From Adhaeribacter arboris (GTDB taxonomy: Bacteria; Bacteroidota; Bacteroidia; Cytophagales; Hymenobacteraceae), in assembly GCF_003023845.1 (NCBI RefSeq), contig NZ_PYFT01000001.1, positions 5,456,001 to 5,520,000 on the forward strand: a DNA stretch of 64,000 bases, written 5' to 3'. Each line of letters starts with the position of its first letter. Position 1 is the first letter of the stretch. Both the position numbers and the translations under genes were made by a program. This document shows positions 1 to 64,000 of the stretch, piece after piece. The notes below the pieces were generated by a model, which saw only the letters and a program-made list of their open reading frames with translations, made no database searches and was not told where the DNA came from.

Positions 1-2
1 CC

Positions 3-179
3 GGGTATAATAGACACATAGTTAAAGCAAAATACTTTAATACCTTATCAGGGCTTCGATTAGGTTGGTTTGAACTAGGAAGCATAAAAATGGTGATAAT
101 TTTAAACTTTACTAATACGATTTTCTTTATGGCTGTTTATTTATTAGGTATTTATAGCAGTATAATAAGGCTATTATAA
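3..179 (+). CDS. C-terminal fragment of a membrane protein (5' end outside window)
   Basis: An open frame enters from the left edge and stops at a TAA at 177-179, giving 58 visible residues. The tail contains an NTLSGLRLGWFELG stretch and a hydrophobic segment of about 25 residues ending YSSIIRLL. The strand and the terminator-like hairpin at 253-293 fit a gene converging on the tonB operon. The hydrophobic tail would suit a membrane-anchored glycosyltransferase or similar protein, but too little is visible to assign a family. The open frame itself is seen; the function is not known. Confidence 0.45.
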   Translation, partial: GYNRHIVKAKYFNTLSGLRLGWFELGSIKMVIILNFTNTIFFMAVYLLGIYSSIIRLL

Positions 180-252
180 ATAACTAAAAAGTTAGCGAGC
201 CAACTTAAAAAGCATTATTGGTAAAATAGGATAGTCTCTTATTTATTAGAAT

Positions 253-293
253 AAAAAAACTCTGATTTCCATAAAAGAAACCAGAGTTTTTTT
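253..293. terminator. Bidirectional rho-independent terminator
   Basis: AAAAACTCTG and TTTC on the left arm pair with GAAA and CAGAGTTTTT on the right arm, with runs of A and T on the two sides. It lies between the converging partial gene on the left and the tonB gene on the right, so it can serve both. Confidence 0.75.
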
Positions 294-308
294 CTAAGTG
301 CGGAATAA

Positions 309-1121
309 TTACTGTAATTTAAATCTAACAGGTAAGGTATAACGCACATTTACCGGCCGACCGTTTTGCTTTCCTGGAGTCCAGTTAGGCATTGATTTAA
401 TTACCCGAATCGCTTCTTCGTCAGTACCGCCACCCAGGGATTTTACTACCTGAATATCGGAGATAGCTCCTTCTTTATTTACTACGAACTGTAGAATTAC
501 GTTACCTTCTAAGCCATTTCGGGAAGCTACTGCGGGGTATCTGATATTTTTACCTAGATACTTATACATGGCTTCTATACCACCAGGGAAAGTTGGGTTT
601 TGTTCTACGAAGGTAAAAATTTGTTCTTCAACAACTTCACCTACTTCAGAAGGCGCCTCTACCTCAGTTAAAACTTCCTGGTTCGTATTGCCTTCTACCG
701 TTTTAGTAGAGATAACTACATCTTCCAGTTCTTTCTGGTCCGGAATTTCTTCCTCTTCCCGTACTTCCTCATCCTTTTTAATAACCGGAGGAGTAAATTT
801 TACCGTTGAAACCACGGGTGGCGGTGGTGGTGGCAAATCTGGTGGGGGTGGAGGTGGTTTGTTTTCTAATGATGGCGGTTCGGCCAATTCTACTACTTTC
901 TCTATTTTCACCACTTTATTTGAGTCATCGTCGCCACCAATTAATTTAGCAATTAAAGGAGCGCTTAGAAACAAAATAAAAAGGGCAATAGCAACAATAG
1001 TAGCAATGGTTACGTGTTTATTGTAAATCTTACGAAGGAAAAATGCTCCGTAGGATTTATTGCGGTACTCGAAAACAATATCATCGAGCGACGCGGTTGC
1101 ATAATTCAGTTGTTTTTCCAT
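309..1121 (-). CDS. tonB: TonB-family energy transducer
   Basis: This is a TonB-type transducer that couples proton motive force, through ExbB/ExbD, to outer-membrane receptors. In order, the 270-residue protein has a short cytoplasmic N-terminus with the DIVFEYRNKSYGAFFLRK stretch common in Bacteroidota TonB proteins, one membrane segment at about residues 38-58, a proline-rich periplasmic stretch at about 88-106, an acidic spacer, and a C-terminal TonB domain from about residue 170 with the FPGGIEAMYKYL and YPAVA motifs. It is the last gene of a four-gene leftward operon, 6 nt after exbD. Which receptor it serves cannot be told from sequence. Confidence 0.93.
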   Translation of the reverse strand: MEKQLNYATASLDDIVFEYRNKSYGAFFLRKIYNKHVTIATIVAIALFILFLSAPLIAKLIGGDDDSNKVVKIEKVVELAEPPSLENKPPPPPPDLPPPPPPVVSTVKFTPPVIKKDEEVREEEEIPDQKELEDVVISTKTVEGNTNQEVLTEVEAPSEVGEVVEEQIFTFVEQNPTFPGGIEAMYKYLGKNIRYPAVASRNGLEGNVILQFVVNKEGAISDIQVVKSLGGGTDEEAIRVIKSMPNWTPGKQNGRPVNVRYTLPVRFKLQ

Positions 1122-1127
1122 TTTATA

Positions 1128-1655
1128 CTATAATTTCGCTTTCGCTTCTGTAATCATTTTCGTATCCCGAGGGTCAACATCTACGATTGCATACTTCCGG
1201 ATGCCAGTAATATTCATTTCATCCAGCATATCTACCATATTCTTGTAGCGCGATTTATCGGTTTGCTTTAACAGAACGGTTAAGTTCGGGTTAGAGCGTT
1301 TCTCCAATAAAATTTTCCGGAGACCATTAGCCGAATAATCGGTTAATTGTACACCAGGAGCAGTAGGAGCATCGGGTAAGCCTGCGTACCAGAATAACTG
1401 ATCTTTCTCATCAGCAATCAGCGTAAGCGCATTTGAAGCTTTCAATGCTTGCTGTTCTTCTTCTTTAACTGGTTTTACCGGCATGTTAATTTCCATTGTC
1501 TGCGGTTTGGAGAAGGTTGTTGTGAGAATAAAGAACGTTAATAAAAGGAACCCAAGGTCCACCATCGGGGTCATGTCAATTCGGGTGGATTGCTTCTTGG
1601 ATCTTTTCTTCCCGCCTTTCCCGCCTCCGCCGCCTTTCTCTTGTATTTCTGCCAT
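1128..1655 (-). CDS. exbD: ExbD/TolR-family biopolymer transporter (second copy)
   Basis: This is an ExbD/TolR-type subunit of the TonB motor. The 175-residue protein has a basic, glycine- and lysine-rich cytoplasmic N-terminus (about residues 6-22), then the family hallmark IDMTPMVDLGFLLLTFF. The Asp of MVDLGF at the start of the single membrane helix is the proton-path residue known for this family. The periplasmic domain follows. It lies between the first exbD (12 nt apart) and tonB (6 nt apart), so the four genes form one transcript. The lysine/glycine-rich N-terminus is longer than in the neighbouring paralogue. Confidence 0.93.
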   Translation of the reverse strand: MAEIQEKGGGGGKGGKKRSKKQSTRIDMTPMVDLGFLLLTFFILTTTFSKPQTMEINMPVKPVKEEEQQALKASNALTLIADEKDQLFWYAGLPDAPTAPGVQLTDYSANGLRKILLEKRSNPNLTVLLKQTDKSRYKNMVDMLDEMNITGIRKYAIVDVDPRDTKMITEAKAKL

Positions 1656-1667
1656 TTCTGTCTGTGC

Positions 1668-2273
1668 TTAGAGGTTTCTAGGTTTTACTTCCATATCGGT
1701 GATCAGGTTAAAACGGTTTACCTTTCTATCCTGCAGAGTTTTTATCACCCCTTTAATCGCAGGAACATCGGCATCGTTATCACCTTTAATCGCAATCTTC
1801 ACTTTTGGGTTGGAGTAACGAGTTTGCATAATCCAGTCGCCTAATTGATTGTTCACAGAATCAAAAGGAACACCTGGCTGTTTAGCTCTTTTCCGTTCTT
1901 CCGGACTCAGGTTAAGTAAAGATTTCAATTGTTCAATCGGCACGCCAAAACTCTCCATGGTAGCGAATTGTTTTCTTTCCGCAGGGGTGAAGTTGATTTT
2001 GTATTTAGCCGACATTTTATCTAATAATGCTTGTCTGGTTTGTTGGCCGCCTACTGCGTAAAAAGCTCGTCCGGTTTTATCTACCGTAATCGTAATAATA
2101 TCCGATTCCGGTAATTTAATGTCCGAGGTTGATGACGGAGTATCTACCACTACCACTTCTTCGGGAGCAAATTTAGAAATCAGCATGAAGAAGGTAACCA
2201 GCAAGAAGGCCAAATCCACCATGGGCGTCATGTCCAGTGAGGGTCGGGCTCTATGAGGTTTTACTTTTGGCAT
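1668..2273 (-). CDS. exbD: ExbD/TolR-family biopolymer transporter (first copy)
   Basis: This is the first of two adjacent ExbD paralogues. The 201-residue protein starts with a short basic segment followed by LDMTPMVDLAFLLVTFFML, the membrane helix with the conserved Asp. The periplasmic part is longer than in the second copy and contains an insertion around residues 90-130. Two different ExbD proteins with one ExbB and one TonB is a common arrangement in Bacteroidota and suggests a mixed ExbD dimer in the motor; that last point is inference. Confidence 0.93.
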   Translation of the reverse strand: MPKVKPHRARPSLDMTPMVDLAFLLVTFFMLISKFAPEEVVVVDTPSSTSDIKLPESDIITITVDKTGRAFYAVGGQQTRQALLDKMSAKYKINFTPAERKQFATMESFGVPIEQLKSLLNLSPEERKRAKQPGVPFDSVNNQLGDWIMQTRYSNPKVKIAIKGDNDADVPAIKGVIKTLQDRKVNRFNLITDMEVKPRNL

Positions 2274-2301
2274 ATTGCTTTGGTACTAAAAAATTTAATT
2301 A

Positions 2302-3207
2302 TTAAACGTTTACAGTTGAATGAGTAGCCGTTTGGCCGGTGTTATCGTGCTGAGCGGCAAAGGTTTGAATAATACTAAAACCAGCTTCGTCGATGCTATA
2401 AGTAAGAGCATCAATTTTACTAGTAAAGAAGTTATACGCCACAATCGCAATGGTAGAACCAATAATACCTAATGCCGTGTTAATCAAAGCTTCAGAGATA
2501 CCGTTTGCGAGAGCTACGGCGTCCGGGCTACCGGCCGTTGCCAGAGCGGAGAACGCTTTAATCATACCTAATACTGTTCCAATCAGACCTACCAGGGTTG
2601 AGATAGAAGCAATAGTGGAAATAATTACCAGGTTCTTCTCCAGCATAGGTAATTCTAAGGCAGTAGATTCTTCAATTTCCTTCTGAATAGCCAGGATTTT
2701 TTGATCTTTCGCTAAAGTGCGCTCATTTTCCATTTCCTTGTATTTGCCTAAACCAGCTCTTACCACGTTGGCTACGGAACCTTTCTGTGCGTCACAAGCA
2801 GCTAATGCGCCATTTACATCATTTACATTTAATCTTTGGCGGATAGTTCTTACAAATTGCTCAATTCCCTTGCTGCCTCTTGCTTTATTGATGGTTAAGA
2901 AACGCTCAATAGCAAAAGTTAAAATCATTAAGTTAAGGGAAATCAACATGGGCACAATAATGCCACCTTTGTAAACTACGCCAAGGTAATTACCTGGTAG
3001 GGGGTGATTTTCCGGATTTCCACCTTCAAAGTTTGCCGGGTTACCCAGGATAAACATGTATATCAGGATTGAAACCACAATTGCTACAGGGATAACGATG
3101 CTGGCAAATATAGAACCGGCGGCTCCTCCATCTTTATTGGCAGTAGCAGCTGGCTTTGAAGTTGCTGGTTTTGGCGCATTCGTAATTACGGCATTCTTTT
3201 TTTCCAT
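2302..3207 (-). CDS. exbB: ExbB/MotA/TolQ-family proton channel
   Basis: This is the channel subunit of the TonB motor. The 301-residue protein has an Ala/Lys-rich N-terminal tail, a first membrane segment at about 33-55, a second at about 80-105, and the MotA/TolQ/ExbB domain with helices near 195-225 (ISTLVGLIGTVLGMIKAF) and 235-262. It is the first gene of the exbB-exbD-exbD-tonB operon. A promoter-like element sits about 240 nt upstream at 3446-3477, which would give a long leader. Confidence 0.93.
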   Translation of the reverse strand: MEKKNAVITNAPKPATSKPAATANKDGGAAGSIFASIVIPVAIVVSILIYMFILGNPANFEGGNPENHPLPGNYLGVVYKGGIIVPMLISLNLMILTFAIERFLTINKARGSKGIEQFVRTIRQRLNVNDVNGALAACDAQKGSVANVVRAGLGKYKEMENERTLAKDQKILAIQKEIEESTALELPMLEKNLVIISTIASISTLVGLIGTVLGMIKAFSALATAGSPDAVALANGISEALINTALGIIGSTIAIVAYNFFTSKIDALTYSIDEAGFSIIQTFAAQHDNTGQTATHSTVNV

Positions 3208-3778
3208 TGTTGTTGAGATTTAAAAGTTTAGTTTTTGGGTTGGGTTAAATAATTTTTTTGTTTTTGTTTTAAAAGGCTATTTGCTAAAATAACCGGTTTA
3301 CGCCTTTTTAAGAACCAGCTAAGTAAAATTTGATTTGAAACAGAGTGTAACCAGAATTTCCAGGATTACTCAGTTTTTTATCAGCTACCTGATTTAAGGA
3401 TGTAAGTAAAGAGAAATTTCCATAAAATTCTAGCAACATTTATCACAAACCTAAATAAAAATAGCCCTTAACGCAAAATACAGATATTTTTGAAATTAGT
3501 ATTTTTCTACATGAATTAATTTATCCTTGACAAATTAATAAAAATTTATTTATCTATCTTTAATACTAATAATGTATTTAGTTAAATTTTATATTAATTT
3601 AATTTTAAGCTTAAATTCAATAATAGTAAATATCAAGTATTTATATGTATTATACTCTTACTATATATTTTAAGTTGACCTAATGTAGTGATAAATGCCC
3701 GTTTAATTACATTTTAACAAAAAAAATATTTTGCTGCCTATACTTTTATACTTATTTCTAATATAAATAGATGAGTTC
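3208..3778. other. AT-rich intergenic region upstream of exbB
   Basis: These 571 bases hold no ORF with coding character on either strand. The part from about 3480 to 3770 is extremely AT-rich. The only recognisable signal is the exbB promoter candidate near 3446-3477. Confidence 0.6.
3446..3477 (-). promoter_or_regulatory. Candidate promoter of the exbB operon
   Basis: On the minus strand the sequence reads TTTG, 20 nt, then TAGGTTTG, which matches the Bacteroidota housekeeping promoter pattern TTTG / TAnnTTTG. The transcript would begin near 3438 and carry a leader of about 230 nt before exbB. Confidence 0.45.
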
Positions 3779-4582
3779 TTAAAGCTCTTTTTTCGCTTGT
3801 TCCCAATATACATCCATCTCAGCGAGAGTCATTTGGTGAAGAGATTTGCCGTTTTTTCGGGCTTCCTGTTCCAAATACTGAAATCGGTTAATAAATTTTA
3901 AATTAGTCTTCTCTAAGGCTTCTTCCGGATTTACACCGATAAAACGGGCGAAGTTGATCAGGGAAAATAGTAAGTCGCCGAATTCGGCTGTTGCTTTCTC
4001 CGGATCAATTTCTTCTTCGTTTTTTAATTGAAATTCTGTTTTAAATTCACCTAGCTCCTCTTCCACCTTTTCCCAAACTTGGGTTTTATTATCCCAATCA
4101 AATCCAGCTCCGCGGGCCTTTTCCTGAATGCGCATAGCTTTTACCAAAGCTGGCAACGATACAGGAACGCCGCCCAGCACCGATTTATTGCCTTCTTTTA
4201 ACTTTAGCTGCTCCCAGTTTCTTTTAACCTCTTCTTCCGTGTGGGCTTCGGTAGTACCATAAATATGTGGATGCCGAAAAATAAGTTTATCACATAAAGT
4301 ATGCAATACATCGGCTAAGTCAAAAGACTGTGTCTCAGAAGCAATTTTAGCGTAAAATACTAAATGCAGCATTAGATCGCCTAATTCTTTTTTAATATCG
4401 GGTAAATCGTGGCGTAAAATAGCATCCGAAAGCTCATAAGTTTCTTCTATTGTTAAATGCCGGAGACTGGCAATTGTTTGTTTACGATCCCAAGGACATT
4501 TTTCTCGTAACTCGTCCATAATATCCAGCAGGCGGTTAAATGCTTGTAACTGATTCTGTCGGGTGGTTTCTTTGTCGGACAT
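3779..4582 (-). CDS. mazG: Nucleoside triphosphate pyrophosphohydrolase MazG
   Basis: MazG hydrolyses (d)NTPs to the monophosphate and pyrophosphate, cleaning the nucleotide pool. The 267-residue protein has two MazG domains in the usual order. The first contains CPWDRKQTIASLRHLTIEETYEL (given here as positions about 30-54), including the EExxE metal-binding pattern, and ELGDLMLHLVF. The second, from about residue 165, contains EELGEF and EFGDLLFSLINFARF. Length and domain order are standard. It is a single leftward gene between the exbB leader and divergent glmM. Confidence 0.95.
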   Translation of the reverse strand: MSDKETTRQNQLQAFNRLLDIMDELREKCPWDRKQTIASLRHLTIEETYELSDAILRHDLPDIKKELGDLMLHLVFYAKIASETQSFDLADVLHTLCDKLIFRHPHIYGTTEAHTEEEVKRNWEQLKLKEGNKSVLGGVPVSLPALVKAMRIQEKARGAGFDWDNKTQVWEKVEEELGEFKTEFQLKNEEEIDPEKATAEFGDLLFSLINFARFIGVNPEEALEKTNLKFINRFQYLEQEARKNGKSLHQMTLAEMDVYWEQAKKEL

Positions 4583-4874
4583 AAATTAAATAAAGGATAA
4601 AAAATAAATCTAATTCAATTATTATAAAGTACGTTAATAAAGCAAAACAGATTTGAGGTAAAGGTATGGCAAAGATTTCTAAAAATGCCCGGATTCTGAT
4701 TCTTACCGTTAGTTTGGTACACCTCTATGTTCTATTCTAGAGGGATGGTTGGTAATCCTGTTAACTGTATCGTATATTGCACCTCTAATTTAAAATTAGG
4801 CATAAAAATTCATGAATTAGCCCTAACCTAATAATTCGGCTGCTTTTTTGTAGAGCAATATATTCTTGAATAAG
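4583..4874. other. mazG-glmM divergent intergenic region
   Basis: No gene is seen here. The region separates divergent mazG and glmM and ends in the glmM promoter element. Confidence 0.5.
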
Positions 4875-4882
4875 TACCTTTG
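4875..4882 (+). promoter_or_regulatory. glmM promoter (-7 element)
   Basis: TACCTTTG is a perfect TAnnTTTG element, 21 nt before the GTG start of glmM. The nearest upstream TTTG (4847-4850) is 24 nt away, slightly farther than usual. The close fit supports the GTG start with a leader of about 15 nt. Confidence 0.6.
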
Positions 4883-4903
4883 TAAAAAATAAACGTAATA
4901 CAC

Positions 4904-6295
4904 GTGGCTTTAATAAAATCAATCTCAGGAATCCGAGGAACAATTGGGGGAAAAACGGGGGAAGCTCTTACTCCATTGGATGTAGTTAAGTTTACCGCCG
5001 CCTTTGGTGAATGGGTTCTGCAAACAACGCAAAATAACACTATTGTAGTAGGTCGCGATGCCCGCTTGTCCGGCGACATGGTTAATAAGCTGGTAGCGGC
5101 TACCCTGCAGAGTATGGGAATTAACGTAGTGGATGTAGGCTTGTCTACTACTCCCACCGTTGAAATGGCCGTACCCGCTAAAAAGGCGGGGGGAGGCATT
5201 ATTCTAACCGCTAGCCATAATCCGAAACAATGGAACGCTTTAAAATTACTGAATGACAAAGGCGAGTTTATTTCGGATAATGAGGGTAAGTTAGTGTTGC
5301 AGTTAGCCGAAAAAGAAGCTTTTGAATTTGCTCCGGTTACTAAATTAGGTAAATACATTCAAAGTGACACGGCGCTACGCAAGCACATAAAAGCTATTTT
5401 AGAACTGCCTTTGGTTGATGTAGAAGCTATTAAGGAGAAAAATTTTCGGGTAGTAGTGGATGCCGTAAATTCCAGTGGTGGTTTTGCGGTGCCGATGTTG
5501 TTAGAAGCTTTGGGAGTGACGCAAATTGAGAAATTATACTGCGAACCTGACGGTAACTTTGCGCATAACCCAGAACCTTTACCCGAAAATCTGCGCGAAA
5601 TCTCAAAAGTACTGGAAAAAGGTAAATTTGATTTAGGCATAGTAGTAGATCCGGACGTAGACCGGCTGGCTTTGGTTTGCGAAGACGGCAGTATGTTCGG
5701 CGAAGAGTACACTTTGGTAGCCGTAGCCGATTACGTATTACAACACAATAAAGGTAATACGGTGTCTAATTTGTCTTCTACCCGGGCCTTACGCGATGTA
5801 ACTGAAAAAGCTGGTGGAGAATATTTTGCTTCGGCAGTTGGTGAAGTAAACGTAGTAAATTTAATGAAGGAGAAAAATGCCGTAATTGGGGGAGAAGGTA
5901 ACGGAGGTATTATTTACCCGGAACTGCATTACGGTCGCGACGCCTTGGTGGGTATTGCCTTGTTTTTAACTCATTTAGCCAAAAGTAATTTGCGCATGAC
6001 CCGTATGCGGGCTTCTTATCCTAACTATTACATTTCAAAAAATAAAATAGAATTAACGCCGGAAATAGATGTAGGAGATGTTTTGGTGCAAATGCAGAAA
6101 CGCTACGCCAAGCAGCCGGTAAATACAATTGATGGGGTAAAGATCGAGTTTAACAAAGAATGGGTGCACCTCCGCCGGTCTAATACTGAACCTATCATCC
6201 GGATTTACGCCGAATCAGAAACCAACGCCACCGCCGAGCATTTGGCCAATAAAATCATCGCCGATATTAAAGAAATTATTTCGGTAAAAGCTTGA
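4904..6295 (+). CDS. glmM: Phosphoglucosamine mutase
   Basis: GlmM converts glucosamine-6-phosphate to glucosamine-1-phosphate for UDP-GlcNAc synthesis. The 463-residue protein has the four alpha-D-phosphohexomutase domains. The phosphoserine loop TASHNP is at 103-108 with Ser104, the metal loop DPDVDR at 249-254 has three Asp ligands, the sugar loop GGEGNGG is at 329-335, and the phosphate-binding RRSNTEP is at 424-430. The start is GTG, supported by the TAnnTTTG element 21 nt upstream. A strong terminator follows. GlmM is favoured over a phosphomannomutase by its length and by the SNTEP loop, but that choice is inference. Confidence 0.9.
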   Translation: MALIKSISGIRGTIGGKTGEALTPLDVVKFTAAFGEWVLQTTQNNTIVVGRDARLSGDMVNKLVAATLQSMGINVVDVGLSTTPTVEMAVPAKKAGGGIILTASHNPKQWNALKLLNDKGEFISDNEGKLVLQLAEKEAFEFAPVTKLGKYIQSDTALRKHIKAILELPLVDVEAIKEKNFRVVVDAVNSSGGFAVPMLLEALGVTQIEKLYCEPDGNFAHNPEPLPENLREISKVLEKGKFDLGIVVDPDVDRLALVCEDGSMFGEEYTLVAVADYVLQHNKGNTVSNLSSTRALRDVTEKAGGEYFASAVGEVNVVNLMKEKNAVIGGEGNGGIIYPELHYGRDALVGIALFLTHLAKSNLRMTRMRASYPNYYISKNKIELTPEIDVGDVLVQMQKRYAKQPVNTIDGVKIEFNKEWVHLRRSNTEPIIRIYAESETNATAEHLANKIIADIKEIISVKA

Positions 6296-6326
6296 GCTTG
6301 AAGTAGAAATTTTAAGTTATAAATCA

Positions 6327-6372
6327 AAAATGGATGGAAAGTTTAGCTATTAAACTTTCCATCCATTTTTTT
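6327..6372 (+). terminator. Rho-independent terminator of glmM
   Basis: A perfect 15-bp stem (TGGATGGAAAGTTTA paired with its complement at 6351-6365), a 5-nt loop GCTAT and a run of seven T follow the glmM stop codon. Confidence 0.9.
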
Positions 6373-6464
6373 ATGTTTTATTTTTGAGCAGAAGAATAGA
6401 ATAGCATGATAGAATAGGATTTGTGCTTTCGTAATTTCTCATTCCTAATTTTAATTAACAAGAT

Positions 6465-7607
6465 ATGGTTGTTTACCTGGATAACGCCGCCACTACTCCT
6501 TTAGATAAAGAAGTTTTTGATGCTATGGCGCCGTACATGTTAGAATATTATGGCAATCCATCGTCCATTCATGCGCACGGACGCCAGGTGCGGTCGGCCA
6601 TTGAAAAAGCTCGTAAAACGATTGCCGGTTTGCTTAACGCCGCTCCTGCCGAAATATTCTTTACCTCCGGGGGCACCGAAGCCGATAATGCTGCCATATT
6701 TTCCACTATCCGGGCATTAGGCATTAAACAGGCCATTACCACGCGTTTAGAGCACCATGCCGTATTGCACCCTTTAGAAACATTAGAAAAATCCGGTGAA
6801 ATTAAACTGCACTATCTCCAACACGACGAACGAGGTAATCTGAATTTAAATCACTTAGAATCTCTGTTAGCAGAAAATAGCCAGACGTTTGTATCTGTTA
6901 TGCACGCCAATAACGAAATTGGCAACTTAAACGATATCCAAACTATTAGTGAAATTTGTGTAAAATACAAGGCTGTTTTTCATTCGGATACAGTGCAAAC
7001 CATGGGACATTACCGCCATGATTTACAGCAAGTAAAAGCTCATTTTATAGTTGGGTCGGCTCATAAGTTTCACGGGCCTAAAGGAGTAGGTTTTATTTAT
7101 ACCAGCGGAGCCGTAAAAGTGCCTCCGCTGATTCATGGCGGTTCGCAGGAACGTAACATGCGCGGAGGAACCGAAAACGTGTATGGTATTATTGGCTTAG
7201 CCAAGGCGATGGAAATTGCCTACCGCGATTTAGAAGCTCATCAGCAATATATCCAAAGTTTGAAAAATCGCATGGTTGAACGTTTAACCGCTCAAATTCC
7301 GGATGTACAGTTTAACGGAAATTCAGCTATACCCGAAAAAAGCTTGTATACCGTTTTAAATGTAAGTTTACCGCCCTCTGACATTACCGAAATGCTGCTG
7401 TTTAACTTAGACATAAACAAAATCTCAGCCTCCGGAGGAAGTGCTTGTACCAGTGGCGCAAATGCCGGTTCACATGTTTTAAGCGCGTTAAATTGCGATC
7501 CGGAAAGAGGAGCCATCCGGTTTTCATTCAGTAAATACAATACTCCCACCGAAATTGACTATGCCGCGGAAAAATTAGCCAGCTTATACGTTAAAGTTTC
7601 GGTATAA
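6465..7607 (+). CDS. Cysteine desulfurase (NifS/IscS class)
   Basis: This PLP enzyme takes sulfur from cysteine for Fe-S clusters and thionucleosides. The 380-residue protein begins with YLDNAATTPLD, has the PLP lysine in GSAHKFHGPKGVG (Lys201), the HADAVQ-like segment HSDTVQTMG and the active-site cysteine in SGGSACTSGA (Cys328), close to the IscS pattern SSGSACTS. No iscU or other sulfur-carrier gene lies beside it; it stands alone between glmM and sua5. Whether it serves Fe-S assembly or tRNA thiolation cannot be read from the context. Confidence 0.93.
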   Translation: MVVYLDNAATTPLDKEVFDAMAPYMLEYYGNPSSIHAHGRQVRSAIEKARKTIAGLLNAAPAEIFFTSGGTEADNAAIFSTIRALGIKQAITTRLEHHAVLHPLETLEKSGEIKLHYLQHDERGNLNLNHLESLLAENSQTFVSVMHANNEIGNLNDIQTISEICVKYKAVFHSDTVQTMGHYRHDLQQVKAHFIVGSAHKFHGPKGVGFIYTSGAVKVPPLIHGGSQERNMRGGTENVYGIIGLAKAMEIAYRDLEAHQQYIQSLKNRMVERLTAQIPDVQFNGNSAIPEKSLYTVLNVSLPPSDITEMLLFNLDINKISASGGSACTSGANAGSHVLSALNCDPERGAIRFSFSKYNTPTEIDYAAEKLASLYVKVSV

Positions 7608-7636
7608 AATATTCAAAACCTTGACATTATAAAGAA

Positions 7637-7664
7637 GGGCTGCTATAAACAAAAATAGCAGCCC
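7637..7664 (+). terminator. Terminator-like hairpin after the cysteine desulfurase
   Basis: GGGCTGCTAT pairs perfectly with ATAGCAGCCC across an 8-nt A-rich loop, followed by a weak T-rich tail. Confidence 0.7.
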
Positions 7665-7716
7665 TCGTGTTTTATGTCTATTCCGAATTTATTTTTAAAT
7701 GATTTTTAAGAATAAG

Positions 7717-7745
7717 CTTGAAATAGTTTAATTTTTCTACTTTTG
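7717..7745 (+). promoter_or_regulatory. sua5 promoter
   Basis: CTTG, 17 nt, then TACTTTTG. The second element is a perfect TAnnTTTG and the first differs by one base from TTTG. It ends 19 nt before the ATG at 7765. Confidence 0.65.
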
Positions 7746-7764
7746 CGGCAATTTACCAATCATT

Positions 7765-8721
7765 ATGGCAATAATAGGAACGGATACAGAACAGGCAGCT
7801 AATTTATTGCGAGCCGGACAATTGGTATCTATCCCAACCGAAACGGTTTATGGCTTAGCTGCTAACGCCTACCTGGAAGAAGCAGTTGTGTCTATTTTTG
7901 AGGCCAAACAACGGCCGGCTTTTGATCCTTTAATTGTGCATACGCATAGTATTCAGGAATTGAATAAGATAGCCGTGAATATACCGCAGCGGGCTTACCA
8001 ATTAGCCGAAGCCTTTATGCCGGGACCTGTTACTCTAATTTTACCGCGACATCCGAAAATTCCGTTGTTGGTTACCTCTGGTAATGAGTCGGTAGGAGTG
8101 CGTATTCCCAATCATCCGCTTACATTAAGCTTATTACAGCAACTGGATTTTCCCGTAGCGGCTCCCAGCGCTAATCCCTTTGGCTATGTCAGTCCTACTA
8201 CTGCTCAACATGTTGAGCAACAACTCGGCGACCGAATTCCTTATATTATAGACGGTGGACCTTGCCAAATTGGAATAGAATCTACAATTATTAATTTAGT
8301 AAACAATGAAGTAGAAATACTACGTTTGGGCGGCTTGGCTATTGAGGAAATTGAAACTGTTATTAAGCAGCCCGTAAAATATGTGAAAACGAGTAGTTCT
8401 AACCCGAAAGCACCGGGCATGCTGAGCAGCCATTACGCGCCTCGTAAAAAAGTTTTACTGGGCAACATCCGTGAAAATTTAAAAAATTACAATCCGGAAC
8501 GAACAGGTATTCTATCTTTCCAAAATGTTTGGGAGCAGGTTCCCCGTAATCAGCAATTTATTTTAGCCCCTAATGGCGATACCAATGAGGCTGCCCGAAA
8601 TTTATTTGCGGCTTTACGGCAGCTGGATTCCTTATCTATCGATATAATTTTGGCGGAGTTAGTACCGGAAACAGGTTTGGGCAAAGCTATAAATGACCGA
8701 TTAATCCGTGCTTCTTTCTAG
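7765..8721 (+). CDS. sua5: L-threonylcarbamoyladenylate synthase (Sua5/YwlC type)
   Basis: This enzyme makes threonylcarbamoyl-AMP from threonine, bicarbonate and ATP for t6A37 modification of tRNAs that read ANN codons. The 318-residue protein has an N-terminal YrdC domain (about 1-200) with SIPTETVYGLAANA and KQRPAFDPLIVH, followed by a linker with PKAPGMLSSHYAP and a C-terminal Sua5 domain (about 215-318). The two-domain length separates it from the short TsaC form. A clear promoter precedes it. Confidence 0.94.
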   Translation: MAIIGTDTEQAANLLRAGQLVSIPTETVYGLAANAYLEEAVVSIFEAKQRPAFDPLIVHTHSIQELNKIAVNIPQRAYQLAEAFMPGPVTLILPRHPKIPLLVTSGNESVGVRIPNHPLTLSLLQQLDFPVAAPSANPFGYVSPTTAQHVEQQLGDRIPYIIDGGPCQIGIESTIINLVNNEVEILRLGGLAIEEIETVIKQPVKYVKTSSSNPKAPGMLSSHYAPRKKVLLGNIRENLKNYNPERTGILSFQNVWEQVPRNQQFILAPNGDTNEAARNLFAALRQLDSLSIDIILAELVPETGLGKAINDRLIRASF

Positions 8722-8837
8722 TATGCTAGTTAATAGATTATGCAAATATGGTGTTAATTTTAAAAGTATGCTGGTTGTGGCAAAACTTACTGATTTGCTG
8801 TTGAACGAAGGTTTACCACCGACTAAAACGAAAACAA

Positions 8838-9419
8838 ATGAATAGTGTAGCTGTATTCTGCGGTGCTAATTTTGGTAGTAATCCCATTTATAAAATCAAG
8901 GCCCAGGTATTAGGAAAATTGTTGGCCGAGCGAAACATTAAACTGGTATTTGGCGGCGGCAAAGTAGGTTTAATGGGTGCTATTGCCGATAGTGTATTGG
9001 CGCACGGCGGAAGAGTAACAGGAGTAATTCCACAAAGTTTAGTAGACCGGGAAGTAGCCCATGCCGCGCTTACGGAATTGCACGTGGTACAAACCATGCA
9101 CGAACGCAAAGCTTTAATGGCCAGTTTAGCGGATGGCTTTATTGCCATGCCCGGCGGCTTTGGTACCCTGGATGAAGTTTGTGAAATTATCACCTGGAAC
9201 CAACTGGATATTATCACTAAACCCGTGGCCTTTTATAACGTGAATAATTACTTTAACTCGTTTATGCAGTTCATAGACGGGAGCGTGGCCGACGGCTTTA
9301 TCCGGGAAGAACACTGGGCGAGCTTGATTGTAGCGGAAGAACCGGAAGAACTATTGCAAAAGTTGCGAGCTTATACTCCGGTAACTGTCTGTAAATGGAT
9401 AGATTTAAATAAAGTTTAA
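8838..9419 (+). CDS. LOG-family protein (TIGR00730 Rossmann fold)
   Basis: The 193-residue protein has the LOG (lysine decarboxylase-like) fold. PGGFGTLDE is at 105-113 and the MHERKALM segment at 88-95, the two motifs that define cytokinin riboside 5'-monophosphate phosphoribohydrolases. Proteins of this family hydrolyse nucleoside monophosphates such as AMP-type cytokinins; the bacterial physiological substrate is often unclear. It converges on hemH with a shared terminator between. It lacks the pyridoxal lysine site of true lysine decarboxylases. Confidence 0.9.
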   Translation: MNSVAVFCGANFGSNPIYKIKAQVLGKLLAERNIKLVFGGGKVGLMGAIADSVLAHGGRVTGVIPQSLVDREVAHAALTELHVVQTMHERKALMASLADGFIAMPGGFGTLDEVCEIITWNQLDIITKPVAFYNVNNYFNSFMQFIDGSVADGFIREEHWASLIVAEEPEELLQKLRAYTPVTVCKWIDLNKV

Positions 9420-9454
9420 AAAGAAGACATCCTCGTGGAGCTGCCTTCTTTTTT
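9418..9454. terminator. Bidirectional terminator between LOG gene and hemH
   Basis: AAAAAGAAG pairs with CTTCTTTTTT around an 18-nt spacer between two converging genes, with T runs in both directions. Confidence 0.7.
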
Positions 9455-9480
9455 AAAATCAATCCTGCAGAAATAAAGTT

Positions 9481-10509
9481 TTAATGGCGTAAAATCAGCT
9501 GTTTCACGGCCTCTACCCATAGGGGACTAGAGTTTAAGCTTTCTACCAATTGCCAGTGTTTGCCGCCGGCTTTTTCAAACAGTTCCTTAAATTCGCTGCC
9601 TACTTCAATGGTGGTTTCCAAACAATCGGCCACAAAAGCCGGACTAAACGCCAGCACTCGCTTTTTCCCTTGCGCTGGTAAATCTTGCAGTAATATATCG
9701 GTATAAGGTTTTAACCACGGGTCTTTTCCTAGCCGCGATTGGAATGTAACGCTGTATTGGTCTTCCGTTAGGTTTAATTCTTTAGCCAGCAACCGCGAGG
9801 TTAGAAAACATTGGGCCCGGTAGCAATAGCGGTTCATTTTATGGTAGGTATCGCAGCAGGAACCTAGTTTACAATAATTATTCACGCTGCCTTTTAAAAC
9901 GTGTCGTTCTGGTATGCCATGGTAACTAAAAACCACGTGGTCGTATTGTTCTTTTTCTAAATACTTGCGGCCCAAAGCGGCAAAAGCCTGAATAAACAAC
10001 GGATCGTCGCAGAACGAACTGATAAAAGTAATATCCGGCACAATCCACCATTCCCGGACAATTTCCATTACTTTGTCCTGCACGGAGCCGGTAGAAGCCG
10101 AGGCGTACTGCGGAAACAAGGGTAGCACAATAATCCGGTCCACATATTTACTGCGCAGTTCTTCTAACGCACTCTGAATGCTGGGGCTTTGGTAGCGCAT
10201 ACCCAAAGCCACGTGGTATTTAGAACCCAGTTCCTCTTGGAGTTTATTTTTTAAATCTACGCTGTGGTACAACAAAGGCGAGCCGCGTTCTTCCCACAGC
10301 TCTTTATATATTTTGGCCGATTTAGGAGCCCGGAACGGAGCAATAATGCCGTTGATTAAAACAAAACGTTGGGGCGTGGGTATATCAATTACCCGCTTAT
10401 CCATCAAAAATTCCCGCAGGTATTTCCGTACATCACCCGTTTCAGGAGTATCGGGCGTACCTAAATTAACTAATAAAACCCCGGTTTTCCGGGTGTTGGT
10501 GTCATTCAT
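9481..10509 (-). CDS. hemH: Ferrochelatase
   Basis: HemH inserts ferrous iron into a porphyrin at the end of haem synthesis. The 342-residue protein carries VLLVNLGTPD near the N-terminus, GMRYQSPSI at about 103-111, the catalytic histidine in FSYHGIPERH (His197) and the SPAFVADCLET segment with Glu298 near the C-terminus. Cysteines cluster at about 213-234 (CKLGSCCDTYH and CYRAQC), which may reflect a bound metal or cluster; that is inference. The upstream gap of 366 bases carries paired repeat arrays. hemB lies 33 kb away, so haem genes are not clustered here. Confidence 0.94.
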   Translation of the reverse strand: MNDTNTRKTGVLLVNLGTPDTPETGDVRKYLREFLMDKRVIDIPTPQRFVLINGIIAPFRAPKSAKIYKELWEERGSPLLYHSVDLKNKLQEELGSKYHVALGMRYQSPSIQSALEELRSKYVDRIIVLPLFPQYASASTGSVQDKVMEIVREWWIVPDITFISSFCDDPLFIQAFAALGRKYLEKEQYDHVVFSYHGIPERHVLKGSVNNYCKLGSCCDTYHKMNRYCYRAQCFLTSRLLAKELNLTEDQYSVTFQSRLGKDPWLKPYTDILLQDLPAQGKKRVLAFSPAFVADCLETTIEVGSEFKELFEKAGGKHWQLVESLNSSPLWVEAVKQLILRH

Positions 10510-10530
10510 GTTTAGCGTTGCCGGTTTCAG

Positions 10531-10598
10531 GTTGCAAGTTACTAGTTGCTAGTTGAAAAGTTTGAAAGTTGAAAGGTTATAAAGTTGAAAAGTTAACA
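10531..10598 (+). repeat. Intergenic GTT-phased repeat array A
   Basis: Three 7-mers (GTTGCAA, GTTACTA, GTTGCTA) are followed by five 8-mers such as GTTGAAAA and GTTATAAA. It lies about 20 nt upstream of hemH and is the inverted counterpart of array B. Confidence 0.75.
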
Positions 10599-10680
10599 TA
10601 TGTAAGCCCAGCTTTGTTCTAAAATTTATCGGGCAACAAGCTTACGTGAAGAAGAACAACAAAAATCCAACAAAAAGCCG

Positions 10681-10688
10681 TACTTTTG
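10681..10688 (+). promoter_or_regulatory. Candidate era promoter (-7 element)
   Basis: TACTTTTG matches TAnnTTTG exactly. No TTTG is present at the expected upstream distance. Transcription from here would give era a leader of about 180 nt that includes array B. Confidence 0.45.
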
Positions 10689-10802
10689 CGCCCTCGTTGC
10701 CAGAGATAGAGGAAATTAGCTGAAAACTTTAAAATTTAAACGTTAAGTACTTTGTTGGAGTAAGAATTAACAATAGATAAAAATTCTCAGTAGTAACCCA
10801 AA

Positions 10803-10870
10803 ATTTCAACCTTTTAACCTTACAACTTTCCAACCTTCTAACCTGCAACTTGTAACCTGTAACCGTTAAC
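10803..10870 (-). repeat. Intergenic GTT-phased repeat array B
   Basis: Read on the minus strand this is a run of 7- and 8-mers beginning GGTTACA, GTTGCAG and GTTGTAAG. It ends 5 nt before the era start codon. Its minus-strand sequence resembles array A closely, so the two could pair across about 200 nt. Confidence 0.75.
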
Positions 10871-10875
10871 CAATT

Positions 10876-11766
10876 ATGAGCGAAAAACCACACAAAGCCG
10901 GGTTTGTCAGTATTATTGGCAAACCCAACGTAGGCAAATCTACGCTCATGAACGTAATGGTGGGCGAGCGGCTATCTATAATTACCTCTAAAGCCCAAAC
11001 CACGCGGCACCGGATTATGGGTATTCTTAACGGTGCTGATTTTCAGGTGGTGTATTCCGATACGCCGGGTATTATTCAGCCGAAGTACGAGTTGCACCAA
11101 TCGATGATGCGGTTTGTAAGTGCTTCTTTAGAGGATGCTGATGTTATTTTATTTGTTACGGACATTTACGAAAAGCACGACGAGGAGGAAATAATTAAAC
11201 GGCTGCAAAACGTAGAAGCTAAAATCCTGCTGCTGATCAATAAAATAGACCAATCTTCGGAGCCGGAAGTAGAAGAAAAAGTGGCTTACTGGCAAGATAA
11301 AATTAAAGCCGATCGCATTATTCCCATTTCGGCTCTGGAGAAATTCAATACGGACCAAGTTTTTAATTCTATTCTGGAATATTTACCGGTGCATCCGCCG
11401 TACTACGATAAAGATGAACTAACCGATAAGCCCGAACGTTTCTTTGCCGCCGAGTTTATCCGCGAAAAGATTTTCCTGAATTATAAAAAAGAAATTCCGT
11501 ACAGCTGCGAAGTAGTAGTGGAAGAGTTTAAAGAAGATGATACCATTATCCGGATGCGGGCCGAAATTATGGTGGAACGCAAAAGCCAGAAAGGCATTGT
11601 AATCGGCCACGAAGGTAAAATGCTGAAAAAAGTAGGCACCCAGGCCCGGCAGGAAATGGAGCAGTTTTTTGCCAAACAAGTGCATTTAGAATTGTACGTA
11701 CGCGTGCAGGAAGATTGGCGCTCTAACCCCAAAGCGCTTAATAAATTTGGGTATAACGATTTGTAG
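10876..11766 (+). CDS. era: GTPase Era
   Basis: Era is the essential GTPase that binds 16S rRNA and assists 30S assembly. The 296-residue protein has G1 GKPNVGKS at 15-22, G3 DTPG at 62-65 and G4 NKID at 122-125, then a C-terminal KH domain with VIGHEGKMLKKVG at about 245-257. The length is normal. The start ATG is only 5 nt after a repeat array and has no Shine-Dalgarno sequence. der follows 193 nt downstream in the same direction. Confidence 0.96.
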   Translation: MSEKPHKAGFVSIIGKPNVGKSTLMNVMVGERLSIITSKAQTTRHRIMGILNGADFQVVYSDTPGIIQPKYELHQSMMRFVSASLEDADVILFVTDIYEKHDEEEIIKRLQNVEAKILLLINKIDQSSEPEVEEKVAYWQDKIKADRIIPISALEKFNTDQVFNSILEYLPVHPPYYDKDELTDKPERFFAAEFIREKIFLNYKKEIPYSCEVVVEEFKEDDTIIRMRAEIMVERKSQKGIVIGHEGKMLKKVGTQARQEMEQFFAKQVHLELYVRVQEDWRSNPKALNKFGYNDL

Positions 11767-11800
11767 TTACTGGTTTTTAGTTGCTAGTTATTAGTTAAAA
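11766..11800 (+). repeat. Heptamer array C
   Basis: Five 7-mers in register (GTTACTG, GTTTTTA, GTTGCTA, GTTATTA, GTTAAAA) begin on the G of the era TAG stop codon. It faces array D in inverted orientation. Confidence 0.85.
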
Positions 11801-11812
11801 CCTATCATCTAC

Positions 11813-11840
11813 TAATAACGAACAACCAACAACTAGTAAC
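11813..11840 (-). repeat. Heptamer array D
   Basis: On the minus strand there are four 7-mers in register (GTTACTA, GTTGTTG, GTTGTTC, GTTATTA). With array C it forms an inverted pair separated by 12 nt. Confidence 0.85.
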
Positions 11841-11846
11841 TATGTG

Positions 11847-11944
11847 CCATGGAAGGAATACCGGCTGTAAACTGCCGGCCATGGATTTTAATTAATTTCT
11901 AAATCGGTTTCGGTAACCCGTCCGCTCCGGCACGGGCTGAAACC
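11847..11944 (+). other. Two structured hairpins in the der leader
   Basis: First hairpin: CCATGG at 11847-11852 pairs with CCATGG at 11879-11884, and CCGGC at 11861-11865 with GCCGG at 11874-11878, leaving one 8-nt bulge. Second hairpin: GGTTTC at 11906-11911 pairs with GAAACC at 11939-11944, and CCCGT with ACGGG inside. No T run follows either, so they are not ordinary terminators. They end 15 nt before the der start. Confidence 0.5.
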
Positions 11945-11959
11945 ACAAAACAAAGACGA

Positions 11960-13270
11960 ATGTCAAATATTGTTGCAATTGTGGGGCGCCCCAACGTGGG
12001 TAAATCCACGCTTTTTAACCGCCTGGTAGGCGAGCGTAAAGCCATTATGGATAACCAAAGCGGCGTTACCCGCGACCGCCATTACGGCTACGGCGAATGG
12101 ATTGGTAAAAATTTTACCGTGGTAGATACCGGCGGCTACGTGCACGGCTCCGATGATATTTTCGAAGGAGAAATCCGGAAACAAGTAGAACTGGCCATTA
12201 AAGAAGCTACCGTAATTTTATTTATGGTGGATGTAGAAGAAGGTTTGCACAGCCTCGACGAAGAGTTTGCCGCGGTATTGCGCCGCTCCGATAAGCCCAT
12301 TTACATTGTAGCCAATAAAGCTGATACCAACTTAAAATCGCAATTTATCGGCGATTTTTACGCTTTAGGTTTAGGCGAGGAAATATTCCCGGTATCCTCG
12401 GCTAGCGGCTCCGGCACCGGTGACTTATTAGACGAAGTGGTGAAGCATTTTCAGACCGAAGATGCTGAAAACCCCGACGAAGGTATTCCAAGATTAGCGG
12501 TTGTAGGCCGGCCTAATGTGGGGAAATCCTCGTTCGTTAATTTATTACTCGGCGAAGAGCGGAATATTGTAACCGATGTAGCCGGCACAACCCGCGACTC
12601 GATTAATTCCCGTTACAATGCTTTCGGGATGGAATTTATTATTACCGATACGGCCGGCTTGCGTCGTAAAACCAAAGTGCACGAAGATATTGAGTTTTAT
12701 TCGGTGTTGCGGTCTATCAAAGCTATTGAAGAATCGGATGTGTGCATTGTGATGCTAGATGCGACCCGCGGCCTGGAAGCGCAGGACATGAACATTATTG
12801 GGCTTGCCGATAAAAACCGCAAAGGCATTGTGATTCTGGTAAACAAATGGGATTTAGTGGAAAAAGAAACCAATACCATGAAAGAATACGAAGAGCAGCT
12901 CCGCGAAAAAATGGCGCCGCTTACCTACATGCCCATTATTTTTACGTCAGTATTAACCAAACAGCGGGTACACAAAGCCATTGAAACGGCTTACCAGGTT
13001 TACAAAAACAAAACGCAGAAAATATCTACTTCCAAATTAAACGATGTCATCTTAAAAGAAATTGAAGCGTATCCGCCGCCAGCAATTAAAGGAAAATTTG
13101 TGAAAATTAAGTACATCACCCAGTTACCGACGCATAATCCTACCTTCGCATTTTTCTGTAATTTACCGCAGTACATTAAAGAAAGCTACACCCGTTTCCT
13201 GGAAAATAAAATCCGGAAACATTTTGGTTTTGAAGGGGTGCCGATTAACATTGTTTTCCGAAAAAAGTAA
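11960..13270 (+). CDS. der: GTPase Der (EngA)
   Basis: Der is a double GTPase needed for 50S ribosome assembly. The 436-residue protein has a first G domain with GRPNVGKST at 9-17, DTGG and NKAD, and a second beginning at about residue 178 with GRPNVGKSS, DTAG and NKWD, followed by a C-terminal KH-like domain to residue 436. Length and order are standard. It sits directly downstream of era, an unusual pairing of two ribosome-assembly GTPases, though the 193-nt gap with repeats and hairpins argues for separate control. Confidence 0.96.
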   Translation: MSNIVAIVGRPNVGKSTLFNRLVGERKAIMDNQSGVTRDRHYGYGEWIGKNFTVVDTGGYVHGSDDIFEGEIRKQVELAIKEATVILFMVDVEEGLHSLDEEFAAVLRRSDKPIYIVANKADTNLKSQFIGDFYALGLGEEIFPVSSASGSGTGDLLDEVVKHFQTEDAENPDEGIPRLAVVGRPNVGKSSFVNLLLGEERNIVTDVAGTTRDSINSRYNAFGMEFIITDTAGLRRKTKVHEDIEFYSVLRSIKAIEESDVCIVMLDATRGLEAQDMNIIGLADKNRKGIVILVNKWDLVEKETNTMKEYEEQLREKMAPLTYMPIIFTSVLTKQRVHKAIETAYQVYKNKTQKISTSKLNDVILKEIEAYPPPAIKGKFVKIKYITQLPTHNPTFAFFCNLPQYIKESYTRFLENKIRKHFGFEGVPINIVFRKK

Positions 13271-13362
13271 ACATAATTTTAAATTCAGAAATAATTCCCT
13301 CCAGATTATATATACGTGGTAAAAGTTGATTTTTAGTAATTCATTTTAATATAGTACTACAA

Positions 13363-13393
13363 GAAAAGAGCCTCACTTAGGTGGGGCTTTTTT
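13363..13393 (+). terminator. Rho-independent terminator after der
   Basis: AGCCTCAC at 13369-13376 pairs with GTGGGGCT at 13381-13388 (one G-U pair), with a TTAG loop and a T run. Confidence 0.85.
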
Positions 13394-13518
13394 ATGCGTA
13401 TTAGTTCGGAAAACAATTCTGTAATAACTCCGTATAAACCACAAATTATATATTAAAAGGCTTCTATTAAGCTCAAAGAAAAGCGTTTTATAAAATCTGC
13501 CACCGAACCCTTGAAACT

Positions 13519-13707
13519 ATGAAAAAACTATTGTTTATGTTTATTGCGGCCAGCGCTTTTACATTTACTTCTTGCGAATCTAAACAGGAAAAAGCGGCCG
13601 AGGATGCTACAGAACACAGAGAAGACGCAGCTGAACACCAGGAAGAGGCAGCGAAAGATAATGCAGAAGCCTCAAAGGATAGTATTGACGCCGTTACTCC
13701 CCAGTAA
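13519..13707 (+). CDS. Small Ala/Glu-rich lipoprotein
   Basis: This 62-residue protein has a lipoprotein signal peptide: MKK, a hydrophobic core, and a lipobox ending TSC with Cys19. The mature part is short, highly charged and alanine-rich (AAEDATEHREDAAEHQEEA), which predicts a single alpha helix or coiled coil. A strong terminator directly follows, so it is a one-gene unit. Its function is not known; small envelope lipoproteins of this shape occur in Bacteroidota. Confidence 0.8.
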   Translation: MKKLLFMFIAASAFTFTSCESKQEKAAEDATEHREDAAEHQEEAAKDNAEASKDSIDAVTPQ

Positions 13708-13733
13708 CCAGCAAACGTAAATCTATTATGAGG

Positions 13734-13764
13734 AAAGGCCCGGCTTTATCGCCGGGCCTTTTTT
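13734..13764. terminator. Bidirectional terminator
   Basis: AAGGCCCGGC pairs perfectly with GCCGGGCCTT around a 6-nt loop, followed by a T run. It lies between the small lipoprotein gene and the converging hypothetical gene. Confidence 0.88.
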
Positions 13765-13805
13765 ATTGTTTCATCCGGAAAACTCGCTTTCCATTATTTA
13801 AGTTG

Positions 13806-14372
13806 TTAACCCAGTCTTTTTTGAATTAAAGTACTTACTAACTGAAATAACCGGCGAGGCTCCAGCGTACGCCAGTGGATTTCTTCCAGGTTGCCGCCAA
13901 AGTTAATGTAATAATCCAGGTTGTATTTTTTCATCTCTTCGAGAACAAAATCCTGAAAGTTAATAGCTACAATCCAGCCATCTTCCACGTCTTCAAACCA
14001 TTCTTCGTAATAACAATCATCGGAACCGTGAAAATTAAATACGTTTTCGCCGATTAAAATAAATTTCTGAATACCTTCCTGCACCATCGGGTCAATAATG
14101 TTCCGCTTTAGCTGCATAATATCGTTGTGCAGGGTATCATTCCACTCGCCGATAAATTCAATAATGCAAAAACGTAAATCGTAATCCACAAAAAGTATTT
14201 TTAAGAACAGCGTTTCCGATTCAATATCGTCCCACTGCGGATGGATGTAGTAGCCGTATATGGTATTCGTAAATTCCATTAAGTTATTCTCCGCGCCGAA
14301 AAGGGGGGAACGCGGGTCTTCAGAAGCACTGTAGGCCTCGATCCAGTTGTAAAAAGGCTCAATGGTATGCAT
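13806..14372 (-). CDS. Conserved hypothetical protein
   Basis: I do not recognise a named domain in this 188-residue protein. It is acidic and rich in aromatic residues, with no signal peptide or membrane segment, so it is probably cytosolic. Acidic aromatic stretches occur at about 42-60 (YIHPQWDDIESE) and about 115-135 (GSDDCYYEEWFEDVEDGW), and the C-terminus is basic (LEPRRLFQLVSTLIQKRLG). The coding frame is clear and codon use resembles its neighbours. A gene-free inverted-repeat unit lies upstream. Confidence 0.85.
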   Translation of the reverse strand: MHTIEPFYNWIEAYSASEDPRSPLFGAENNLMEFTNTIYGYYIHPQWDDIESETLFLKILFVDYDLRFCIIEFIGEWNDTLHNDIMQLKRNIIDPMVQEGIQKFILIGENVFNFHGSDDCYYEEWFEDVEDGWIVAINFQDFVLEEMKKYNLDYYINFGGNLEEIHWRTLEPRRLFQLVSTLIQKRLG

Positions 14373-14443
14373 AAAATGAGTAAAAATTTAGATAATTAAA
14401 TTTACTCATTCCTACTCAAAACCAAAAACGAGGTTTCTTATTT

Positions 14444-14483
14444 GAATCGCAGATTTACGCGGATAACACGGATTTAGCAGATT
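14444..14483 (+). repeat. Left arm of a 40-bp inverted repeat
   Basis: The arm starts GAATCGCAGATTT and matches the reverse complement of 14638-14677 at 33 of 40 positions. Shorter sub-units such as CGCAGATTT and CGCGGAT recur inside it at intervals of about 10 nt. Confidence 0.85.
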
Positions 14484-14637
14484 ATTTTCAGGGACACTTA
14501 AAAAATTTATTTCGCCGAAGAGCAACCATCTTTAATCTTCTCTCACTTAAAGAAGGATGTTTTATATGTAACTGTTCCAGGTTCACAAATTCTGTTCACC
14601 TTGTATTTTAAATCTTTACATTCTGGTTCTGATAAAC

Positions 14638-14677
14638 AATCCGCGAAATTCGTGTCATCTGCAAAAATCTGCGATTC
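14638..14677 (-). repeat. Right arm of the 40-bp inverted repeat
   Basis: This is the inverted copy of 14444-14483 with seven mismatches, placed immediately downstream of murQ. Confidence 0.85.
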
Positions 14678-14682
14678 TGATT

Positions 14683-15486
14683 TTACTTTTGGTATTGCTC
14701 AAGAGCTTCGCGCACGTTACCGTATCGCTTGATTAAGGCGGTGGCTTTTGCTTCATCAACCTTTAATTCATCCATCACCATCCGGATGGCTCGGTTTACC
14801 AATTTGTGGTTAGACAGTTGCATGTCTACCATTTTGTTGCCTTTCACGTGGCCGAGTTGAATCATGGTGGCGGTAGTAAGCATGTTTAAGGCAAGTTTTT
14901 GGGCGGTGCCCGCTTTCATGCGGGTGCTGCCGGTTACAAACTCCGGACCGGTAACGATTTCAACGGGAAACTCGGCCGCAGCGGCTACTTTTGAACCGGC
15001 GTTACACACAATGCAACCCGTAACAAGGCCATTTTTTCGGGCTGTTTCCAAGCCGCCTATTACGTAAGGCGTTCGGCCAGAAGCCGCAATACCTACCACC
15101 ACATCTTTATTTGAAATAGTGTAAGCTTGTAAATCCTGCCAAGCCTGGCTAAAATCATCTTCGGCAAATTCTACTGCCTTCCGGATAGCGGTGTCGCCGC
15201 CGGCTATAATTCCTACTACTAAACCGTGCGGTACACCATAAGTCGGCGGGCATTCCGAAGCATCTACAATTCCTAACCGGCCGCTGGTACCGGCCCCAAT
15301 ATAAAACAACCGGCCACCCGCCCGCATTTTTTCTACCACAGCTTTTACCAAGGCTTCTATTTGCGGAATAGCTTTTTCTACTGCCAGCGGTACGGTTTTA
15401 TCTTCCTGGTTAATATTGGTTAGTAGTTCGTTTACCGACATTTTTTCCAGATTATCGAAATGGGAGGCGGTTTCGGTAGTACTCAT
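14683..15486 (-). CDS. murQ: N-acetylmuramic acid 6-phosphate etherase
   Basis: MurQ cleaves the lactyl ether of MurNAc-6-phosphate to give GlcNAc-6-phosphate during wall recycling or MurNAc use. The 267-residue protein is a SIS-domain enzyme: FYIGAGTSGRLGIVDASECPPT at about 62-83 includes the catalytic Glu of SECPPT, IAASGRTPYVIGGL lies at about 133-146, and TGSTRMKAGTAQK is at about 183-195. It is slightly shorter than the ~300-residue enzymes at the C-terminus, as is usual in Bacteroidota. A heptamer array lies 6 nt upstream of its start and an inverted-repeat unit sits at its end. Confidence 0.94.
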   Translation of the reverse strand: MSTTETASHFDNLEKMSVNELLTNINQEDKTVPLAVEKAIPQIEALVKAVVEKMRAGGRLFYIGAGTSGRLGIVDASECPPTYGVPHGLVVGIIAGGDTAIRKAVEFAEDDFSQAWQDLQAYTISNKDVVVGIAASGRTPYVIGGLETARKNGLVTGCIVCNAGSKVAAAAEFPVEIVTGPEFVTGSTRMKAGTAQKLALNMLTTATMIQLGHVKGNKMVDMQLSNHKLVNRAIRMVMDELKVDEAKATALIKRYGNVREALEQYQK

Positions 15487-15492
15487 TAGTAA

Positions 15493-15520
15493 GTTTCAAG
15501 TTGGAAGTTGTAAGTTTATG
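15493..15520 (+). repeat. Heptamer array E
   Basis: Four 7-mers in register (GTTTCAA, GTTGGAA, GTTGTAA, GTTTATG) lie between murQ and the cytochrome b5-like gene, 6 nt from the murQ start codon. Confidence 0.8.
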
Positions 15521-15563
15521 AAAAAGGATATATTCATGGCAATGCAACCTTAGATTTATCTTT

Positions 15564-15809
15564 TTACTTTTTTAAACGGCCGATTATTTGAAATTTATCG
15601 AAGACGTAGTCAGTGTGCGGAGCGTCTTGCAGTTCTTCCGTTAAATCTTGCCCCGCCCAATGTTCGTAATGGTTGCCGCGGCTCCATAATCGTGATTTTT
15701 TTACATCGTAAATAGCACCTTTGTAAGCAATCCAGATATCATCGTGGTCTTGCCCGTTGCGTAAAGCTAATTGATTTTTGGTGTATTCTGGGAGTACCTT
15801 TTCTGCCAT
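15564..15809 (-). CDS. Cytochrome b5-like heme/steroid-binding domain protein
   Basis: This small protein of about 81 residues is a cytochrome b5-like domain: YTKNQLALRNGQD, DDIWIAYKGAIYDVKKSRLW and NHYEHWAGQDLTEELQDAPH. The histidine in NHYEHWAGQD and the one in DAPHTDYVFD are the candidates for haem or steroid contacts. I chose the internal ATG (protein start MAEKVLPEYT) rather than the upstream ATG at 15821 because the family starts just before the YTxxxL segment. There is no signal peptide. The ligand is not known. Confidence 0.85.
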   Translation of the reverse strand: MAEKVLPEYTKNQLALRNGQDHDDIWIAYKGAIYDVKKSRLWSRGNHYEHWAGQDLTEELQDAPHTDYVFDKFQIIGRLKK

Positions 15810-15970
15810 GAAGCAAAGCAATTATAAAAATAGCATAGTTACACAGCGGGACATAAATATTTTTAATTTAGCAAAAATATAATTTTTTGCTCGCAACTAG
15901 AAGATAGCTTTTCAGGTCATATGTTTAATGATACCTCCAAGATTTATCTGCTTTTCTAATTCAATGCGCG

Positions 15971-16726
15971 ATGAAGTTACTTTTAAAAAACATTAACCAA
16001 AGCTTTAGGTTGCTCGTTTGCGGGAGCGAATATTTATTATTAATCGTTTTACTTCTTCCGGCCAGCACAGCCCTGGGGCAGCAGATCGAATATTCCGGTC
16101 AGATAAATTCGGGATTATCCTGGTTTGGTGGTAGATCAGCAGCAAACAGTTCTAAAATTGTTTTAAACGATATAAATGTTCCCAATTATACTAATCATCC
16201 GTATGGTAAAAAACCAGGTATTTCGTACGGGGCTTTAGTGCAAGCACAAATAATTACAAACCATAAAATAGTATTTGGGGTGCAGACTGGTTACGAAGTT
16301 TTAAAGAGCAAAATAGATATTGATGGCTTCTTCAGTTCGAACTACAGATTATCTACCTTTACTGGCGGAGAAACTGTTTTAAGGAATAATTTTATTAATT
16401 TTCAACCCTTTTTCGGGTACAGAGTTAAGCAAAATAATTGGACGTTGGATATAACGGCAGGGCCTGAGTTTGGTTTATTTTTGAAAAGTCACGAAAAAGG
16501 ATTTGCTACTGAAGCTGGTGGTTATAAGTATACCACCGACTTAAAGCGAACCCATCCGGTAATGGATTGGCGAGCCTGCCTAAATGCTACCGCTTATTAC
16601 CGGAAAATAGGCGTGAGTTTAGGGTACGCGCACGGCTTAAGTAATTACCAGGCCAACCTGGAAGGGGCAGATTATGAAACTTACTCCCGCATAACCCGCT
16701 TCGGAATAATATATCGCTTTAACTAA
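15971..16726 (+). CDS. Outer-membrane beta-barrel protein
   Basis: The 251-residue protein has an N-terminal signal-like segment that ends near LGQQIEYSG (about residue 38). After it come alternating amphipathic strands and a final strand ending in aromatic FGIIYRFN, as expected of an outer-membrane barrel of the OmpW/PorT-like class. The signal sequence is unusually long, so translation may begin at a later codon. It is a single gene between divergent and convergent neighbours. No specific function can be assigned. Confidence 0.75.
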   Translation: MKLLLKNINQSFRLLVCGSEYLLLIVLLLPASTALGQQIEYSGQINSGLSWFGGRSAANSSKIVLNDINVPNYTNHPYGKKPGISYGALVQAQIITNHKIVFGVQTGYEVLKSKIDIDGFFSSNYRLSTFTGGETVLRNNFINFQPFFGYRVKQNNWTLDITAGPEFGLFLKSHEKGFATEAGGYKYTTDLKRTHPVMDWRACLNATAYYRKIGVSLGYAHGLSNYQANLEGADYETYSRITRFGIIYRFN

Positions 16727-16734
16727 TTTAATAA

Positions 16735-16762
16735 TTTAAACTTGTAACCTGCAACCTCTAAG
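16735..16762 (-). repeat. Heptamer array F
   Basis: On the minus strand four 7-mers are in register (CTTAGAG, GTTGCAG, GTTACAA, GTTTAAA). The array overlaps the stop codon of the arginase-fold gene at 16758-16760. Confidence 0.75.
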
Positions 16763-17909
16763 CCAGCCGCGATTGCGTTAAAATCCAGCGGTTGGGTATT
16801 TCGCCTTTAGCGGCGAGTAAATAATCTTCGTAAGAACACGGTATTATTTGAGGTTGTTTTTCGGAGCGCAGCGGCTCTACTTCCATCCACCATTTATCGC
16901 TTACCTTGCTTTTATAAAACACCATTTTATTGGGGTTATCATGAAAACCAATGGCGTATTTTAAAAACTTGTTGCTGGTAAAATCAGTTTCGTTTTTACG
17001 ATGATAAAATCCCTCCACAAAATACCAGATCATAACGGCAATGGCAGAGGCTGTTACCTGACGCACATCTAAGGCTGGATTGTATTCATAAATACCAAAA
17101 GAGGTAAGCGAATCGTTTAATCCGGCATACCAGCATAATTGGCAAGCTTCCTCGCCGGTTAGGCCAAAGGGATTGGCGGGTTCGTAGCCCGGTGCATCGT
17201 TGTGTTTTAACGCCCGGATATCAAAACTAATAAGATCGGCGTGCCGGAGAACGGGTTCCACTTCCTGAATATTGGTGTGTACCTGACCAAGACGAATTGT
17301 TTCGAAATGCAGCTTTTCTAAAACTACGGCTACTTCCTGTTCTACAAAGTACGATTGGTAGGCAACCTGGCTCAGGCTGAATAAATAATTAGGTTCGTGC
17401 AGCAGAATACGTTGCAGGTGTTGCCGGTGCGCGGGTACCTCCACTTCTTCGCTCATATCAATGTGGGAGTCAACAATAACCAGATTGATGGCTTTGTCCA
17501 GGTTTTCGTACGCTAGGAATTGGCCGTAATCTAAGTCGTGGCTGCCGCCAATTAGCACCGGCAACGTGTTATGACTAATCAGGTTTTCTACAATTTCTTT
17601 AATGCGCAGGTAAGTGTCTTCCAGCGTAATGCCGGAAAGTAAATTGCCTAAATCAACAATTTTATAACGTCCTGTTCCTTTCTTTAAGGCGTATAATTTA
17701 CGCCTAACTTCGTCGGCTGGGCAAATTTCTGGCTGCGTATCTACCCCAGTTCCTCGTACTTCATTTATTCCTAACAAAGCAATATCAGCTTGCCGCCAAT
17801 CCGGAAATTTATGAATAAAAGAATCAAGGCTGGCTCCAAAAGTTTTGGGGCTACTTTGCGACAGATTAAATTCTTCGGTAATAGGTTCAAAGAAAATAGA
17901 TAGATTCAT
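16758..17909 (-). CDS. Arginase/formimidoylglutamase-fold protein with altered metal motifs
   Basis: The 383-residue protein has the ureohydrolase fold that includes arginase and formimidoylglutamase (histidine degradation). The usual motifs are altered: GGSHD at 121-125 in place of GGDHS, DSHID at 147-151 in place of DAHxD, and SFDIRALKHND at 228-238 in place of SFDxDxxDP. Several manganese ligands are therefore changed. Related proteins in Bacteroidota are annotated as formimidoylglutamase; activity on that substrate is uncertain here. No hut genes are nearby. A minus-strand TAnnTTTG-like element lies at 17930-17937. Confidence 0.8.
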   Translation of the reverse strand: MNLSIFFEPITEEFNLSQSSPKTFGASLDSFIHKFPDWRQADIALLGINEVRGTGVDTQPEICPADEVRRKLYALKKGTGRYKIVDLGNLLSGITLEDTYLRIKEIVENLISHNTLPVLIGGSHDLDYGQFLAYENLDKAINLVIVDSHIDMSEEVEVPAHRQHLQRILLHEPNYLFSLSQVAYQSYFVEQEVAVVLEKLHFETIRLGQVHTNIQEVEPVLRHADLISFDIRALKHNDAPGYEPANPFGLTGEEACQLCWYAGLNDSLTSFGIYEYNPALDVRQVTASAIAVMIWYFVEGFYHRKNETDFTSNKFLKYAIGFHDNPNKMVFYKSKVSDKWWMEVEPLRSEKQPQIIPCSYEDYLLAAKGEIPNRWILTQSRLA

Positions 17910-18110
17910 GCGGAAATAGTAATGTATATCAAAAATACTAAAATTGTGCAGACTGCTTCAGGTAAAAGCATTTTGGGGTTAGTATTTTTTAAATTTTTAA
18001 TTCGGATTCAGTCAGAAGTACGTATCTTTCGGAGATGCTTTTTTTACAAAAAAGACGTTATACCAATGTATTGTTACGTATTTATTTAGTAAAAAGTACA
18101 AGAACTCTCG

Positions 18111-19880
18111 ATGAGCGCCATACCCCAAATAACCCGTGCATTTGATATTTTAGCGTATCAGTTGCAAAAATATCCTCAAACCGATTGCTTAGCGGCTAAA
18201 ATAAACGGCGCTTGGCAAACCCAGAGTACGCAGCAAGTAAAAGATGCCGTAGATAAGTTTAGTTTGGGTTTATTGGCCAACGGAATTAAAAAGAATGATA
18301 AAATAGCCTTGGTATCTTTTAACCGGCCGGAGTGGATTATTGCTGACTTAGGTATTCAGCAAATGGGGGCAGTTAGCGTACCCATGTACCCCACCATTAC
18401 CGAAGAAGATTACCGGTATATATTTAAAGAAGCCGAAGTAAAGCTTATTCTGGTTTCCGACGAAAAATTATATAACCGGGTAAGTGCGGCTACTGCCCAA
18501 ATAGAAGGTATTCAGGGAATTTATTCTTTTGACCACCTCACTGGAGTGAAACATTGGTCAGAAATTTCAGACCAATATAAGGCTGTAAGCGCAGCAGAAT
18601 TAGAAGCCAGCAAAGCCGCTATTACTTCCAAAGATTTATTTACCATTATTTATACCTCGGGTACAACCGGCAATCCCAAAGGGGTAATGCTGACGCATCA
18701 TAACATTGTCAGTAATTATACATCCTGCCAGCCTTATGTGCCGGTTAATAACCAGCACCGGGCCTTAAGTTTTTTACCGCTTTGTCACATTTACGAACGC
18801 ATGCTCTCGGTATTGTACATCGCCGAAGGAGTAAGTATTTATTACGCCGAAAGTATAGAAAAAGTAGCCGATAATTTGCGCGAAGTAAAACCCCACGTAT
18901 TTGCCACCGTGCCGCGCTTATTAGAAAAAGTGTACGATAAAATTGTGGCGAAAGGAAGAGAGTTAACTGGGGTGAAAAAATCTTTATTTTTTTGGGCTTT
19001 AGAATTAGGTTTAAAGTACGATGTGCGGGGTACAAGTGCCTGGTATAATGCTCAATTAGCAATAGCCAATAAAATTATTTTTAATAAGTGGCGCGAAGCG
19101 TTAGGCGGCAATGTAATTGCCATTGTATCGGGTGGTGCCGCTTTGCAACCGCGCCTGGCCCGGGTATTTGGGGCGGCCAACATTCGGGTAATGGAAGGGT
19201 ATGGACTTACCGAAACTTCTCCTGTAATTGCGGTTAACCGGCATAACCCCGAAGATCACATGATCGGTACCGTAGGTCCGCCGGTGGACGACATAGAAGT
19301 AAAAATTGCGGAATCGGACGGTGAAATCTTAACTCGCAGTGCCAGCGTAATGAAAGGCTACTACAAGCACCCGGAACAAACCGCCGAAGTAATTGATGCG
19401 GATGGTTGGTTTCATACTGGTGATATTGGCGAATTAGTAGAAGGAAAATACCTGCGAATTACCGACCGGAAAAAAGAAATGTTTAAAACCTCGGGCGGTA
19501 AATACATTGCTCCTCAACTAATTGAAAATAAACTAAAAGAATCGGTTTTAATTGAGCAGGTAATGGTAATTGGCGACGGGCGTAAATTTGCTTCGGCGTT
19601 AATTGTCCCTTCTTTTCCTGATTTACGCGAATGGTGCCGCCTGCATAATATTCCGTACACTACCGATGCAGAAATGATTAAACACCCCGAAGTACTGGCC
19701 AAATACGATAAGGAAGTTAAGAAGTATAACGAGCATTTTGCGCAATGGGAACAAATTAAACGCCACGAACTGCTGTCAAAATTGTGGAGTATTGAAAGCG
19801 GAGAATTGACCGCCAAATTAAGTCTCAAACGCAAAGTTATTCTGCAGAATAATCAAGAACTCATCGAAAAAATTTATTAA
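18111..19880 (+). CDS. Long-chain acyl-CoA synthetase (AMP-dependent)
   Basis: This AMP-dependent synthetase activates fatty acids to acyl-CoA and is the entry step for the beta-oxidation genes that follow. The 589-residue protein has the P-loop-like YTSGTTGNPKGV at 181-192, the acyl-site SFLPLCHIYERM segment, GYGLTETSP near 365, the TGDIGE motif near 432 and the C-terminal lysine region at KYIAPQLIENKL. The MarR-type regulator and fad genes lie just downstream on the same strand. The 230-bp upstream gap contains a TATCTTTC promoter-like element at 18023-18030. Confidence 0.93.
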   Translation: MSAIPQITRAFDILAYQLQKYPQTDCLAAKINGAWQTQSTQQVKDAVDKFSLGLLANGIKKNDKIALVSFNRPEWIIADLGIQQMGAVSVPMYPTITEEDYRYIFKEAEVKLILVSDEKLYNRVSAATAQIEGIQGIYSFDHLTGVKHWSEISDQYKAVSAAELEASKAAITSKDLFTIIYTSGTTGNPKGVMLTHHNIVSNYTSCQPYVPVNNQHRALSFLPLCHIYERMLSVLYIAEGVSIYYAESIEKVADNLREVKPHVFATVPRLLEKVYDKIVAKGRELTGVKKSLFFWALELGLKYDVRGTSAWYNAQLAIANKIIFNKWREALGGNVIAIVSGGAALQPRLARVFGAANIRVMEGYGLTETSPVIAVNRHNPEDHMIGTVGPPVDDIEVKIAESDGEILTRSASVMKGYYKHPEQTAEVIDADGWFHTGDIGELVEGKYLRITDRKKEMFKTSGGKYIAPQLIENKLKESVLIEQVMVIGDGRKFASALIVPSFPDLREWCRLHNIPYTTDAEMIKHPEVLAKYDKEVKKYNEHFAQWEQIKRHELLSKLWSIESGELTAKLSLKRKVILQNNQELIEKIY

Positions 19881-20249
19881 TTACTGCTCTCACTTAAATT
19901 TTACAAATCTGGTACAAACCAAGTTAACAGAAGCAAAAGCCAGGTAGCTTTGTACTTTTGGGTGGCTTTTGCTTTGTTGCTAGCAATGCCAACTTCCGCT
20001 TCGGTAGTTGTAGTAATTTTTTCGTTTTAGTGGTACGTATTTAGTTTATGGTTACCAATTTACTTTTCTGCGTACTGGCCGTAGATTCATTCTACTTCTT
20101 TCAGGATAAGAGGTAGACACTCGCTTTTCTGTTCTACTTTTCTATTATTTCTTCGGATAAAATCTGGTTTAATCAGTTAAAATTTAAGTAGACAGAAAAT
20201 TTATTTTAAAATGTGTTATGCTTGCATACTATTTTTTTAGTTTCTTTCG
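19881..20249. other. Gap between acyl-CoA synthetase and MarR gene
   Basis: Besides the terminator at 19931-19975 I see no gene or repeat in this stretch. Confidence 0.5.
19931..19975 (+). terminator. Rho-independent terminator of the acyl-CoA synthetase
   Basis: AAGCAAAAGCCA at 19931-19942 pairs with TGGCTTTTGCTT at 19963-19974 across a 20-nt loop. This ends the ligase transcript and separates it from the marR-fad genes. Confidence 0.78.
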
Positions 20250-20257
20250 TATATTTG
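20250..20257 (+). promoter_or_regulatory. marR promoter (-7 element)
   Basis: TATATTTG is a perfect TAnnTTTG, 18 nt before the ATG at 20276. It lies inside the longest possible reading frame, which begins at 20213, and so argues for the later start. Confidence 0.55.
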
Positions 20258-20275
20258 ATAACACCTCGCTTACCC

Positions 20276-20713
20276 ATGAAGCCCGAAGAAACCGTCGATT
20301 ATAATGTAAAAGTATGTTGGCACGCCATTGCCAGAATGTATAACCTGCAAGCCGCTAAATTTGATATTACCACTTCTATTGGTTTTGTTCTCTTAAATAT
20401 TCATCCGCAGGAAGGTACGCCAGCCACGAAGATTGCGCCTAAAATGGGCCTTGAAGCCCGTAGTTTAACCCGAATTTTAAAAAGTATGGAAGAGGATGGG
20501 TTAATATACAAAGTAGGCGATGCTATTGACAAACGTTCCGTGCGGATATTCCTAACAGAGAAGGGATTAGACAAGAAAGAATTGGCCCGGCAAACCGTTA
20601 GGACTTTTAATCAGAAGGTACGCGAACAAATACCTGAAAATGAACTGGCAATATTTTTTAAGGTAATTAACCAAATTAACGGTTTAGTGGAAAGCAAAGA
20701 AGTTTATAAGTAA
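20276..20713 (+). CDS. MarR-family transcriptional regulator
   Basis: This 145-residue winged-helix regulator sits directly upstream of the fadN-type gene and is the likely local repressor of the fad cluster; that role is inference from position. The central part fits the MarR fold: recognition helix near TKIAPKMGLEARSLTRILKSMEEDGLI (about residues 62-88) and wing DAIDKRSVRIFLTEKG. I chose the ATG that begins MKPEETVDYN because a good promoter element lies just upstream and the extra 21 residues of the longer frame look unlike protein. Confidence 0.88.
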   Translation: MKPEETVDYNVKVCWHAIARMYNLQAAKFDITTSIGFVLLNIHPQEGTPATKIAPKMGLEARSLTRILKSMEEDGLIYKVGDAIDKRSVRIFLTEKGLDKKELARQTVRTFNQKVREQIPENELAIFFKVINQINGLVESKEVYK

Positions 20714-20799
20714 CACGCGGAAGCATTCTTACTTGAATTATAAGTACTTTGACGAAATGAGTTTATACCAATTTTTTGCTTGTTAAAAATTTACTGGTC

Positions 20800-20841
20800 G
20801 AGCAACCAACAACTAATAACGAACAAAACTTAGTGTCTAAC
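20800..20841 (-). repeat. Heptamer array G
   Basis: On the minus strand six 7-mers run in register, among them GTTAGAC, GTTATTA, GTTGTTG and GTTGCTC. It is the only array that combines the NNTAGAN and GTTRNNA types in one phase. It lies 23 nt upstream of the fadN-type gene. Confidence 0.8.
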
Positions 20842-20864
20842 ATTCTGATACTTGTATCTATAAA

Positions 20865-23267
20865 ATGAAAAGAATAATAAAAAAAGTTGCGGTTTTAGGT
20901 TCGGGCGTTATGGGTTCGCGCATTGCCTGCCATTTTGCCAATATTGGCGTGCCGGTACTGCTGCTTGATATGGCGCCTAAAGAACTGGCCCCGGAAGAAG
21001 CCCAACGTGGTTTAACCCTGGACCATCCCGCGGTAAAAAACCGGATTGTGAACAGCGCCTTACAAACGGCCATTGGCTCTAATCCGGCCCCGCTTTACCG
21101 TAAAACCGACGCGAAATATATTACTACGGGTAACTTCCAAGATAACCTAAAAGATATTGCTACCTGCGACTGGGTATTAGAAGTGGTGGTAGAAAATTTA
21201 AAAATTAAGCAACAACTTTTCGAGAAAGTAGAACAATTCCGTAAACCAGGTACCCTCATTACTTCTAACACATCGGGTATTCCCATTCACCTGATGGCAA
21301 CCGGCCGCTCCGATGATTTCCGGAAACACTTTTGTGGAACGCACTTTTTTAATCCGCCGCGGTATTTAAAACTGCTCGAAATCATTCCGAGCCCCGAAAC
21401 CGATAAAACGGTAGTAGATTTTTTGCTGCACTACGGCGATTTATACCTGGGCAAAACCACTGTGCTGGCGAAAGATACGCCGGCTTTTATTGCCAACCGC
21501 ATCGGTATTTTCGGGATAATGGATGCTTTTTACCAGATGCAAAAGCTGGGCTTAAACATCGACGAAGTGGACCGCATTACGGGCCCCGTAATTGGTCGCC
21601 CTAAATCGGCCACTTTCCGCACCCTGGATGTAGTAGGTTTAGATACATTAGCGAAAGTAGCCCAGGGCTTGTACCAAACCGGCGAGAAAGACGAGGCCCG
21701 CCACTTATTTCAATTACCCACTTACGTGCAGCAAATGCTGGAGCAAAACTGGCTGGGCGATAAATCGGGCCAAGGCTTTTACAAGAAAACTAAAAATGCG
21801 CAAGGTGAAACCGAAATCCTGACTTTAGATTTAAACTCGCTGGAGTACGCGCCCAAGCAAAAAGTAAAGTTTGCCAGTATGGAGTCGCTCAAAACCATGG
21901 ATAACCTGAAGCCGCGCTTAAAAGCTTTTTATACTGGTTCCGATAAAGCCTCCGAGTTTTTTAAAGCCACGGCGCACGGTTTGTTCCAATACATTTCTAA
22001 CCGCATTCCCGAAATATCCGACGAATTATACCGGATTGACGATGCTATGCAGGCTGGTTTTGGCTGGGAAATTGGGCCGTTTGAAATGTGGGATGCCCTG
22101 GGCATAGCCGAAACAATAAAAGTCATGGAAGCAGAAGAACGCAAACCAGCCGCTTGGGTGTACGATTTGCTGGCGGCCGGACATGCTTCGTTCTATAAAA
22201 CGGATCGGGGCACGCGCCTGTATTATGATATTCCAACCCAATCTTACCGAAATATACCAGGCACTGAAAGCTTTATTATTCTGGACAATTTCCGGGAAAG
22301 CAACGTCGTCTGGAAAAATAACGGGGCTACTTTGTTTGACATTGGCGATGGCATCCTGAATTTAGAATTCCAAACCAAAATGAATACTATCGGTTCCGAA
22401 ATTATTCAGGGGCTGAACAAAGCCATAGAAATCGGCGAGAAAAATTTCCGGGGATTAGTAGTCGGGAACGATGCGCCTAACTTCTCGGCGGGCGCTAATC
22501 TGGCCTTGGTTTACATGTACGCCCTTGACCAAGATTACGATGAAATGAACCTTATGATCCGGCAGTTCCAGAATACCATGATGCGCATGCGTTACAGCGC
22601 CATTCCGGTAGTAGCCGCGCCGCATGGTTTGGCATTGGGTGGCGGTTGCGAGTTAAGTCTGCACGCCGATAAAATTCAGGCCGCCGCCGAAACCTATATC
22701 GGGCTCGTGGAGTTTGGCGTGGGTTTAATTCCGGGGGGCGGTGGTACCAAAGAAATGACTTTACGCACCGCTGATTCTTTTGAAGAAGGCGACCCGGAGT
22801 TTAACAGCTTACGCAATACCTTCACCACCATCGCCATGGCGAAAGTATCTACTTCGGCGGAAGAAGCCTTTGATTTAGGATTTATGCGCCGCGGTGATGC
22901 CATTACCATTAACAATAACCGCTTACTCGCCGAAGCTAAGTTAGCCACAATAGAACTCGCCGAAGCCGGCTATACGCAACCCCTGCCGCGCAAAGACATT
23001 AAAGTACTGGGCCGCGGTGCCTTAGCCATGTTTATGGCCGGTGTTTACGCCATGTACGAAGGAAGCTACATCTCGGAGCACGATCAAAAAATTGCCCGCA
23101 AATTAGCTTACGTCATGTCGGGGGGTGATTTATCGGCTCCCACGTTGGTATCGGAGCAATACTTACTCGACCTGGAGCGCGAAGCATTTTTATCGCTCAC
23201 CGGCGAACGCAAAACCCTGGAACGCATCAAAAGCATATTAACCTCGGGTAAACCGTTAAGAAATTAG
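20865..23267 (+). CDS. 3-hydroxyacyl-CoA dehydrogenase / enoyl-CoA hydratase fusion (FadB/FadN type)
   Basis: This fusion catalyses hydration and NAD-dependent oxidation in beta-oxidation. The 800-residue protein has the dehydrogenase first: Rossmann motif VLGSGVMGSRIACHFAN at about 11-27, then HFFNPPRYLKLLEI and the C-terminal dehydrogenase domain, then an enoyl-CoA hydratase domain from about 495, with PHGLALGGGCELSLHAD and GLIPGGGGTKEM forming the oxyanion region. This domain order is that of FadN of Gram-positive bacteria rather than E. coli FadB. Thiolase and acyl-CoA dehydrogenase follow. Confidence 0.93.
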   Translation: MKRIIKKVAVLGSGVMGSRIACHFANIGVPVLLLDMAPKELAPEEAQRGLTLDHPAVKNRIVNSALQTAIGSNPAPLYRKTDAKYITTGNFQDNLKDIATCDWVLEVVVENLKIKQQLFEKVEQFRKPGTLITSNTSGIPIHLMATGRSDDFRKHFCGTHFFNPPRYLKLLEIIPSPETDKTVVDFLLHYGDLYLGKTTVLAKDTPAFIANRIGIFGIMDAFYQMQKLGLNIDEVDRITGPVIGRPKSATFRTLDVVGLDTLAKVAQGLYQTGEKDEARHLFQLPTYVQQMLEQNWLGDKSGQGFYKKTKNAQGETEILTLDLNSLEYAPKQKVKFASMESLKTMDNLKPRLKAFYTGSDKASEFFKATAHGLFQYISNRIPEISDELYRIDDAMQAGFGWEIGPFEMWDALGIAETIKVMEAEERKPAAWVYDLLAAGHASFYKTDRGTRLYYDIPTQSYRNIPGTESFIILDNFRESNVVWKNNGATLFDIGDGILNLEFQTKMNTIGSEIIQGLNKAIEIGEKNFRGLVVGNDAPNFSAGANLALVYMYALDQDYDEMNLMIRQFQNTMMRMRYSAIPVVAAPHGLALGGGCELSLHADKIQAAAETYIGLVEFGVGLIPGGGGTKEMTLRTADSFEEGDPEFNSLRNTFTTIAMAKVSTSAEEAFDLGFMRRGDAITINNNRLLAEAKLATIELAEAGYTQPLPRKDIKVLGRGALAMFMAGVYAMYEGSYISEHDQKIARKLAYVMSGGDLSAPTLVSEQYLLDLEREAFLSLTGERKTLERIKSILTSGKPLRN

Positions 23268-23329
23268 TGAAGAGTGAAGAGTTATAAGTTGAGAGTTATG
23301 AGTTTAAAGTTATATATGAAGAGTTAAGA
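23267..23329 (+). repeat. Heptamer array H (longest)
   Basis: Nine 7-mers follow in perfect register, beginning on the G of the fadN-type TAG stop codon. Examples are GTGAAGA (twice), GTTATAA, GTTGAGA, GTTATGA and GTTAAGA. Confidence 0.9.
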
Positions 23330-23485
23330 TATGCTTACAAGCTTGTTTTCCTGGATTATTTTAAAGAACTATTTTGTAAGCGTGATAAGCTGTTATTCTG
23401 TTCAACTTTAAATATTTCATTAGTAAGAAAAAATGAAATTAATAAAGAGTAATAATTATGTAGTTGATTGTCATAACTCTAAAAG

Positions 23486-23536
23486 CCGAACAACTAATTA
23501 CGACCAGCTACTTAGTGTACATAACAACTAGTAAGT
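23486..23536 (-). repeat. Degenerate heptamer array I
   Basis: On the minus strand CTTACTA and GTTGTTA are in register and further similar units (GTAGCTG, TTAGTTG) follow with a phase shift. It faces array H in inverted orientation. Confidence 0.55.
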
Positions 23537-23590
23537 GTTTTTAAAATAATAGTTAAAATAGTGATAATAAAACCAGCCGCCACTCTTCTA

Positions 23591-24031
23591 GTCATCCTGA
23601 AAGGAACTAGCCGGGATTGGTAATAAACCTTTACTTACTAAAGAGCAAACTGCTTTTTACAGAAATGTGGAACCAGAACTATTTCACTTACATCGCTACT
23701 AACCCGCGCAAAACGGTTCTTTACGTGGGAGTTACTAACGACTTAGAAAGACGATTAAACGAGCGTTTTGAGAATAGAGGAAAACCAGAAACTTTTGCTG
23801 GCAAATATTACTGTTATAACCTTCTTTATTATGAGCGGCATTTAAAGATGATTCATGCCATTGAACGGGAAAAGGAAATAAAGTTAATGAGCCGGGAAGA
23901 TAAAGAGAAGCTGATTAAATCGGAGAATCCACATTTATTATTTTTAAAAATCAGAGATTAAGAGAGCAGTTAAACATACCTGTTTCATTGTTAGCTCTTT
24001 TGGTTGGCCGGTTAGATCCTTTCAGGATGAC
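23591..24031 (+). mobile_element. 441-bp inverted-repeat unit carrying a GIY-YIG nuclease gene
   Basis: Ends 23591-23614 and 24008-24031 are inverted repeats matching at 22 of 24 positions, each starting GTCATCCTGAAAGGA. Between them is only the GIY-YIG gene. The unit lies between the fadN-type gene and thiolase, where an uninterrupted operon would be expected. No transposase or integrase is present. It looks like a small mobile or REP-like cassette; mobility is inference. Confidence 0.65.
23665..23961 (+). CDS. GIY-YIG single-domain endonuclease
   Basis: This is a 98-residue stand-alone GIY-YIG domain. Residues of the name motif appear as YFTYIATN and LYVGVTNDLERRL at the N-terminus, followed by the helix with YYERH and the C-terminal AIEREKEIKLMSREDK that contains the metal-binding Glu position. 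The ATG beginning MWNQNYF was chosen; the longer frame starts with TTG at 23617, next to the inverted repeat. Proteins of this kind are scattered in Bacteroidota genomes and their role is not known. The 24-bp inverted repeats on both sides suggest they belong together. Confidence 0.85.
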   Translation: MWNQNYFTYIATNPRKTVLYVGVTNDLERRLNERFENRGKPETFAGKYYCYNLLYYERHLKMIHAIEREKEIKLMSREDKEKLIKSENPHLLFLKIRD

Positions 24032-24114
24032 AGGAGAAGGAAGCTAAATGAAGATTAAATAAACGGGTTTGATATTTAGTTATAAAAAGTAAAAAGGTTT
24101 AAGATCATTCGAAA

Positions 24115-24142
24115 ATCTAACGTCCAATACCTAACATCTAAA
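24115..24142 (-). repeat. Heptamer array J
   Basis: On the minus strand four 7-mers of the NNTAGAN type are in register (TTTAGAT, GTTAGGT, ATTGGAC, GTTAGAT). It ends 3 nt before the thiolase start codon. Confidence 0.8.
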
Positions 24143-24145
24143 AAT

Positions 24146-25324
24146 ATGCAAAATGCCTATATCGTAGCCGGTTACCGTTCGGCTATTACCAAAGCAAACC
24201 GGGGCGGTTTTCGGTTTACCCGCCCCGACGACCTGGCTGCCGATGTTATTAAATATTTGCTGGCTTCGGTTCCCCAACTAGACCCCGAGCGGGTGGATGA
24301 CTTGATTGTGGGCAATGCGGTGCCCGAAGCAGAACAAGGCTTACAAATGGGCCGGATGATTGCCTTACTCGCTTTACCCACCAGTGTATCCGGGATGACG
24401 GTAAACCGTTATTGTGGCTCCGGGATTGAAACCATTGCCATTGCCTGTAGTAAAATTGCCGCTGGTATTTCCGATTGTATTATTGCCGGTGGTACCGAAT
24501 CCATGTCACTGGTGCCCACGGTAGGTTTTAAAACAGCGCCTAATTATAATTTGGCGGTAAAGCACCCGGAATATTTTTTAAGCATGGGCTTAACCGCCGA
24601 AGCAGTCGCGAAAGATTATAACATCACCCGCGAAGACCAGGACGAATTCTCTTATAATTCGCATCAGAAGGCCATTAAAGCCATTGAAGCCGGTTTGTTG
24701 CAGGAGCAGATTGTGCCCATTACCATTGAAGAAACCTACGTAGACGATAATGGCAAAAAGAAAACCCGTTCCTACGTGGTAGATGCCGACGAAGGTCCGC
24801 GGGCCGATACTTCCCTGGATAAGTTAGCTAAGCTGAAGCCCGTATTCGCCCAAAACGGAACGGTAACCGCCGGCAACGCTTCGCAAACGTCGGATGGAGC
24901 TGCCTTTGTCATTGTCATGAGCGAGCGAATGGTAAAAGAACTCAATCTCGAACCAATTGCCCGCATGGTGACGTACGCTACCGGCGGTGTAGATCCGCGC
25001 ATTATGGGCATGGGGCCTATCGCGGCCGTGCCGAAAGCCATCAAGCAAGCTGGCCTGCACCTGAATGATATCGACCTTTTTGAAATAAACGAAGCTTTCG
25101 CGGCGCAAACCTTAGCGGTAATTCGCCATTTAGATATTCCGGAGGAAAAATTAAACGTGAGTGGCGGCGCTATTGCTACTGGTCACCCTTTAGGTTGTTC
25201 CGGTGCCAAACTCAGCATCCAGCAATGGCACGAACTCCGTCGCCGAAAGCAGAAATACGGTTTAGTAACCGCTTGTGTAGGTGGCGGCCAAGGCGTAGCA
25301 GGAATTTATGAATTACTTAGTTAG
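24146..25324 (+). CDS. Acetyl-CoA acyltransferase (thiolase)
   Basis: This thiolase releases acetyl-CoA in the last step of beta-oxidation. The 392-residue protein has the nucleophilic Cys90 in VNRYCGSG, the NEAFAAQ segment near 319-325, His347 in GHPLGCSG and the acid/base Cys377 in ACVGGGQG. With the fadN-type fusion and the acyl-CoA dehydrogenase it completes the pathway, in the same order as fadN-fadA-fadE. Its 5' side is separated from fadN by the GIY-YIG unit and its 3' side from the dehydrogenase by the S23-type gene, both with repeat arrays. Confidence 0.94.
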   Translation: MQNAYIVAGYRSAITKANRGGFRFTRPDDLAADVIKYLLASVPQLDPERVDDLIVGNAVPEAEQGLQMGRMIALLALPTSVSGMTVNRYCGSGIETIAIACSKIAAGISDCIIAGGTESMSLVPTVGFKTAPNYNLAVKHPEYFLSMGLTAEAVAKDYNITREDQDEFSYNSHQKAIKAIEAGLLQEQIVPITIEETYVDDNGKKKTRSYVVDADEGPRADTSLDKLAKLKPVFAQNGTVTAGNASQTSDGAAFVIVMSERMVKELNLEPIARMVTYATGGVDPRIMGMGPIAAVPKAIKQAGLHLNDIDLFEINEAFAAQTLAVIRHLDIPEEKLNVSGGAIATGHPLGCSGAKLSIQQWHELRRRKQKYGLVTACVGGGQGVAGIYELLS

Positions 25325-25354
25325 ATGCTAGAATCTAGACGCTAGACATTAGAC
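25320..25354 (+). repeat. Heptamer array K
   Basis: Five 7-mers in register (GTTAGAT, GCTAGAA, TCTAGAC, GCTAGAC, ATTAGAC) overlap the thiolase stop codon. The S23-type gene begins 2 nt later. Array L is its inverted partner. Confidence 0.9.
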
Positions 25355-25356
25355 TT

Positions 25357-25656
25357 ATGCATAATGATAAGGAGTTAAAGATCTGGCAAGAAGGAATTAT
25401 TTTAGCAAAGCTAATTTATCAGGCTACGGCTAATTTTCCTTCTAATGAAAAATATGGACTTACATCACAAATAAACAGATCAGCAGTTTCTATTCCGTCT
25501 AACATAGCTGAAGGGGCTGGTAGAAGTTATGATAAGGAGTTTATTCAGTTTTTAGGCATTGCACTTGATTCAGCCTTTGAGCTTGAAACACAAATTATCC
25601 TCGCTAATTCTTTTGGTTTTATAAAAGAAGAAAATTTTTCAGAATTGTCTGAATAA
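25357..25656 (+). CDS. Four-helix-bundle protein (S23/TIGR02436 type), truncated by an in-frame stop
   Basis: The 99 residues match the four-helix-bundle family first found in intervening sequences of 23S rRNA genes: LKIWQEGIILAKLIYQ, FPSNEKYGLTSQINRSAVSIPSNIAEG, and FIQFLGIALDSAFELETQI. The frame stops at TAA 25654-25656, but the same frame continues with LVKVQKMINGFRLSI, the expected last helix, and ends at 25723-25725. A single TAA codon therefore removes the last helix; full length would be about 121 residues, normal for the family. The gene is bounded by inverted heptamer arrays. The family's role is unknown; it resembles Avd proteins of diversity-generating retroelements. Confidence 0.85.
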   Translation: MHNDKELKIWQEGIILAKLIYQATANFPSNEKYGLTSQINRSAVSIPSNIAEGAGRSYDKEFIQFLGIALDSAFELETQIILANSFGFIKEENFSELSE

Positions 25657-25712
25657 TTAGTAAAAGTACAGAAGATGATTAATGGTTTTCGATTATCAAT
25701 TATAAATAAAAA

Positions 25713-25747
25713 ATCTAATGTCTAGATACTAGTGTCTAGCGTCTAAG
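25713..25747 (-). repeat. Heptamer array L
   Basis: On the minus strand five 7-mers are in register (CTTAGAC, GCTAGAC, ACTAGTA, TCTAGAC, ATTAGAT). It is the inverted partner of array K and ends 3 nt before the acyl-CoA dehydrogenase start. Confidence 0.9.
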
Positions 25748-25750
25748 CTT

Positions 25751-27535
25751 ATGGAAACAATAAACAAAACCCTGAAAGGCGGGGAGTTCTTGATTAAAGA
25801 AACTGCGGCTGCCGATATATTTATTCCCGAAGAATTTAACGAAGAGCAGCGCATGATGGCCGACACAGCCAAGGGATTTGTGCAGACGCAGGTAGAACCT
25901 TTGCTGGACCGACTGGATAACCACGAAGAAGGCTTGATGGAAGGTTTGATGAAACAGGCCGGCGAGTTAGGTTTATTTGCGTTAAGCTTGCCCGAAGAAT
26001 ACGGTGGCTTTGATAAAGATTTTAATACGGCTTTGCTGGTAACGGAATCGGTAGGCGGCGGGCATTCGTTTCCGGTGGCGTTCGCGGCGCATACCGGTAT
26101 TGGCATATTACCTATTTTGTATTTTGGTACCGAAGAACAAAAACAAAAATACTTACCCAAATTAGCCAGCGGCGAGTGGACCGCCGCTTATTGCCTCACC
26201 GAACCAGGTTCAGGCTCCGATGCACTGGCAGCTAAAACCAAAGCAATACTGGATGCCACCGGCGAAAATTATATTTTAAACGGCCAGAAAATGTGGATTA
26301 CCAATGCTGGTTTCGCGCAGGTTTTTATTGTTTTTGCGCAGGTGGATGGCAATAAATTTACCGGTTTCATCGTGGAGAAAAATTTTCCGGGTTTGAGCTT
26401 AGGCAACGAAGAGCATAAAATGGGCATTAAAGGCTCTTCTACCCGCCAGGTATTTCTAACGGATTGTATCGTGCCGAAAGAAAACGTACTCGGTGAAATT
26501 GGGAAAGGGCATTTAATTGCTTTTAATATTTTAAATCTGGGACGGATTAAACTGGCAGCCGCTACGTTGGGAGCTTCTAAAAAGGTATTGAATCTGGCCG
26601 TGAAATACGCGAACGAACGGTCGCAGTTTAAAATTCCGATTGCTAAATTTGGGGCTATCCGCCACAAGTTAGGCCAAATGGCGACTCGGATTTATGCCAG
26701 CGAATCGGCCTTGTACCGCACTGGTAATGATATTTACCTGAAAGAGCAGGAACTGTTAGCCACCGGTAAACCCTTTGCCGAAGCTTTATTAGGTGCGGCC
26801 AAAGAGTTTGCCGTAGAAGCAGCCATGCTAAAAGTAGACGGTTCCGAAACCCTGGATTACGTGGTAGACGAAGGCGTACAAATTTACGGGGGCTATGGCT
26901 ACTCCGCCGATTATCCCATGGACCGCGCGTACCGCGATGCCCGCATTAACCGCATTTTTGAAGGCACCAACGAAATCAACCGCATGCTTACGGTAGATAT
27001 GCTCCTGAAAAAAGCTTTAAAAGGAGAGTTAGATTTAATGAGTCCGGCCAAAGCTATTCAGGATGAATTAATGAGCATTCCGGATTTTGGCGAAGAGGAA
27101 GAAGGCTTGTTTGTTGCGGAAAAGAAAATGATTCGCAACATGAAAAAGGCTATTTTACTCGTTGCGGGCACCGCCGTGCAAAAATTTATGATGACCCTGG
27201 AAAAAGAACAGGAAGTACTCATGAACATTGCCGACATGGCTATAAAAACCTATACCGCTGAATCGACCTTGCTGCGCGTAGAAAAGTTAATTACTCTGCA
27301 AGGGGAGGAAGCGGCCGCTCGGCAAAAAGATATGACCATGGTTTACCTGTACGATGCGTTGGATGCTATTTACTTAGCCGGAAAAGAAGCTATTGCCTCT
27401 ATGGTCGAAGGCGATGAATACAAATTATTATTTATCGGAATAAAGCGTTTCACAAAAGCAGAACCATTTAACACCAAAGAAGCCCGCCGGCGAATAGCAG
27501 CCGATATGATTCAGCAGAACCAATTTATTTACTAG
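25751..27535 (+). CDS. Acyl-CoA dehydrogenase
   Basis: This flavoprotein catalyses the first oxidation of beta-oxidation. The 594-residue protein has the acyl-CoA dehydrogenase N-terminal, middle (AYCLTEPGSGSDA near 140 and MWITNAGFA) and C-terminal domains, with GGYGYSADYPMDRAYRDARI and RIFEGTNEINR near 378-415. A further C-terminal extension of about 170 residues is typical of the long Bacteroidota/Gram-positive FadE class. It closes the fad cluster and is followed by a terminator. The catalytic Glu was not pinned to a residue. Confidence 0.94.
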   Translation: METINKTLKGGEFLIKETAAADIFIPEEFNEEQRMMADTAKGFVQTQVEPLLDRLDNHEEGLMEGLMKQAGELGLFALSLPEEYGGFDKDFNTALLVTESVGGGHSFPVAFAAHTGIGILPILYFGTEEQKQKYLPKLASGEWTAAYCLTEPGSGSDALAAKTKAILDATGENYILNGQKMWITNAGFAQVFIVFAQVDGNKFTGFIVEKNFPGLSLGNEEHKMGIKGSSTRQVFLTDCIVPKENVLGEIGKGHLIAFNILNLGRIKLAAATLGASKKVLNLAVKYANERSQFKIPIAKFGAIRHKLGQMATRIYASESALYRTGNDIYLKEQELLATGKPFAEALLGAAKEFAVEAAMLKVDGSETLDYVVDEGVQIYGGYGYSADYPMDRAYRDARINRIFEGTNEINRMLTVDMLLKKALKGELDLMSPAKAIQDELMSIPDFGEEEEGLFVAEKKMIRNMKKAILLVAGTAVQKFMMTLEKEQEVLMNIADMAIKTYTAESTLLRVEKLITLQGEEAAARQKDMTMVYLYDALDAIYLAGKEAIASMVEGDEYKLLFIGIKRFTKAEPFNTKEARRRIAADMIQQNQFIY

Positions 27536-27562
27536 TACTAGACGTACGAAGTTATTGCTATT

Positions 27563-27596
27563 AAAGCCAATTCTTTAATTAGGAGTTGGCTTTTTT
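27563..27596 (+). terminator. Rho-independent terminator of the fad cluster
   Basis: AAAGCCAA and TCT pair with AGGA and TTGGCTTT across a short loop (one mismatch), followed by a T run, directly after the dehydrogenase gene. Confidence 0.82.
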
Positions 27597-28102
27597 AGTG
27601 ATTAAAGTTATAGTAATATGAAGTAATTGTTAATAAAAAGCGGTTGATTTTAGTAATAAAAAAGGTTGTCTCATCATGTTGCTCTTTAATTAAATATAAA
27701 TTACTCTATATTTAATTAGTCAGTAATTAGGTAAGATTTTTGTCAAAAGTAGGATATTGCATAATTTTATAGATAATATAGTAAGCCTAACTTCAAAATT
27801 ACCTGGATAATAAAAAGAATGTTATAGGATTATTCGAATTTGACTAGAATTTTAAAAAATATGCTTATTACCTTTAAGGCAGAAAATATGTAATAGTACT
27901 ACTCACTAATTTTTAAAGTAGTTTTATACTTTTAAGCTTATTAGCCAAGTTATATTATACAAGGAGTTAGTAAATATGAGTTAATTACGATTTATTTTTT
28001 TAAGGAAAAACTATTCACTAATTAAAAGATAACTAACCAACATATAAAAGGTAAATTTTAAATGTTGGTGAAATTATACTTATAAACAGTTTGAATGCTT
28101 AT
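27597..28102. other. AT-rich gene-free region
   Basis: About 500 bases hold no convincing ORF. At 27661-27675 the sequence GGTTGTCTCATC resembles the end of some insertion sequences (a GGCTGTCTCA-type tip), but no second end or transposase is visible. Otherwise nothing is seen. Confidence 0.45.
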
Positions 28103-28291
28103 ATGAAATCTATACTTAAAGTGTTGTTGTTAGGAAGTTTAATGATAGTAAGTCGGTTAAATAAACATAACTGGCAGTTAACCCCTCAACCAGTTGAAGT
28201 AATTATTCCGGCAACTTACCCAATGAGCGGGAATGAATTAACTAAAACGGTAAATACCCCCATTCAGCAGCTTTATATTAGTCAACGATAA
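28103..28291 (+). CDS. Small hypothetical protein with N-terminal hydrophobic segment
   Basis: The frame from the ATG at 28103 encodes 62 residues: a signal-like hydrophobic start (MKSILKVLLLGSLMIVS) and a short polar remainder rich in Thr and Pro. It ends 6 nt before recG, which converges on it. The frame can also be read from a TTG at 28091. No family is recognised and no promoter is seen. It may be a real small exported peptide or chance. Confidence 0.4.
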   Translation: MKSILKVLLLGSLMIVSRLNKHNWQLTPQPVEVIIPATYPMSGNELTKTVNTPIQQLYISQR

Positions 28292-28297
28292 TTTCTT

Positions 28298-30391
28298 TTA
28301 ACTTATTCTACTCCAATTTACCGTGTTGGCCTGCAACGATTGAATATGCTGTCGTATATTCTCATGTTCCCGCAAGACTAACTCCGGATCAATGGCTAAT
28401 ATATCCTGGGCTGCTGCCCTGGATTCCTGTAATATTTTAGCATCTTTCGCCAAATCAGCAATTAATAAATCTAATACGCCACTTTGCTGAGTGCCCATTA
28501 AATCTCCGGGACCACGTAGTTTTAAATCTATATCGGCAATTTCAAAACCATTGTTGGTGCGCACCATAGTTTCTAAACGTACTTTACTGTCTTTACTTAG
28601 TTTATAGCTGGTCATCAGAATGCAATAACTTTGCTCGGCTCCTCGGCCTACACGTCCGCGTAATTGATGCAATTGCGATAAACCAAACCGTTCGGCACTT
28701 TCAATAATCATGACCGAGGCATTGGGTACATTTACACCCACTTCAATAACCGTAGTGGCTACCATAATCTGGGTTTCATTTTTTACGAAGCGTTGCATTT
28801 CAAAGTCCTTATCCTGCGGCTTCATTTTACCGTGTACCATACTAATCCGGTATTCCGGGAAAGCCCGTTTTACGCTTTCGTATCCATCCATCAAATCTTT
28901 ATAATCCATGGTTTCGGATTCTTCGATGAGCGGATAAACAATATATACCTGACGGCCTAATTTTATTTGTTCGCGCAGGAAGCCAAATACCCGTAGCCGG
29001 TGCGCATCGTAGCGGTGCACCGTAATAATTTCTTTCCGGCCGGCCGGTAATTCATCAATCACGGATACATCTAAATCGCCGTACAAGGTCATGGCCAAGG
29101 TACGCGGAATGGGGGTAGCAGTCATAACCAATACGTGGGGTATCATGCGTGGATTTTTCTGCCAGAGTTTGGAGCGCTGTGCTACCCCGAACCGGTGTTG
29201 TTCATCAATGATGCAAAGTCCCAGGTTCTGAAACTGTACCACGTCTTCGAGTAAAGCATGCGTACCTACTATCATTTGCATTTCGCCGGATTGCAGTTGT
29301 TCGTGCAAAATTCTGCGATCGCTTTGTTTAGTAGAGCCCGTAAGTTTGCCCATGAGAATCCCTAATTTATCGGCGTATTGCTTTAAACCTACGTAATGCT
29401 GGTCGGCTAAAATTTCGGTAGGCGCCATTAAACAGGCCTGTGCCCCGTTATCGTGCGCGATAAGCATTGCGATAAAGGCCACAATGGTTTTTCCGCTACC
29501 TACATCGCCCTGCAGGAGCCGGTTCATTTGTTTTCCGGCGCCTAAATCTTTGTATATTTCCTTAATTACCCTTTTCTGGGCATTAGTTAAATCAAAAGCT
29601 AAATGATTATTATAAAACTCGGTAAGCGTAGGTACTTGTTTAAATACCTGACCTTTTAACTCGGCTTTACGAACTGTTTTTTGCCGCAGCAATTTAAGTT
29701 GTACATAAAATAACTCTTCAAACTTAAGACGGAAGCGGGCCGCCGTAAGCTTTTCGGTGGATACCGGAAAATGGATATTCTGTAAAGCATCTAATTTCGA
29801 AATCATCCGGTATCGGTCCAGCAGATGAAAAGGTAAGGTTTCTTTTACTTGCGGCTGGGCTAGCTTTAACAATTCGGCCATCATTCGGTTAATAGCCTTG
29901 CTATCGATGCGATGATTTTTAAGTTTTTCGGTGGTATTATAAACTGGCTGCAGAAAACTTTGGTCGGCTTTTATTTCGGTTACAGCTTCTATTTCTGGGT
30001 GGGCCATATTCAGGCGGCTGTTAAAAAGTGTAGGCTTACCAAAAATGATGTACTCCAAGCCTTTTTGCAGGTGAGTATGCATCCATTTTACGCCTTTAAA
30101 CCAAACTAATTCCAGTTTACCGGTCTCATCTTGTATTATCACCGACAAGCGTTGTTTACGACCTTCGCCTAATAATTCTTTCGACTTTATAAAGCCTTTT
30201 ACCTGTACAAAGGGTAAGCCTTCCTCGAGATCTGCAATTTGGTAGAACTGGGTGCGATCGAGATAGCGAAATGGGTAATGCTGAATAAGGTCGCCGTAAG
30301 TAAAAATATTAAGTTCTGTTTGTAACAAAGCCGCTCTTTGCGGTCCAATTCCCTTCAGAAACTCAATTTTTGTACGGAAAAAGTTAGACAC
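28298..30391 (-). CDS. recG: ATP-dependent DNA helicase RecG
   Basis: RecG is a branch-migration helicase that reverses stalled forks. The 697-residue protein has an N-terminal wedge (OB) domain, then motif I GDVGSGKT near 298, the DEQH box in IIDEQHRFG, TATPIPRTL, the HGKMKPQDK segment and the final QLRGRVGRG motif VI. The start is GTG. It is the last gene of the leftward mutY-ssb-gldE-gldD group, but a repeat pair fills the 132-nt gap to gldD. Length is normal. Confidence 0.95.
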   Translation of the reverse strand: MSNFFRTKIEFLKGIGPQRAALLQTELNIFTYGDLIQHYPFRYLDRTQFYQIADLEEGLPFVQVKGFIKSKELLGEGRKQRLSVIIQDETGKLELVWFKGVKWMHTHLQKGLEYIIFGKPTLFNSRLNMAHPEIEAVTEIKADQSFLQPVYNTTEKLKNHRIDSKAINRMMAELLKLAQPQVKETLPFHLLDRYRMISKLDALQNIHFPVSTEKLTAARFRLKFEELFYVQLKLLRQKTVRKAELKGQVFKQVPTLTEFYNNHLAFDLTNAQKRVIKEIYKDLGAGKQMNRLLQGDVGSGKTIVAFIAMLIAHDNGAQACLMAPTEILADQHYVGLKQYADKLGILMGKLTGSTKQSDRRILHEQLQSGEMQMIVGTHALLEDVVQFQNLGLCIIDEQHRFGVAQRSKLWQKNPRMIPHVLVMTATPIPRTLAMTLYGDLDVSVIDELPAGRKEIITVHRYDAHRLRVFGFLREQIKLGRQVYIVYPLIEESETMDYKDLMDGYESVKRAFPEYRISMVHGKMKPQDKDFEMQRFVKNETQIMVATTVIEVGVNVPNASVMIIESAERFGLSQLHQLRGRVGRGAEQSYCILMTSYKLSKDSKVRLETMVRTNNGFEIADIDLKLRGPGDLMGTQQSGVLDLLIADLAKDAKILQESRAAAQDILAIDPELVLREHENIRQHIQSLQANTVNWSRIS

Positions 30392-30399
30392 TTTTGAGA

Positions 30400-30434
30400 G
30401 TTAAGAGTTATGAGTTAAAAGTTATGAGTTGGGT
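30400..30434 (+). repeat. Heptamer array M
   Basis: Five 7-mers in register (GTTAAGA, GTTATGA, GTTAAAA, GTTATGA, GTTGGGT) start 9 nt upstream of recG. It faces array N in inverted orientation. Confidence 0.88.
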
Positions 30435-30495
30435 AAAAATCTAATTAAGGAAAAGGTTGAATGTCCTTCTGTTTCACCTATTATTCCATTCGCAA

Positions 30496-30523
30496 ATATA
30501 ACTTATAACTCATAACTTTAAAC
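30496..30523 (-). repeat. Heptamer array N
   Basis: On the minus strand four 7-mers in register (GTTTAAA, GTTATGA, GTTATAA, GTTATAT) touch the gldD stop codon. It is the inverted partner of array M. Confidence 0.88.
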
Positions 30524-31138
30524 TCACTTCCTCCACTCCAAAGTATTAAGCATATGGACGATATCTTTTTTGATGTATTCGATTACGGGAGCTAGGGAAT
30601 CGTTGGCGGTAGCGGTACGGAAATACAAGGCGCCCCGGAAAAAACGCTCAGTAGAATCAGTTACGTAAAACTGAAACTGACTGGGTACTTCGCCGCTTAA
30701 TTCAAATAAATTGGCCGTTTTACCTTTAGGCGTTTTTATAACTGCTTCCGTAATGCCTTCGGCCTTTATCTGGTGCTTAGAGGTAAGACGACGGGCGTCT
30801 TCTATGAGGGCATTAAAGGTTTTTTGGTTGTGATTTATAGTGCGGTACGTAAGCTGCACGTTGGCATTAAACCGGGGGTAATACACGTTTAACCAATGCG
30901 GCTCCGCCAGGCGCGACGAATCAGGACGAATTTTACTGTACACCGAATACTCGAAAAAATAGGGATGTTTTTCGGTGAGCGGTTGGTACTTTGGAACCGG
31001 TAAATCAATGCGGTTATAGCCTTTGGGTTTAGGAGTAAACTCTTCGGAACACGAATAAAACAAGAATGAGCCCAGACATAGCAGTAGAATAGGCTGCTTA
31101 AGCCACCGATGAAATATTTTCTTTGCTCTCTCCCACAT
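30524..31138 (-). CDS. gldD: Gliding motility lipoprotein GldD
   Basis: GldD is a lipoprotein required for gliding in Bacteroidota. The 204-residue protein has a short basic N-terminus and a hydrophobic signal with lipobox FYSC (Cys30), then the GldD segments [45 protein letters not shown] and the C-terminal [24 protein letters not shown]. Its start overlaps the end of gldE by 41 nt, showing translational coupling. It is not a secretion component known to act alone. Confidence 0.93.
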
Positions 31139-32474
31139 ATACTTTTACTAGTTTTACATGCTTATTATCAGCCGATTCTATTACAAACTTAAATTTATCA
31201 AATTCAGTATCTTCGCCAGCCAGCGGAATTTTGGAAAACAACTCAATCATTAAACCTCCAATGGATTCGTTTTTGCCCCTTACTGGTTCAAAAACATCAG
31301 TAGAACTACCAATAATCCGGCAGAAATCGGCGAGAGAAGTTTTCCCTTCAAAGATATAAGTGTTTTCGTCGATCTGCGAATAAACAATTTCGTCTTCTTC
31401 GTCGAATTCATCTTTTATATCCCCGACAACTTCTTCAATTACATCTTCAAAAGTAAGCAAACCTGACGTGCCACCGTATTCATCTACTACAATAGCCATA
31501 TGAACGTGCCGCTCCTGAAAATCTTTCAGCAAATCATCTACTTTTTTAATTTCCGGTACAAAGTAAGGGGGCCGGATTAAGGTTTGCCAGACAAAATCAG
31601 GTTCTGCGTCTAAATGAGGAAGTAAATCTTTTACGTACAAAATGCCTTCTATCTGATCAATGCTGCCATTATAAACCGGTATCCGGGAATATTCATACTG
31701 GTTGATTAAGGATAGAATTTCGTCGAGCTTCTGCGTAATGTCAAAAGCAACAATATCCATCCGGGAACGCATAATTTGTTTTACCGTGAGGGAGCCAAAG
31801 TTAATAATGCCTTTTAATAATTCTTTTTCTTCGTGCGTAGTTTCGGAGGTGCTGGCCTCTTCAATAGCTTGTTGCAGCTCTTCTATAATTTGCGTCGTGG
31901 GCCGATTACGGTACCGGTTCTCTATAGTCTGCGTGAAATATAAAAGCATAGAAATAAGCGGATAGAGTAATTTTTCGGCGGTATTTATTGCTCCAACCAT
32001 TCGCTGGGCCGTGGTTAATTTTTTCTGGTTGGCGTATGCTTTAGGTAACACTTCTCCAAAAAAAACAATTGCTAAAGTAAATAGCATTACAAAACCTAAT
32101 AACATGCCCGTGGAAATAGCAGGCAAAACGGTTACTTCCCAAAAAAGATGCAAACTGATAATAACAATACTTAAATTAATACTAGTATTGAGCACCAACA
32201 AGGTGGTAAGCAGCCGACGCGGGTTTTCCAGTAGAACAGGTATAAGCTGCAAGGAACGTTTCGGACTTTGCCGGCAAAGTAGCAGGTCGCTTTCGGATAA
32301 GGAGAAAAAGGCAACCTCAGCTCCTGAAACCAGAGCTGAGGCCGTTAACAATAAAATAATACTAATAAAAGTAAGGTACGGCAAAAGGCCCGAAAAATCG
32401 GAAAGGTATAAAAGTAAGGAGAGTGTAGTAAAACTCTTACTCTCAGGGTCGCCGCCCGAATCAATATTTTCCAA
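31098..32474 (-). CDS. gldE: Gliding motility-associated protein GldE (CNNM/CBS-domain membrane protein)
   Basis: GldE is a CNNM/hemolysin-type membrane protein that accompanies GldD. The 458-residue protein has four membrane segments in the DUF21 part (about 32-190), paired CBS domains (about 205-330) with [11 protein letters not shown] and [17 protein letters not shown], and a C-terminal CorC_HlyC domain. The gene overlaps gldD by 41 nt and follows ssb by 27 nt. Family relatives transport or sense divalent cations; in gliding bacteria its exact role is unclear. Confidence 0.92.
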
Positions 32475-32501
32475 AATAAAACTATTTAGTGGAACATCGG
32501 G

Positions 32502-32939
32502 TTAGAAGGGCAAGTCATCGGGTTCGCCCTCGAAAGCCGGCGCTTCGGAACGCCCACCTGCATTAGAACTAGCCGTTTCCGGATTGCCATTATTGGCTCC
32601 GGCATCGGTGCGGCCACCTAACATAGTTAGGTTATCGGCTACAATTTCGGTAGTATAACGCTGAATCCCTTCTTTATCCTGGTAACTGTTGGTTCTGATT
32701 TTTCCTTCAATGTAAACAGATTGGCCTTTTTTTAAGTATTTCTCGGCTACCTCGGCCAAGTTGCGCCAAACCACAATGTTGTGCCATTCGGTACGTTCTT
32801 GTTTCTGGCCGTTTTTATCTTTAAAGCTTTCGGAAGTAGCAATCGGGAAACGAGCTACTGCTAAGCCACCTTCCAGATGCCGTACTTCCGGGTCTTTGCC
32901 CAAATTACCTACTAAAATTACTTTGTTTACACTTGCCAT
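32502..32939 (-). CDS. ssb: Single-stranded DNA-binding protein
   Basis: This is SSB, which covers single-stranded DNA during replication and repair. The 145-residue protein has an OB fold with [20 protein letters not shown], the central [22 protein letters not shown] and [13 protein letters not shown], a flexible Gly/Asn/Glu linker and the acidic tail DDLPF that binds partner proteins. It lies between mutY and gldE in a leftward operon that is conserved in Bacteroidota. Confidence 0.96.
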
Positions 32940-32986
32940 AGTAAATTCGGTTACGTTTATAAAAATAAAGTTAAGATTAAAAATAA

Positions 32987-34066
32987 TTAAAATCCGGTAT
33001 CCTGCAAATATTGACTGATAAGTACCGCTTTGGGTAATTGTTCAATTTCCTCCCGAGAATAAGCGGCTAAACCCGTTGCTTGCAGGTTTTCTTCCTTTAA
33101 ACGGAAATTTAATTCAATAAGATAAAATTTGGCCACTATTTTCTGATGGCTTAAAGTACGTTTGTACGTTTTGGTAGGTTCCATAATAAATTCATAAGTA
33201 ATAGACGGATCTAAATTAGCTAATTCTTGCTGGATAGTTTCCCGGGATACCGAGACTTCTCCTTCTGGTAATAGATAAAAATCGTAGAGTCCTTGCCAAA
33301 TATCGTTCTGGGTGCGTTTTTTAAGATAATACATTTGCTGGTGCCGGAATACTAAGTAATGAAAATAACGCAGGCGACTAACTTTATTTTTAACTTTATG
33401 CGGTAAAGCCTCCACCAGACCATGTTGGAAAGCATAGCAAGCGTGCTGGAGAGGACAAAATAAACAATCAGGCATGAATGGCGTGCATTGAATAGCTCCA
33501 AATTCCATAATGGCTTGATTAAACGTGTCCGGATGATCGACCGGAATGAGGGAATCGGCGAGTATTTGAAAGGCCTTCTTTCCTGCCAGACTGGCAATAT
33601 TTTCGGCCAGACCAAAAACCCGGGCCAAAACCCGGAAAACGTTACCATCCACTACGGCTACTTTTTCTTTAAAAGCAAAGGAGGCAATAGCCGCCGCCGT
33701 GTACGGGCCAATTCCTTTTAATTGTAATAATCCATTATAAGTAGTAGGAAATATTCCGTTGCATTCTTTCGTTATGTAGATGGCCGTTTGGTGCATGTTA
33801 CGGGCCCGGGAATAATACCCCAGACCTTGCCAATGGCGGAGTACTTCATCGGAGGGAGCAGCTGCCAGATCCTGAACAGTAGGGTAAGCAGAGATAAAAT
33901 CCAAGTAGTAAGGTAAGCCTTGTTTTACCCGGGTTTGTTGTAAAATTACTTCGGATAACCAAATCGCGTACGGATCTTTGGTTTCGCGCCAAGGCAAAGA
34001 ACGTTGGTGCCGGTAATACCAATTTAGTAAAGTAGCGGCAAATTGAACAGGAGTAGAAAGTACCAT
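32987..34066 (-). CDS. mutY: A/G-specific adenine glycosylase
   Basis: MutY removes adenine opposite 8-oxoguanine. The 359-residue protein has the helix-hairpin-helix [19 protein letters not shown] at about 111-129, the catalytic Asp in [13 protein letters not shown], and the iron-sulfur ligand pattern C-x6-C-x2-C-x5-C in [17 protein letters not shown], then a C-terminal NUDIX-like domain for recognition of 8-oxoG. It heads the leftward operon with ssb, gldE and gldD. The divergent HU gene begins 203 nt away. Confidence 0.95.
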
Positions 34067-34165
34067 TCTGGTATTATTTGACTTAAAAATAGTATGCAGA
34101 GTAACAATTTATAGGCATAAAATGATTTTTTGAGTAAATAGTTTTTACTTATCGAAAAGTGGGAG

Positions 34166-34173
34166 TACCTTTG
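34166..34173 (+). promoter_or_regulatory. Promoter of the HU gene (-7 element)
   Basis: TACCTTTG is a perfect TAnnTTTG about 97 nt before the GTG start of the HU gene. The -33 half is not clear. It implies an 85-90 nt leader. Confidence 0.5.
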
Positions 34174-34269
34174 TGCCCCGATTTAAAGCTAAGTAATAGA
34201 CGGAGTTAACTTTAAAACAGATTAATTTTATTTAATTATTTTTTTAACTAACAAACTAATTTTACCACA

Positions 34270-34578
34270 GTGACTAAAGCAGAAGTAATATCAGAGATTG
34301 CAGAGAAGACAGGTATTGAGAAAACGGATGTAGCAGCTACCGTTGAAGCATTCTTCAAGGTAGTTAAAGATTCTATGTCAAATGGCAACAATATCTATGT
34401 GAGAGGATTCGGTAGCTTTGTCAATAAAAAGAGAGCAAAGAAAGTAGCCCGGAACATTTCTAAAAATACGGCTATTATTATTGATGAGCACTTTATTCCT
34501 TCCTTTAAACCTTCTAAAACATTTATTCAGAAAATAAAGAACAGCAAAAAGCTGAACGTAGCCACTATTTCTCAATAA
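34270..34578 (+). CDS. HU-family DNA-binding protein
   Basis: This is an HU/IHF-type nucleoid protein, 102 residues. It has the TKAEVISEIAEKTGIEKTDVAATVEAFF helical part at the N-terminus, the RGFGSFVNKKRAKKVARN arm region and a C-terminal extension (about residue 90 onward) that is longer than in E. coli HU. The start is GTG. It opens a rightward group with the TPR protein, the COX24-type small protein and rng. The dimer partner cannot be told. Confidence 0.92.
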   Translation: MTKAEVISEIAEKTGIEKTDVAATVEAFFKVVKDSMSNGNNIYVRGFGSFVNKKRAKKVARNISKNTAIIIDEHFIPSFKPSKTFIQKIKNSKKLNVATISQ

Positions 34579-34629
34579 ATGGTAATATACATCCTATCTT
34601 ATTTGTATCATAATAATTCGTAATAGCTT

Positions 34630-35520
34630 CTGAAAACGATCCGGCTTCAAATTTTAGTAGTACTAGCAGCAGTTTTGCTCGCTATCGGTATGTTTTTTCT
34701 GCCCAGAGTTATTATAAACAAAGATAAGCAAGGTGCCCTATCTAAATCAGGTGCGGCCCGCGATAAGGGAACCGCACCTGCTAAGGGGGAAGAAAGCCAT
34801 GAAGGGCATGCCCATGCTCCCGGTGAAGGACATGATGCGGAGGAGATGGCCCACGTGGAAGCGACTCCGCAACAACTAGGTGAATTAAGTCTTCTTCGTC
34901 GTCAGTATAACCTGGAGAAAAATAGTTTGGCGCGCTTGAAACTTGCTAATCAGTTAGGGGAAAAGTACGCAGCAATCAGCAAGTTTGATAGTGCGGGTTA
35001 CTTTTATGAGCAGGTAGCGGTGGCTCGCCCCGGTGAAACTGCTTACCAAAAAGCGGCCGATCAGTACTTTGAAGCTTTCAGCTTTGCCGCTACCGAAGAC
35101 CGCTCGAAGGTATTAGGAGAAAAAGCCCGGAGTCTGTACGAAAAAGTATTGCAAAATAATCCGGCAAACCTGGACGCTAAAACCAATATTGCCATGACTT
35201 ACATTGCCAGTGAGTCGCCGATGCAAGGAATTACCCTGTTACGGGAAGTAATTGCCACCGATCCAAACAACGAAAAAGCTTTGTTTAATTTGGGTATATT
35301 ATCTATTCAATCTACGCAGTACGATAAAGCGATTGAGCGATTTGAAAAGTTGGTAAGTCTTAATCCCAAGCATGTGCAAGGTAATTTTTACCTGGGAGTA
35401 GCCCTGGCCGAAGCTGGTAAAAAACAAGAAGCGAAGGCTGCTTTAAAAAAAGCAAAAACTCTTAGCGATGACCCCGGATTTCAGGCTTCCGTAGATAATG
35501 AGTTGAGTAAATTGAAGTAA
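34630..35520 (+). CDS. Tetratricopeptide-repeat protein, membrane-anchored
   Basis: The protein of about 296 residues has an N-terminal membrane anchor (LQILVVLAAVLLAIGMFFLP), a charged His-rich linker with EGHAHAPGEGHDAEE, and four or five TPR units in the second half. No ATG or GTG lies upstream in frame before the stop at 34624; TTG at 34675 is the first standard codon but starts inside the membrane anchor. A CTG at 34630 gives LKTIRLQILVVLAAV, a complete anchor, and is taken here as the likely start. The coordinate is therefore uncertain by up to 45 nt. TPR proteins act as assembly scaffolds. Confidence 0.8.
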   Translation: MKTIRLQILVVLAAVLLAIGMFFLPRVIINKDKQGALSKSGAARDKGTAPAKGEESHEGHAHAPGEGHDAEEMAHVEATPQQLGELSLLRRQYNLEKNSLARLKLANQLGEKYAAISKFDSAGYFYEQVAVARPGETAYQKAADQYFEAFSFAATEDRSKVLGEKARSLYEKVLQNNPANLDAKTNIAMTYIASESPMQGITLLREVIATDPNNEKALFNLGILSIQSTQYDKAIERFEKLVSLNPKHVQGNFYLGVALAEAGKKQEAKAALKKAKTLSDDPGFQASVDNELSKLK

Positions 35521-35599
35521 TGGTATTTAGTTAAATTACTAAACTATTACTTTTGGTAAATAAAAAATCAAAAATTTTAATCCATTAAATTAAAAAATT

Positions 35600-35689
35600 A
35601 TGCCTTGCGGTAAAAAAAGAAAAAGACACAAAATCTCTACCCACAAAAGAAAGAAACGTCTCAGAAAGAACAGACATAAGAAAAAATAA
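35600..35689 (+). CDS. COX24/AURKAIP1-domain small ribosomal protein
   Basis: This 29-residue protein is extremely basic: it begins MPCGKKRKRHKI and ends with KKRLRKNRHKKK. It matches the AURKAIP1/COX24 domain (mitochondrial mS38 family) found as a tiny ribosome-associated protein in Bacteroidota. It lies between the TPR gene and rng, an arrangement shared by related genomes, and is below the usual gene-finder length. A hairpin terminator follows. Confidence 0.9.
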   Translation: MPCGKKRKRHKISTHKRKKRLRKNRHKKK

Positions 35690-35711
35690 CAGCTTGTTGT
35701 TTTTTTGCAGG

Positions 35712-35741
35712 CCCACGTTGCAGCGCGCAACCGTGGGTTTT
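35712..35741 (+). terminator. Hairpin after the small ribosomal protein gene
   Basis: CCCACG and TTGC pair with GCAA and CGTGGG, followed by TTTTGG. The T run is short, so termination may be partial and rng could be read through. Confidence 0.6.
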
Positions 35742-35773
35742 GGTATTTTAGTTAACACCTAATCCTTAAAATA

Positions 35774-37387
35774 GTGAGTAATGAATTAATTATCAATTCT
35801 ACTCAGGATGGGGAACGAATCGCGCTCCTACAAGATAAAAGACTGGTTGAATATCATTTTGAACGCAATGATACCAACTACACCGTAGGAGATATTTTTT
35901 TGGGCACCGTAAAAAAAGTGATGCCCGGACTGAATGCTGCTTTTATTGATATTGGATACGAGAAAGATGCTTTTCTCCATTATCACGACTTAGGTATTAA
36001 TTTCCGGTCGCTGAGTAAATTCGTAAAAGTAGCACAGACGCAAAAAAACGCTACGGCTCGTTTAAGCCAGTATAAATTTGAACCGGAAATTGATAAGCTC
36101 GGAAAAATCAACGACGTGTTGAAAAAAGGGCAGCAATTACTGGTGCAGATAGTTAAAGAACCTATTTCTACTAAAGGGCCGCGACTTTCGTGTGAGTTGT
36201 CGTTGGCCGGACGGTATCTGGTGTTAGTTCCGTTTTCGAATACAGTAAGTGTATCAAAGAAAATTGTGAGCAAAGAGGAACGCCAGCGACTAAAACGGTT
36301 GATTATGTCCATTAAACCCGAAAATTTCGGGGTAATTATCCGGACAGTTGCCGAAGGTCGCGATGTAGCAGAACTGGATAAAGATCTGCGGAGCATGGTA
36401 GCCAACTGGGAAGAAGGATTTAATGTACTGCGTACAGCCAAAGAGCGCGATAAAGTTCTCGGCGAACTAGGAAGATCGTCGTCCATCCTGCGGGATATTT
36501 TAAACGAAAGTTTCGACAGCATAGTGGTAGATAGTGCCAAGCTGTACGAAGAGACCCGAAATTATATTGAAAAAATAGCACCGGATAAAGCCCGGATTTT
36601 AAAGCACTATTCAGGTAAAGTAAAAACCTTTGAGCAGTTCGGCATTGAAAAACAGCTAAAATCGCTGTTTGGTAAAACGGTAAGTATACCAGGTGGCGGT
36701 TACCTGGTAATAGAACACACCGAAGCGTTGCACGTAATCGACGTGAACAGCGGTAATAAATCGAACACTGAAACGGATCAGGAAGCCACCGCTTTAAATG
36801 TAAACCTGACCGCTGCCCGCGAAGTAGTGCGTCAACTGCGGCTCCGCGATTTGGGGGGCATAATTGTTACCGATTTCATCGACATGAAATCGGCGGAAAA
36901 CCGCCAGAAAGTGTTTGATGTAGTAAAAGAAGAGATGAAAAGAGACCGTTCTAAATCAACGGTTTTGCCTATCTCAAAGTTTGGGTTAATGCAGATTACC
37001 CGCCAGCGCGTACGTCCGGAACAAAATATTGTAACCGGCGAAGTTTGCCCGACTTGTAACGGCACTGGTAAAATATCGGCCAGCATTTTGGTGACGGACG
37101 AAATCGAAAATACCATTGATGATTTACTAACGAACCAGAATCAGAAGAACATTACACTTTTCGTGCATCCGTTTTTATACGCGTATTACACCAAAGGCCT
37201 GATTTCGAAGCAATTGAAGTGGTTTTTCCATTATTATAAATGGATAGGAGTAATGAAAGATACTTCCCTTGGTTTAACGGAATATAAAATTATGGATGAA
37301 CGAAACGAAGAAATTGAAGTACACTCCAGCGCCGTAGAGGTAAACAGTGTACAAGATAAGTTTGAAGCTGTAGACGAAGTAGTTTAA
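35774..37387 (+). CDS. rng: Ribonuclease E/G family endoribonuclease
   Basis: This is an RNase G-type endonuclease (537 residues) for rRNA maturation and mRNA decay. It has an S1 domain (GDIFLGTVKKVMPGLNAAFIDIG at about 37-59), the catalytic core with the metal-binding Asp pair in HVIDVNSGN and IVTDFIDM, and the zinc-link motif CPTCNGTGK near 427. The protein lacks the long C-terminal scaffold of RNase E. The start is GTG. It follows the COX24-type gene and ends in a clear terminator. Confidence 0.93.
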   Translation: MSNELIINSTQDGERIALLQDKRLVEYHFERNDTNYTVGDIFLGTVKKVMPGLNAAFIDIGYEKDAFLHYHDLGINFRSLSKFVKVAQTQKNATARLSQYKFEPEIDKLGKINDVLKKGQQLLVQIVKEPISTKGPRLSCELSLAGRYLVLVPFSNTVSVSKKIVSKEERQRLKRLIMSIKPENFGVIIRTVAEGRDVAELDKDLRSMVANWEEGFNVLRTAKERDKVLGELGRSSSILRDILNESFDSIVVDSAKLYEETRNYIEKIAPDKARILKHYSGKVKTFEQFGIEKQLKSLFGKTVSIPGGGYLVIEHTEALHVIDVNSGNKSNTETDQEATALNVNLTAAREVVRQLRLRDLGGIIVTDFIDMKSAENRQKVFDVVKEEMKRDRSKSTVLPISKFGLMQITRQRVRPEQNIVTGEVCPTCNGTGKISASILVTDEIENTIDDLLTNQNQKNITLFVHPFLYAYYTKGLISKQLKWFFHYYKWIGVMKDTSLGLTEYKIMDERNEEIEVHSSAVEVNSVQDKFEAVDEVV

Positions 37388-37411
37388 TGAGCCCCCATTA
37401 CTAATAAAAAA

Positions 37412-37446
37412 TAAAACCCGCCGTTAAATAAACGGCGGGTTTTTTA
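37412..37446. terminator. Bidirectional terminator after rng
   Basis: ACCCGCCGTT pairs perfectly with AACGGCGGGT around a 5-nt loop, with A run on one side and T run on the other. It lies between converging rng and the barrel gene. Confidence 0.92.
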
Positions 37447-37495
37447 ATGGGGTCTAGTTATGAATATAAAATGAATTTAGATAAGATGAATATTC

Positions 37496-38167
37496 TTAAA
37501 ACTTAACGCCTAAGTCGAGGGAAAAAACATTATTCCGAAGTTCTATCTTATCATTCTTACTTTCATAATAATCATCAATGCTGGCTAATCCTCGATGGTA
37601 CGATATACCGCCGAACAATTTAGTAGTTTCTCCTACTTGGTATTCCAAGCCAGTTCCCAAAATAACATCGGCATCCAGTACGTTAAATCGCTTAGAATAC
37701 TTTTCATTATTATTGGTTTGATCTAATTTTTCACCGTTCACTTTTGCTCCCATCCGCGGATTTAATGAAAAACCAGTTTGGAAAAAGATGCGCATATCCG
37801 GAGCTACTTCATTAGTAAATAGTTTTACTGTTAATGGGATTTCTAAGTATTGCAGCGAAATTTCGTCTGTGATGCGGCCATTATTACTTCCAGGTGTAAT
37901 CAAAGAAGTAGGATAAGAAACGGTACCGCCTTTACCAGTAAAAGATAAGCCAGTGGAAAAAGCTGCATTTTCGGTAAAATATAAATCGGCTATTACCCCA
38001 AATCCAAAACGGAGATTGGCTCCTTCTTTTTCAAAATTTACTTCTGAAGGAGCAATGATACGACTGCCTGAGATATTTGGTGTAATTTTAATGCCTAATT
38101 CTAAATCCTGGGCGAAAGCAGTAGACGTAAAAGCCAATAAGAAGCAGATAAAGGTAATTTTTTTCAT
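37496..38167 (-). CDS. Outer-membrane beta-barrel protein (PorT-like)
   Basis: The 223-residue protein has a clear signal peptide (MKKITFICFLLAFTSTAFAQ) and then alternating barrel strands such as LRFGFGVIADLYFTENAAFSTGLSF and a last strand ending VFSLDLGVKF. It fits the Bacteroidota outer-membrane beta-barrel class that contains PorT, but PorT-specific function cannot be claimed. It diverges from gldB; its promoter overlaps the gldB start (38226-38253). Confidence 0.85.
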   Translation of the reverse strand: MKKITFICFLLAFTSTAFAQDLELGIKITPNISGSRIIAPSEVNFEKEGANLRFGFGVIADLYFTENAAFSTGLSFTGKGGTVSYPTSLITPGSNNGRITDEISLQYLEIPLTVKLFTNEVAPDMRIFFQTGFSLNPRMGAKVNGEKLDQTNNNEKYSKRFNVLDADVILGTGLEYQVGETTKLFGGISYHRGLASIDDYYESKNDKIELRNNVFSLDLGVKF

Positions 38168-38214
38168 AGTTGTAAATTAAGTAAACGGATTAAAAGCCTA
38201 TTAGTATAATAGTT

Positions 38215-38222
38215 TAGTTTTG
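38215..38222 (+). promoter_or_regulatory. gldB promoter (-7 element)
   Basis: TAGTTTTG is a perfect TAnnTTTG only 6 nt before the gldB ATG at 38229. The transcript would start at or next to the start codon, so gldB mRNA could be leaderless. No matching -33 element is clear. Confidence 0.45.
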
Positions 38223-38225
38223 TAG

Positions 38226-38253
38226 CAAATGTATTTAATAAAACGAAGCCAAA
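38226..38253 (-). promoter_or_regulatory. Promoter of the barrel-protein gene
   Basis: On the minus strand TTTG, 16 nt and TACATTTG precede the barrel gene by 58 nt. The element lies across the first codons of gldB on the other strand. Confidence 0.5.
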
Positions 38254-39239
38254 TATTTGTTTTTCTTTCCTTGTTGTTAGCATTCAGCTGCCAGAAAAAA
38301 TCCTGCGAGATGGATCCCAGAATTGCTGCCATTAACCTTAATCTGCCAATACAACGCCTGGAAAAAGACTTATACGCCAGTAAATCAAAAGAAGATGTGC
38401 AACGCTTTTTACAAACAAACCCTGTATTCGATCGCAAGTACCTGCAAGTTGATCCTAACCGTTTAGATGACAACTTTATAAACTCACTTTACGGGCTGGT
38501 TACCAATCCACAATTAAATAAGTTTGTGACGGAGACTGAGCAAACTTTTGGTAATCTGGAGACCCAACAGCGCGACTTGGTAACGGCATTTAAGCACATT
38601 AAGTATTATTACCCAAAAACAAATTTACCACGGGTCCAAACTTTTATTTCGGGTTTACTCGGGCCGGATTTAGTAGTGAGCGATAGTTTAATTGTTTTAG
38701 GATTGGATTACTTTGTAGGAGATAAGGGCAGTTATCGACCTAAACAACCCCAGTATATTTTATACCGGTACAAACCTCAAAATTTAATTCCGGCGGTAAT
38801 GCTGCAGCAATCGGCTAAATTTAATTCTACGGATTTAGAAGATAAGCGCATGATGGCACAAATGATTTATTACGGAAAGTCGTATTATTTTACGCAACAG
38901 GTTCTGCCTTGCACTCCCGATTCAACCTTAATTGGTTTCTCCGATCAGCAAATAGCCGATATACGGTACAACGAAGGTAAAATTTGGGCGCATTTAGTAG
39001 AGAAGAATTTGCTCTTTGAAACCAATCACTTTAAAACCGGCAAATACCTGGAAGAGCGCCCCACCGTACCGGAAATTGATGCCAAATGCCCCGGTCGGAT
39101 TGGCCGGTGGGTAGGCTGGCAAATTGTGCGGAAATACATGGAAGAAAATCCGACTGTTACCTTGCCGCAGCTCATGGCGGAAAAAGACGCGCAGAAAATT
39201 TTTAATAATTCGCATTATAAACCAAAACGCCGGAGTTAA
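38229..39239 (+). CDS. gldB: Gliding motility lipoprotein GldB
   Basis: GldB is a lipoprotein required for gliding. The 336-residue protein has a lipoprotein signal (IFVFLSLLLAFSC, Cys21), the segment LPIQRLEKDLYASKSKEDVQRFL, and later LIGFSDQQIADIRYNEGKIWAHLVEKNLLF and the C-terminal CPGRIGRWVGWQIVRKYMEENPTV characteristic of GldB (DUF2268-like). It is transcribed away from the barrel gene. gldD and gldE are 6-9 kb away, so gld genes are dispersed. Confidence 0.92.
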   Translation: MYLIKRSQIFVFLSLLLAFSCQKKSCEMDPRIAAINLNLPIQRLEKDLYASKSKEDVQRFLQTNPVFDRKYLQVDPNRLDDNFINSLYGLVTNPQLNKFVTETEQTFGNLETQQRDLVTAFKHIKYYYPKTNLPRVQTFISGLLGPDLVVSDSLIVLGLDYFVGDKGSYRPKQPQYILYRYKPQNLIPAVMLQQSAKFNSTDLEDKRMMAQMIYYGKSYYFTQQVLPCTPDSTLIGFSDQQIADIRYNEGKIWAHLVEKNLLFETNHFKTGKYLEERPTVPEIDAKCPGRIGRWVGWQIVRKYMEENPTVTLPQLMAEKDAQKIFNNSHYKPKRRS

Positions 39240-39263
39240 AACAAATTGTTGAACTTATCTAAA

Positions 39264-39269
39264 AGGAGG
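39264..39269 (+). promoter_or_regulatory. Strong Shine-Dalgarno sequence
   Basis: AGGAGG stands 13 nt before the ATG at 39283. Such a perfect site is unusual in Bacteroidota, whose genes mostly lack one; it marks the downstream lipoprotein gene as a possible exception. Confidence 0.5.
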
Positions 39270-39282
39270 TAGAAAGGGCTAG

Positions 39283-39819
39283 ATGAAAATACCTGTTAAA
39301 TGGATAACTGCTTGCGTATGGTCGGTTGTATGGTTATGGAATTGCAAATCGATTTCCCAGCAAAAAAAGGAGGCGGAGCTACCAGCAACTACCAAAAACC
39401 AGATGATTGAAAAGAAAAAAGTCCCACCTTTGCCTATTACGCTGAATAACCAGCAAACAGCGGCTCCAGTTATAGCGCCCGGGCATTGTCGCATTATCGG
39501 GAAAGTAATTGCTATTTCACCGGAACCCGAAGCCGGAGCTACCGGTATTTGTGGTAAAGTACCTTGCCGGGCAAAAATAAAAATTCAAAAAATATTAGGC
39601 TACGGGCATTCCTTTAATCAAACGCTGGCCATAGATCAGGAAGTCAACGCTTATTTTACTTTTTCCTTACAACCTACGGCTAAGCTGTTACCGAACATGA
39701 CCACTCCTTTGTCTGGTTTAAAAATAGGCAGTTCTTTTCAGGCCGATATTTCACCAAGCGCGGAGATGGCCGGCACAACGGTGCCTTGGTACCAGGTGGC
39801 CGTTTATCAAATTCCTTAA
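39283..39819 (+). CDS. Hypothetical lipoprotein
   Basis: The 178-residue protein has a signal peptide with a probable lipobox (VVWLWNC, about Cys21), then a basic linker, then a compact domain with GHCRIIGKVIAI, ICGKVPCRAKIKIQKILGYG and NAYFTFSLQPTAKLLPNM. The four cysteines at about 69-110 could form two disulfides. It follows gldB by 43 nt and could share a transcript. No family is recognised. Confidence 0.75.
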   Translation: MKIPVKWITACVWSVVWLWNCKSISQQKKEAELPATTKNQMIEKKKVPPLPITLNNQQTAAPVIAPGHCRIIGKVIAISPEPEAGATGICGKVPCRAKIKIQKILGYGHSFNQTLAIDQEVNAYFTFSLQPTAKLLPNMTTPLSGLKIGSSFQADISPSAEMAGTTVPWYQVAVYQIP

Positions 39820-39983
39820 ATTTTATTACTGGTACTAGATGCTTTTTTATCTCGTTTTAAAGTAAAGTTATATAATCAATAAAAGTTAAAACTCTGATTT
39901 ACTATGTTGGGTAGATACTGGTTAATGGCTTATATAGCCATTCGACGGGAAACTAATTTTCTTTATTACTTATCTTTTTGTGC

Positions 39984-42839
39984 ATGAGGCATTCATCAAC
40001 CAGGAATCGCTACGGGTTATCTATATTTTTCTTAATTATTCTTTTTTGTGGGGCGTTTTATTTTTCTACTGAAACTATGTTGCGAAATAAAGACGCCCAA
40101 TCTGCCTCTTACTACATTCACCGCATCAAGAAAAAAGTAAAATCCGAAATTGGCTCCGAAGAAGATCCGGGTGCCCGCGCCCGCTATGAATTTGAGAGAC
40201 TCAAAAATCCGTTTACCGGGAAAATTCCGGAAAATATTCGCGCGAAAGAATTAAGTTTTTCGGCCAGATTACCCCGCAACACAGCTTTATTGCGGTATAA
40301 AAATGTACATCCGGCGGCTAGGCGATTAATTGCCGACTGGAACCAACGCGGTCCGTTTAATGTGGGCGGGCGTACACGGGCTTTGGCAATCGACGTGGCC
40401 GACGAAAATGTGATTTTAGCCGGTGGCGTTTCGGGTGGTATGTGGCGCTCTACGGATAATGGTGCTTCGTGGGAGAAAACAACCGAACCCAGTATGCTGC
40501 ACAGTGTTTCGGCCTTGGCGCAAGATACTCGCCCGGGTAAAACGAATATTTGGTACCACGGGAGCGGTGAGCTGGAGGGTAATTCAGCGGCAGCGCCAGC
40601 GGCCAATTACCGGGGCAACGGCATTTATAAATCAACGGATAACGGGGCTTCCTGGCAAATTTTACCGTCTACCCAAACCACTGATGTTACCACTTTTAGT
40701 AATGTGTTTCAGTGGAGTTGGCGCTTGGCCACTAACCCGGCTAATGCCAATCAGGATGAAGTCTACGCCGCTACTATTGGCGGTATTCAGCGTTCTGTAA
40801 ATGGCGGCACCACCTGGACGAATGCCTTGGGCACGAACAGCGCCGTCCAAAGTAATAATTACTCCCGTTACACGGATATTGCCCTAAGTAGCCAGGGAGT
40901 GCGTTATGCTACCATGAGCGAGGTTACTACCAGTGGAACCGGCAGCTCGCCCCAAAAAGGTGTTTTCCGGTCAGTTGATGGCACCAACTGGACCAATATA
41001 ACGCCGGCTAACTTTCCGGAAGGCTTCGAGCGAATTGTGCTGGCTATTGCGCCTGCAAACGAAAACATAGTGTATTTTCTGGCCCATACTCCCGGCTTTG
41101 GTAAGTTTGATGCCAGCATCTGGAAATATACGTACTTGTCCGGCGATGGCACTGGAGCGGGTGGTATTTGGGAAGATCGATCAGCCAACGTGCCTGATTT
41201 CCCGCAGGATATAGGAGATTATAATGCCCAGGATAATTACAATATGCTTATCCAGGTGAAACCCGACAATCCGAATCAAGTTTTTATTGGCGGTACCAAC
41301 TTGTATATGTCCACGAACGGGTTTGCTACTGCTAATCAAACCCGCTGGATTGGGGGTTATCTGGTAGATGTAAATCCTTATCTGAATCATCATCCGGACC
41401 AGCACGCTTTGGTATTTTATCCATCTAATCCGAACCGGATGCTATCCGGGCACGATGGGGGGCTTAGCCGGGCTAATAATATCAATACTGCCGATTCTAT
41501 TCGTTACGAAGATTTAAACCGGGGCTATATTACTACGCAATGCCACGCTATTGCCATTAACCTAAACGAACAGGACAACGATATTCTGGGTGGTTTTCAG
41601 GACAACGGCTCCTGGGTAACGCAAAATACGAATGCCACTACTAACTGGAGTGACTTATTGTTTGGGGACGGTGCAACGGCTGCTATTACCAGAAATTCCT
41701 GGATTGTTTCGGCGCAGGAAGGTTTTATTATCCGGTTTGCTTTTAGCAATACCAACGAATTTCTAGGCTATTCGCAGCTTAATCCAGCGGAGGTGGAAGG
41801 CTACGACTTTATTAACCCGTACCTTATTGATCCGAATAATCAATATGTGATGTATTTACCCAAAGGCGATACCTTGTACCGCAACAGCGATATTTCGACT
41901 ATTCCGGTTTCCAAAGGTAATTTAAACGAAGAAACTCCTAATTGGCGGATTATAAGCACTGTCGAGCTTTCTTTATCCCGGCGTATTACCACGGTGGCGG
42001 TAAGTAAAACACCCGCCGATATTGTTTATTTTGGCACCGATAATGGTAAATTATTTAAATTAACGAATCCGGGAGGAGCCTCCCCAACCAGAACTACTAT
42101 TACCGGAACTAATCTCCCGCCGGGTTATATTTCTTGTATTGCCGTAAATCCAGTTGATGCGAAGGAAGTAATTGTTACGTTTTCCAACTATGGGGTGATT
42201 AGTTTATTTCAAACCAAAGATGGCGGTACTTCCTGGACCGCAGTGGCCGGTAATTTAGAACAAAGCTCCGATGGTACAGGTAATGGTCCTTCTACCCGCT
42301 GGGTAAGTATTTTACCTTCTACCACCGGTGGTCAAACCAAATATTTTGTAGGAACCAGTACTGGTTTATATGCCACCGCCAATTTACAGGGCGAACAAAC
42401 TATCTGGCTGAAAGAAGGCCAAAACACCATTGGTGATGTTCCGATAGATATGGTGTTATCCCGCTCGGTAGATAACTTAGTAGCAGTGGGAACTCACGGT
42501 AATGGGGTATATACCGTAAATTATAACGTGGATATTGAAAGCCCTGCCTCCGCCGATCAGATTGCGGTAAGAGCTTATCCCTCGCCGTTCACGGTAAATA
42601 ATCCGATAACCATTGAATATACTATTCCACGCGCAAGCCGGGTAACTATTAAAATTTACGATGTAGCGGGGCGACTTATTACTACTTTGTTAGACGAAAG
42701 CAAACAACCCGGTAACAATACAGTGCAATGGAATGGCCGTTCGTCCACGGGAATCCAAGTGCATCGGGGTATGTACTTATATACCGTAGCTACTGCTACT
42801 GATTTAGAATCGGGTAAAGTGGTGTTTTTAGGTGATTAA
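39984..42839 (+). CDS. Secreted beta-propeller protein with T9SS-type C-terminal domain
   Basis: The 951-residue protein begins with a signal or membrane segment (GLSIFFLIILFCGAFYF), has a short coiled region, then a long series of sialidase/VPS10-type propeller repeats with repeated STDNGASW and SxDGxTW signatures (about 135-830). The last 85 residues, with AYPSPFTVNNPITIEYTIP and VTIKIYDVAGRLITTLL, form a FlgD/T9SS type A sorting domain that directs secretion by the type IX system. The ATG at 39984 is preferred to the TTG at 39978. It follows gldB by 0.7 kb. Substrate unknown; such proteins often act as surface adhesins or hydrolases. Confidence 0.9.
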   Translation: MRHSSTRNRYGLSIFFLIILFCGAFYFSTETMLRNKDAQSASYYIHRIKKKVKSEIGSEEDPGARARYEFERLKNPFTGKIPENIRAKELSFSARLPRNTALLRYKNVHPAARRLIADWNQRGPFNVGGRTRALAIDVADENVILAGGVSGGMWRSTDNGASWEKTTEPSMLHSVSALAQDTRPGKTNIWYHGSGELEGNSAAAPAANYRGNGIYKSTDNGASWQILPSTQTTDVTTFSNVFQWSWRLATNPANANQDEVYAATIGGIQRSVNGGTTWTNALGTNSAVQSNNYSRYTDIALSSQGVRYATMSEVTTSGTGSSPQKGVFRSVDGTNWTNITPANFPEGFERIVLAIAPANENIVYFLAHTPGFGKFDASIWKYTYLSGDGTGAGGIWEDRSANVPDFPQDIGDYNAQDNYNMLIQVKPDNPNQVFIGGTNLYMSTNGFATANQTRWIGGYLVDVNPYLNHHPDQHALVFYPSNPNRMLSGHDGGLSRANNINTADSIRYEDLNRGYITTQCHAIAINLNEQDNDILGGFQDNGSWVTQNTNATTNWSDLLFGDGATAAITRNSWIVSAQEGFIIRFAFSNTNEFLGYSQLNPAEVEGYDFINPYLIDPNNQYVMYLPKGDTLYRNSDISTIPVSKGNLNEETPNWRIISTVELSLSRRITTVAVSKTPADIVYFGTDNGKLFKLTNPGGASPTRTTITGTNLPPGYISCIAVNPVDAKEVIVTFSNYGVISLFQTKDGGTSWTAVAGNLEQSSDGTGNGPSTRWVSILPSTTGGQTKYFVGTSTGLYATANLQGEQTIWLKEGQNTIGDVPIDMVLSRSVDNLVAVGTHGNGVYTVNYNVDIESPASADQIAVRAYPSPFTVNNPITIEYTIPRASRVTIKIYDVAGRLITTLLDESKQPGNNTVQWNGRSSTGIQVHRGMYLYTVATATDLESGKVVFLGD

Positions 42840-42904
42840 GAAAACTGATTTTTGTGCCGCCGCCGAAAAATCTTGTAGGCAAAAGAAGATAAAAAGATTA
42901 CGAA

Positions 42905-42946
42905 AAACAGGAAGGGCTAGTGTATGTAGCTGGCCCTTCCTGTTTC
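42905..42946. terminator. Bidirectional terminator
   Basis: AAACAGGAAGGGCTAG pairs with CTGGCCCTTCCTGTTT (one G-U), a 16-bp stem around a 9-nt loop, between converging secreted-protein gene and hemB. Confidence 0.85.
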
Positions 42947-42963
42947 AAAGTATTGTTGAATTT

Positions 42964-43944
42964 TTAGCCTTTTTTTAGATATTGAGCGGCTTCTTTGGCA
43001 AAATAAGTAAGAATTATATCGGCGCCAGCGCGTTTCATGCTTAGTAAACACTCCATCATGGCTTTTTCGCCATCAATCCATCCATTTTGGGCAGCCGCTT
43101 TTACCATGGCGTACTCGCCGCTCACATTGTAGGCGGCAATAGGTAAATGGGAGTTGTCGCGCAGCAATTTTATAATATCCAGGTAGGCTAAAGCTGGTTT
43201 TACCATTAAATAATCGGCTCCTTCGGCAGTATCTAATTCGGCTTCCAATAAGGCTTCCCGGCTATTCGCCGGGTTCATTTGGTAGGTTTTCTTATCGCCA
43301 AATTTAGGCGCAGAATCTAGGGCATCGCGGAACGGACCGTAAAAAGCGCCGGCATATTTAGCGGTATAACTCATTATTGCTACATTCTGAAATCCATTGC
43401 GGTCTAATTGTTCCCGGATAAAAGCAACCCGTCCATCCATCATGTCGGAAGGAGCAATAATATCGGCACCGGCGCGGGCTTGCTCTAAGGCCATTTTAGC
43501 GAGTATTTCTAAGGTAGCATCATTTAAAATTTCGCCATTATCTACAATGCCGTCGTGGCCGTCGGAAGAGTAAGGGTCCATAGCCACATCGGTTACTAAA
43601 ATCACATCCGGAAAATTTCTTTTTACTTCCCGGATAAAAGATGGAAATAAACCTTCGGGGTTAAAACTTTCCGTAGCAAAGCGGTCTTTTTTGCTTTCCT
43701 GAATATTGGGGAAAGGAGCAAAAGCTTTCACGCCGAGTTCTACACAAGCCGCAATCTCGTCGAGCATTCTATCGGGAGAATAACGCGCAATGCCGGGCAT
43801 AGAGGTAATTTCCGCTTTCTTGTTTTCACCTTCCAGCACAAAAATGGGGTATATTAAATCGTTAACGGTAAGATTATTTTCCTGCACCAAGTTCCGGATT
43901 ACTTCGGTTCTCCGGTTCCGGCGCGGACGTCTGGTTAAGTTCAT
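42964..43944 (-). CDS. hemB: Delta-aminolevulinic acid dehydratase (porphobilinogen synthase)
   Basis: HemB condenses two 5-aminolevulinate molecules to porphobilinogen. The 326-residue protein has the Schiff-base lysine pair: Lys196 in SYTAKYAGAFYGPFRDA and Lys249 in DYLMVKPALAYLDI. The metal loop at about 119-132 reads DVAMDPYSSDGHDG, with Asp where zinc enzymes have Cys, so the enzyme is of the magnesium-dependent type. A hairpin (AAGAGCT / AGCTCTT, 43965-43992) lies just upstream in the leader. It is far from hemH. Confidence 0.94.
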   Translation of the reverse strand: MNLTRRPRRNRRTEVIRNLVQENNLTVNDLIYPIFVLEGENKKAEITSMPGIARYSPDRMLDEIAACVELGVKAFAPFPNIQESKKDRFATESFNPEGLFPSFIREVKRNFPDVILVTDVAMDPYSSDGHDGIVDNGEILNDATLEILAKMALEQARAGADIIAPSDMMDGRVAFIREQLDRNGFQNVAIMSYTAKYAGAFYGPFRDALDSAPKFGDKKTYQMNPANSREALLEAELDTAEGADYLMVKPALAYLDIIKLLRDNSHLPIAAYNVSGEYAMVKAAAQNGWIDGEKAMMECLLSMKRAGADIILTYFAKEAAQYLKKG

Positions 43945-44135
43945 GGGTAAATATTTTAAGTTTTAAGAGCTAGTTAAAATAAACCAGCTCTTATTATCAC
44001 AAAGTTTAAACCTGTGCCGTTCCCTTGCAAGTAAATTTACTATTCCGTAGATTTTTACTAGATATGGTTCACTTAAATTTAAAAAGCTGTATGAACATCT
44101 TGTAATCTTGAACCTCGCTTTGCCAATAAATTTTT

Positions 44136-44753
44136 TTAAGAAGATACGTTTACGGGATAATCAGGAATAGATTTCAGTGGGCTGGTATTCAGATTTTGAT
44201 TAGCAGGTTGCTCTTTAGAGATCAGAACCACAATGGCCAGCAAGCTCCACGCAACGGCTGAGTATACGCCACCTATGATAAAAGCCGTTGAAGTACGGCC
44301 AAGAATTACCATTGCTAAGCTGGCAATGGGGAACCACATACCCACTAGGAGCGGTACCAACCGGTGCCACCCGGGCAGAACTTTGGCCCATACTACGGTA
44401 ATGCCTACTAGCAACATAATCAGGTTGCTGATAGGCCAGAAGGAATCCAGTATCCAGAACAAGGTAGTTCGATCTTTAGGGAAGATAAGTAAGTACACAT
44501 TAGAGGCTTCCGCTAGGAGCAGAGTACAGATAATAACCCAGATTATGCCTTTTCCAAACTTGCTGGTGCCAGTAGCTTTCAAACGTTGTAAAGCAATAAT
44601 ACTGGCCAGCCAGGCCGATATGTACATAAATTCCCAAGCGCCGGTAAACCAGGAATACGCTAACTCTTGATTATATATTTCTTCTAATTGCATGCCGATA
44701 AAGAGGAACGGAGCGCCGATCAGGCCCAGTATTCCCAATGTTTTGTTGTTCAT
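44136..44753 (-). CDS. Six-helix membrane protein, paralogue 1
   Basis: The 205-residue protein has about six membrane segments and begins MNNKTLGILGLIGAPFLFIGMQLEEIYN. It is similar along its whole length to the protein at 46034-46621, with common segments ISAWLASI, LDSFWPISNL and YSAVAWSLLAIVVL. No family is recognised. The two copies stand either side of a lipoprotein gene, suggesting a local duplication. A role in membrane sensing or transport is possible but not shown. Confidence 0.8.
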   Translation of the reverse strand: MNNKTLGILGLIGAPFLFIGMQLEEIYNQELAYSWFTGAWEFMYISAWLASIIALQRLKATGTSKFGKGIIWVIICTLLLAEASNVYLLIFPKDRTTLFWILDSFWPISNLIMLLVGITVVWAKVLPGWHRLVPLLVGMWFPIASLAMVILGRTSTAFIIGGVYSAVAWSLLAIVVLISKEQPANQNLNTSPLKSIPDYPVNVSS

Positions 44754-44923
44754 GAGTTTATATTTTAATTTTTAAAGTTTAGAAAGGTAGTTGCCAGCTG
44801 TTTAAAAGGAGGGCGTGGATGAATTTTGTTAGTTTGTTAATCAATAACGAATGGTTAGCGAGATGCTTCCGACGAGCATAAGTAAAAAAAGTATGCAACT
44901 ACTTTGGTCCTAATTATGAATCA

Positions 44924-45772
44924 TTAATTCTTTTGACCCATGTAAAAGGGTGTATTAGTGGGAGTAAGAATGCCGCTTTCGTAGGTGCCCGACGAACCAC
45001 CCACCGGGTTAAAGTCAAATTCTAACCACTCGTACAAATTACCGTATTTTTCCCCGAGGTATACCTGTTTTTTACTGTTGTTTCGCTCACTCATAATAGA
45101 AATGTGGTATTCGGTTACCGGAATATCGCTTATATAATAATTCTGGTCTGTATCGCTGTTGATGGTAAAACTTTTAATGATGGGGTTGGTTGTGGAGGTG
45201 GGGGTGCCATCCAGGTATTTAGCATTTGGGGTGGGGGTAAGGGTAACTGTTACCTGCGTACCAGCGACCATGGCTGGTACCACGGCATTATCGTTAACAA
45301 ATCTTAGCGAACCGCCAAAATAACCTGCACCACTTTTAATGTCCGCACCTCGGTCCGCAATCCGGCCGCTCAATTTCCAGACAAAGTTCTTTACTGCACC
45401 TTTATCACCGGCGGTAAAAGCATCATAATCTTTGTCATCGTTCATGCCTAAACGCAGGTGGTAAATTTTACCTTTATACTCTACTTCTTTCCAGGCGTAA
45501 ATTTTCCAACCACCTACCGTAGACAAAGGTAAAGAGTATTTACCGTCCGGTCCGGTGGTGCCATCTACGTAAATGTTGTAGCCCGTAGGGTTTTCGGCCC
45601 GTACTTTCACGCCCGCTAACGGATTACCTTGCGCATCAACGGCTTTTCCGCTCACAGTATTGGCACCCGCCCCATTATCCGGTTTAGGGTCATTATCTTT
45701 AGTAGTACAGGCCGTAAAAGCGAATACTACCACTAAGTAAAAAAGAATGAGTTTAGTTAATTGTGTTTTCAT
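44924..45772 (-). CDS. Lipoprotein with carboxypeptidase regulatory-like domain
   Basis: The 282-residue protein has a lipoprotein signal (VVVFAFTAC, Cys22), an acidic linker, then a carboxypeptidase regulatory-like beta-sandwich (NTVSGKAVDAQGNPLAGVKVRAENP at about 38-62), followed by repeated beta structure. The domain is an immunoglobulin-like fold used for anchoring and folding, not a peptidase. It lies between the two paralogous membrane proteins on the same strand. Its partner is unknown. Confidence 0.82.
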   Translation of the reverse strand: MKTQLTKLILFYLVVVFAFTACTTKDNDPKPDNGAGANTVSGKAVDAQGNPLAGVKVRAENPTGYNIYVDGTTGPDGKYSLPLSTVGGWKIYAWKEVEYKGKIYHLRLGMNDDKDYDAFTAGDKGAVKNFVWKLSGRIADRGADIKSGAGYFGGSLRFVNDNAVVPAMVAGTQVTVTLTPTPNAKYLDGTPTSTTNPIIKSFTINSDTDQNYYISDIPVTEYHISIMSERNNSKKQVYLGEKYGNLYEWLEFDFNPVGGSSGTYESGILTPTNTPFYMGQKN

Positions 45773-46033
45773 GATGGGATTGAATTATTTGAGAGTTTAA
45801 GTAATAGATTAAGGAGAAAATAGGTTCTTGCTAGCCTTGGTTTTAAATAGAAGCGGACTGGCAGGTTTTTAAAGTTGTGCTTTTAATTTAGCGTATGTAG
45901 GGAATGGATATTGGTAATTCTTTTTTAGGTTTTAGCTGAAAAATTGTAGTTGGGACCAGGAGCAATTTATTTTGACGGATCTTTCTGTAATTTTAAATAA
46001 CCCAGTAAGAGTTGGACATTTACAGAGATTGCC

Positions 46034-46621
46034 TCAGACTACTTGCCATCCCGCTTCAGCGGTTTTGTTTAAGATGGAAGTTTCTTTAACCGTTAGAACA
46101 ACTATAGCCAGTAAACTCCAGGCAACTGCCGAGTAGTAAGGAACAAATACCATAATAGGAGCATCACGACCGACTAAAGCCATAATTAACATGGTTAACG
46201 GAAACCACAAACCAACTACTAGTGGTACATAGCGTTTCCAACTGGGTAGTACTTTAGCTTTTATAATGGAGATACCCACTATCAGCATAACTAAATTACT
46301 AATGGGCCAGAAAGAGTCCAGCGTCATAAATAAGATAGATTTATCTTGTGGGGCAAGGAGCTGGTATACATTGGAAATATTAGCTAAGGTAAGGGTGCTT
46401 ATTATAACCCACAGTAGCCTTTTTCCAATTTGACTGTTACCGGTAGCCTCTATGCGGCGGAGAGCAAGCATGCTCGCCATCCAGGCCGAAATGTAAACAA
46501 TGCCCCAAATTCCGGTTAGCCAAGAATTAGATAAAGCAGGATAGGTTTGTTCTGCCTGTGTACCAATTAAAAGGGCAGGTGCTCCAATAAGAGCAAAAAT
46601 GCCGAGAGTTTTGTTGTTCAT
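46034..46621 (-). CDS. Six-helix membrane protein, paralogue 2
   Basis: This 195-residue membrane protein is the second copy of the gene at 44136. I chose the ATG that gives MNNKTLGIFALIGAP, matching the first copy, and not the upstream frame start at 46687. Residues MYISAWLAS/VYISAWMAS, LDSFWPISNL and VGLWFPL are shared. It is followed (on the minus strand) by 260 bases without a gene and then the lipoprotein. The function is unknown. Confidence 0.8.
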   Translation of the reverse strand: MNNKTLGIFALIGAPALLIGTQAEQTYPALSNSWLTGIWGIVYISAWMASMLALRRIEATGNSQIGKRLLWVIISTLTLANISNVYQLLAPQDKSILFMTLDSFWPISNLVMLIVGISIIKAKVLPSWKRYVPLVVGLWFPLTMLIMALVGRDAPIMVFVPYYSAVAWSLLAIVVLTVKETSILNKTAEAGWQVV

Positions 46622-47005
46622 CAGTTTCGTAAAGAGTAGTGTTTGATTTGATACAAAGGAATAGCTTAAATTTTGGCTCTCAAGCATATAGGTGACTTAC
46701 TCGCCTTATTTTAGGTTTCAATCGTAGAAAAAGCTGTTTGAGTGGTAGCTTTAGTTTTACTAAGATTTACTACTGCTTTTAAAAGTATATTTTAGATAAA
46801 GGATTGTACCAAAAAGGAGAAACTCGGCTCAAAGCTGAACCAACTTAAATAAAATACAGGGCTTCTAAACCTAAGGCTAACTTTCGTTTTCTTAAAATTT
46901 AAAATGCAGCGAATAGAAGGTGTAATTTTTAGGAATACCTACTGGCACAGGAATGCCATAGAAGCGGTTGCTCCGGCAAACACATTTAAGATAAATATTA
47001 AGAGG
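46622..47005. other. Gene-free stretch upstream of the second membrane protein
   Basis: No ORF of coding character or repeat is evident in these 384 bases. It presumably holds the promoter of the leftward membrane-protein gene. Confidence 0.45.
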
Positions 47006-47035
47006 AAGGTTTTTGAGCGTATAAGTAGAAACCTT
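47006..47035 (-). terminator. Weak hairpin downstream of lytR-type gene
   Basis: AAGGTTT pairs with AAACCTT across a 16-nt loop, 5 nt after the response-regulator stop codon. The following sequence is not T-rich on the minus strand. Confidence 0.4.
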
Positions 47036-47039
47036 TAGC

Positions 47040-47816
47040 TTAAGCGCCCAGCCATTTTTTAAACTCTGGCGCCCGGTCGCGGCTTACGTACACCTCTTCG
47101 TTGGAAGCAGGCTTTAAAGCTAACTTGTATTTGCCGTTAAAATGCACGAAAATATCGCTAATGGCTCGGCGTTGAACCAGGTACTGGCGACTAGCCCGAA
47201 AAAACTTTCCGTTGTCTACTTGTTGTTCTACTTCTTCTAAAGGATAATCCAAAGAAAAAAAACGACCATCGTGCGTTTTAAGAAAGGTAACCCGGTCTTC
47301 ACTGTAAAAGTAAGCTACATCGTTGGTATCTACCGAAACAAGGCGTTGGCCTTGCCGCACCAGAAAATGTTCCCGAATTGGTTTAATAGCGGGCGCGGCA
47401 GTGCGCCGCAACTCTTTTAACAACTCCTCTATCCGGAGCGTAGGCTGCTGGCCGTATACTTGTTGCAATTGTTGAAACTTAATTAAACTTTTTTGTAAAT
47501 CTTCGCGCTGAATAGGTTTGAGTAAGTAATCAATGCTGTGCACTTTAAAGGCCTGCAAGGCAAACTCATCGTAGGCAGTGGTAAAAATTACCGGGCAGGT
47601 AACTTCTACTTCGCTAAAAATCTCAAAACTTTGCCCGTCTACCAGTTCTATGTCCATGAGTATCAGGTCGGGCATCGGGTGAGTACGCAAGAACTGCACA
47701 CTTTCTTCAATGCTATCAGCTGGTCCCATAATTTGGGCCGCGGGTACAATTTGTTGTACCATTTCCAGCATGCGTTCGGCAGCTACAGTTTCGTCTTCTA
47801 TTATTAAAATTCTCAT
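47040..47816 (-). CDS. LytTR-family response regulator
   Basis: The 258-residue protein has a receiver domain with the phosphorylated Asp55 in LILMDIELVDG and a C-terminal LytTR DNA-binding domain from about 150 (FLVRQGQRLVSVDTNDVAYFYSED and FFRASRQYLVQRRAI). Its start overlaps the histidine kinase stop by the ATGA arrangement, so the pair is translationally coupled. LytTR regulators bind paired direct repeats near their targets; nearby lipoprotein and membrane genes are candidates by position only. Confidence 0.92.
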   Translation of the reverse strand: MRILIIEDETVAAERMLEMVQQIVPAAQIMGPADSIEESVQFLRTHPMPDLILMDIELVDGQSFEIFSEVEVTCPVIFTTAYDEFALQAFKVHSIDYLLKPIQREDLQKSLIKFQQLQQVYGQQPTLRIEELLKELRRTAAPAIKPIREHFLVRQGQRLVSVDTNDVAYFYSEDRVTFLKTHDGRFFSLDYPLEEVEQQVDNGKFFRASRQYLVQRRAISDIFVHFNGKYKLALKPASNEEVYVSRDRAPEFKKWLGA

Positions 47817-48838
47817 GCTGCTTGTGCTTTAATAAGAGGAACTTTTACCGTGAAACAATTTGGTTCTTTTAAAATAATAACTTCGGGTTGATTAAGTATT
47901 TTGTACTTAGCCGTGATGTTGGTTAAACCCATGCCATTAGAAAGTACAGTGCCTCTTTTCGGTTGTAAATTATTGCTTATTACCAACCAGTCTTGCTCGC
48001 TCTGGATAATTACATCTAAGGGTTTGCGTACCGAAACCTGGTTGTGTTTCATGGCATTTTCCAGGAGTATTTGCAAAGTCAGCGGCGGAATCAGGCAATT
48101 CATTAAATTTTCGGCTACTTGCATCTTTAGGGTGATGCCCTCCCCAAAACGGGTACGCAATAAAAAAAAATAGGCCTGGGTAAATTGTAATTCCTGATCT
48201 AAACCAATTAGTTCTTTTTCGCTGCTCTGTAACAAGTAGCGATATACCTGGGCCAGTTCGGCAATAAATTTTACCGCCTGCACCGAGTCTTTCTCCACCA
48301 AAGCGGTTAAAGTATTTAAGCTGTTAAATAAAAAATGCGGTTTAACCTGGTTTTTAAGCGATTCGAGTTGGGCCATCAGGTTTATTTTTTTAAGCTCTTC
48401 GGCTTCTTGGGTGGCTTTTTTCCAGGCGTCCATATAAAATAATAATTCGTAAAAGGCGGCTACTAAAACGCCGAATAAAAAGGTATAAAGAAATCCATAC
48501 AACAGAAATATAGGCTTAACCGCTAAAATCTCTTGTGGACTTTCGTGCAAGAGCATTATGACACCGTATAGAATGCCGTTAGCCGATAATACCCCGAAAG
48601 TTTCTAGAATGTATCTTTTCACCGAAAGTTGTAAGGCGTATCTGCGATGAAAAAAAAGTACCACGGCCCGGCTGGTTTCCCATATTATCACCGAAGCAAT
48701 CAGAATATTATCTATTAACCCTTGCAGCGTTATTCTGCCTTCCATCTCCAGGGTTGCCGAGCCAAAAAGCCCGAATCGGAGCAGGGCTACCACTAATATC
48801 CCAATAATGCGTATTTGGTAGCTATGAGTAAGTTTCAA
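47813..48838 (-). CDS. LytS/YehU-type sensor histidine kinase
   Basis: The 341-residue kinase has four membrane segments in the first 135 residues, a short coiled region, then the His_kinase domain with the phospho-acceptor His168 in NQVKPHFLFNSLNTL and a HATPase domain with GMGLTNITAKY near 307-317. It has no extracellular sensor domain of size, so the signal is probably membrane-derived. The 4-nt overlap with the response-regulator gene shows a single system. Confidence 0.92.
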   Translation of the reverse strand: MKLTHSYQIRIIGILVVALLRFGLFGSATLEMEGRITLQGLIDNILIASVIIWETSRAVVLFFHRRYALQLSVKRYILETFGVLSANGILYGVIMLLHESPQEILAVKPIFLLYGFLYTFLFGVLVAAFYELLFYMDAWKKATQEAEELKKINLMAQLESLKNQVKPHFLFNSLNTLTALVEKDSVQAVKFIAELAQVYRYLLQSSEKELIGLDQELQFTQAYFFLLRTRFGEGITLKMQVAENLMNCLIPPLTLQILLENAMKHNQVSVRKPLDVIIQSEQDWLVISNNLQPKRGTVLSNGMGLTNITAKYKILNQPEVIILKEPNCFTVKVPLIKAQAA

Positions 48839-48969
48839 GAGACAACGGGCTAAGTGTTGGAATTAATACAAAGTAACAAGTTGCGTTCTTACAAGCAAAT
48901 GGATAACTCTATCATGCCGCAAATGAAAGTTCTCACTCGTAATTAGGCTAGGTGCAGTACTCTAGAAAG

Positions 48970-49551
48970 TTACATCTTCTCCATATAGGAAATTGTACCG
49001 CTTTCATTAACTAAACGGATTTCCGGAATATTCCTGCTACTAGTGCCTAGTTCGTACCCCAAATAAGTTTTAGTACGGTTGGTCAATTCTTCGTCGCTGT
49101 AAGTAAAATGACCATCCGTGCTATTGGCGCTGGGTGCTGTGGTTTTTTCCCATTCTCCTTTTGCCCAAATCAAAGTCAGACGGCCATCGGTGCCTACTTT
49201 CACCCGGCCGGTTTCTTTGGAGGCCCCGTAAATACTATAATAAGTACTGGGGCGATTTTCGGTGTACCAGTAACGTTCTACTTTATTATCGTCTTTAAAT
49301 ACGAGGGTAATAGCGCCCGAAACACCAATGGCCTTCACAAATTGACCTTGGTTCCAGGCGTTCGCCAGCGAAATAGTGGTAGTAGACCAACTGCCTTTTA
49401 GTTCATCGGGTAAATTACTACCACCCGGATGCGGGCCGTATGCAGCACTGTTTTCTTCTTTTTCTTCGGTTTCGAGTAGTTCGCAACTGGTAAGAGATAG
49501 CAGGAATAAACAGGAAATAGATAAAATAGGCAGGAAAAAGAGCTTTTTCAT
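48970..49551 (-). CDS. Hypothetical lipoprotein
   Basis: The 193-residue protein has a lipoprotein signal (CLFLLSLTSC, Cys23), a short acidic linker (LLETEEKEENSA) and a probable beta-rich domain starting LPDELKGSWSTTTISLANAWNQGQF, which resembles lipocalin-like or META-type lipoprotein starts. It lies 0.13 kb upstream of the histidine kinase on the same strand. I recognise no specific family. Confidence 0.8.
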   Translation of the reverse strand: MKKLFFLPILSISCLFLLSLTSCELLETEEKEENSAAYGPHPGGSNLPDELKGSWSTTTISLANAWNQGQFVKAIGVSGAITLVFKDDNKVERYWYTENRPSTYYSIYGASKETGRVKVGTDGRLTLIWAKGEWEKTTAPSANSTDGHFTYSDEELTNRTKTYLGYELGTSSRNIPEIRLVNESGTISYMEKM

Positions 49552-49768
49552 TTTCTTGATTTTTTTAAGTTGTTAGGTGATTAGTGGGTTAGGTTTAATA
49601 CAAAGTAATAAGGTCCACTTTCACCGGTAAACAGATTACCTACTCACTCTTCCAATTATGCGTTTCGGTTGTAGAAAAGAATGCCTGAATCGTATTGAGG
49701 AAATGCCCACTAATAAGCAGGCACAAAAAAAGAAAAATATAGGAGAAGTAAGAAAAGTAGCCCGCCCG

Positions 49769-49867
49769 AGCGTTCCGAAGAGGCTTGCTGGCGCCGGCAA
49801 ACTTGCAGTTAGAAGTTGCATCAGTACCTTCGCCGGGAGACTTGAAAAGGCTCCTCAGAAGAACGCT
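49769..49867. other. 99-nt structured, GC-rich segment
   Basis: AGCGTTC at 49769-49775 pairs with GAACGCT at 49861-49867, GAGG at 49780-49783 with CCTC at 49853-49856 (a symmetric 4x4 internal loop between), and CCGGC at 49794-49798 with GCCGG at 49832-49836. It is clearly more GC-rich than its surroundings. It could be a small RNA or a repeat element; neither is proven. Confidence 0.4.
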
Positions 49868-49993
49868 AAATGAAGAAAGATGGACCCTAATCAAAGAATT
49901 ATTAAGAAATGACTTAGAGAATTGTAAATCAGAAAGGTGGCTGTAAACCGCTGCTTTTAGCGGGTTGCCCTTATTATTCCTAGGCTTAAAACA

Positions 49994-50024
49994 TAAAAAA
50001 GCCCCTTTTCTGCCCAAAAAGGGG
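49994..50024 (-). terminator. Rho-independent terminator of rocD
   Basis: On the minus strand CCCCTTTTT pairs with AAAAGGGG around a short loop, followed by CTTTTTT. It lies about 140 nt beyond the rocD stop. Confidence 0.82.
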
Positions 50025-50121
50025 ATAGACTAAATCCAGAGCAAAAGCAAATTAAGGTAAGTACTTCTAGGAAATTGTTTTAAACTAGTATTTGGGATAA
50101 CTTACTGGTTACTATATATTA

Positions 50122-50149
50122 ATTAGTCGAGTAGCGAACAGCTAATAAC
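50122..50149 (-). repeat. Heptamer array O
   Basis: On the minus strand four 7-mers are in register (GTTATTA, GCTGTTC, GCTACTC, GACTAAT), 18 nt downstream of the rocD stop codon. It is the only array outside 10.5-30.5 kb. Confidence 0.65.
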
Positions 50150-50166
50150 CAATTTCTACTTAAATT

Positions 50167-51405
50167 CTAAAACTCCGAGATAGTCTTCTGAATAATGTCG
50201 CAGCATTCGTGTAACTGCTCTTCCGAAATAACTAGCGGCGGGGCGAAGCGGATAATATCGCCGTGGGTAGGTTTAGCGAGTAACCCATTTTCTTTTAAAG
50301 CCAGACATACCTCCCAGGCAGTGCGTCCATCTGGGGTAGGTTTAATTACTAGGGCATTGAGCAAGCCTCTGCCGCGTACGGTTTGTAATACTTCGGGGTA
50401 CTGACCTTGCAATTGGCGCATGCGAGCCCGGAAAATTTCACCTAATTTAAAAGCATTCTCGGTTAAGTTTTCTTCTTTTATTACCTCTAAAGCAGCTATA
50501 GACACGGCGCAAGCCAAAGGATTTCCCCCGTATGTGGAGCCATGCTGACCGGGTCTGATACACAGCATAATCGCATCATCGGCTAAAACGGCAGAAACGG
50601 GTAAAACACCACCCGATAAAGCCTTACCTAAAATTAATACGTCGGGGTGAATATTATCGTATTGCGAAGCGAGCAATTTACCGGTACGGCCAATACCGGT
50701 TTGAATTTCATCGGCGAGCAGCAAAACTTTATACTTTTCACACAGCGCTTTGGCTTGGGTTAAATATCCCTCACTGGGTACATAAACACCTGCTTCGCCT
50801 TGAATAGGTTCTACTAAGAAACCGCATACGTGCGGATTTTGCAAAGCCTCTTCTAAAGCTGCCAAATCGTCGTAAGGCACTACTTTAAAGCCCGGCATAA
50901 ATGGTCCGAAACCACCCGTAGAATCCGGATCGGTAGAAAAAGAAATAATACCGCTGGTACGACCGTGAAAATTATGCTCGACCACTATAATCTCGGCCTG
51001 GTACTTCGGAATGCCTTTTTCTTCGTAACCCCACTTACGAGCTAATTTTATGGCTGTTTCTACGGCTTCGGCCCCCGAGTTCATGAGTAAAGCTTTATTG
51101 TAACCAAAATAATCGCAGATATACTTTTCGCATTCGCCCAGTTTGTCGTTGTAAAAAGCCCGTGAAGTAAGCGTGAGTACTTGTGCTTGGTCTACTAATG
51201 CCTGAATAATTTTGGGATGGCAATGGCCTTGGTTTACCGCGCTGTAAGCCGACAGAAAATCAAAATATTGTTTGCCTTCTACATCCCATAAATAAACGCC
51301 TTCGCCCCGCGTTAACACTACCGGCAACGGATGGTAATTATGCGCTCCGTATTTTTCTTCAAGGTCTATGGCTTGTTGGCTGGAGGTAATGCTGGTAAAA
51401 TTCAT
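50167..51405 (-). CDS. rocD: Ornithine aminotransferase
   Basis: RocD transfers the delta-amino group of ornithine to 2-oxoglutarate, giving glutamate semialdehyde. The 412-residue protein has the PLP lysine Lys261 in [10 protein letters not shown], the Asp of [12 protein letters not shown] (232-242), and N-terminal [10 protein letters not shown] and [24 protein letters not shown]. The class III pattern and the PVVL segment favour ornithine aminotransferase over acetylornithine aminotransferase. It is a single leftward gene with its own terminator. Confidence 0.92.
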
Positions 51406-51555
51406 GGCTAGGTAATTTTAAATGAATAGGCTGTTGCTTAAACAGCAGTTACGTTTATTTTCTTTCAAATAGCTAAAATTACGTAAAACAGCTTGCTATT
51501 CAAAGGTGGCTTTATAACCAGGAACGTGTAATTTTGTTAAATCAATAAAATTTAA

Positions 51556-51723
51556 AATTTTCTTCTTTTTGAAAAAAATAATCTTCCCCCATTAGAGCCT
51601 GGCGATTTCTATTTTAACGAGCAAGGCTTAATGGTTTTCACAGCTGCTTATCATTTAAAACGGGGTTATTGCTGTCAGAATGGCTGTAAACATTGTCCGT
51701 ACGGATTTAAGAAAAAAGCCTGA
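51556..51723 (+). CDS. Small DUF5522-like cysteine-rich protein, start not found
   Basis: The frame from 51556 to the TGA at 51721-51723 contains GDFYFNEQGLMVFTAAYHLKRG (spread over about 51601-51666) and the cysteine motif YCCQNGCKHCPYGFKKKA, which match the DUF5522 family of about 50-60 residues. The four cysteines suggest metal binding. There is no ATG, GTG or TTG in frame after the upstream stop at 51553-51555, so the true start is unclear: a rare start codon, a sequence error or a damaged 5' end are all possible. The coordinates given are the whole open frame. Confidence 0.6.
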   Translation, partial: NFLLFEKNNLPPLEPGDFYFNEQGLMVFTAAYHLKRGYCCQNGCKHCPYGFKKKA

Positions 51724-51867
51724 AGTATTTCTGTATATAAGCTTTTAAAATAATGGCGGTTCTTTTTTACAAGCAGATATATTGCTTTTTTATTCGTAGT
51801 AAAAACTTGTTTCGATTTATTCGTTAACGGCCAAATCCAAGCATTTCGAAAATTATTCAAATGAGAG

Positions 51868-51898
51868 TTTGATTTTCAGATGATTTTTCGGATATTTG
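51868..51898 (+). promoter_or_regulatory. rpmB promoter
   Basis: TTTG, 19 nt and GATATTTG (one base from TAnnTTTG) end 39 nt before the rpmB start codon. Confidence 0.55.
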
Positions 51899-51937
51899 CG
51901 TCCCTTTAAGAATAAACTGATTTAGACAAAGATAGAA

Positions 51938-52177
51938 ATGGCCAGAGTTTGTGATTTAACCGGAAAAAGACCACAGGTTGGTAATAACGTATCACACGCA
52001 AATAATAAAACTAAGCGTAAATTTTACCCCAATCTTCAGAAAAAGAAATTCTATGTACCGGAAGAAGATGCCTGGATTACTTTAAAAGTATCTACCTCAG
52101 CTATCCGGACCATTAACAAAAATGGTATTTCGGCGGTACTTAAGAAAGCAGTAGCCGACGGTTATATCGTTTACTAA
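51938..52177 (+). CDS. rpmB: 50S ribosomal protein L28
   Basis: This is bL28, 79 residues, with the family start [27 protein letters not shown] (positions 1-27) and [16 protein letters not shown]. Only one cysteine is present, so it is of the zinc-free kind. It opens an operon: the aminopeptidase P gene follows 10 nt later. Confidence 0.96.
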
Positions 52178-52187
52178 TATTTTCTTT

Positions 52188-53621
52188 ATGGCGGCTATCC
52201 GGCTTTTCCTGCTTTTGGTAGGAATTAGTTTCGCCACTCAGGCCTTTGCACAAGGCGAAGTTTCTCCGGAGAAGCCAACCGATTTTTTAGATAAAGATTT
52301 TCACCGGCAACGGAGAGAGCTGCTAATTAAACAATTGCCGGCTCATTCCGTTGCCGTTTTTTTTGCCAATCCGGAACGTAACCGCGCCAATGATGTAGAT
52401 TTTAACTATCACCAAGACCCTGATTTTTACTACCTCACCGGTTACCATGAACCTAATTCCGTTTTAATTCTGTTTGCGCAAGAACAATCTATTGGGGGTA
52501 AGTCTACGCGCGAAGTTATTTTTGTGCAGCCCCGCGACCTGAAGCAAGAACAATGGAACGGAAAACGCCTCGGCGAAAAAGGAGTAGCCCAACAATTAGG
52601 CTTTCAGAATATTTTACTGAATTCCGCATTTGCGGCTTTTGACTTAAACTCATCTGCTTTTACGGGTGGAATTTTGATAAAAGACTTACCCGAAGATACC
52701 CGCGATGCTCCCCGTGACCCCGCCGATTTATTTAGCTTAATACAGCAGTTTAAACAAAAAGTAAATTTCCCGGGCAACCCGAAGGTAAATAATACCATTT
52801 TACATGCTATTCTGGATAGAATGCGGGAAATTAAAACCCCCGAAGAATTAAGATTATTGCGGAAAGCCATTGCTATTTCGGCAGTAGGGCAGCAGGAAGT
52901 GATGAAGGCCATGCGGCCAAATATGTCCGAAAGCGAAATTCAAGGATTGCACGAGTTTGTTTACAAAAAATACGGTTCCGAGTACGAGGGTTATCCTTCT
53001 ATTGTGGGGGCCGGTAATAATGCTTGTGTCCTGCATTACATCGAAAACGACAAACCCCAGGTAGGTACTAATTTAGTTTTAATGGATGTAGGAGCTGAGT
53101 ACCACGGTTATACCGCTGATGTAACGCGTACCATTCCGGCCAGTGGCAAATTTACGCCGGAGCAAAAGCAAGTGTATCAATTGGTATTCGAAGCCCAGCA
53201 GGCCGCTTTTGAGCAATGTAAAACGGGAAATCCGTTTAACGCCCCGCATCAAGCTGCCCAGCGTATAATTGCTCAAGGGCTTAAAAAGTTGGGAATTATT
53301 AAAAAGGAAGAAGACGCTTCTACTTATTTTCCGCACGGTACTTCGCATTACTTGGGCTTGGACGTACACGACCGGGGAACGTATGGTAAGTTACAAACCA
53401 ACAGTGTTATTACCGTAGAACCAGGGATTTACATTCCGGAAGGTAGCCCCTGTAATAAGAAGTGGTGGGGAATGGGTATCCGGATAGAAGACGATATTTT
53501 AATTACGGAAAAAGGCTGGGAAAATTTGTCGATTGCGGCTCCGCGTAGTGTTGCCGAGATAGAAGCTCTGATGGCGCAGCCCAGTGCCTTGCATGATTTT
53601 GTACTGCCGGAATTAAAGTAA
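52188..53621 (+). CDS. Aminopeptidase P family protein (Xaa-Pro aminopeptidase), exported
   Basis: This metallopeptidase removes N-terminal residues before proline. The 477-residue protein has an N-terminal signal peptide cleaved near QAFAQ (about residue 22), an aminopeptidase P N-terminal domain (about 40-170) and the catalytic pita-bread domain with metal ligands Asp300 and Asp311 (MDVGAEYHGYTADVT), His383 in HGTSH, Glu411 in VEPGIYIP and Glu433 in GIRIEDD. It starts 10 nt after rpmB. The signal sequence points to a periplasmic enzyme. Confidence 0.93.
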   Translation: MAAIRLFLLLVGISFATQAFAQGEVSPEKPTDFLDKDFHRQRRELLIKQLPAHSVAVFFANPERNRANDVDFNYHQDPDFYYLTGYHEPNSVLILFAQEQSIGGKSTREVIFVQPRDLKQEQWNGKRLGEKGVAQQLGFQNILLNSAFAAFDLNSSAFTGGILIKDLPEDTRDAPRDPADLFSLIQQFKQKVNFPGNPKVNNTILHAILDRMREIKTPEELRLLRKAIAISAVGQQEVMKAMRPNMSESEIQGLHEFVYKKYGSEYEGYPSIVGAGNNACVLHYIENDKPQVGTNLVLMDVGAEYHGYTADVTRTIPASGKFTPEQKQVYQLVFEAQQAAFEQCKTGNPFNAPHQAAQRIIAQGLKKLGIIKKEEDASTYFPHGTSHYLGLDVHDRGTYGKLQTNSVITVEPGIYIPEGSPCNKKWWGMGIRIEDDILITEKGWENLSIAAPRSVAEIEALMAQPSALHDFVLPELK

Positions 53622-53740
53622 CAATTATACAATTGTTCTTTTTAAGATTTATTCCAGGTTTATCGTACCCAAGAAAAAAGGCGTTTTAAAGGCTGGATCA
53701 AGAATCTCCTTACCCGAATAATTTAAAAATAAAATTCTAT

Positions 53741-53781
53741 AAAATAAAGAAAGAAGCCTTAAAGGCTTCTTTCTTTATTTT
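53741..53781. terminator. Bidirectional terminator overlapping the glycosyltransferase stop codon
   Basis: Twenty bases on each side of 53761 are perfectly complementary (an arm begins AAAATAAAGAAAGAAGCCTT). The glycosyltransferase stop codon (53759-53761) sits at the tip of the loop, so the last codons NKERSL are part of the stem. Confidence 0.88.
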
Positions 53782-54490
53782 GGGGCTGCTCAATTAAATA
53801 ATCGTGGTCTATTTTTTTAGTAGCAAATGAGCTGATTTGTTTAACTATATTTTTAAAACCTGCATACAATACAATGTCCGTAAACATCTCAAATTCTTTC
53901 TTGTATCCTTCTACTAAACCTATTTTTTTAGCTTTATACGTATTGGTAGCTGACCAGGGCATCCAGCGTACCTTGCGTTTGTGTTTTTGCATGTACAGGT
54001 TAATGGCCAGTTCTACTTGGTAACGGTTTACTTCCTGGTCTAGAATTTTAATTAAATCTTTTTTCTTTACAATTCGCTCCCCCGATAGTAAAATATCTCC
54101 CCGATCAAATTTAACAAACCAAGGGGCATTTACCCGGCGCAGAATAAGCATATCCAGGTTATAATGGGCAATTGCTTGAATAGCGCTCTCTACTTCCGAT
54201 TTATTAATTGATTGTAAATCAGCATCCATCAACAGGATGTTTTCATACTTGGCATATTTTAAACCCTGCCGGATAGCGGCGGCTTTACCTTGGTTATAAG
54301 GCAAACGGACAAGTTTTACCTGCGGATAGTATTGTTCGATTAAATCTGCGGTATCATCGTTTGAGCCATCGTCTACACAAATTATTTGAACAATATTTCT
54401 GATTTCTGTTACGACTTCCAGTACCTGAAACACTCGGTATTCTTCGTTATAAAAAGGGATAATGCACGTAGTCCGGATGTTTAATGGCAT
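53759..54490 (-). CDS. Family 2 glycosyltransferase
   Basis: The 243-residue protein is a GT-A type glycosyltransferase: CIIPFYNEEYRVFQVLEVV at the N-terminus, the nucleotide segment CVDDGSNDDTADLI, and the metal-binding MDADLQS at about 90-96. It lacks a membrane segment, so it acts in the cytosol or at the membrane face. Substrate and product are unknown. Its stop codon lies within a terminator shared with the aminopeptidase P gene. Confidence 0.9.
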   Translation of the reverse strand: MPLNIRTTCIIPFYNEEYRVFQVLEVVTEIRNIVQIICVDDGSNDDTADLIEQYYPQVKLVRLPYNQGKAAAIRQGLKYAKYENILLMDADLQSINKSEVESAIQAIAHYNLDMLILRRVNAPWFVKFDRGDILLSGERIVKKKDLIKILDQEVNRYQVELAINLYMQKHKRKVRWMPWSATNTYKAKKIGLVEGYKKEFEMFTDIVLYAGFKNIVKQISSFATKKIDHDYLIEQPQNKERSL

Positions 54491-54705
54491 AAGTTGCTTT
54501 TCGTTGCTTTAATAGTAGTGTATGTATTAATTAGGTTTGGGAAAGTTGAACAAAATACAATTACTTTCGCTGTTAGCAAATACGTGTTTGCTGTAAAAAA
54601 GACTATTTTAGGTACTGAAAGTTATATATATTTCTCTCGCCTTAGTTTAATAACGAATTAAGCTTCTATTTGAATACGTTTTGCTTAAAGGATAGTAGGT
54701 AGGCT

Positions 54706-54737
54706 CTTGAATAAATCTGCCGTTTACAGTACTTTTG
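54706..54737 (+). promoter_or_regulatory. Orphan promoter candidate
   Basis: CTTG, 20 nt and TACTTTTG form a good match to the promoter pattern, but the nearest gene start, rpmG, is 180 nt away and has its own closer promoter. Confidence 0.45.
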
Positions 54738-54858
54738 CCTGTGCTTGTAAGTTATTGATAGTTATAGAGATACTTGATTTAAGAATATAAATGGCAATGA
54801 GTTAGGATAAGTATGTGAAATCAAGATATCAGGCAAAGAAAACTTTTAAAGAGGCTTC

Positions 54859-54890
54859 CTTGTAATTTAAAATTGAATAAGCTATATTTG
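54859..54890 (+). promoter_or_regulatory. rpmG promoter
   Basis: CTTG, 20 nt and TATATTTG end 27 nt before the rpmG start codon. Confidence 0.6.
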
Positions 54891-54917
54891 CAGTCCTAAT
54901 TCAAAAATACAGTTGAG

Positions 54918-55100
54918 ATGGCTAAAAAAGGAAATAGAGTACAGGTAATAATGGAATGCACCGAGCAAAAAAACTCAGGTGTTCCGGGTACTTCCAGATA
55001 TATTACTACCAAAAATCGTAAAAATACCCCTGAACGGTTAGAATTAAAGAAATTTAATCCAAATCTGAAAAAAGTTACTGTACATAAAGAAATTAAATAA
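54918..55100 (+). CDS. rpmG: 50S ribosomal protein L33
   Basis: This is bL33, 60 residues: [17 protein letters not shown] at the start, [25 protein letters not shown] in the middle, and HKEIK at the end. The paired cysteines of zinc-binding L33 are missing (one Cys only), so it is the zinc-free form. The DUF4295 gene starts 2 nt later, then ftsY, in the order usual for this group. Confidence 0.96.
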
Positions 55101-55102
55101 CC

Positions 55103-55258
55103 ATGGCTAAGAAAGTAGTTGCGACCCTTAAAACCTCCACTGGTAAAGATTGGGCAAAAGTTATTAAAGCAGTAAAGTCACCAAAAACCGGAGCCTATAC
55201 TTTTAGAGAAGAAATGGTGCCCGTAGATAAAGTGCAAGAATTTTTAGCAGCGAAATAA
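55103..55258 (+). CDS. DUF4295-family small protein
   Basis: The 51-residue basic protein begins MAKKVVATLKTSTGKDWAKV and ends with EEMVPVDKVQEFLAAK, matching DUF4295, a short protein always found next to rpmG in Bacteroidota. It starts 2 nt after rpmG. A ribosome-related role is likely from position and charge, but this is inference. Confidence 0.93.
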   Translation: MAKKVVATLKTSTGKDWAKVIKAVKSPKTGAYTFREEMVPVDKVQEFLAAK

Positions 55259-55288
55259 TTTCTATTTTCGCTCTCCATTTAATATTAA

Positions 55289-55319
55289 GAAGTCCCACAA
55301 AATTTGTTGGGACTTTTTC
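55289..55319 (+). terminator. Rho-independent terminator after the rpmG-DUF4295 pair
   Basis: AAGTCCCACAAA pairs with TTTGTTGGGACTT (one 1-nt bulge), followed by TTTTTC. Confidence 0.8.
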
Positions 55320-55535
55320 TGTTTATAGTCAGTGAATTGCAATTCTAAAAAGAAGAGTAATAAACTTATTATTGCTTTTGGCGCGATAGACGTAAACAAT
55401 AGCTTAATTTTTATTTCCTCAGCTAAATAGAGTTTTGAGCAATAACTTATTTGGTTAACCTTGTATTAAATAGTATTTGATACTTAAAAATTTATAATTA
55501 TAACTTAATAACATATTTCAGCAGTAATTACCACT

Positions 55536-56498
55536 ATGGGACTTTTCGACTTCTTCAGTAAAGAAAAAAAGGAATCGTTGGATAAAGGTTTGGAAAAAAC
55601 TAAAACCAACTTTTTCGACCAGTTAAGCAAAGCTGTAGTTGGTAAATCTAAGGTAGACGAAGAAGTACTGGACGACTTAGAAGATACCCTCGTGCACTCG
55701 GATGTAGGCGTACAAACTACCATTAAAATTATTAAGCGCATCGAAGATCGCGTAGCACGCGACAAATACCTGGGAACGGCTGAACTCGACCGCATTCTGC
55801 GCGAAGAAATTGCCGCTTTACTCGAAGAAAATAATTCCGGTAAAGTTACTGCTGAATTTGTGCTGCCCGCTAATATTAAACCCTACGTAATAATGGTAGT
55901 GGGCGTAAACGGAGTAGGCAAAACTACCACTATTGGTAAATTGGCCGCTCAGTTTAATAAAGCAGGTAAAAAAGTAGTTTTAGGAGCAGCTGATACGTTC
56001 CGGGCGGCGGCCGTTGATCAATTAATTATTTGGGGCGAACGCGTTGGTGTACCGGTTATTTCGCATGGTATGAACACCGACCCAGCTTCGGTAGCTTTCG
56101 ATGCGGTAAAGAAAGGCGTAGAAATGGAGGCGGATGTGGTCATTATTGATACGGCTGGTCGTTTGCACAACAAAGTGGGTTTAATGAACGAGCTTACGAA
56201 AATAAAACGGGTCATGCAGAAGTTTATCGAGCAGGCGCCACACGAAGTGTTGCTGGTATTGGATGGCAGCACCGGCCAGAATGCCGTTATTCAGGCGCGT
56301 GAATTTATGAAAGCTACGGATGTTACGGCACTGGCTATTACCAAACTGGACGGTACGGCCAAAGGCGGAGTTGTTATTGGTATTTCTGATGAGTTTAAAA
56401 TTCCAGTAAAATACATCGGTGTCGGTGAGAAAATTGATGACTTGCAAGTTTTTGACAAACACGAATTTGTTGATTCGCTTTTCTCCAAGCAGAAGTAA
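55536..56498 (+). CDS. ftsY: Signal recognition particle receptor FtsY
   Basis: FtsY is the receptor for SRP in co-translational insertion. The 320-residue protein has an N domain (about 1-100) and a GTPase G domain with GVNGVGKTT at 123-131, DTAGR at 205-209 and TKLDG at 269-273. It lacks the long acidic A domain of E. coli FtsY, as in most Bacteroidota. It stands 0.3 kb downstream of the rpmG-DUF4295 pair and is separated by a terminator. Confidence 0.96.
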   Translation: MGLFDFFSKEKKESLDKGLEKTKTNFFDQLSKAVVGKSKVDEEVLDDLEDTLVHSDVGVQTTIKIIKRIEDRVARDKYLGTAELDRILREEIAALLEENNSGKVTAEFVLPANIKPYVIMVVGVNGVGKTTTIGKLAAQFNKAGKKVVLGAADTFRAAAVDQLIIWGERVGVPVISHGMNTDPASVAFDAVKKGVEMEADVVIIDTAGRLHNKVGLMNELTKIKRVMQKFIEQAPHEVLLVLDGSTGQNAVIQAREFMKATDVTALAITKLDGTAKGGVVIGISDEFKIPVKYIGVGEKIDDLQVFDKHEFVDSLFSKQK

Positions 56499-56541
56499 AA
56501 TCTATCCATATAAATTTTCCTATTTTTAAAATTTTCTTTAT

Positions 56542-56587
56542 ACCAGTTCCAGACCAAACTATTAGAAGGTTAGGAACTGGTTTTTTG
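56542..56587 (+). terminator. Rho-independent terminator of ftsY
   Basis: ACCAGTTCC at 56542-56550 pairs with GGAACTGGT at 56573-56581 across a 22-nt loop, followed by a T run. Confidence 0.82.
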
Positions 56588-56711
56588 TTTGAATTCAGTG
56601 CTTACTTTGAATAATCCTCTGAAATACAACGCTATTTAACTTGCCGGCATTGTAATTATTTCTTTATATTGGCTTTGGATAGAATTATTTTTCTGCTTTC
56701 AACTGTCAATT

Positions 56712-58700
56712 ATGTCTTATATCTTTTTTCGCTACCTGCTGCTAATCTTTTTCTTTTCTGTATCATGTATTAGCTGGGCTAATGTACGATTACCCAAACT
56801 GGTTAGTGATAACATGGTCCTGCAACGCAATAGGAAAGTGCCGGTTTGGGGCTGGGCGGATAAAGGAGAAAAAGTAACCGTACAATTTAAAAATAAAACC
56901 TACTCCGCAGTGCCCGATGCGACTGGTAAATGGCTGGTTAATCTTCCGGCAATGGCAGCTGGTGGCCCGTATGATATGCAGATTACCGGCAAAAATTCTA
57001 TTACGGTAAAAAATATCTTAATGGGCGATGTCTGGTTAGGTTCTGGCCAGTCTAATATGGAGTTTCAGAGTTCCTGGCTCAAATTCAACGATGCGCAACT
57101 CGGGAAAGCGGAATTTCCAAACATTCGCCTGTTTACCGTAGAAAATGATTTAAGCCCCATACCTTTGGCAGATGTTAAAAAGGCGGAATGGAAAGTCTGT
57201 AATAAAGAGAACGCTTATAATTTTTCGGCTGTAGCCTTTTTCTTCGCCCGGGAATTGCACCAAAGAGAAAAAGTGCCGATAGGAGTAATTCTTACCTCGT
57301 GGGGCGGCACCATCATCGAAACCTGGATGAGTCCGGATGCAATAAATAAATTTCCGGAGCTGAAAAGCCAAATTGCTGGTATGGATGGCTCGCCCGATTT
57401 CTTAAATAAATTAAAACAGGAAAATGAAGCTCAGGTACAAGAATGGATAAAGCAGAGCTATACGGTTGATGCAGGATATACGAATGGCATGGCCAGTTGG
57501 AACAGCCCCAATGTAAATTCTCCTGATTGGAAAGAAATGAATATTCCTTCCTTATGGGAAACTATCGCTCTGCCTGATTTTGATGGCATTGTTTGGTTAC
57601 GCAAAGAATTTACTTTACCTACCAATTTTAAAGCGCAGGAAATAATTCTGAACTTAGGTCCGATTGATGATCTGGATCAGACTTGGGTAAACGGTGCACT
57701 CGTAGGCGAAAGCGGGCAATACAATATTCCTCGTAAATATCCGGTAAAAGCAGGGGTTGTAAAGCCTGGTAAAAATGTAGTAGTGGTGCGCGTAACGGAT
57801 ACGGGCGGCGGAGGCGGTATCTACGGCAAACCGGAAGAATTATTTCTGACTGATACTAAAGCAAATAAAATTGCCGACTTGAGTGGGACCTGGCAGTATA
57901 AGGTAGGCAGCGATTCTAAGCAAAACAAAATAGGTACGCCGCCATCCGTAGATGTAGGGCCTAATAGTCGCCCAACTTTACTGTATAATGCCATGGTTAA
58001 GCCCCTAATTCCTTACGCTATCAAAGGAATGATTTGGTACCAAGGCGAAAGCAATGCGGGTAGAGCCTACCGTTACCGCGATTTATTTCCAGCAATGATA
58101 ACAGATTGGCGAGCTAAGTGGGGCCAGGGAAACTTTCCGTTTTTGTTTGTGCAACTCGCTAATTTTATGAAAACCACTCCGGAACCTAACGAAAGCGAGT
58201 GGGCAGAATTACGAGAAGCCCAAGCCAAAACTTTAACTATACCTAATACGGCTATGACCGTTATTATTGATATTGGCGAAGCGGACGACATTCACCCAAA
58301 AAATAAACTAGACGTTGGGAAGCGTTTAGCCCTTGCCGCAGAAAAGCTGGCTTACAACCAAAAAGTAACGTTCAGCGGTCCGTTGTATAAAAATATGAAA
58401 GTGGAAGGAAGCAAAATTCGTCTCACATTTGATCATGCTGAACCAGGACTTATAACCAAAAACGGAGCAACTTTAAAAGGTTTTGCTATTGCCGGTTCAG
58501 ATCATAAATTCGTTTGGGCCGATGCGCAGATTGAAGGAAACACAGTAGTGGTATCTTCGACTCAAGTTTTGGCACCAGTAGCCGTGCGTTATGCCTGGGC
58601 TGACAATCCGGATGAGGCTAATTTATACAATAAAGCCGATTTACCGGCCTCTCCGTTCCGCACGGATGACTGGCCAGGATTAACCATTAACAAAAAGTAG
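56712..58700 (+). CDS. Sialate O-acetylesterase
   Basis: This exported esterase removes O-acetyl groups from sialic acids (or from related plant polysaccharides). The 662-residue protein has a signal peptide cleaved near SWA (about 23), an SGNH-type catalytic domain with SGQSNME (catalytic Ser114) at 111-117, an inserted jelly-roll module (about 260-400, with IVWLRKEFTLP) and the second part with WYQGESNAGRAY and DIHPKNKLDVG (catalytic His). It is a single gene. Confidence 0.92.
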   Translation: MSYIFFRYLLLIFFFSVSCISWANVRLPKLVSDNMVLQRNRKVPVWGWADKGEKVTVQFKNKTYSAVPDATGKWLVNLPAMAAGGPYDMQITGKNSITVKNILMGDVWLGSGQSNMEFQSSWLKFNDAQLGKAEFPNIRLFTVENDLSPIPLADVKKAEWKVCNKENAYNFSAVAFFFARELHQREKVPIGVILTSWGGTIIETWMSPDAINKFPELKSQIAGMDGSPDFLNKLKQENEAQVQEWIKQSYTVDAGYTNGMASWNSPNVNSPDWKEMNIPSLWETIALPDFDGIVWLRKEFTLPTNFKAQEIILNLGPIDDLDQTWVNGALVGESGQYNIPRKYPVKAGVVKPGKNVVVVRVTDTGGGGGIYGKPEELFLTDTKANKIADLSGTWQYKVGSDSKQNKIGTPPSVDVGPNSRPTLLYNAMVKPLIPYAIKGMIWYQGESNAGRAYRYRDLFPAMITDWRAKWGQGNFPFLFVQLANFMKTTPEPNESEWAELREAQAKTLTIPNTAMTVIIDIGEADDIHPKNKLDVGKRLALAAEKLAYNQKVTFSGPLYKNMKVEGSKIRLTFDHAEPGLITKNGATLKGFAIAGSDHKFVWADAQIEGNTVVVSSTQVLAPVAVRYAWADNPDEANLYNKADLPASPFRTDDWPGLTINKK

Positions 58701-58810
58701 CAGAAGTAAATTCTTAGCTACCGGTTTTAATTTTTGTATCAGCTATTCGTTATCAGGTTCTACTACTATATCAAAAACGTTTTGGATTTATTTAATTCAC
58801 TAAACAATTG

Positions 58811-58818
58811 TAACTTTG
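58811..58818 (+). promoter_or_regulatory. rimO promoter (-7 element)
   Basis: TAACTTTG is a perfect TAnnTTTG, 77 nt before the GTG start of rimO. The nearest TTTG upstream is 26 nt away, longer than usual. Confidence 0.45.
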
Positions 58819-58894
58819 CCAGCCATTTCGAAACGAACCATTCTATCCAAAAGAAGGTTTTCGATTTGAATACATATTACCTCATAATTAATAA

Positions 58895-60208
58895 GTGAAA
58901 GTAAGAACGTTAAAAAAAGATAAGGTAAACGTTATCACCTTAGGTTGTTCTAAGAATCTGGTTGATTCGGAAGTTTTAATGGGGCAATTGCGCAGTAACA
59001 ATTTTGCGGTTACCCACGAATCCGGAAAAAACGATGCCAATATTATAATCATAAATACCTGCGGTTTTATCGACAATGCCAAGCAGGAATCCATTGATAC
59101 TATTCTGCAATACGCCGACGAGAAAGAAGCCGGCAACATTGACAAATTATACGTAACCGGGTGCTTGTCGCAGCGCTACAAAGATTCTCTGGAAGCAGAA
59201 ATCCCGCAGGTAGATGCGTATTTCGGTACTTTGGAAATGCCGCAATTGCTTAAAACTTTAAATGCCGATTATAAGCACGAATTAGTTGGCGAACGCCTTC
59301 TGACCACACCCAAACATTACGCTTACTTTAAAATCGCCGAAGGCTGCAATCGCCCCTGTTCTTTCTGTGCTATTCCGTTAATGCGGGGCAAACACGTAGA
59401 CCGCCCAATAGAAGATTTGGTGAAAGAAGCGAATCGTTTAGCCGAAATGGGCACAAAAGAATTGATCTTGATTGCGCAGGATTTAACCTACTACGGATTG
59501 CAGCAGTACGGCGAGCGGAAGTTGCCGGATTTGTTACGGCACTTATCCGATGTACCCGGTATCGATTGGATTCGGTTGCAGTACGCTTATCCCTCGCAGT
59601 TCCCGATGGAAGCTTTGGACGTAATGGCCGAGCGCGCGAATATCTGTAAATACCTGGATATGCCGCTGCAGCACATTTCCGATAATATGCTTAAAACCAT
59701 GCGTCGCGGAATAAGTAAACGCCGTACTATTGAACTGGTAGAAACTATTCGGGAGCGGGTGCCAAATATTGCTTTGCGCACTACTTTGATTGCTGGTCAT
59801 CCTGGCGAAACGCAACAAGATTTCGAAGAGCTTTACGATTTTGTGGAAAGAACCCGCTTCGATCGTTTGGGTATATTTACGTATTCGCACGAGGAAAACA
59901 CGCATTCACACACCCTTGGCGATACGGTGCCGGATGAAGTAAAACAAGAGCGGGCCGATGCTATTATGGAATTACAGCAAGGTATTTCTTTAGAGCTGAA
60001 CGAAGCGCGCCTAGGCCAGACTTATAAAGTATTATTTGATCGAAAGGAAAGCGGTTATTACGTTGGTCGTACTCAATACGACTCACCGGAAGTAGATAAC
60101 GAGGTACTGGTTCCGGCTACTAACCACTATATAAGAACGGGAGAATTTGCCAACGTAAAAATTACCAGCAGTACCGATTTTGATTTATACGGGGAAGTAG
60201 TTAGCTAA
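58895..60208 (+). CDS. rimO: Ribosomal protein S12 methylthiotransferase
   Basis: RimO adds a methylthio group to the conserved aspartate of ribosomal protein S12. The 437-residue protein has the UPF0004 domain with cluster cysteines Cys18 (LGCSKNLVDSE), Cys56 (NTCGF) and Cys90 (VTGCLSQRY), the radical SAM motif C151-x3-C155-x2-C158 (EGCNRPCSFCAI), and a C-terminal TRAM domain. GCSKNLVDSE points to RimO rather than MiaB. The start is GTG. Confidence 0.95.
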   Translation: MKVRTLKKDKVNVITLGCSKNLVDSEVLMGQLRSNNFAVTHESGKNDANIIIINTCGFIDNAKQESIDTILQYADEKEAGNIDKLYVTGCLSQRYKDSLEAEIPQVDAYFGTLEMPQLLKTLNADYKHELVGERLLTTPKHYAYFKIAEGCNRPCSFCAIPLMRGKHVDRPIEDLVKEANRLAEMGTKELILIAQDLTYYGLQQYGERKLPDLLRHLSDVPGIDWIRLQYAYPSQFPMEALDVMAERANICKYLDMPLQHISDNMLKTMRRGISKRRTIELVETIRERVPNIALRTTLIAGHPGETQQDFEELYDFVERTRFDRLGIFTYSHEENTHSHTLGDTVPDEVKQERADAIMELQQGISLELNEARLGQTYKVLFDRKESGYYVGRTQYDSPEVDNEVLVPATNHYIRTGEFANVKITSSTDFDLYGEVVS

Positions 60209-60512
60209 ATTTACCTTTTTTCGGCCGGAGTATCTAGTTTAAGGCTTCTGGAACATTAAATTTTTATAAATACCGATTAGAAGCAGCGTTTCTGAGAAGT
60301 AGCTGGGAATGTTCTTGAAAGTAATTAGGATTTTATCATCCACTACTTTCAGGAACATTTCTTTTTTAGCTTGGCTCTTTCCGCATGAACATTTGTATTC
60401 GGTTTAAACTATTTCGGTACATTGTTGTTACTCTCCATAAAATAAAATTTACTTGCTGAAGCGTAAAAAACGTTTTCCGTTAAAATCCCTGTCAAACTAA
60501 TAAAATAACATG
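60209..60512. other. rimO-bshC intergenic region
   Basis: It holds the rimO terminator and, at its end, the bshC promoter element. No gene was seen. Confidence 0.5.
60306..60367 (+). terminator. Long-stem terminator of rimO
   Basis: AATGTTCTTGAAAGTA near 60308-60323 pairs with TACTTTCAGGAACATT near 60344-60359 (one mismatch) across a 20-nt loop, followed by TTCTTTTTT. Confidence 0.72.
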
Positions 60513-60520
60513 TTACTTTG
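60513..60520 (+). promoter_or_regulatory. bshC promoter (-7-like element)
   Basis: TTACTTTG is one base off TAnnTTTG and lies 37 nt before the ATG at 60558. It argues that the earlier ATG at 60510 is not the start. Confidence 0.4.
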
Positions 60521-60557
60521 CGATACGGCACTAGCCGGCCACCAAAAATGCTTTCGA

Positions 60558-62120
60558 ATGAAAATTTCGCAAATAGATTACAGTGCTACTCATGCGTTTT
60601 CGCCCTTAGTAACCGATTATCTACAGCAAAAAAACAATTTAGCTTCTTTTTATCATCGTTTCCCTACTTTAGAAAATTTTCAGTTACAAATTTCTGAAAA
60701 ACAATTTACTCCCGAACAACGAACTTTACTTTGCGAGGAACTGGAAAGGCAATATGCTTTACTACCTGAAGTGCAGGCCGGCGTGCGTAAAAACCTGGAT
60801 TTGTTAAAACAGCCTAATACTTTTACTATTACTACCGGGCATCAATTAAGTATTTTTACTGGTCCGCTGTATTTTATTTACAAGATAATTACGGCTATTA
60901 AAACGGCGCAGCAATTACAACAGCAATACCCCGATTATAACTTCGTGCCGGTATATTGGATGGCAACCGAAGACCATGATTTTGCGGAGATTAATCATTT
61001 TACCTTATTTGGTAAAACCTACACCTGGGAAACCGATCAAAAAGGGGCAGTAGGCCGGTTTAAAACAGATTCCATTTCTTCTTTAATTAAATCTTTACCG
61101 GAAAGTTATCCCTTGTTTGAGAAAGCTTATACAGAATTTGGTACGCTATCGGCGGCTACCCGTTTTCTGGCGCACGAATTATTTGGTGAATTTGGTTTAA
61201 TTAGCATTGATGGCGATGCTCCCGCCTTAAAAAAAGCACTGCAACCCGTAGTAAAAAACGAGTTGCTTGAGCAAACTACTTTTAAGCTAGTCAATGCTAC
61301 TACCGAGAAATTAGCGGCGGCCGGTTATAAAACCCAAGTAACTCCTCGCGAGATTAATTTATTTTACTTGGATAATGGCTTACGCGAACGTTTGGTGCTA
61401 AAAGAGGGTCGTTATCAGGTTTTAAATACCGATTTGTCCTTTAGTCAGGAAGAAATTCTGCATTTAGCAGAAACGCAACCCGAAAAGTTTAGCCCCAATG
61501 TTATCCTGCGGCCACTTTACGAAGAAATACTTTTACCTAATCTTTGTTATATTGGGGGTGGAGCCGAAGTGGCTTATTGGTTCCAATTAAAAGAAGTATT
61601 CCAGTTTTTTAAAGTTCCTTTTCCTGTTATAATGCTACGCAATTCGGGTTTGTACATTGCAAAAAATCAGGCTACCCGGATGCATAAATTAAATTTGCAA
61701 GCCACGGATTTATTCCAGGATTTACCAGCCTTAAAAAAACAGGTAACCGCTACTTACCAAGAAAAAGAACTCAACCTGGAAGAAGAAAGAAAACAAGTGG
61801 AAGCCGTTTTTGCGGGAATTGAAAAGCTTGTGGCGACCATTGATCCTACTTTATCGAGAACAGTAGCTGCCGAAGCGCAAAAAACGCACAATTCTTTAAT
61901 GGTACTGGAGAAAAAAATTGTAAAGGCTAACGATACTAAGTACGAAACTATTTACAACCAACTTACTTCTTTAAGAGATAAATTATTTCCGAATGGCACT
62001 TTGCAGGAACGCGTCGAAAATTTATTAACCTATCAAACGAATAATTCAGAATTTATCCGCGATTTGTACGAGGCGTTCGAGCCATTTGCCGCTAAATTTA
62101 CTATTCTGGAAGAAGAATAA
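60558..62120 (+). CDS. bshC: Bacillithiol biosynthesis cysteine-adding enzyme BshC
   Basis: BshC couples cysteine to glucosaminyl-malate in the last step of bacillithiol synthesis. The protein of 520 residues starts MKISQIDYSATHAFSPLVTDYL, contains TITTGHQLSIFTGPLYFIYKIITAI near 95-119, YWMATEDHDFAEINHF near 135-150, and the middle LFGEFGLISIDGDA, as in the family. The ATG at 60558 matches the family start; the one at 60510 would add 16 unrelated residues and overlaps the promoter element. The 5-formyl-THF cyclo-ligase gene overlaps its stop codon by 1 nt. Confidence 0.93.
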   Translation: MKISQIDYSATHAFSPLVTDYLQQKNNLASFYHRFPTLENFQLQISEKQFTPEQRTLLCEELERQYALLPEVQAGVRKNLDLLKQPNTFTITTGHQLSIFTGPLYFIYKIITAIKTAQQLQQQYPDYNFVPVYWMATEDHDFAEINHFTLFGKTYTWETDQKGAVGRFKTDSISSLIKSLPESYPLFEKAYTEFGTLSAATRFLAHELFGEFGLISIDGDAPALKKALQPVVKNELLEQTTFKLVNATTEKLAAAGYKTQVTPREINLFYLDNGLRERLVLKEGRYQVLNTDLSFSQEEILHLAETQPEKFSPNVILRPLYEEILLPNLCYIGGGAEVAYWFQLKEVFQFFKVPFPVIMLRNSGLYIAKNQATRMHKLNLQATDLFQDLPALKKQVTATYQEKELNLEEERKQVEAVFAGIEKLVATIDPTLSRTVAAEAQKTHNSLMVLEKKIVKANDTKYETIYNQLTSLRDKLFPNGTLQERVENLLTYQTNNSEFIRDLYEAFEPFAAKFTILEEE

Positions 62121-62692
62121 TGCTCAAAACTACGCTTCGCCGGAAAATGCTGCAAAAGCGCCAGGAGTATACGCCGGAAGAAGTAACCATTCGTAGTCAG
62201 GAAATTTGCCGGCAGTTTTTTAGTTTTTTTTCAATTAATAACTTTAAAATAATCCACAGTTTTTTACCCATTGCTTCTAAGAATGAGGTAAATACCTGGT
62301 TTATTATCGAGCGCTTGCGGGCTGATTTCCCAAGGATAACTCTTGCGGTGCCGGTTACGGACACGCAAACCCTTTCCCATTATTTACTCTCTTCCGAAAC
62401 CAAGCTGTTACTCAATCAATGGGGTATTCCGGAGCCAAATGGTGCTGAGCCAGTTACCCCGCAAGACTTGGATCTGGTACTGGTTCCATTACTGGCCTTT
62501 GATGAAAAAGGGCATCGGGTAGGTTACGGAAAAGGTTATTACGATCGTTTTTTGGCTGAGTGCCGTCCGGATACAGTTACCGTAGGATTATCGCTGGAGG
62601 AAGAACCGGTACTGCTAATTTCCGATGTGGACGAGAAAGATATTTCGTTACAGTTTATTACAACTCCTTCCAAGGTTTACCAATTTCACTAA
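62120..62692 (+). CDS. 5-formyltetrahydrofolate cyclo-ligase
   Basis: This enzyme converts 5-formyl-THF to 5,10-methenyl-THF with ATP, recovering the folate. The 190-residue protein carries the N-terminal LRRKMLQKRQEYTPEEV, the central IHSFLPIASKNEVNTW, and the C-terminal substrate motif GHRVGYGKGYYDRFLAE. The stop codon of bshC and this start codon overlap as TAATG, so both genes are one operon. Confidence 0.94.
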   Translation: MLKTTLRRKMLQKRQEYTPEEVTIRSQEICRQFFSFFSINNFKIIHSFLPIASKNEVNTWFIIERLRADFPRITLAVPVTDTQTLSHYLLSSETKLLLNQWGIPEPNGAEPVTPQDLDLVLVPLLAFDEKGHRVGYGKGYYDRFLAECRPDTVTVGLSLEEEPVLLISDVDEKDISLQFITTPSKVYQFH

Positions 62693-63020
62693 TAAGTTTA
62701 AGATTTTACTTCAGGTTACTTGTAGTTCTATACTATCGTAATTACTACTACTTAGCCATATCTACCTCAAGTAATATTCTCACCTATTTACTCCACTCAA
62801 GAATTTAAAATTTTGCTGAGCAAGCTTAAGATGAAATATGAAATTTTTAAGTTGCCAAATTGTATCTTATTCTTTAATGCAAATAAAAGCCGACACCTTA
62901 AGCAGTAAGCTAAACTTCTTACCTGGTAGGGCTTGTTACGCAGATATTGTTAACTATAATAGATCGAAGGTATGTAGCCGTTTTGGTTAATTATTTAAAA
63001 TTGAATTAATATCTGTTGGC
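62693..63020. other. Gene-free intergenic region
   Basis: Nothing beyond ordinary AT-rich sequence is seen in this 328-base gap between the converging cyclo-ligase and yidD genes. Confidence 0.5.
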
Positions 63021-63239
63021 TTAAGGAACAGGATCATACCCACTGCTGCCCCAAGGATGGCATTTTGCTAATCGTTTAACAGCCAGTTTAGCACCTTGGA
63101 TGGGGCCATGTTTGCGAAGGGCTTGCGCGGCATATTCGGAACAGGTTGGGGTAAAACGACAACTTGGTGGTTTGAGAGGGGAAAGTATCTTTTGGTAAAC
63201 CCAAACGAAACCTAGTAATAAGTATTGCAGTATTTTCAT
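63021..63239 (-). CDS. yidD: Membrane protein insertion efficiency factor YidD
   Basis: YidD is a small membrane-associated protein that aids insertion by YidC. The 72-residue protein begins with an amphipathic helix ([17 protein letters not shown]) and has the family core [22 protein letters not shown] with three of the conserved cysteines and [13 protein letters not shown] at the end. It is a single leftward gene. Confidence 0.95.
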
Positions 63240-63450
63240 GCGTTCTGAACTACAAGGTAGTTCTATATTAACTAAAAATAAAGTAGTTACGTGCGCCGAC
63301 GATCTATAAATTCTTTCCGGTATTACAGGAGTACTGTTCAGAAAAACTAAAAAGAATAATTGTTGAAAGTGTTATAAGTTGAATAAATCCTTTTAAAAGA
63401 TTAAGGCGGCTAGTTAATAGCGCTATAAATTAAAATTTTAATACTACTGC

Positions 63451-63876
63451 ATGGTTGTTTTTACCCGGTTACTATTTTGTATTTTTCTTCTTATTGCACT
63501 AAAAGGTTCCGCTGCCCACGAACCTTTTCCTATTGGTGCCCGGGCAGCTGGCTTAGCAGGTGCAGCAGTTACTTTATCCGATGTTTGGTCTAGCCGCAAT
63601 AACGTAGCAGGAATTGCTTCTTTAAAAAAGGTGGAAATTGGAATCTTCGCGGAGAACCGGTTTAATGTAACCGCTTTTACAACCGTGGGTTTACAAGCTG
63701 TATTGCCAACTAAAAAGCTAGGTTCTATTGGCGTTGATTTATCCCGTTTTGGTGACCAGTGGTATAATGAACAACGTTTAGGTATTGGCTTTGGCCATCG
63801 ATTGGGTACAGTAAACATAGGTATCAAAGCTGACCTATTGCAAACGCATATAGATAAAATAGTTGAAGCGATATAA
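63451..63876 (+). CDS. PorV/PorQ-like outer-membrane protein, truncated
   Basis: The 141-residue product begins with a signal peptide (LLFCIFLLIALKGSAAH) and the motifs FPIGARAAGLAGAAVTLSDVWSSRNNVAGIA and NEQRLGIGFGHRLGTVNIGIKADLL of PorV/PorQ-type barrels. Members of this family are near 300 residues; here the frame ends in IDKIVEAI with a stop at 63874-63876, and no continuation is visible in other frames before the window ends. It is therefore truncated, by a stop, frameshift or insertion that lies at about 63860-63880. Cause unknown. Confidence 0.7.
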   Translation: MVVFTRLLFCIFLLIALKGSAAHEPFPIGARAAGLAGAAVTLSDVWSSRNNVAGIASLKKVEIGIFAENRFNVTAFTTVGLQAVLPTKKLGSIGVDLSRFGDQWYNEQRLGIGFGHRLGTVNIGIKADLLQTHIDKIVEAI

Positions 63877-64000
63877 TTCTCTGTTTATCAGCTGATTATA
63901 TATACTTTTTAATTGTTTGCTTTTATGCTTGCACACGATTTGTACACAACTAACCCTTATCTCATAAAAAAGGGTTCTTCCGGATGTTCTTTCTGATGCA

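Follow-up and report, generated by a model that had tools for sequence, protein, structure and literature searches.

A gene for a small GIY-YIG nuclease, flanked by two inverted hairpin repeats, was found in an Adhaeribacter genome. We consider it likely, at roughly two chances in three, that in this unit we see a REP system in its gene-bearing ('autonomous') form, with the nuclease as its enzyme; under our best reading the REPs are cut and moved by that nuclease. Bacterial genomes commonly contain such repeats, and those of the GTAG kind have a partner enzyme, RAYT. The first-pass annotation had suggested a REP-like system with a GIY-YIG protein in the place of RAYT, and the comparative evidence points the same way; what it supports is the pairing of gene and repeat, the ends of the units and their past movement. 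The GIY-YIG nuclease gene is indeed paired with REPs of the CGTC type, and widely so.

The unit in the window

The unit lies in the window, by which we mean the whole 64-kb stretch of DNA that was analysed. The features are as follows, with positions in the window.

20865 to 23267, + strand: left neighbour, a 3-hydroxyacyl-CoA dehydrogenase-like ORF outside the unit, read from the ORF translation
23591 to 24031, no strand assigned: the whole REP-GIY-REP unit, 441 bp
23591 to 23614, + strand: left arm, a C-REP-like hairpin repeat with outward GTC tag, imperfect stem ATCCT-gaa-AGGAA and tail CTAGCCGG
23619 to 23629, + strand: internal motif GGTAATAAACC, with no second copy in the window
23665 to 23961, + strand: single-domain GIY-YIG nuclease gene, 98 aa, Pfam PF01541
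24008 to 24031, - strand: right arm, the left-arm repeat inverted (head-to-head), with perfect stem ATCCT-gaa-AGGAT and tail CTAACCGG
24146 to 25324, + strand: right neighbour, a thiolase-like ORF outside the unit, read from the ORF translation

The arms are 24 nt each, complementary at 22 of the 24 positions and separated by 393 bp. They are the sole inverted pair of at least 22/24 within 500 bp in the 64-kb window, and three mononucleotide shuffles of the window gave no inverted pair of that quality. Each arm is a small hairpin (GTC-ATCCT-gaa-AGGA) with the unpaired GTC facing outward, the tag letters being aGTC and tGTC. The right-arm hairpin proper occupies 24016-24031; the left arm ends in AGGAA, having lost one stem pair, and fails a detector for 5-bp stems. 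A GIY-YIG gene between near-perfect 24-nt inverted arms, in a beta-oxidation setting, had been noted in the first reading of this DNA. The arm match (22/24) and the Pfam match (PF01541, E 9.4e-12) agree with this, as do the neighbours, which from their ORF translations only look like a 3-hydroxyacyl-CoA dehydrogenase and a thiolase.

The internal motif GGTAATAAACC is present in 8 of the 12 gene-free REP dimers of genomes G000 and G001 and in 3 of the 5 units at the same (fad) locus, the window unit counted. The motif GGTAAT-ACC is common to dimer spacers and gene-bearing units.

At 25369-25686, 1.3 kb downstream of the unit, is a gene of the S23 family (23S_rRNA_IVP, four-helix bundle) that contains an in-frame TAA. 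The window's genome has a second GIY-YIG unit (C1:6740143), and there too an S23 gene is found no more than about 6 kb away. Positions 23265-23325 hold a gtgaagagttataagttgagagttatgag-type stretch that matches many places across the genus.

The arms as REPs

CGTC REPs (also TGTC) have stems that begin with AT and occur mainly as head-to-head dimers; the tag is unpaired and often reads TGTC or CCTC instead, and the definition in the available part of the source is a stem of 8-9 bp, a loop of 4-5 and a tail CCA (Di Nocera 2013, PMC3733652). According to the same part of the text, they occur in five phyla (Proteobacteria, Chlorobi, Bacteroidetes, Spirochaetes and Thermotogae), no tyrosine transposase gene is flanked by them, and they 'apparently lack a dedicated transposase', a question left open in 2013 (PMC3733652). 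The term GIY-YIG is absent from the available text of that paper.

The repeats of the window appear to belong to, or closely resemble, this CGTC/TGTC super-family. A cGTC or tGTC tag is carried by the rhizobial and Aeromonas arms and by many Bacteroidota arms; the stem starts with AT in the right arm of the window and in all arms found by the detector, which itself demands AT; and head-to-head dimers occur in G000, G001, G002, G003, G005 and G006. Tail-to-tail neighbours are seen as well. At seven Rhizobiaceae and Aeromonas loci the likeness extends to a stem of 8-9, a short loop of 4-5 and a tail that is mostly CCA, the deviations being one tail CTG and one loop of 3. The Adhaeribacter repeats differ: their perfect stems are shorter (5 bp), their loops are of 3 and their tails are CTA or CTT, off the definition in all three. 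A further difference is that no transposase gene is reported in the available text of PMC3733652, whereas here a GIY-YIG gene is associated with the repeats.

The first-pass annotation had made recurrence of the 24-bp motif a test of its idea, and the motif does recur. The 15-nt motif of the arms, at no more than one mismatch, has 16 sites in the 7.25-Mb genome against 0 for the reversed control, and the hairpin pattern is found throughout eight Adhaeribacter genomes, with 8 to 172 matches each against 0 or 1 in the reversed control. The two free stem pairs are concordant in 119/125 and 122/125 matches from five genomes, and the stem covariation among 49 distinct sequences is significant (p 7e-8 and 8e-11); the folded strand therefore seems to be what is kept. 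A detector with stems of at least 6 missed the Bacteroidota arms, and later counts use its replacement. Since loops longer than 20 are missed (for example at locus L414), the numbers of REPs given here are minimum values.

A second GIY-YIG lineage in Adhaeribacter (L041, L040, L042) has arms of the type GTCATTCAGGAGGAA.., with no perfect AT-stem hairpin.

Association of the gene with C-REPs

We measured the inverted flanks of related genes with an arm score. At 28 of 30 relatives' loci the arms exceed the maximum of 20 shuffles, although some of these arms are not of the GTCAT type. A score of at least 14 was reached at 47 of 76 named loci (79 minus three with short flanks) versus 0/76 in the shuffled control, arms of that score being missing at the other 29, and at 17 of 29 loci of a further set, one of whose 30 loci was dropped. 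These sets overlap. The same score was also reached at 5 of 6 loci of S23 genes and 7 of 30 loci of Y1 transposases. Because the arm score alone is unspecific, a test for C-REPs was added.

C-REPs are concentrated around the gene. Up to 300 bp from the gene versus beyond, their density per kb is 2.06 versus 0.085, 3.23 versus 0.276 and 4.34 versus 0.438 in three sets of loci and 3.64 versus 0.294 on plasmids, that is, 10-24 times higher near the gene in four overlapping sets. The corresponding values are 0.06 versus 0.086 for the 30 Y1 loci and 0 versus 0.069 for the 6 S23 loci. A strict head-to-head REP pair encloses the gene at 9/30, 24/76, 11/29 and 6/11 loci, and tail-to-tail pairs surround it at 3, 13, 6 and 1 loci in the same sets (30, 76, 29 and 11); the strict head-to-head test found 0/30 at Y1 loci and 0/6 at S23 loci. 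Gene relatives with such flanking repeats come from Bacteroidota, Balneolota, KSB1, Rhizobiaceae and Aeromonas.

Two other gene families were considered as partners and rejected. S23 genes do not share the ends of the unit: the six loci in the window's own genome are without a C-REP pair, and their inverted flanks resemble low-complexity repeats. Y1 transposases are not the owners of C-REPs either, since none of the 30 loci has a pair and the hairpins, where loci have them, are of other types; a GTCAT hairpin of any sort lies within 300 bp at one of the 30. The Y1 genes L242 and L244 (Cytophagales) have flanking hairpins of their own, of the type GTCCCAGCGGGAC, unlike C-REPs.

A survey of 1.58 Mb from four genomes (G090, G002, G171 and G016; 112 REP calls) yielded four head-to-head pairs 251-2500 bp apart. 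Three of these enclose a GIY-YIG gene and nothing else, all three in G171; the fourth spans about 2 kb with large ORFs, and its two hairpins are unlike each other. Two GIY-YIG genes, in the surveyed stretches of G090 and G016, have no strict pair around them. The G171 stretch was chosen for having such genes, and the survey therefore tests which gene is enclosed, not how often.

A plasmid collection gave 15 gene matches, of which 11 loci were examined; the phage records searched for the gene gave no match. Seven of the 11 loci (six Rhizobiaceae, one Aeromonas) have canonical CGTC REPs at most 100 bp upstream of the gene, with stems of 8-10, loops of 3-5 and mostly CCA tails, and in five of the seven the REPs flank the gene on both sides. 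The right-hand REP of L184 and L181 has one faulty base; at L181 the three REPs found by pattern are all upstream, and the fault is a base inserted in the tag. No C-REPs were seen near the gene at one Planktothrix and two Sphingobium loci. At a Spirosoma locus the strict detector finds one REP, downstream of the gene, and the relaxed detector finds a pair. Whole-record REP searches covered five of the seven REP-bearing loci. In NZ_CP147998 (1.76 Mb) there are 2 pattern REPs in the entire replicon, both flanking the gene, so that in this one replicon the REPs seem to have come with the gene. CP090106 (3.72 Mb) has 4 pattern REPs, 3 of them within about 330 bp upstream of the gene; two Shinella plasmids have 10 and 8, of which 3 and 2 are beside the gene; and a Rhizobium record has a different REP type at the gene, missed by the whole-record pattern. 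At L180, on the Planktothrix plasmid, the GIY-YIG relative lies, without C-REPs, between an MmeI-type restriction enzyme gene and DISARM drmA.

Ends of the units and insertion sites

Genome comparison establishes the association of gene and repeats, the ends of the units and the past mobility of units. In G171 the similarity of two units begins 53 bp before the gene and ends 43 bp after it, and their REPs end at 53 and 42. Two units of G128 are similar from 84-85 bp before to 71-76 bp after the gene, with REPs ending at 76-77 and 72, and similarity thus stops within about 8 bp of the outer ends of the REPs. Of ten same-genome pairs, only these two end at REPs on both sides. In a G149 pair the right end falls 2 bp past a long-loop REP (142 versus 140) and the left runs to the contig end; in three further G128 pairs the likeness is confined to the gene or just beyond; and in three G115 pairs and one G138 pair it runs past the REPs or stops elsewhere. 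Gene-free dimers, 10 of G005 and 5 of G002 judged by eye, start at GTCAT and stop at ATGAC; in G090 the repeat extends a few bases beyond.

Target duplications and empty sites had been proposed as signs of insertion. Flanking direct repeats of at least 4 bp are rare, at 1 of 138 pairs of up to 250 bp and at 0 of 35 pairs of 300-900 bp, the latter not individually checked for the GIY-YIG gene. A search of the fad locus, Shinella and S. medicae gave no clean empty site. Four Shinella loci (L190, L191, L196 and L197) have no GIY-like frame and no C-REP in the intergenic stretch; the Shinella loci are just 84-85% alike, so no junction could be read. At L192, L193 and L195 the intergenic stretch is nearly absent, and L194 has another gene there. 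The S. medicae megaplasmids (4 full-length records and 8 short ones, of which two of each kind were examined) differ by 162 bp between C-REPs (L388/L389 versus L391/L392), with AGCC at both ends; this difference looks like a deletion at the shared AGCC and was rejected as an empty site.

Insertion at the centres of palindromes was also rejected: it was seen in 3 of 5 G002 dimers, but in 9 of 138 distinct dimers (1% in a mis-paired control), and the threshold was reached by 2 of 35 longer pairs (control 2.5%), a hint at most. Copies at the centre of a flanking palindrome include L340, L339 and L342 in G002 and L411 in G171; the palindrome at L340 is 18 bp long with one mismatch.

Of 20 gene-free dimers in G000, G003 and G006, 13 lie within larger inverted-repeat elements (outer repeat score of at least 14) and may spread with those elements. 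A C-REP dimer is often found inside members of two larger MITE-like families, whose outer ends are ..AAACAGGATTGTCCGAAACC.. and TTAACGTGAGTTCGAGATAAG.. (L258-L277 and L308-L327; G000, G003, G004 and G006), and a loose pattern finds a REP in 15 of 20 further copies of the larger MITE-like repeats. At L403 (G128:C216) a tail-to-tail REP pair of about 90 bp is present in two direct copies with a GIY-YIG gene between them, as if a repeat array had taken the gene in.

The fad locus was found in 7 of the 8 Adhaeribacter genomes searched. Five of the seven carry the unit (G001, G002, G006 and G007 besides the window's genome), G003 is without it, and G004 has a lone REP like the right arm; orthologous fad clusters therefore do not all hold the gene, an outcome in keeping with the insertion that had been suspected. 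The five units have arms that differ from genome to genome, but within any one unit the left arm largely matches the right, so that both ends appear to change in concert. The window copy looks like an old insertion inherited at this locus.

The nuclease

The ORF of the window is a single GIY-YIG domain that passes the Pfam cut-off, and a search of NCBIfam at E 0.001 gave no match. The alignment with relatives starts at the ATG at 23665 (98 aa), and for this reason the listed TTG start at 23617 is probably too far upstream and the ATG is preferred. Among 44 aligned sequences Y20, G22, R30, E69, K73 and N88 are among the invariant residues. The window copy keeps Y20, G22, R30, E69 and N88, which we take to be the catalytic positions of GIY-YIG nucleases. 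Residue 34 is H in 43 of the 44 and R in the window copy, so that this copy may be damaged or impaired and perhaps inactive now.

All 44 aligned proteins match GIY-YIG in Pfam, Y1_Tnp is absent from the five Pfam families matched among them, and Pfam finds no separate DNA-binding domain besides the catalytic one. A homologue was found in 25 of 39 relatives, several of which have more than one copy and some copies with stops. In Rhizobiaceae, dN/dS ratios of 0.07-0.15 (six pairs of four genes) indicate purifying selection on the gene; dN spans 0.17-0.25 among four Adhaeribacter genes, whose dS was not computable. The AlphaFold model of the paralog in the window's genome has a pLDDT of 94.8, and its nearest folds, with weak E-values, are UPF0213 (E 1.1e-3) and, next, Slx1 (E from 0.03 upwards, probability 0.9-1). 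Slx1 is a nuclease of branched DNA that acts in eukaryotic repair with its partner Slx4.

Gene and repeat numbers across genomes

Among 156 Cytophagales genomes, at least 10 pattern REPs are present in 29 of the 49 with a close homologue of the gene versus 8 of the 107 without (p 1e-11, uncorrected for kinship). Sorted by the presence of a Y1 transposase, the corresponding numbers are 34 of 121 with and 3 of 35 without. Outside the family of the window's genome, at least 5 REPs are found in 19 of 36 genomes with a homologue and in 9 of 105 without. The pattern is narrow; in 19 of the 49 gene-bearing genomes it has fewer than 5 matches. Eight genomes are REP-rich without a close homologue: G145 (128 REPs), G065 (51), G052 (41), G014 (34), G113 (33), G020 (32), G088 (15) and G153 (12). 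Four of them have a weaker homologue, and they mostly have Y1 genes, G020 being the exception. G003 and G004 are likewise rich in REPs and have no close homologue.

In some genomes the arms match the resident repeats. We compared the arm cores of six genomes with gene-free REPs and counted identities among the REPs of the same genome versus those of the other genomes compared: 4/9 versus 0/114 in G000, 5/19 versus 0/104 in G171, 4/21 versus 0/102 in G128 (one of several arm types there) and 3/27 versus 0/96 in G005 (taking the nearest outward-facing pair, with another REP in between). In G001 and G006 the arms match resident REPs no better than those of other genomes.

A model and its alternatives

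Under the reading that we favour, two CGTC/TGTC-type REPs with their GTC tags outward would form the ends of the unit, and the gene-free REP dimers elsewhere in the genome would be its non-autonomous form. The REP hairpin would extrude in single-stranded or supercoiled DNA; the Slx1-like nuclease would recognise tag and stem and nick at or beside the tag at both ends; and the segment between the tags would be excised or copied, then inserted at a new place without target duplication. The cutting, the choice of strand and the step that moves the DNA are the parts of this model that we infer.

Alternatively, the protein could be a homing endonuclease that targets the C-REP dimer, the REPs being target and homology and made by something else. 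GIY-YIG domains are common in homing endonucleases. A gene-free dimer that was cut and repaired from a gene-bearing copy would receive the gene between its REPs, where gene-free dimers have a mere spacer, and the GGTAAT-ACC motif shared by spacers and units fits this, as does a weak match of one rhizobial copy to the PADLOC 'homing endonuclease' model (E 4.6e-4). Against it, the two REPs that flank the gene in NZ_CP147998 are the sole pattern REPs of that 1.76-Mb replicon, the G171 units end at REPs, and Pfam finds no separate DNA-binding domain, unlike I-TevI, which has one. We regard homing as unlikely.

The gene could instead be a neutral or selfish rider between REPs that are moved in trans by a Y1 (RAYT-like) or a DDE transposase. 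The Y1 genes of most REP-rich genomes without a close homologue (G020 excepted) would suit such an arrangement, as would the three Adhaeribacter genomes in which most examined dimers lie inside MITE-like elements. Y1 loci, however, are without C-REP pairs and have hairpins that differ, with a GTCAT hairpin of any sort at 1 of 30; the presence of Y1 predicts REP number less well than does the GIY-YIG gene; the rhizobial gene is under purifying selection; and no other gene lies inside matched pairs in 1.58 Mb. A passenger gene is quite improbable.

About as improbable is a role for the host, in which the nuclease resolves or trims REP cruciforms in genome maintenance or mRNA processing and spread occurs by ordinary recombination; the further notion that the flanking REPs regulate the nuclease's own gene is just as doubtful. 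A Slx1-like fold suits branched DNA, and the fad-locus unit is kept in 5 of 7 genomes, with arms that vary between genomes and agree from left to right within them. Yet a mobile element accounts better than a housekeeping gene for the patchy distribution, for the disrupted copies and for units that end sharply at unrelated sites. Finally, a chance inverted repeat around a nuclease gene, conceivable in that short inverted repeats are common and 5/6 S23 and 7/30 Y1 loci reach an arm score of 14, is already refuted by the identity of the arms as C-REPs, the density contrast, the Rhizobiaceae records and the 1.58-Mb survey.

Relation to known systems

The system proposed here, a REP system with a GIY-YIG enzyme, is most easily compared with the REPtron (RAYT or TnpA-REP, and REPINs). 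In both, the repeats are small hairpins that bear an unpaired tag and form head-to-head dimers, and a gene-bearing copy is flanked by the same repeats, with arms that here match the resident REPs in some genomes, not in every one. They differ in that RAYT is a HUH Y1 transposase and its tag is GTAG, whereas here there is a GIY-YIG nuclease and the tag is CGTC/TGTC; the 30 Y1 loci examined, from the same bacterial order, carry no C-REP pair. With the GIY-YIG homing endonucleases I-TevI and SegE the gene shares the catalytic domain and a patchy, selfish-looking distribution, but it lacks a separate DNA-binding domain by Pfam, and the hairpin ends are part of the unit itself. UPF0213 (BH0048) and Slx1 are the closest solved folds, Slx1 differing as a eukaryotic repair nuclease with a partner, and our literature search found no link of either to REPs. 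MITEs and insertion sequences likewise have inverted ends around one gene and short gene-free relatives; here, by contrast, the ends are self-complementary hairpins, and direct repeats are rare (1/138, 0/35).

No paper linking a GIY-YIG gene to REPs was found in the literature searched, which comprised few subscription papers and no preprints; three large lists of matches were covered to the best 40 of 281, 15 of 165 and 25 of 29. 'GIY' was not found in the available parts of PMC12306157, PMC6006769, PMC5082802 and PMC8266576, and the single match that joined GIY-YIG with REP, PMC9465073, is unrelated as far as its available text goes.

Because the pairing of GIY-YIG gene and C-REPs recurs in several phyla, the nuclease may be the missing partner of the CGTC REPs. 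Evidence from Bacteroidota, Balneolota, KSB1 and Pseudomonadota leaves evenly poised the wider reading that the whole super-family is mobilised by single-domain GIY-YIG nucleases, a second and unrelated kind of REPtron. The same even balance holds for what that reading would entail, a transposition-like system built on a hairpin-cutting GIY-YIG enzyme and not on a HUH, DDE, tyrosine or serine recombinase. If the gene is the partner of the CGTC REPs, one small protein and one 26-bp hairpin would be enough to test how these repeats spread, there would be a role for many small GIY-YIG proteins that are now unexplained, and GIY-YIG would join the chemistries that move bacterial DNA.
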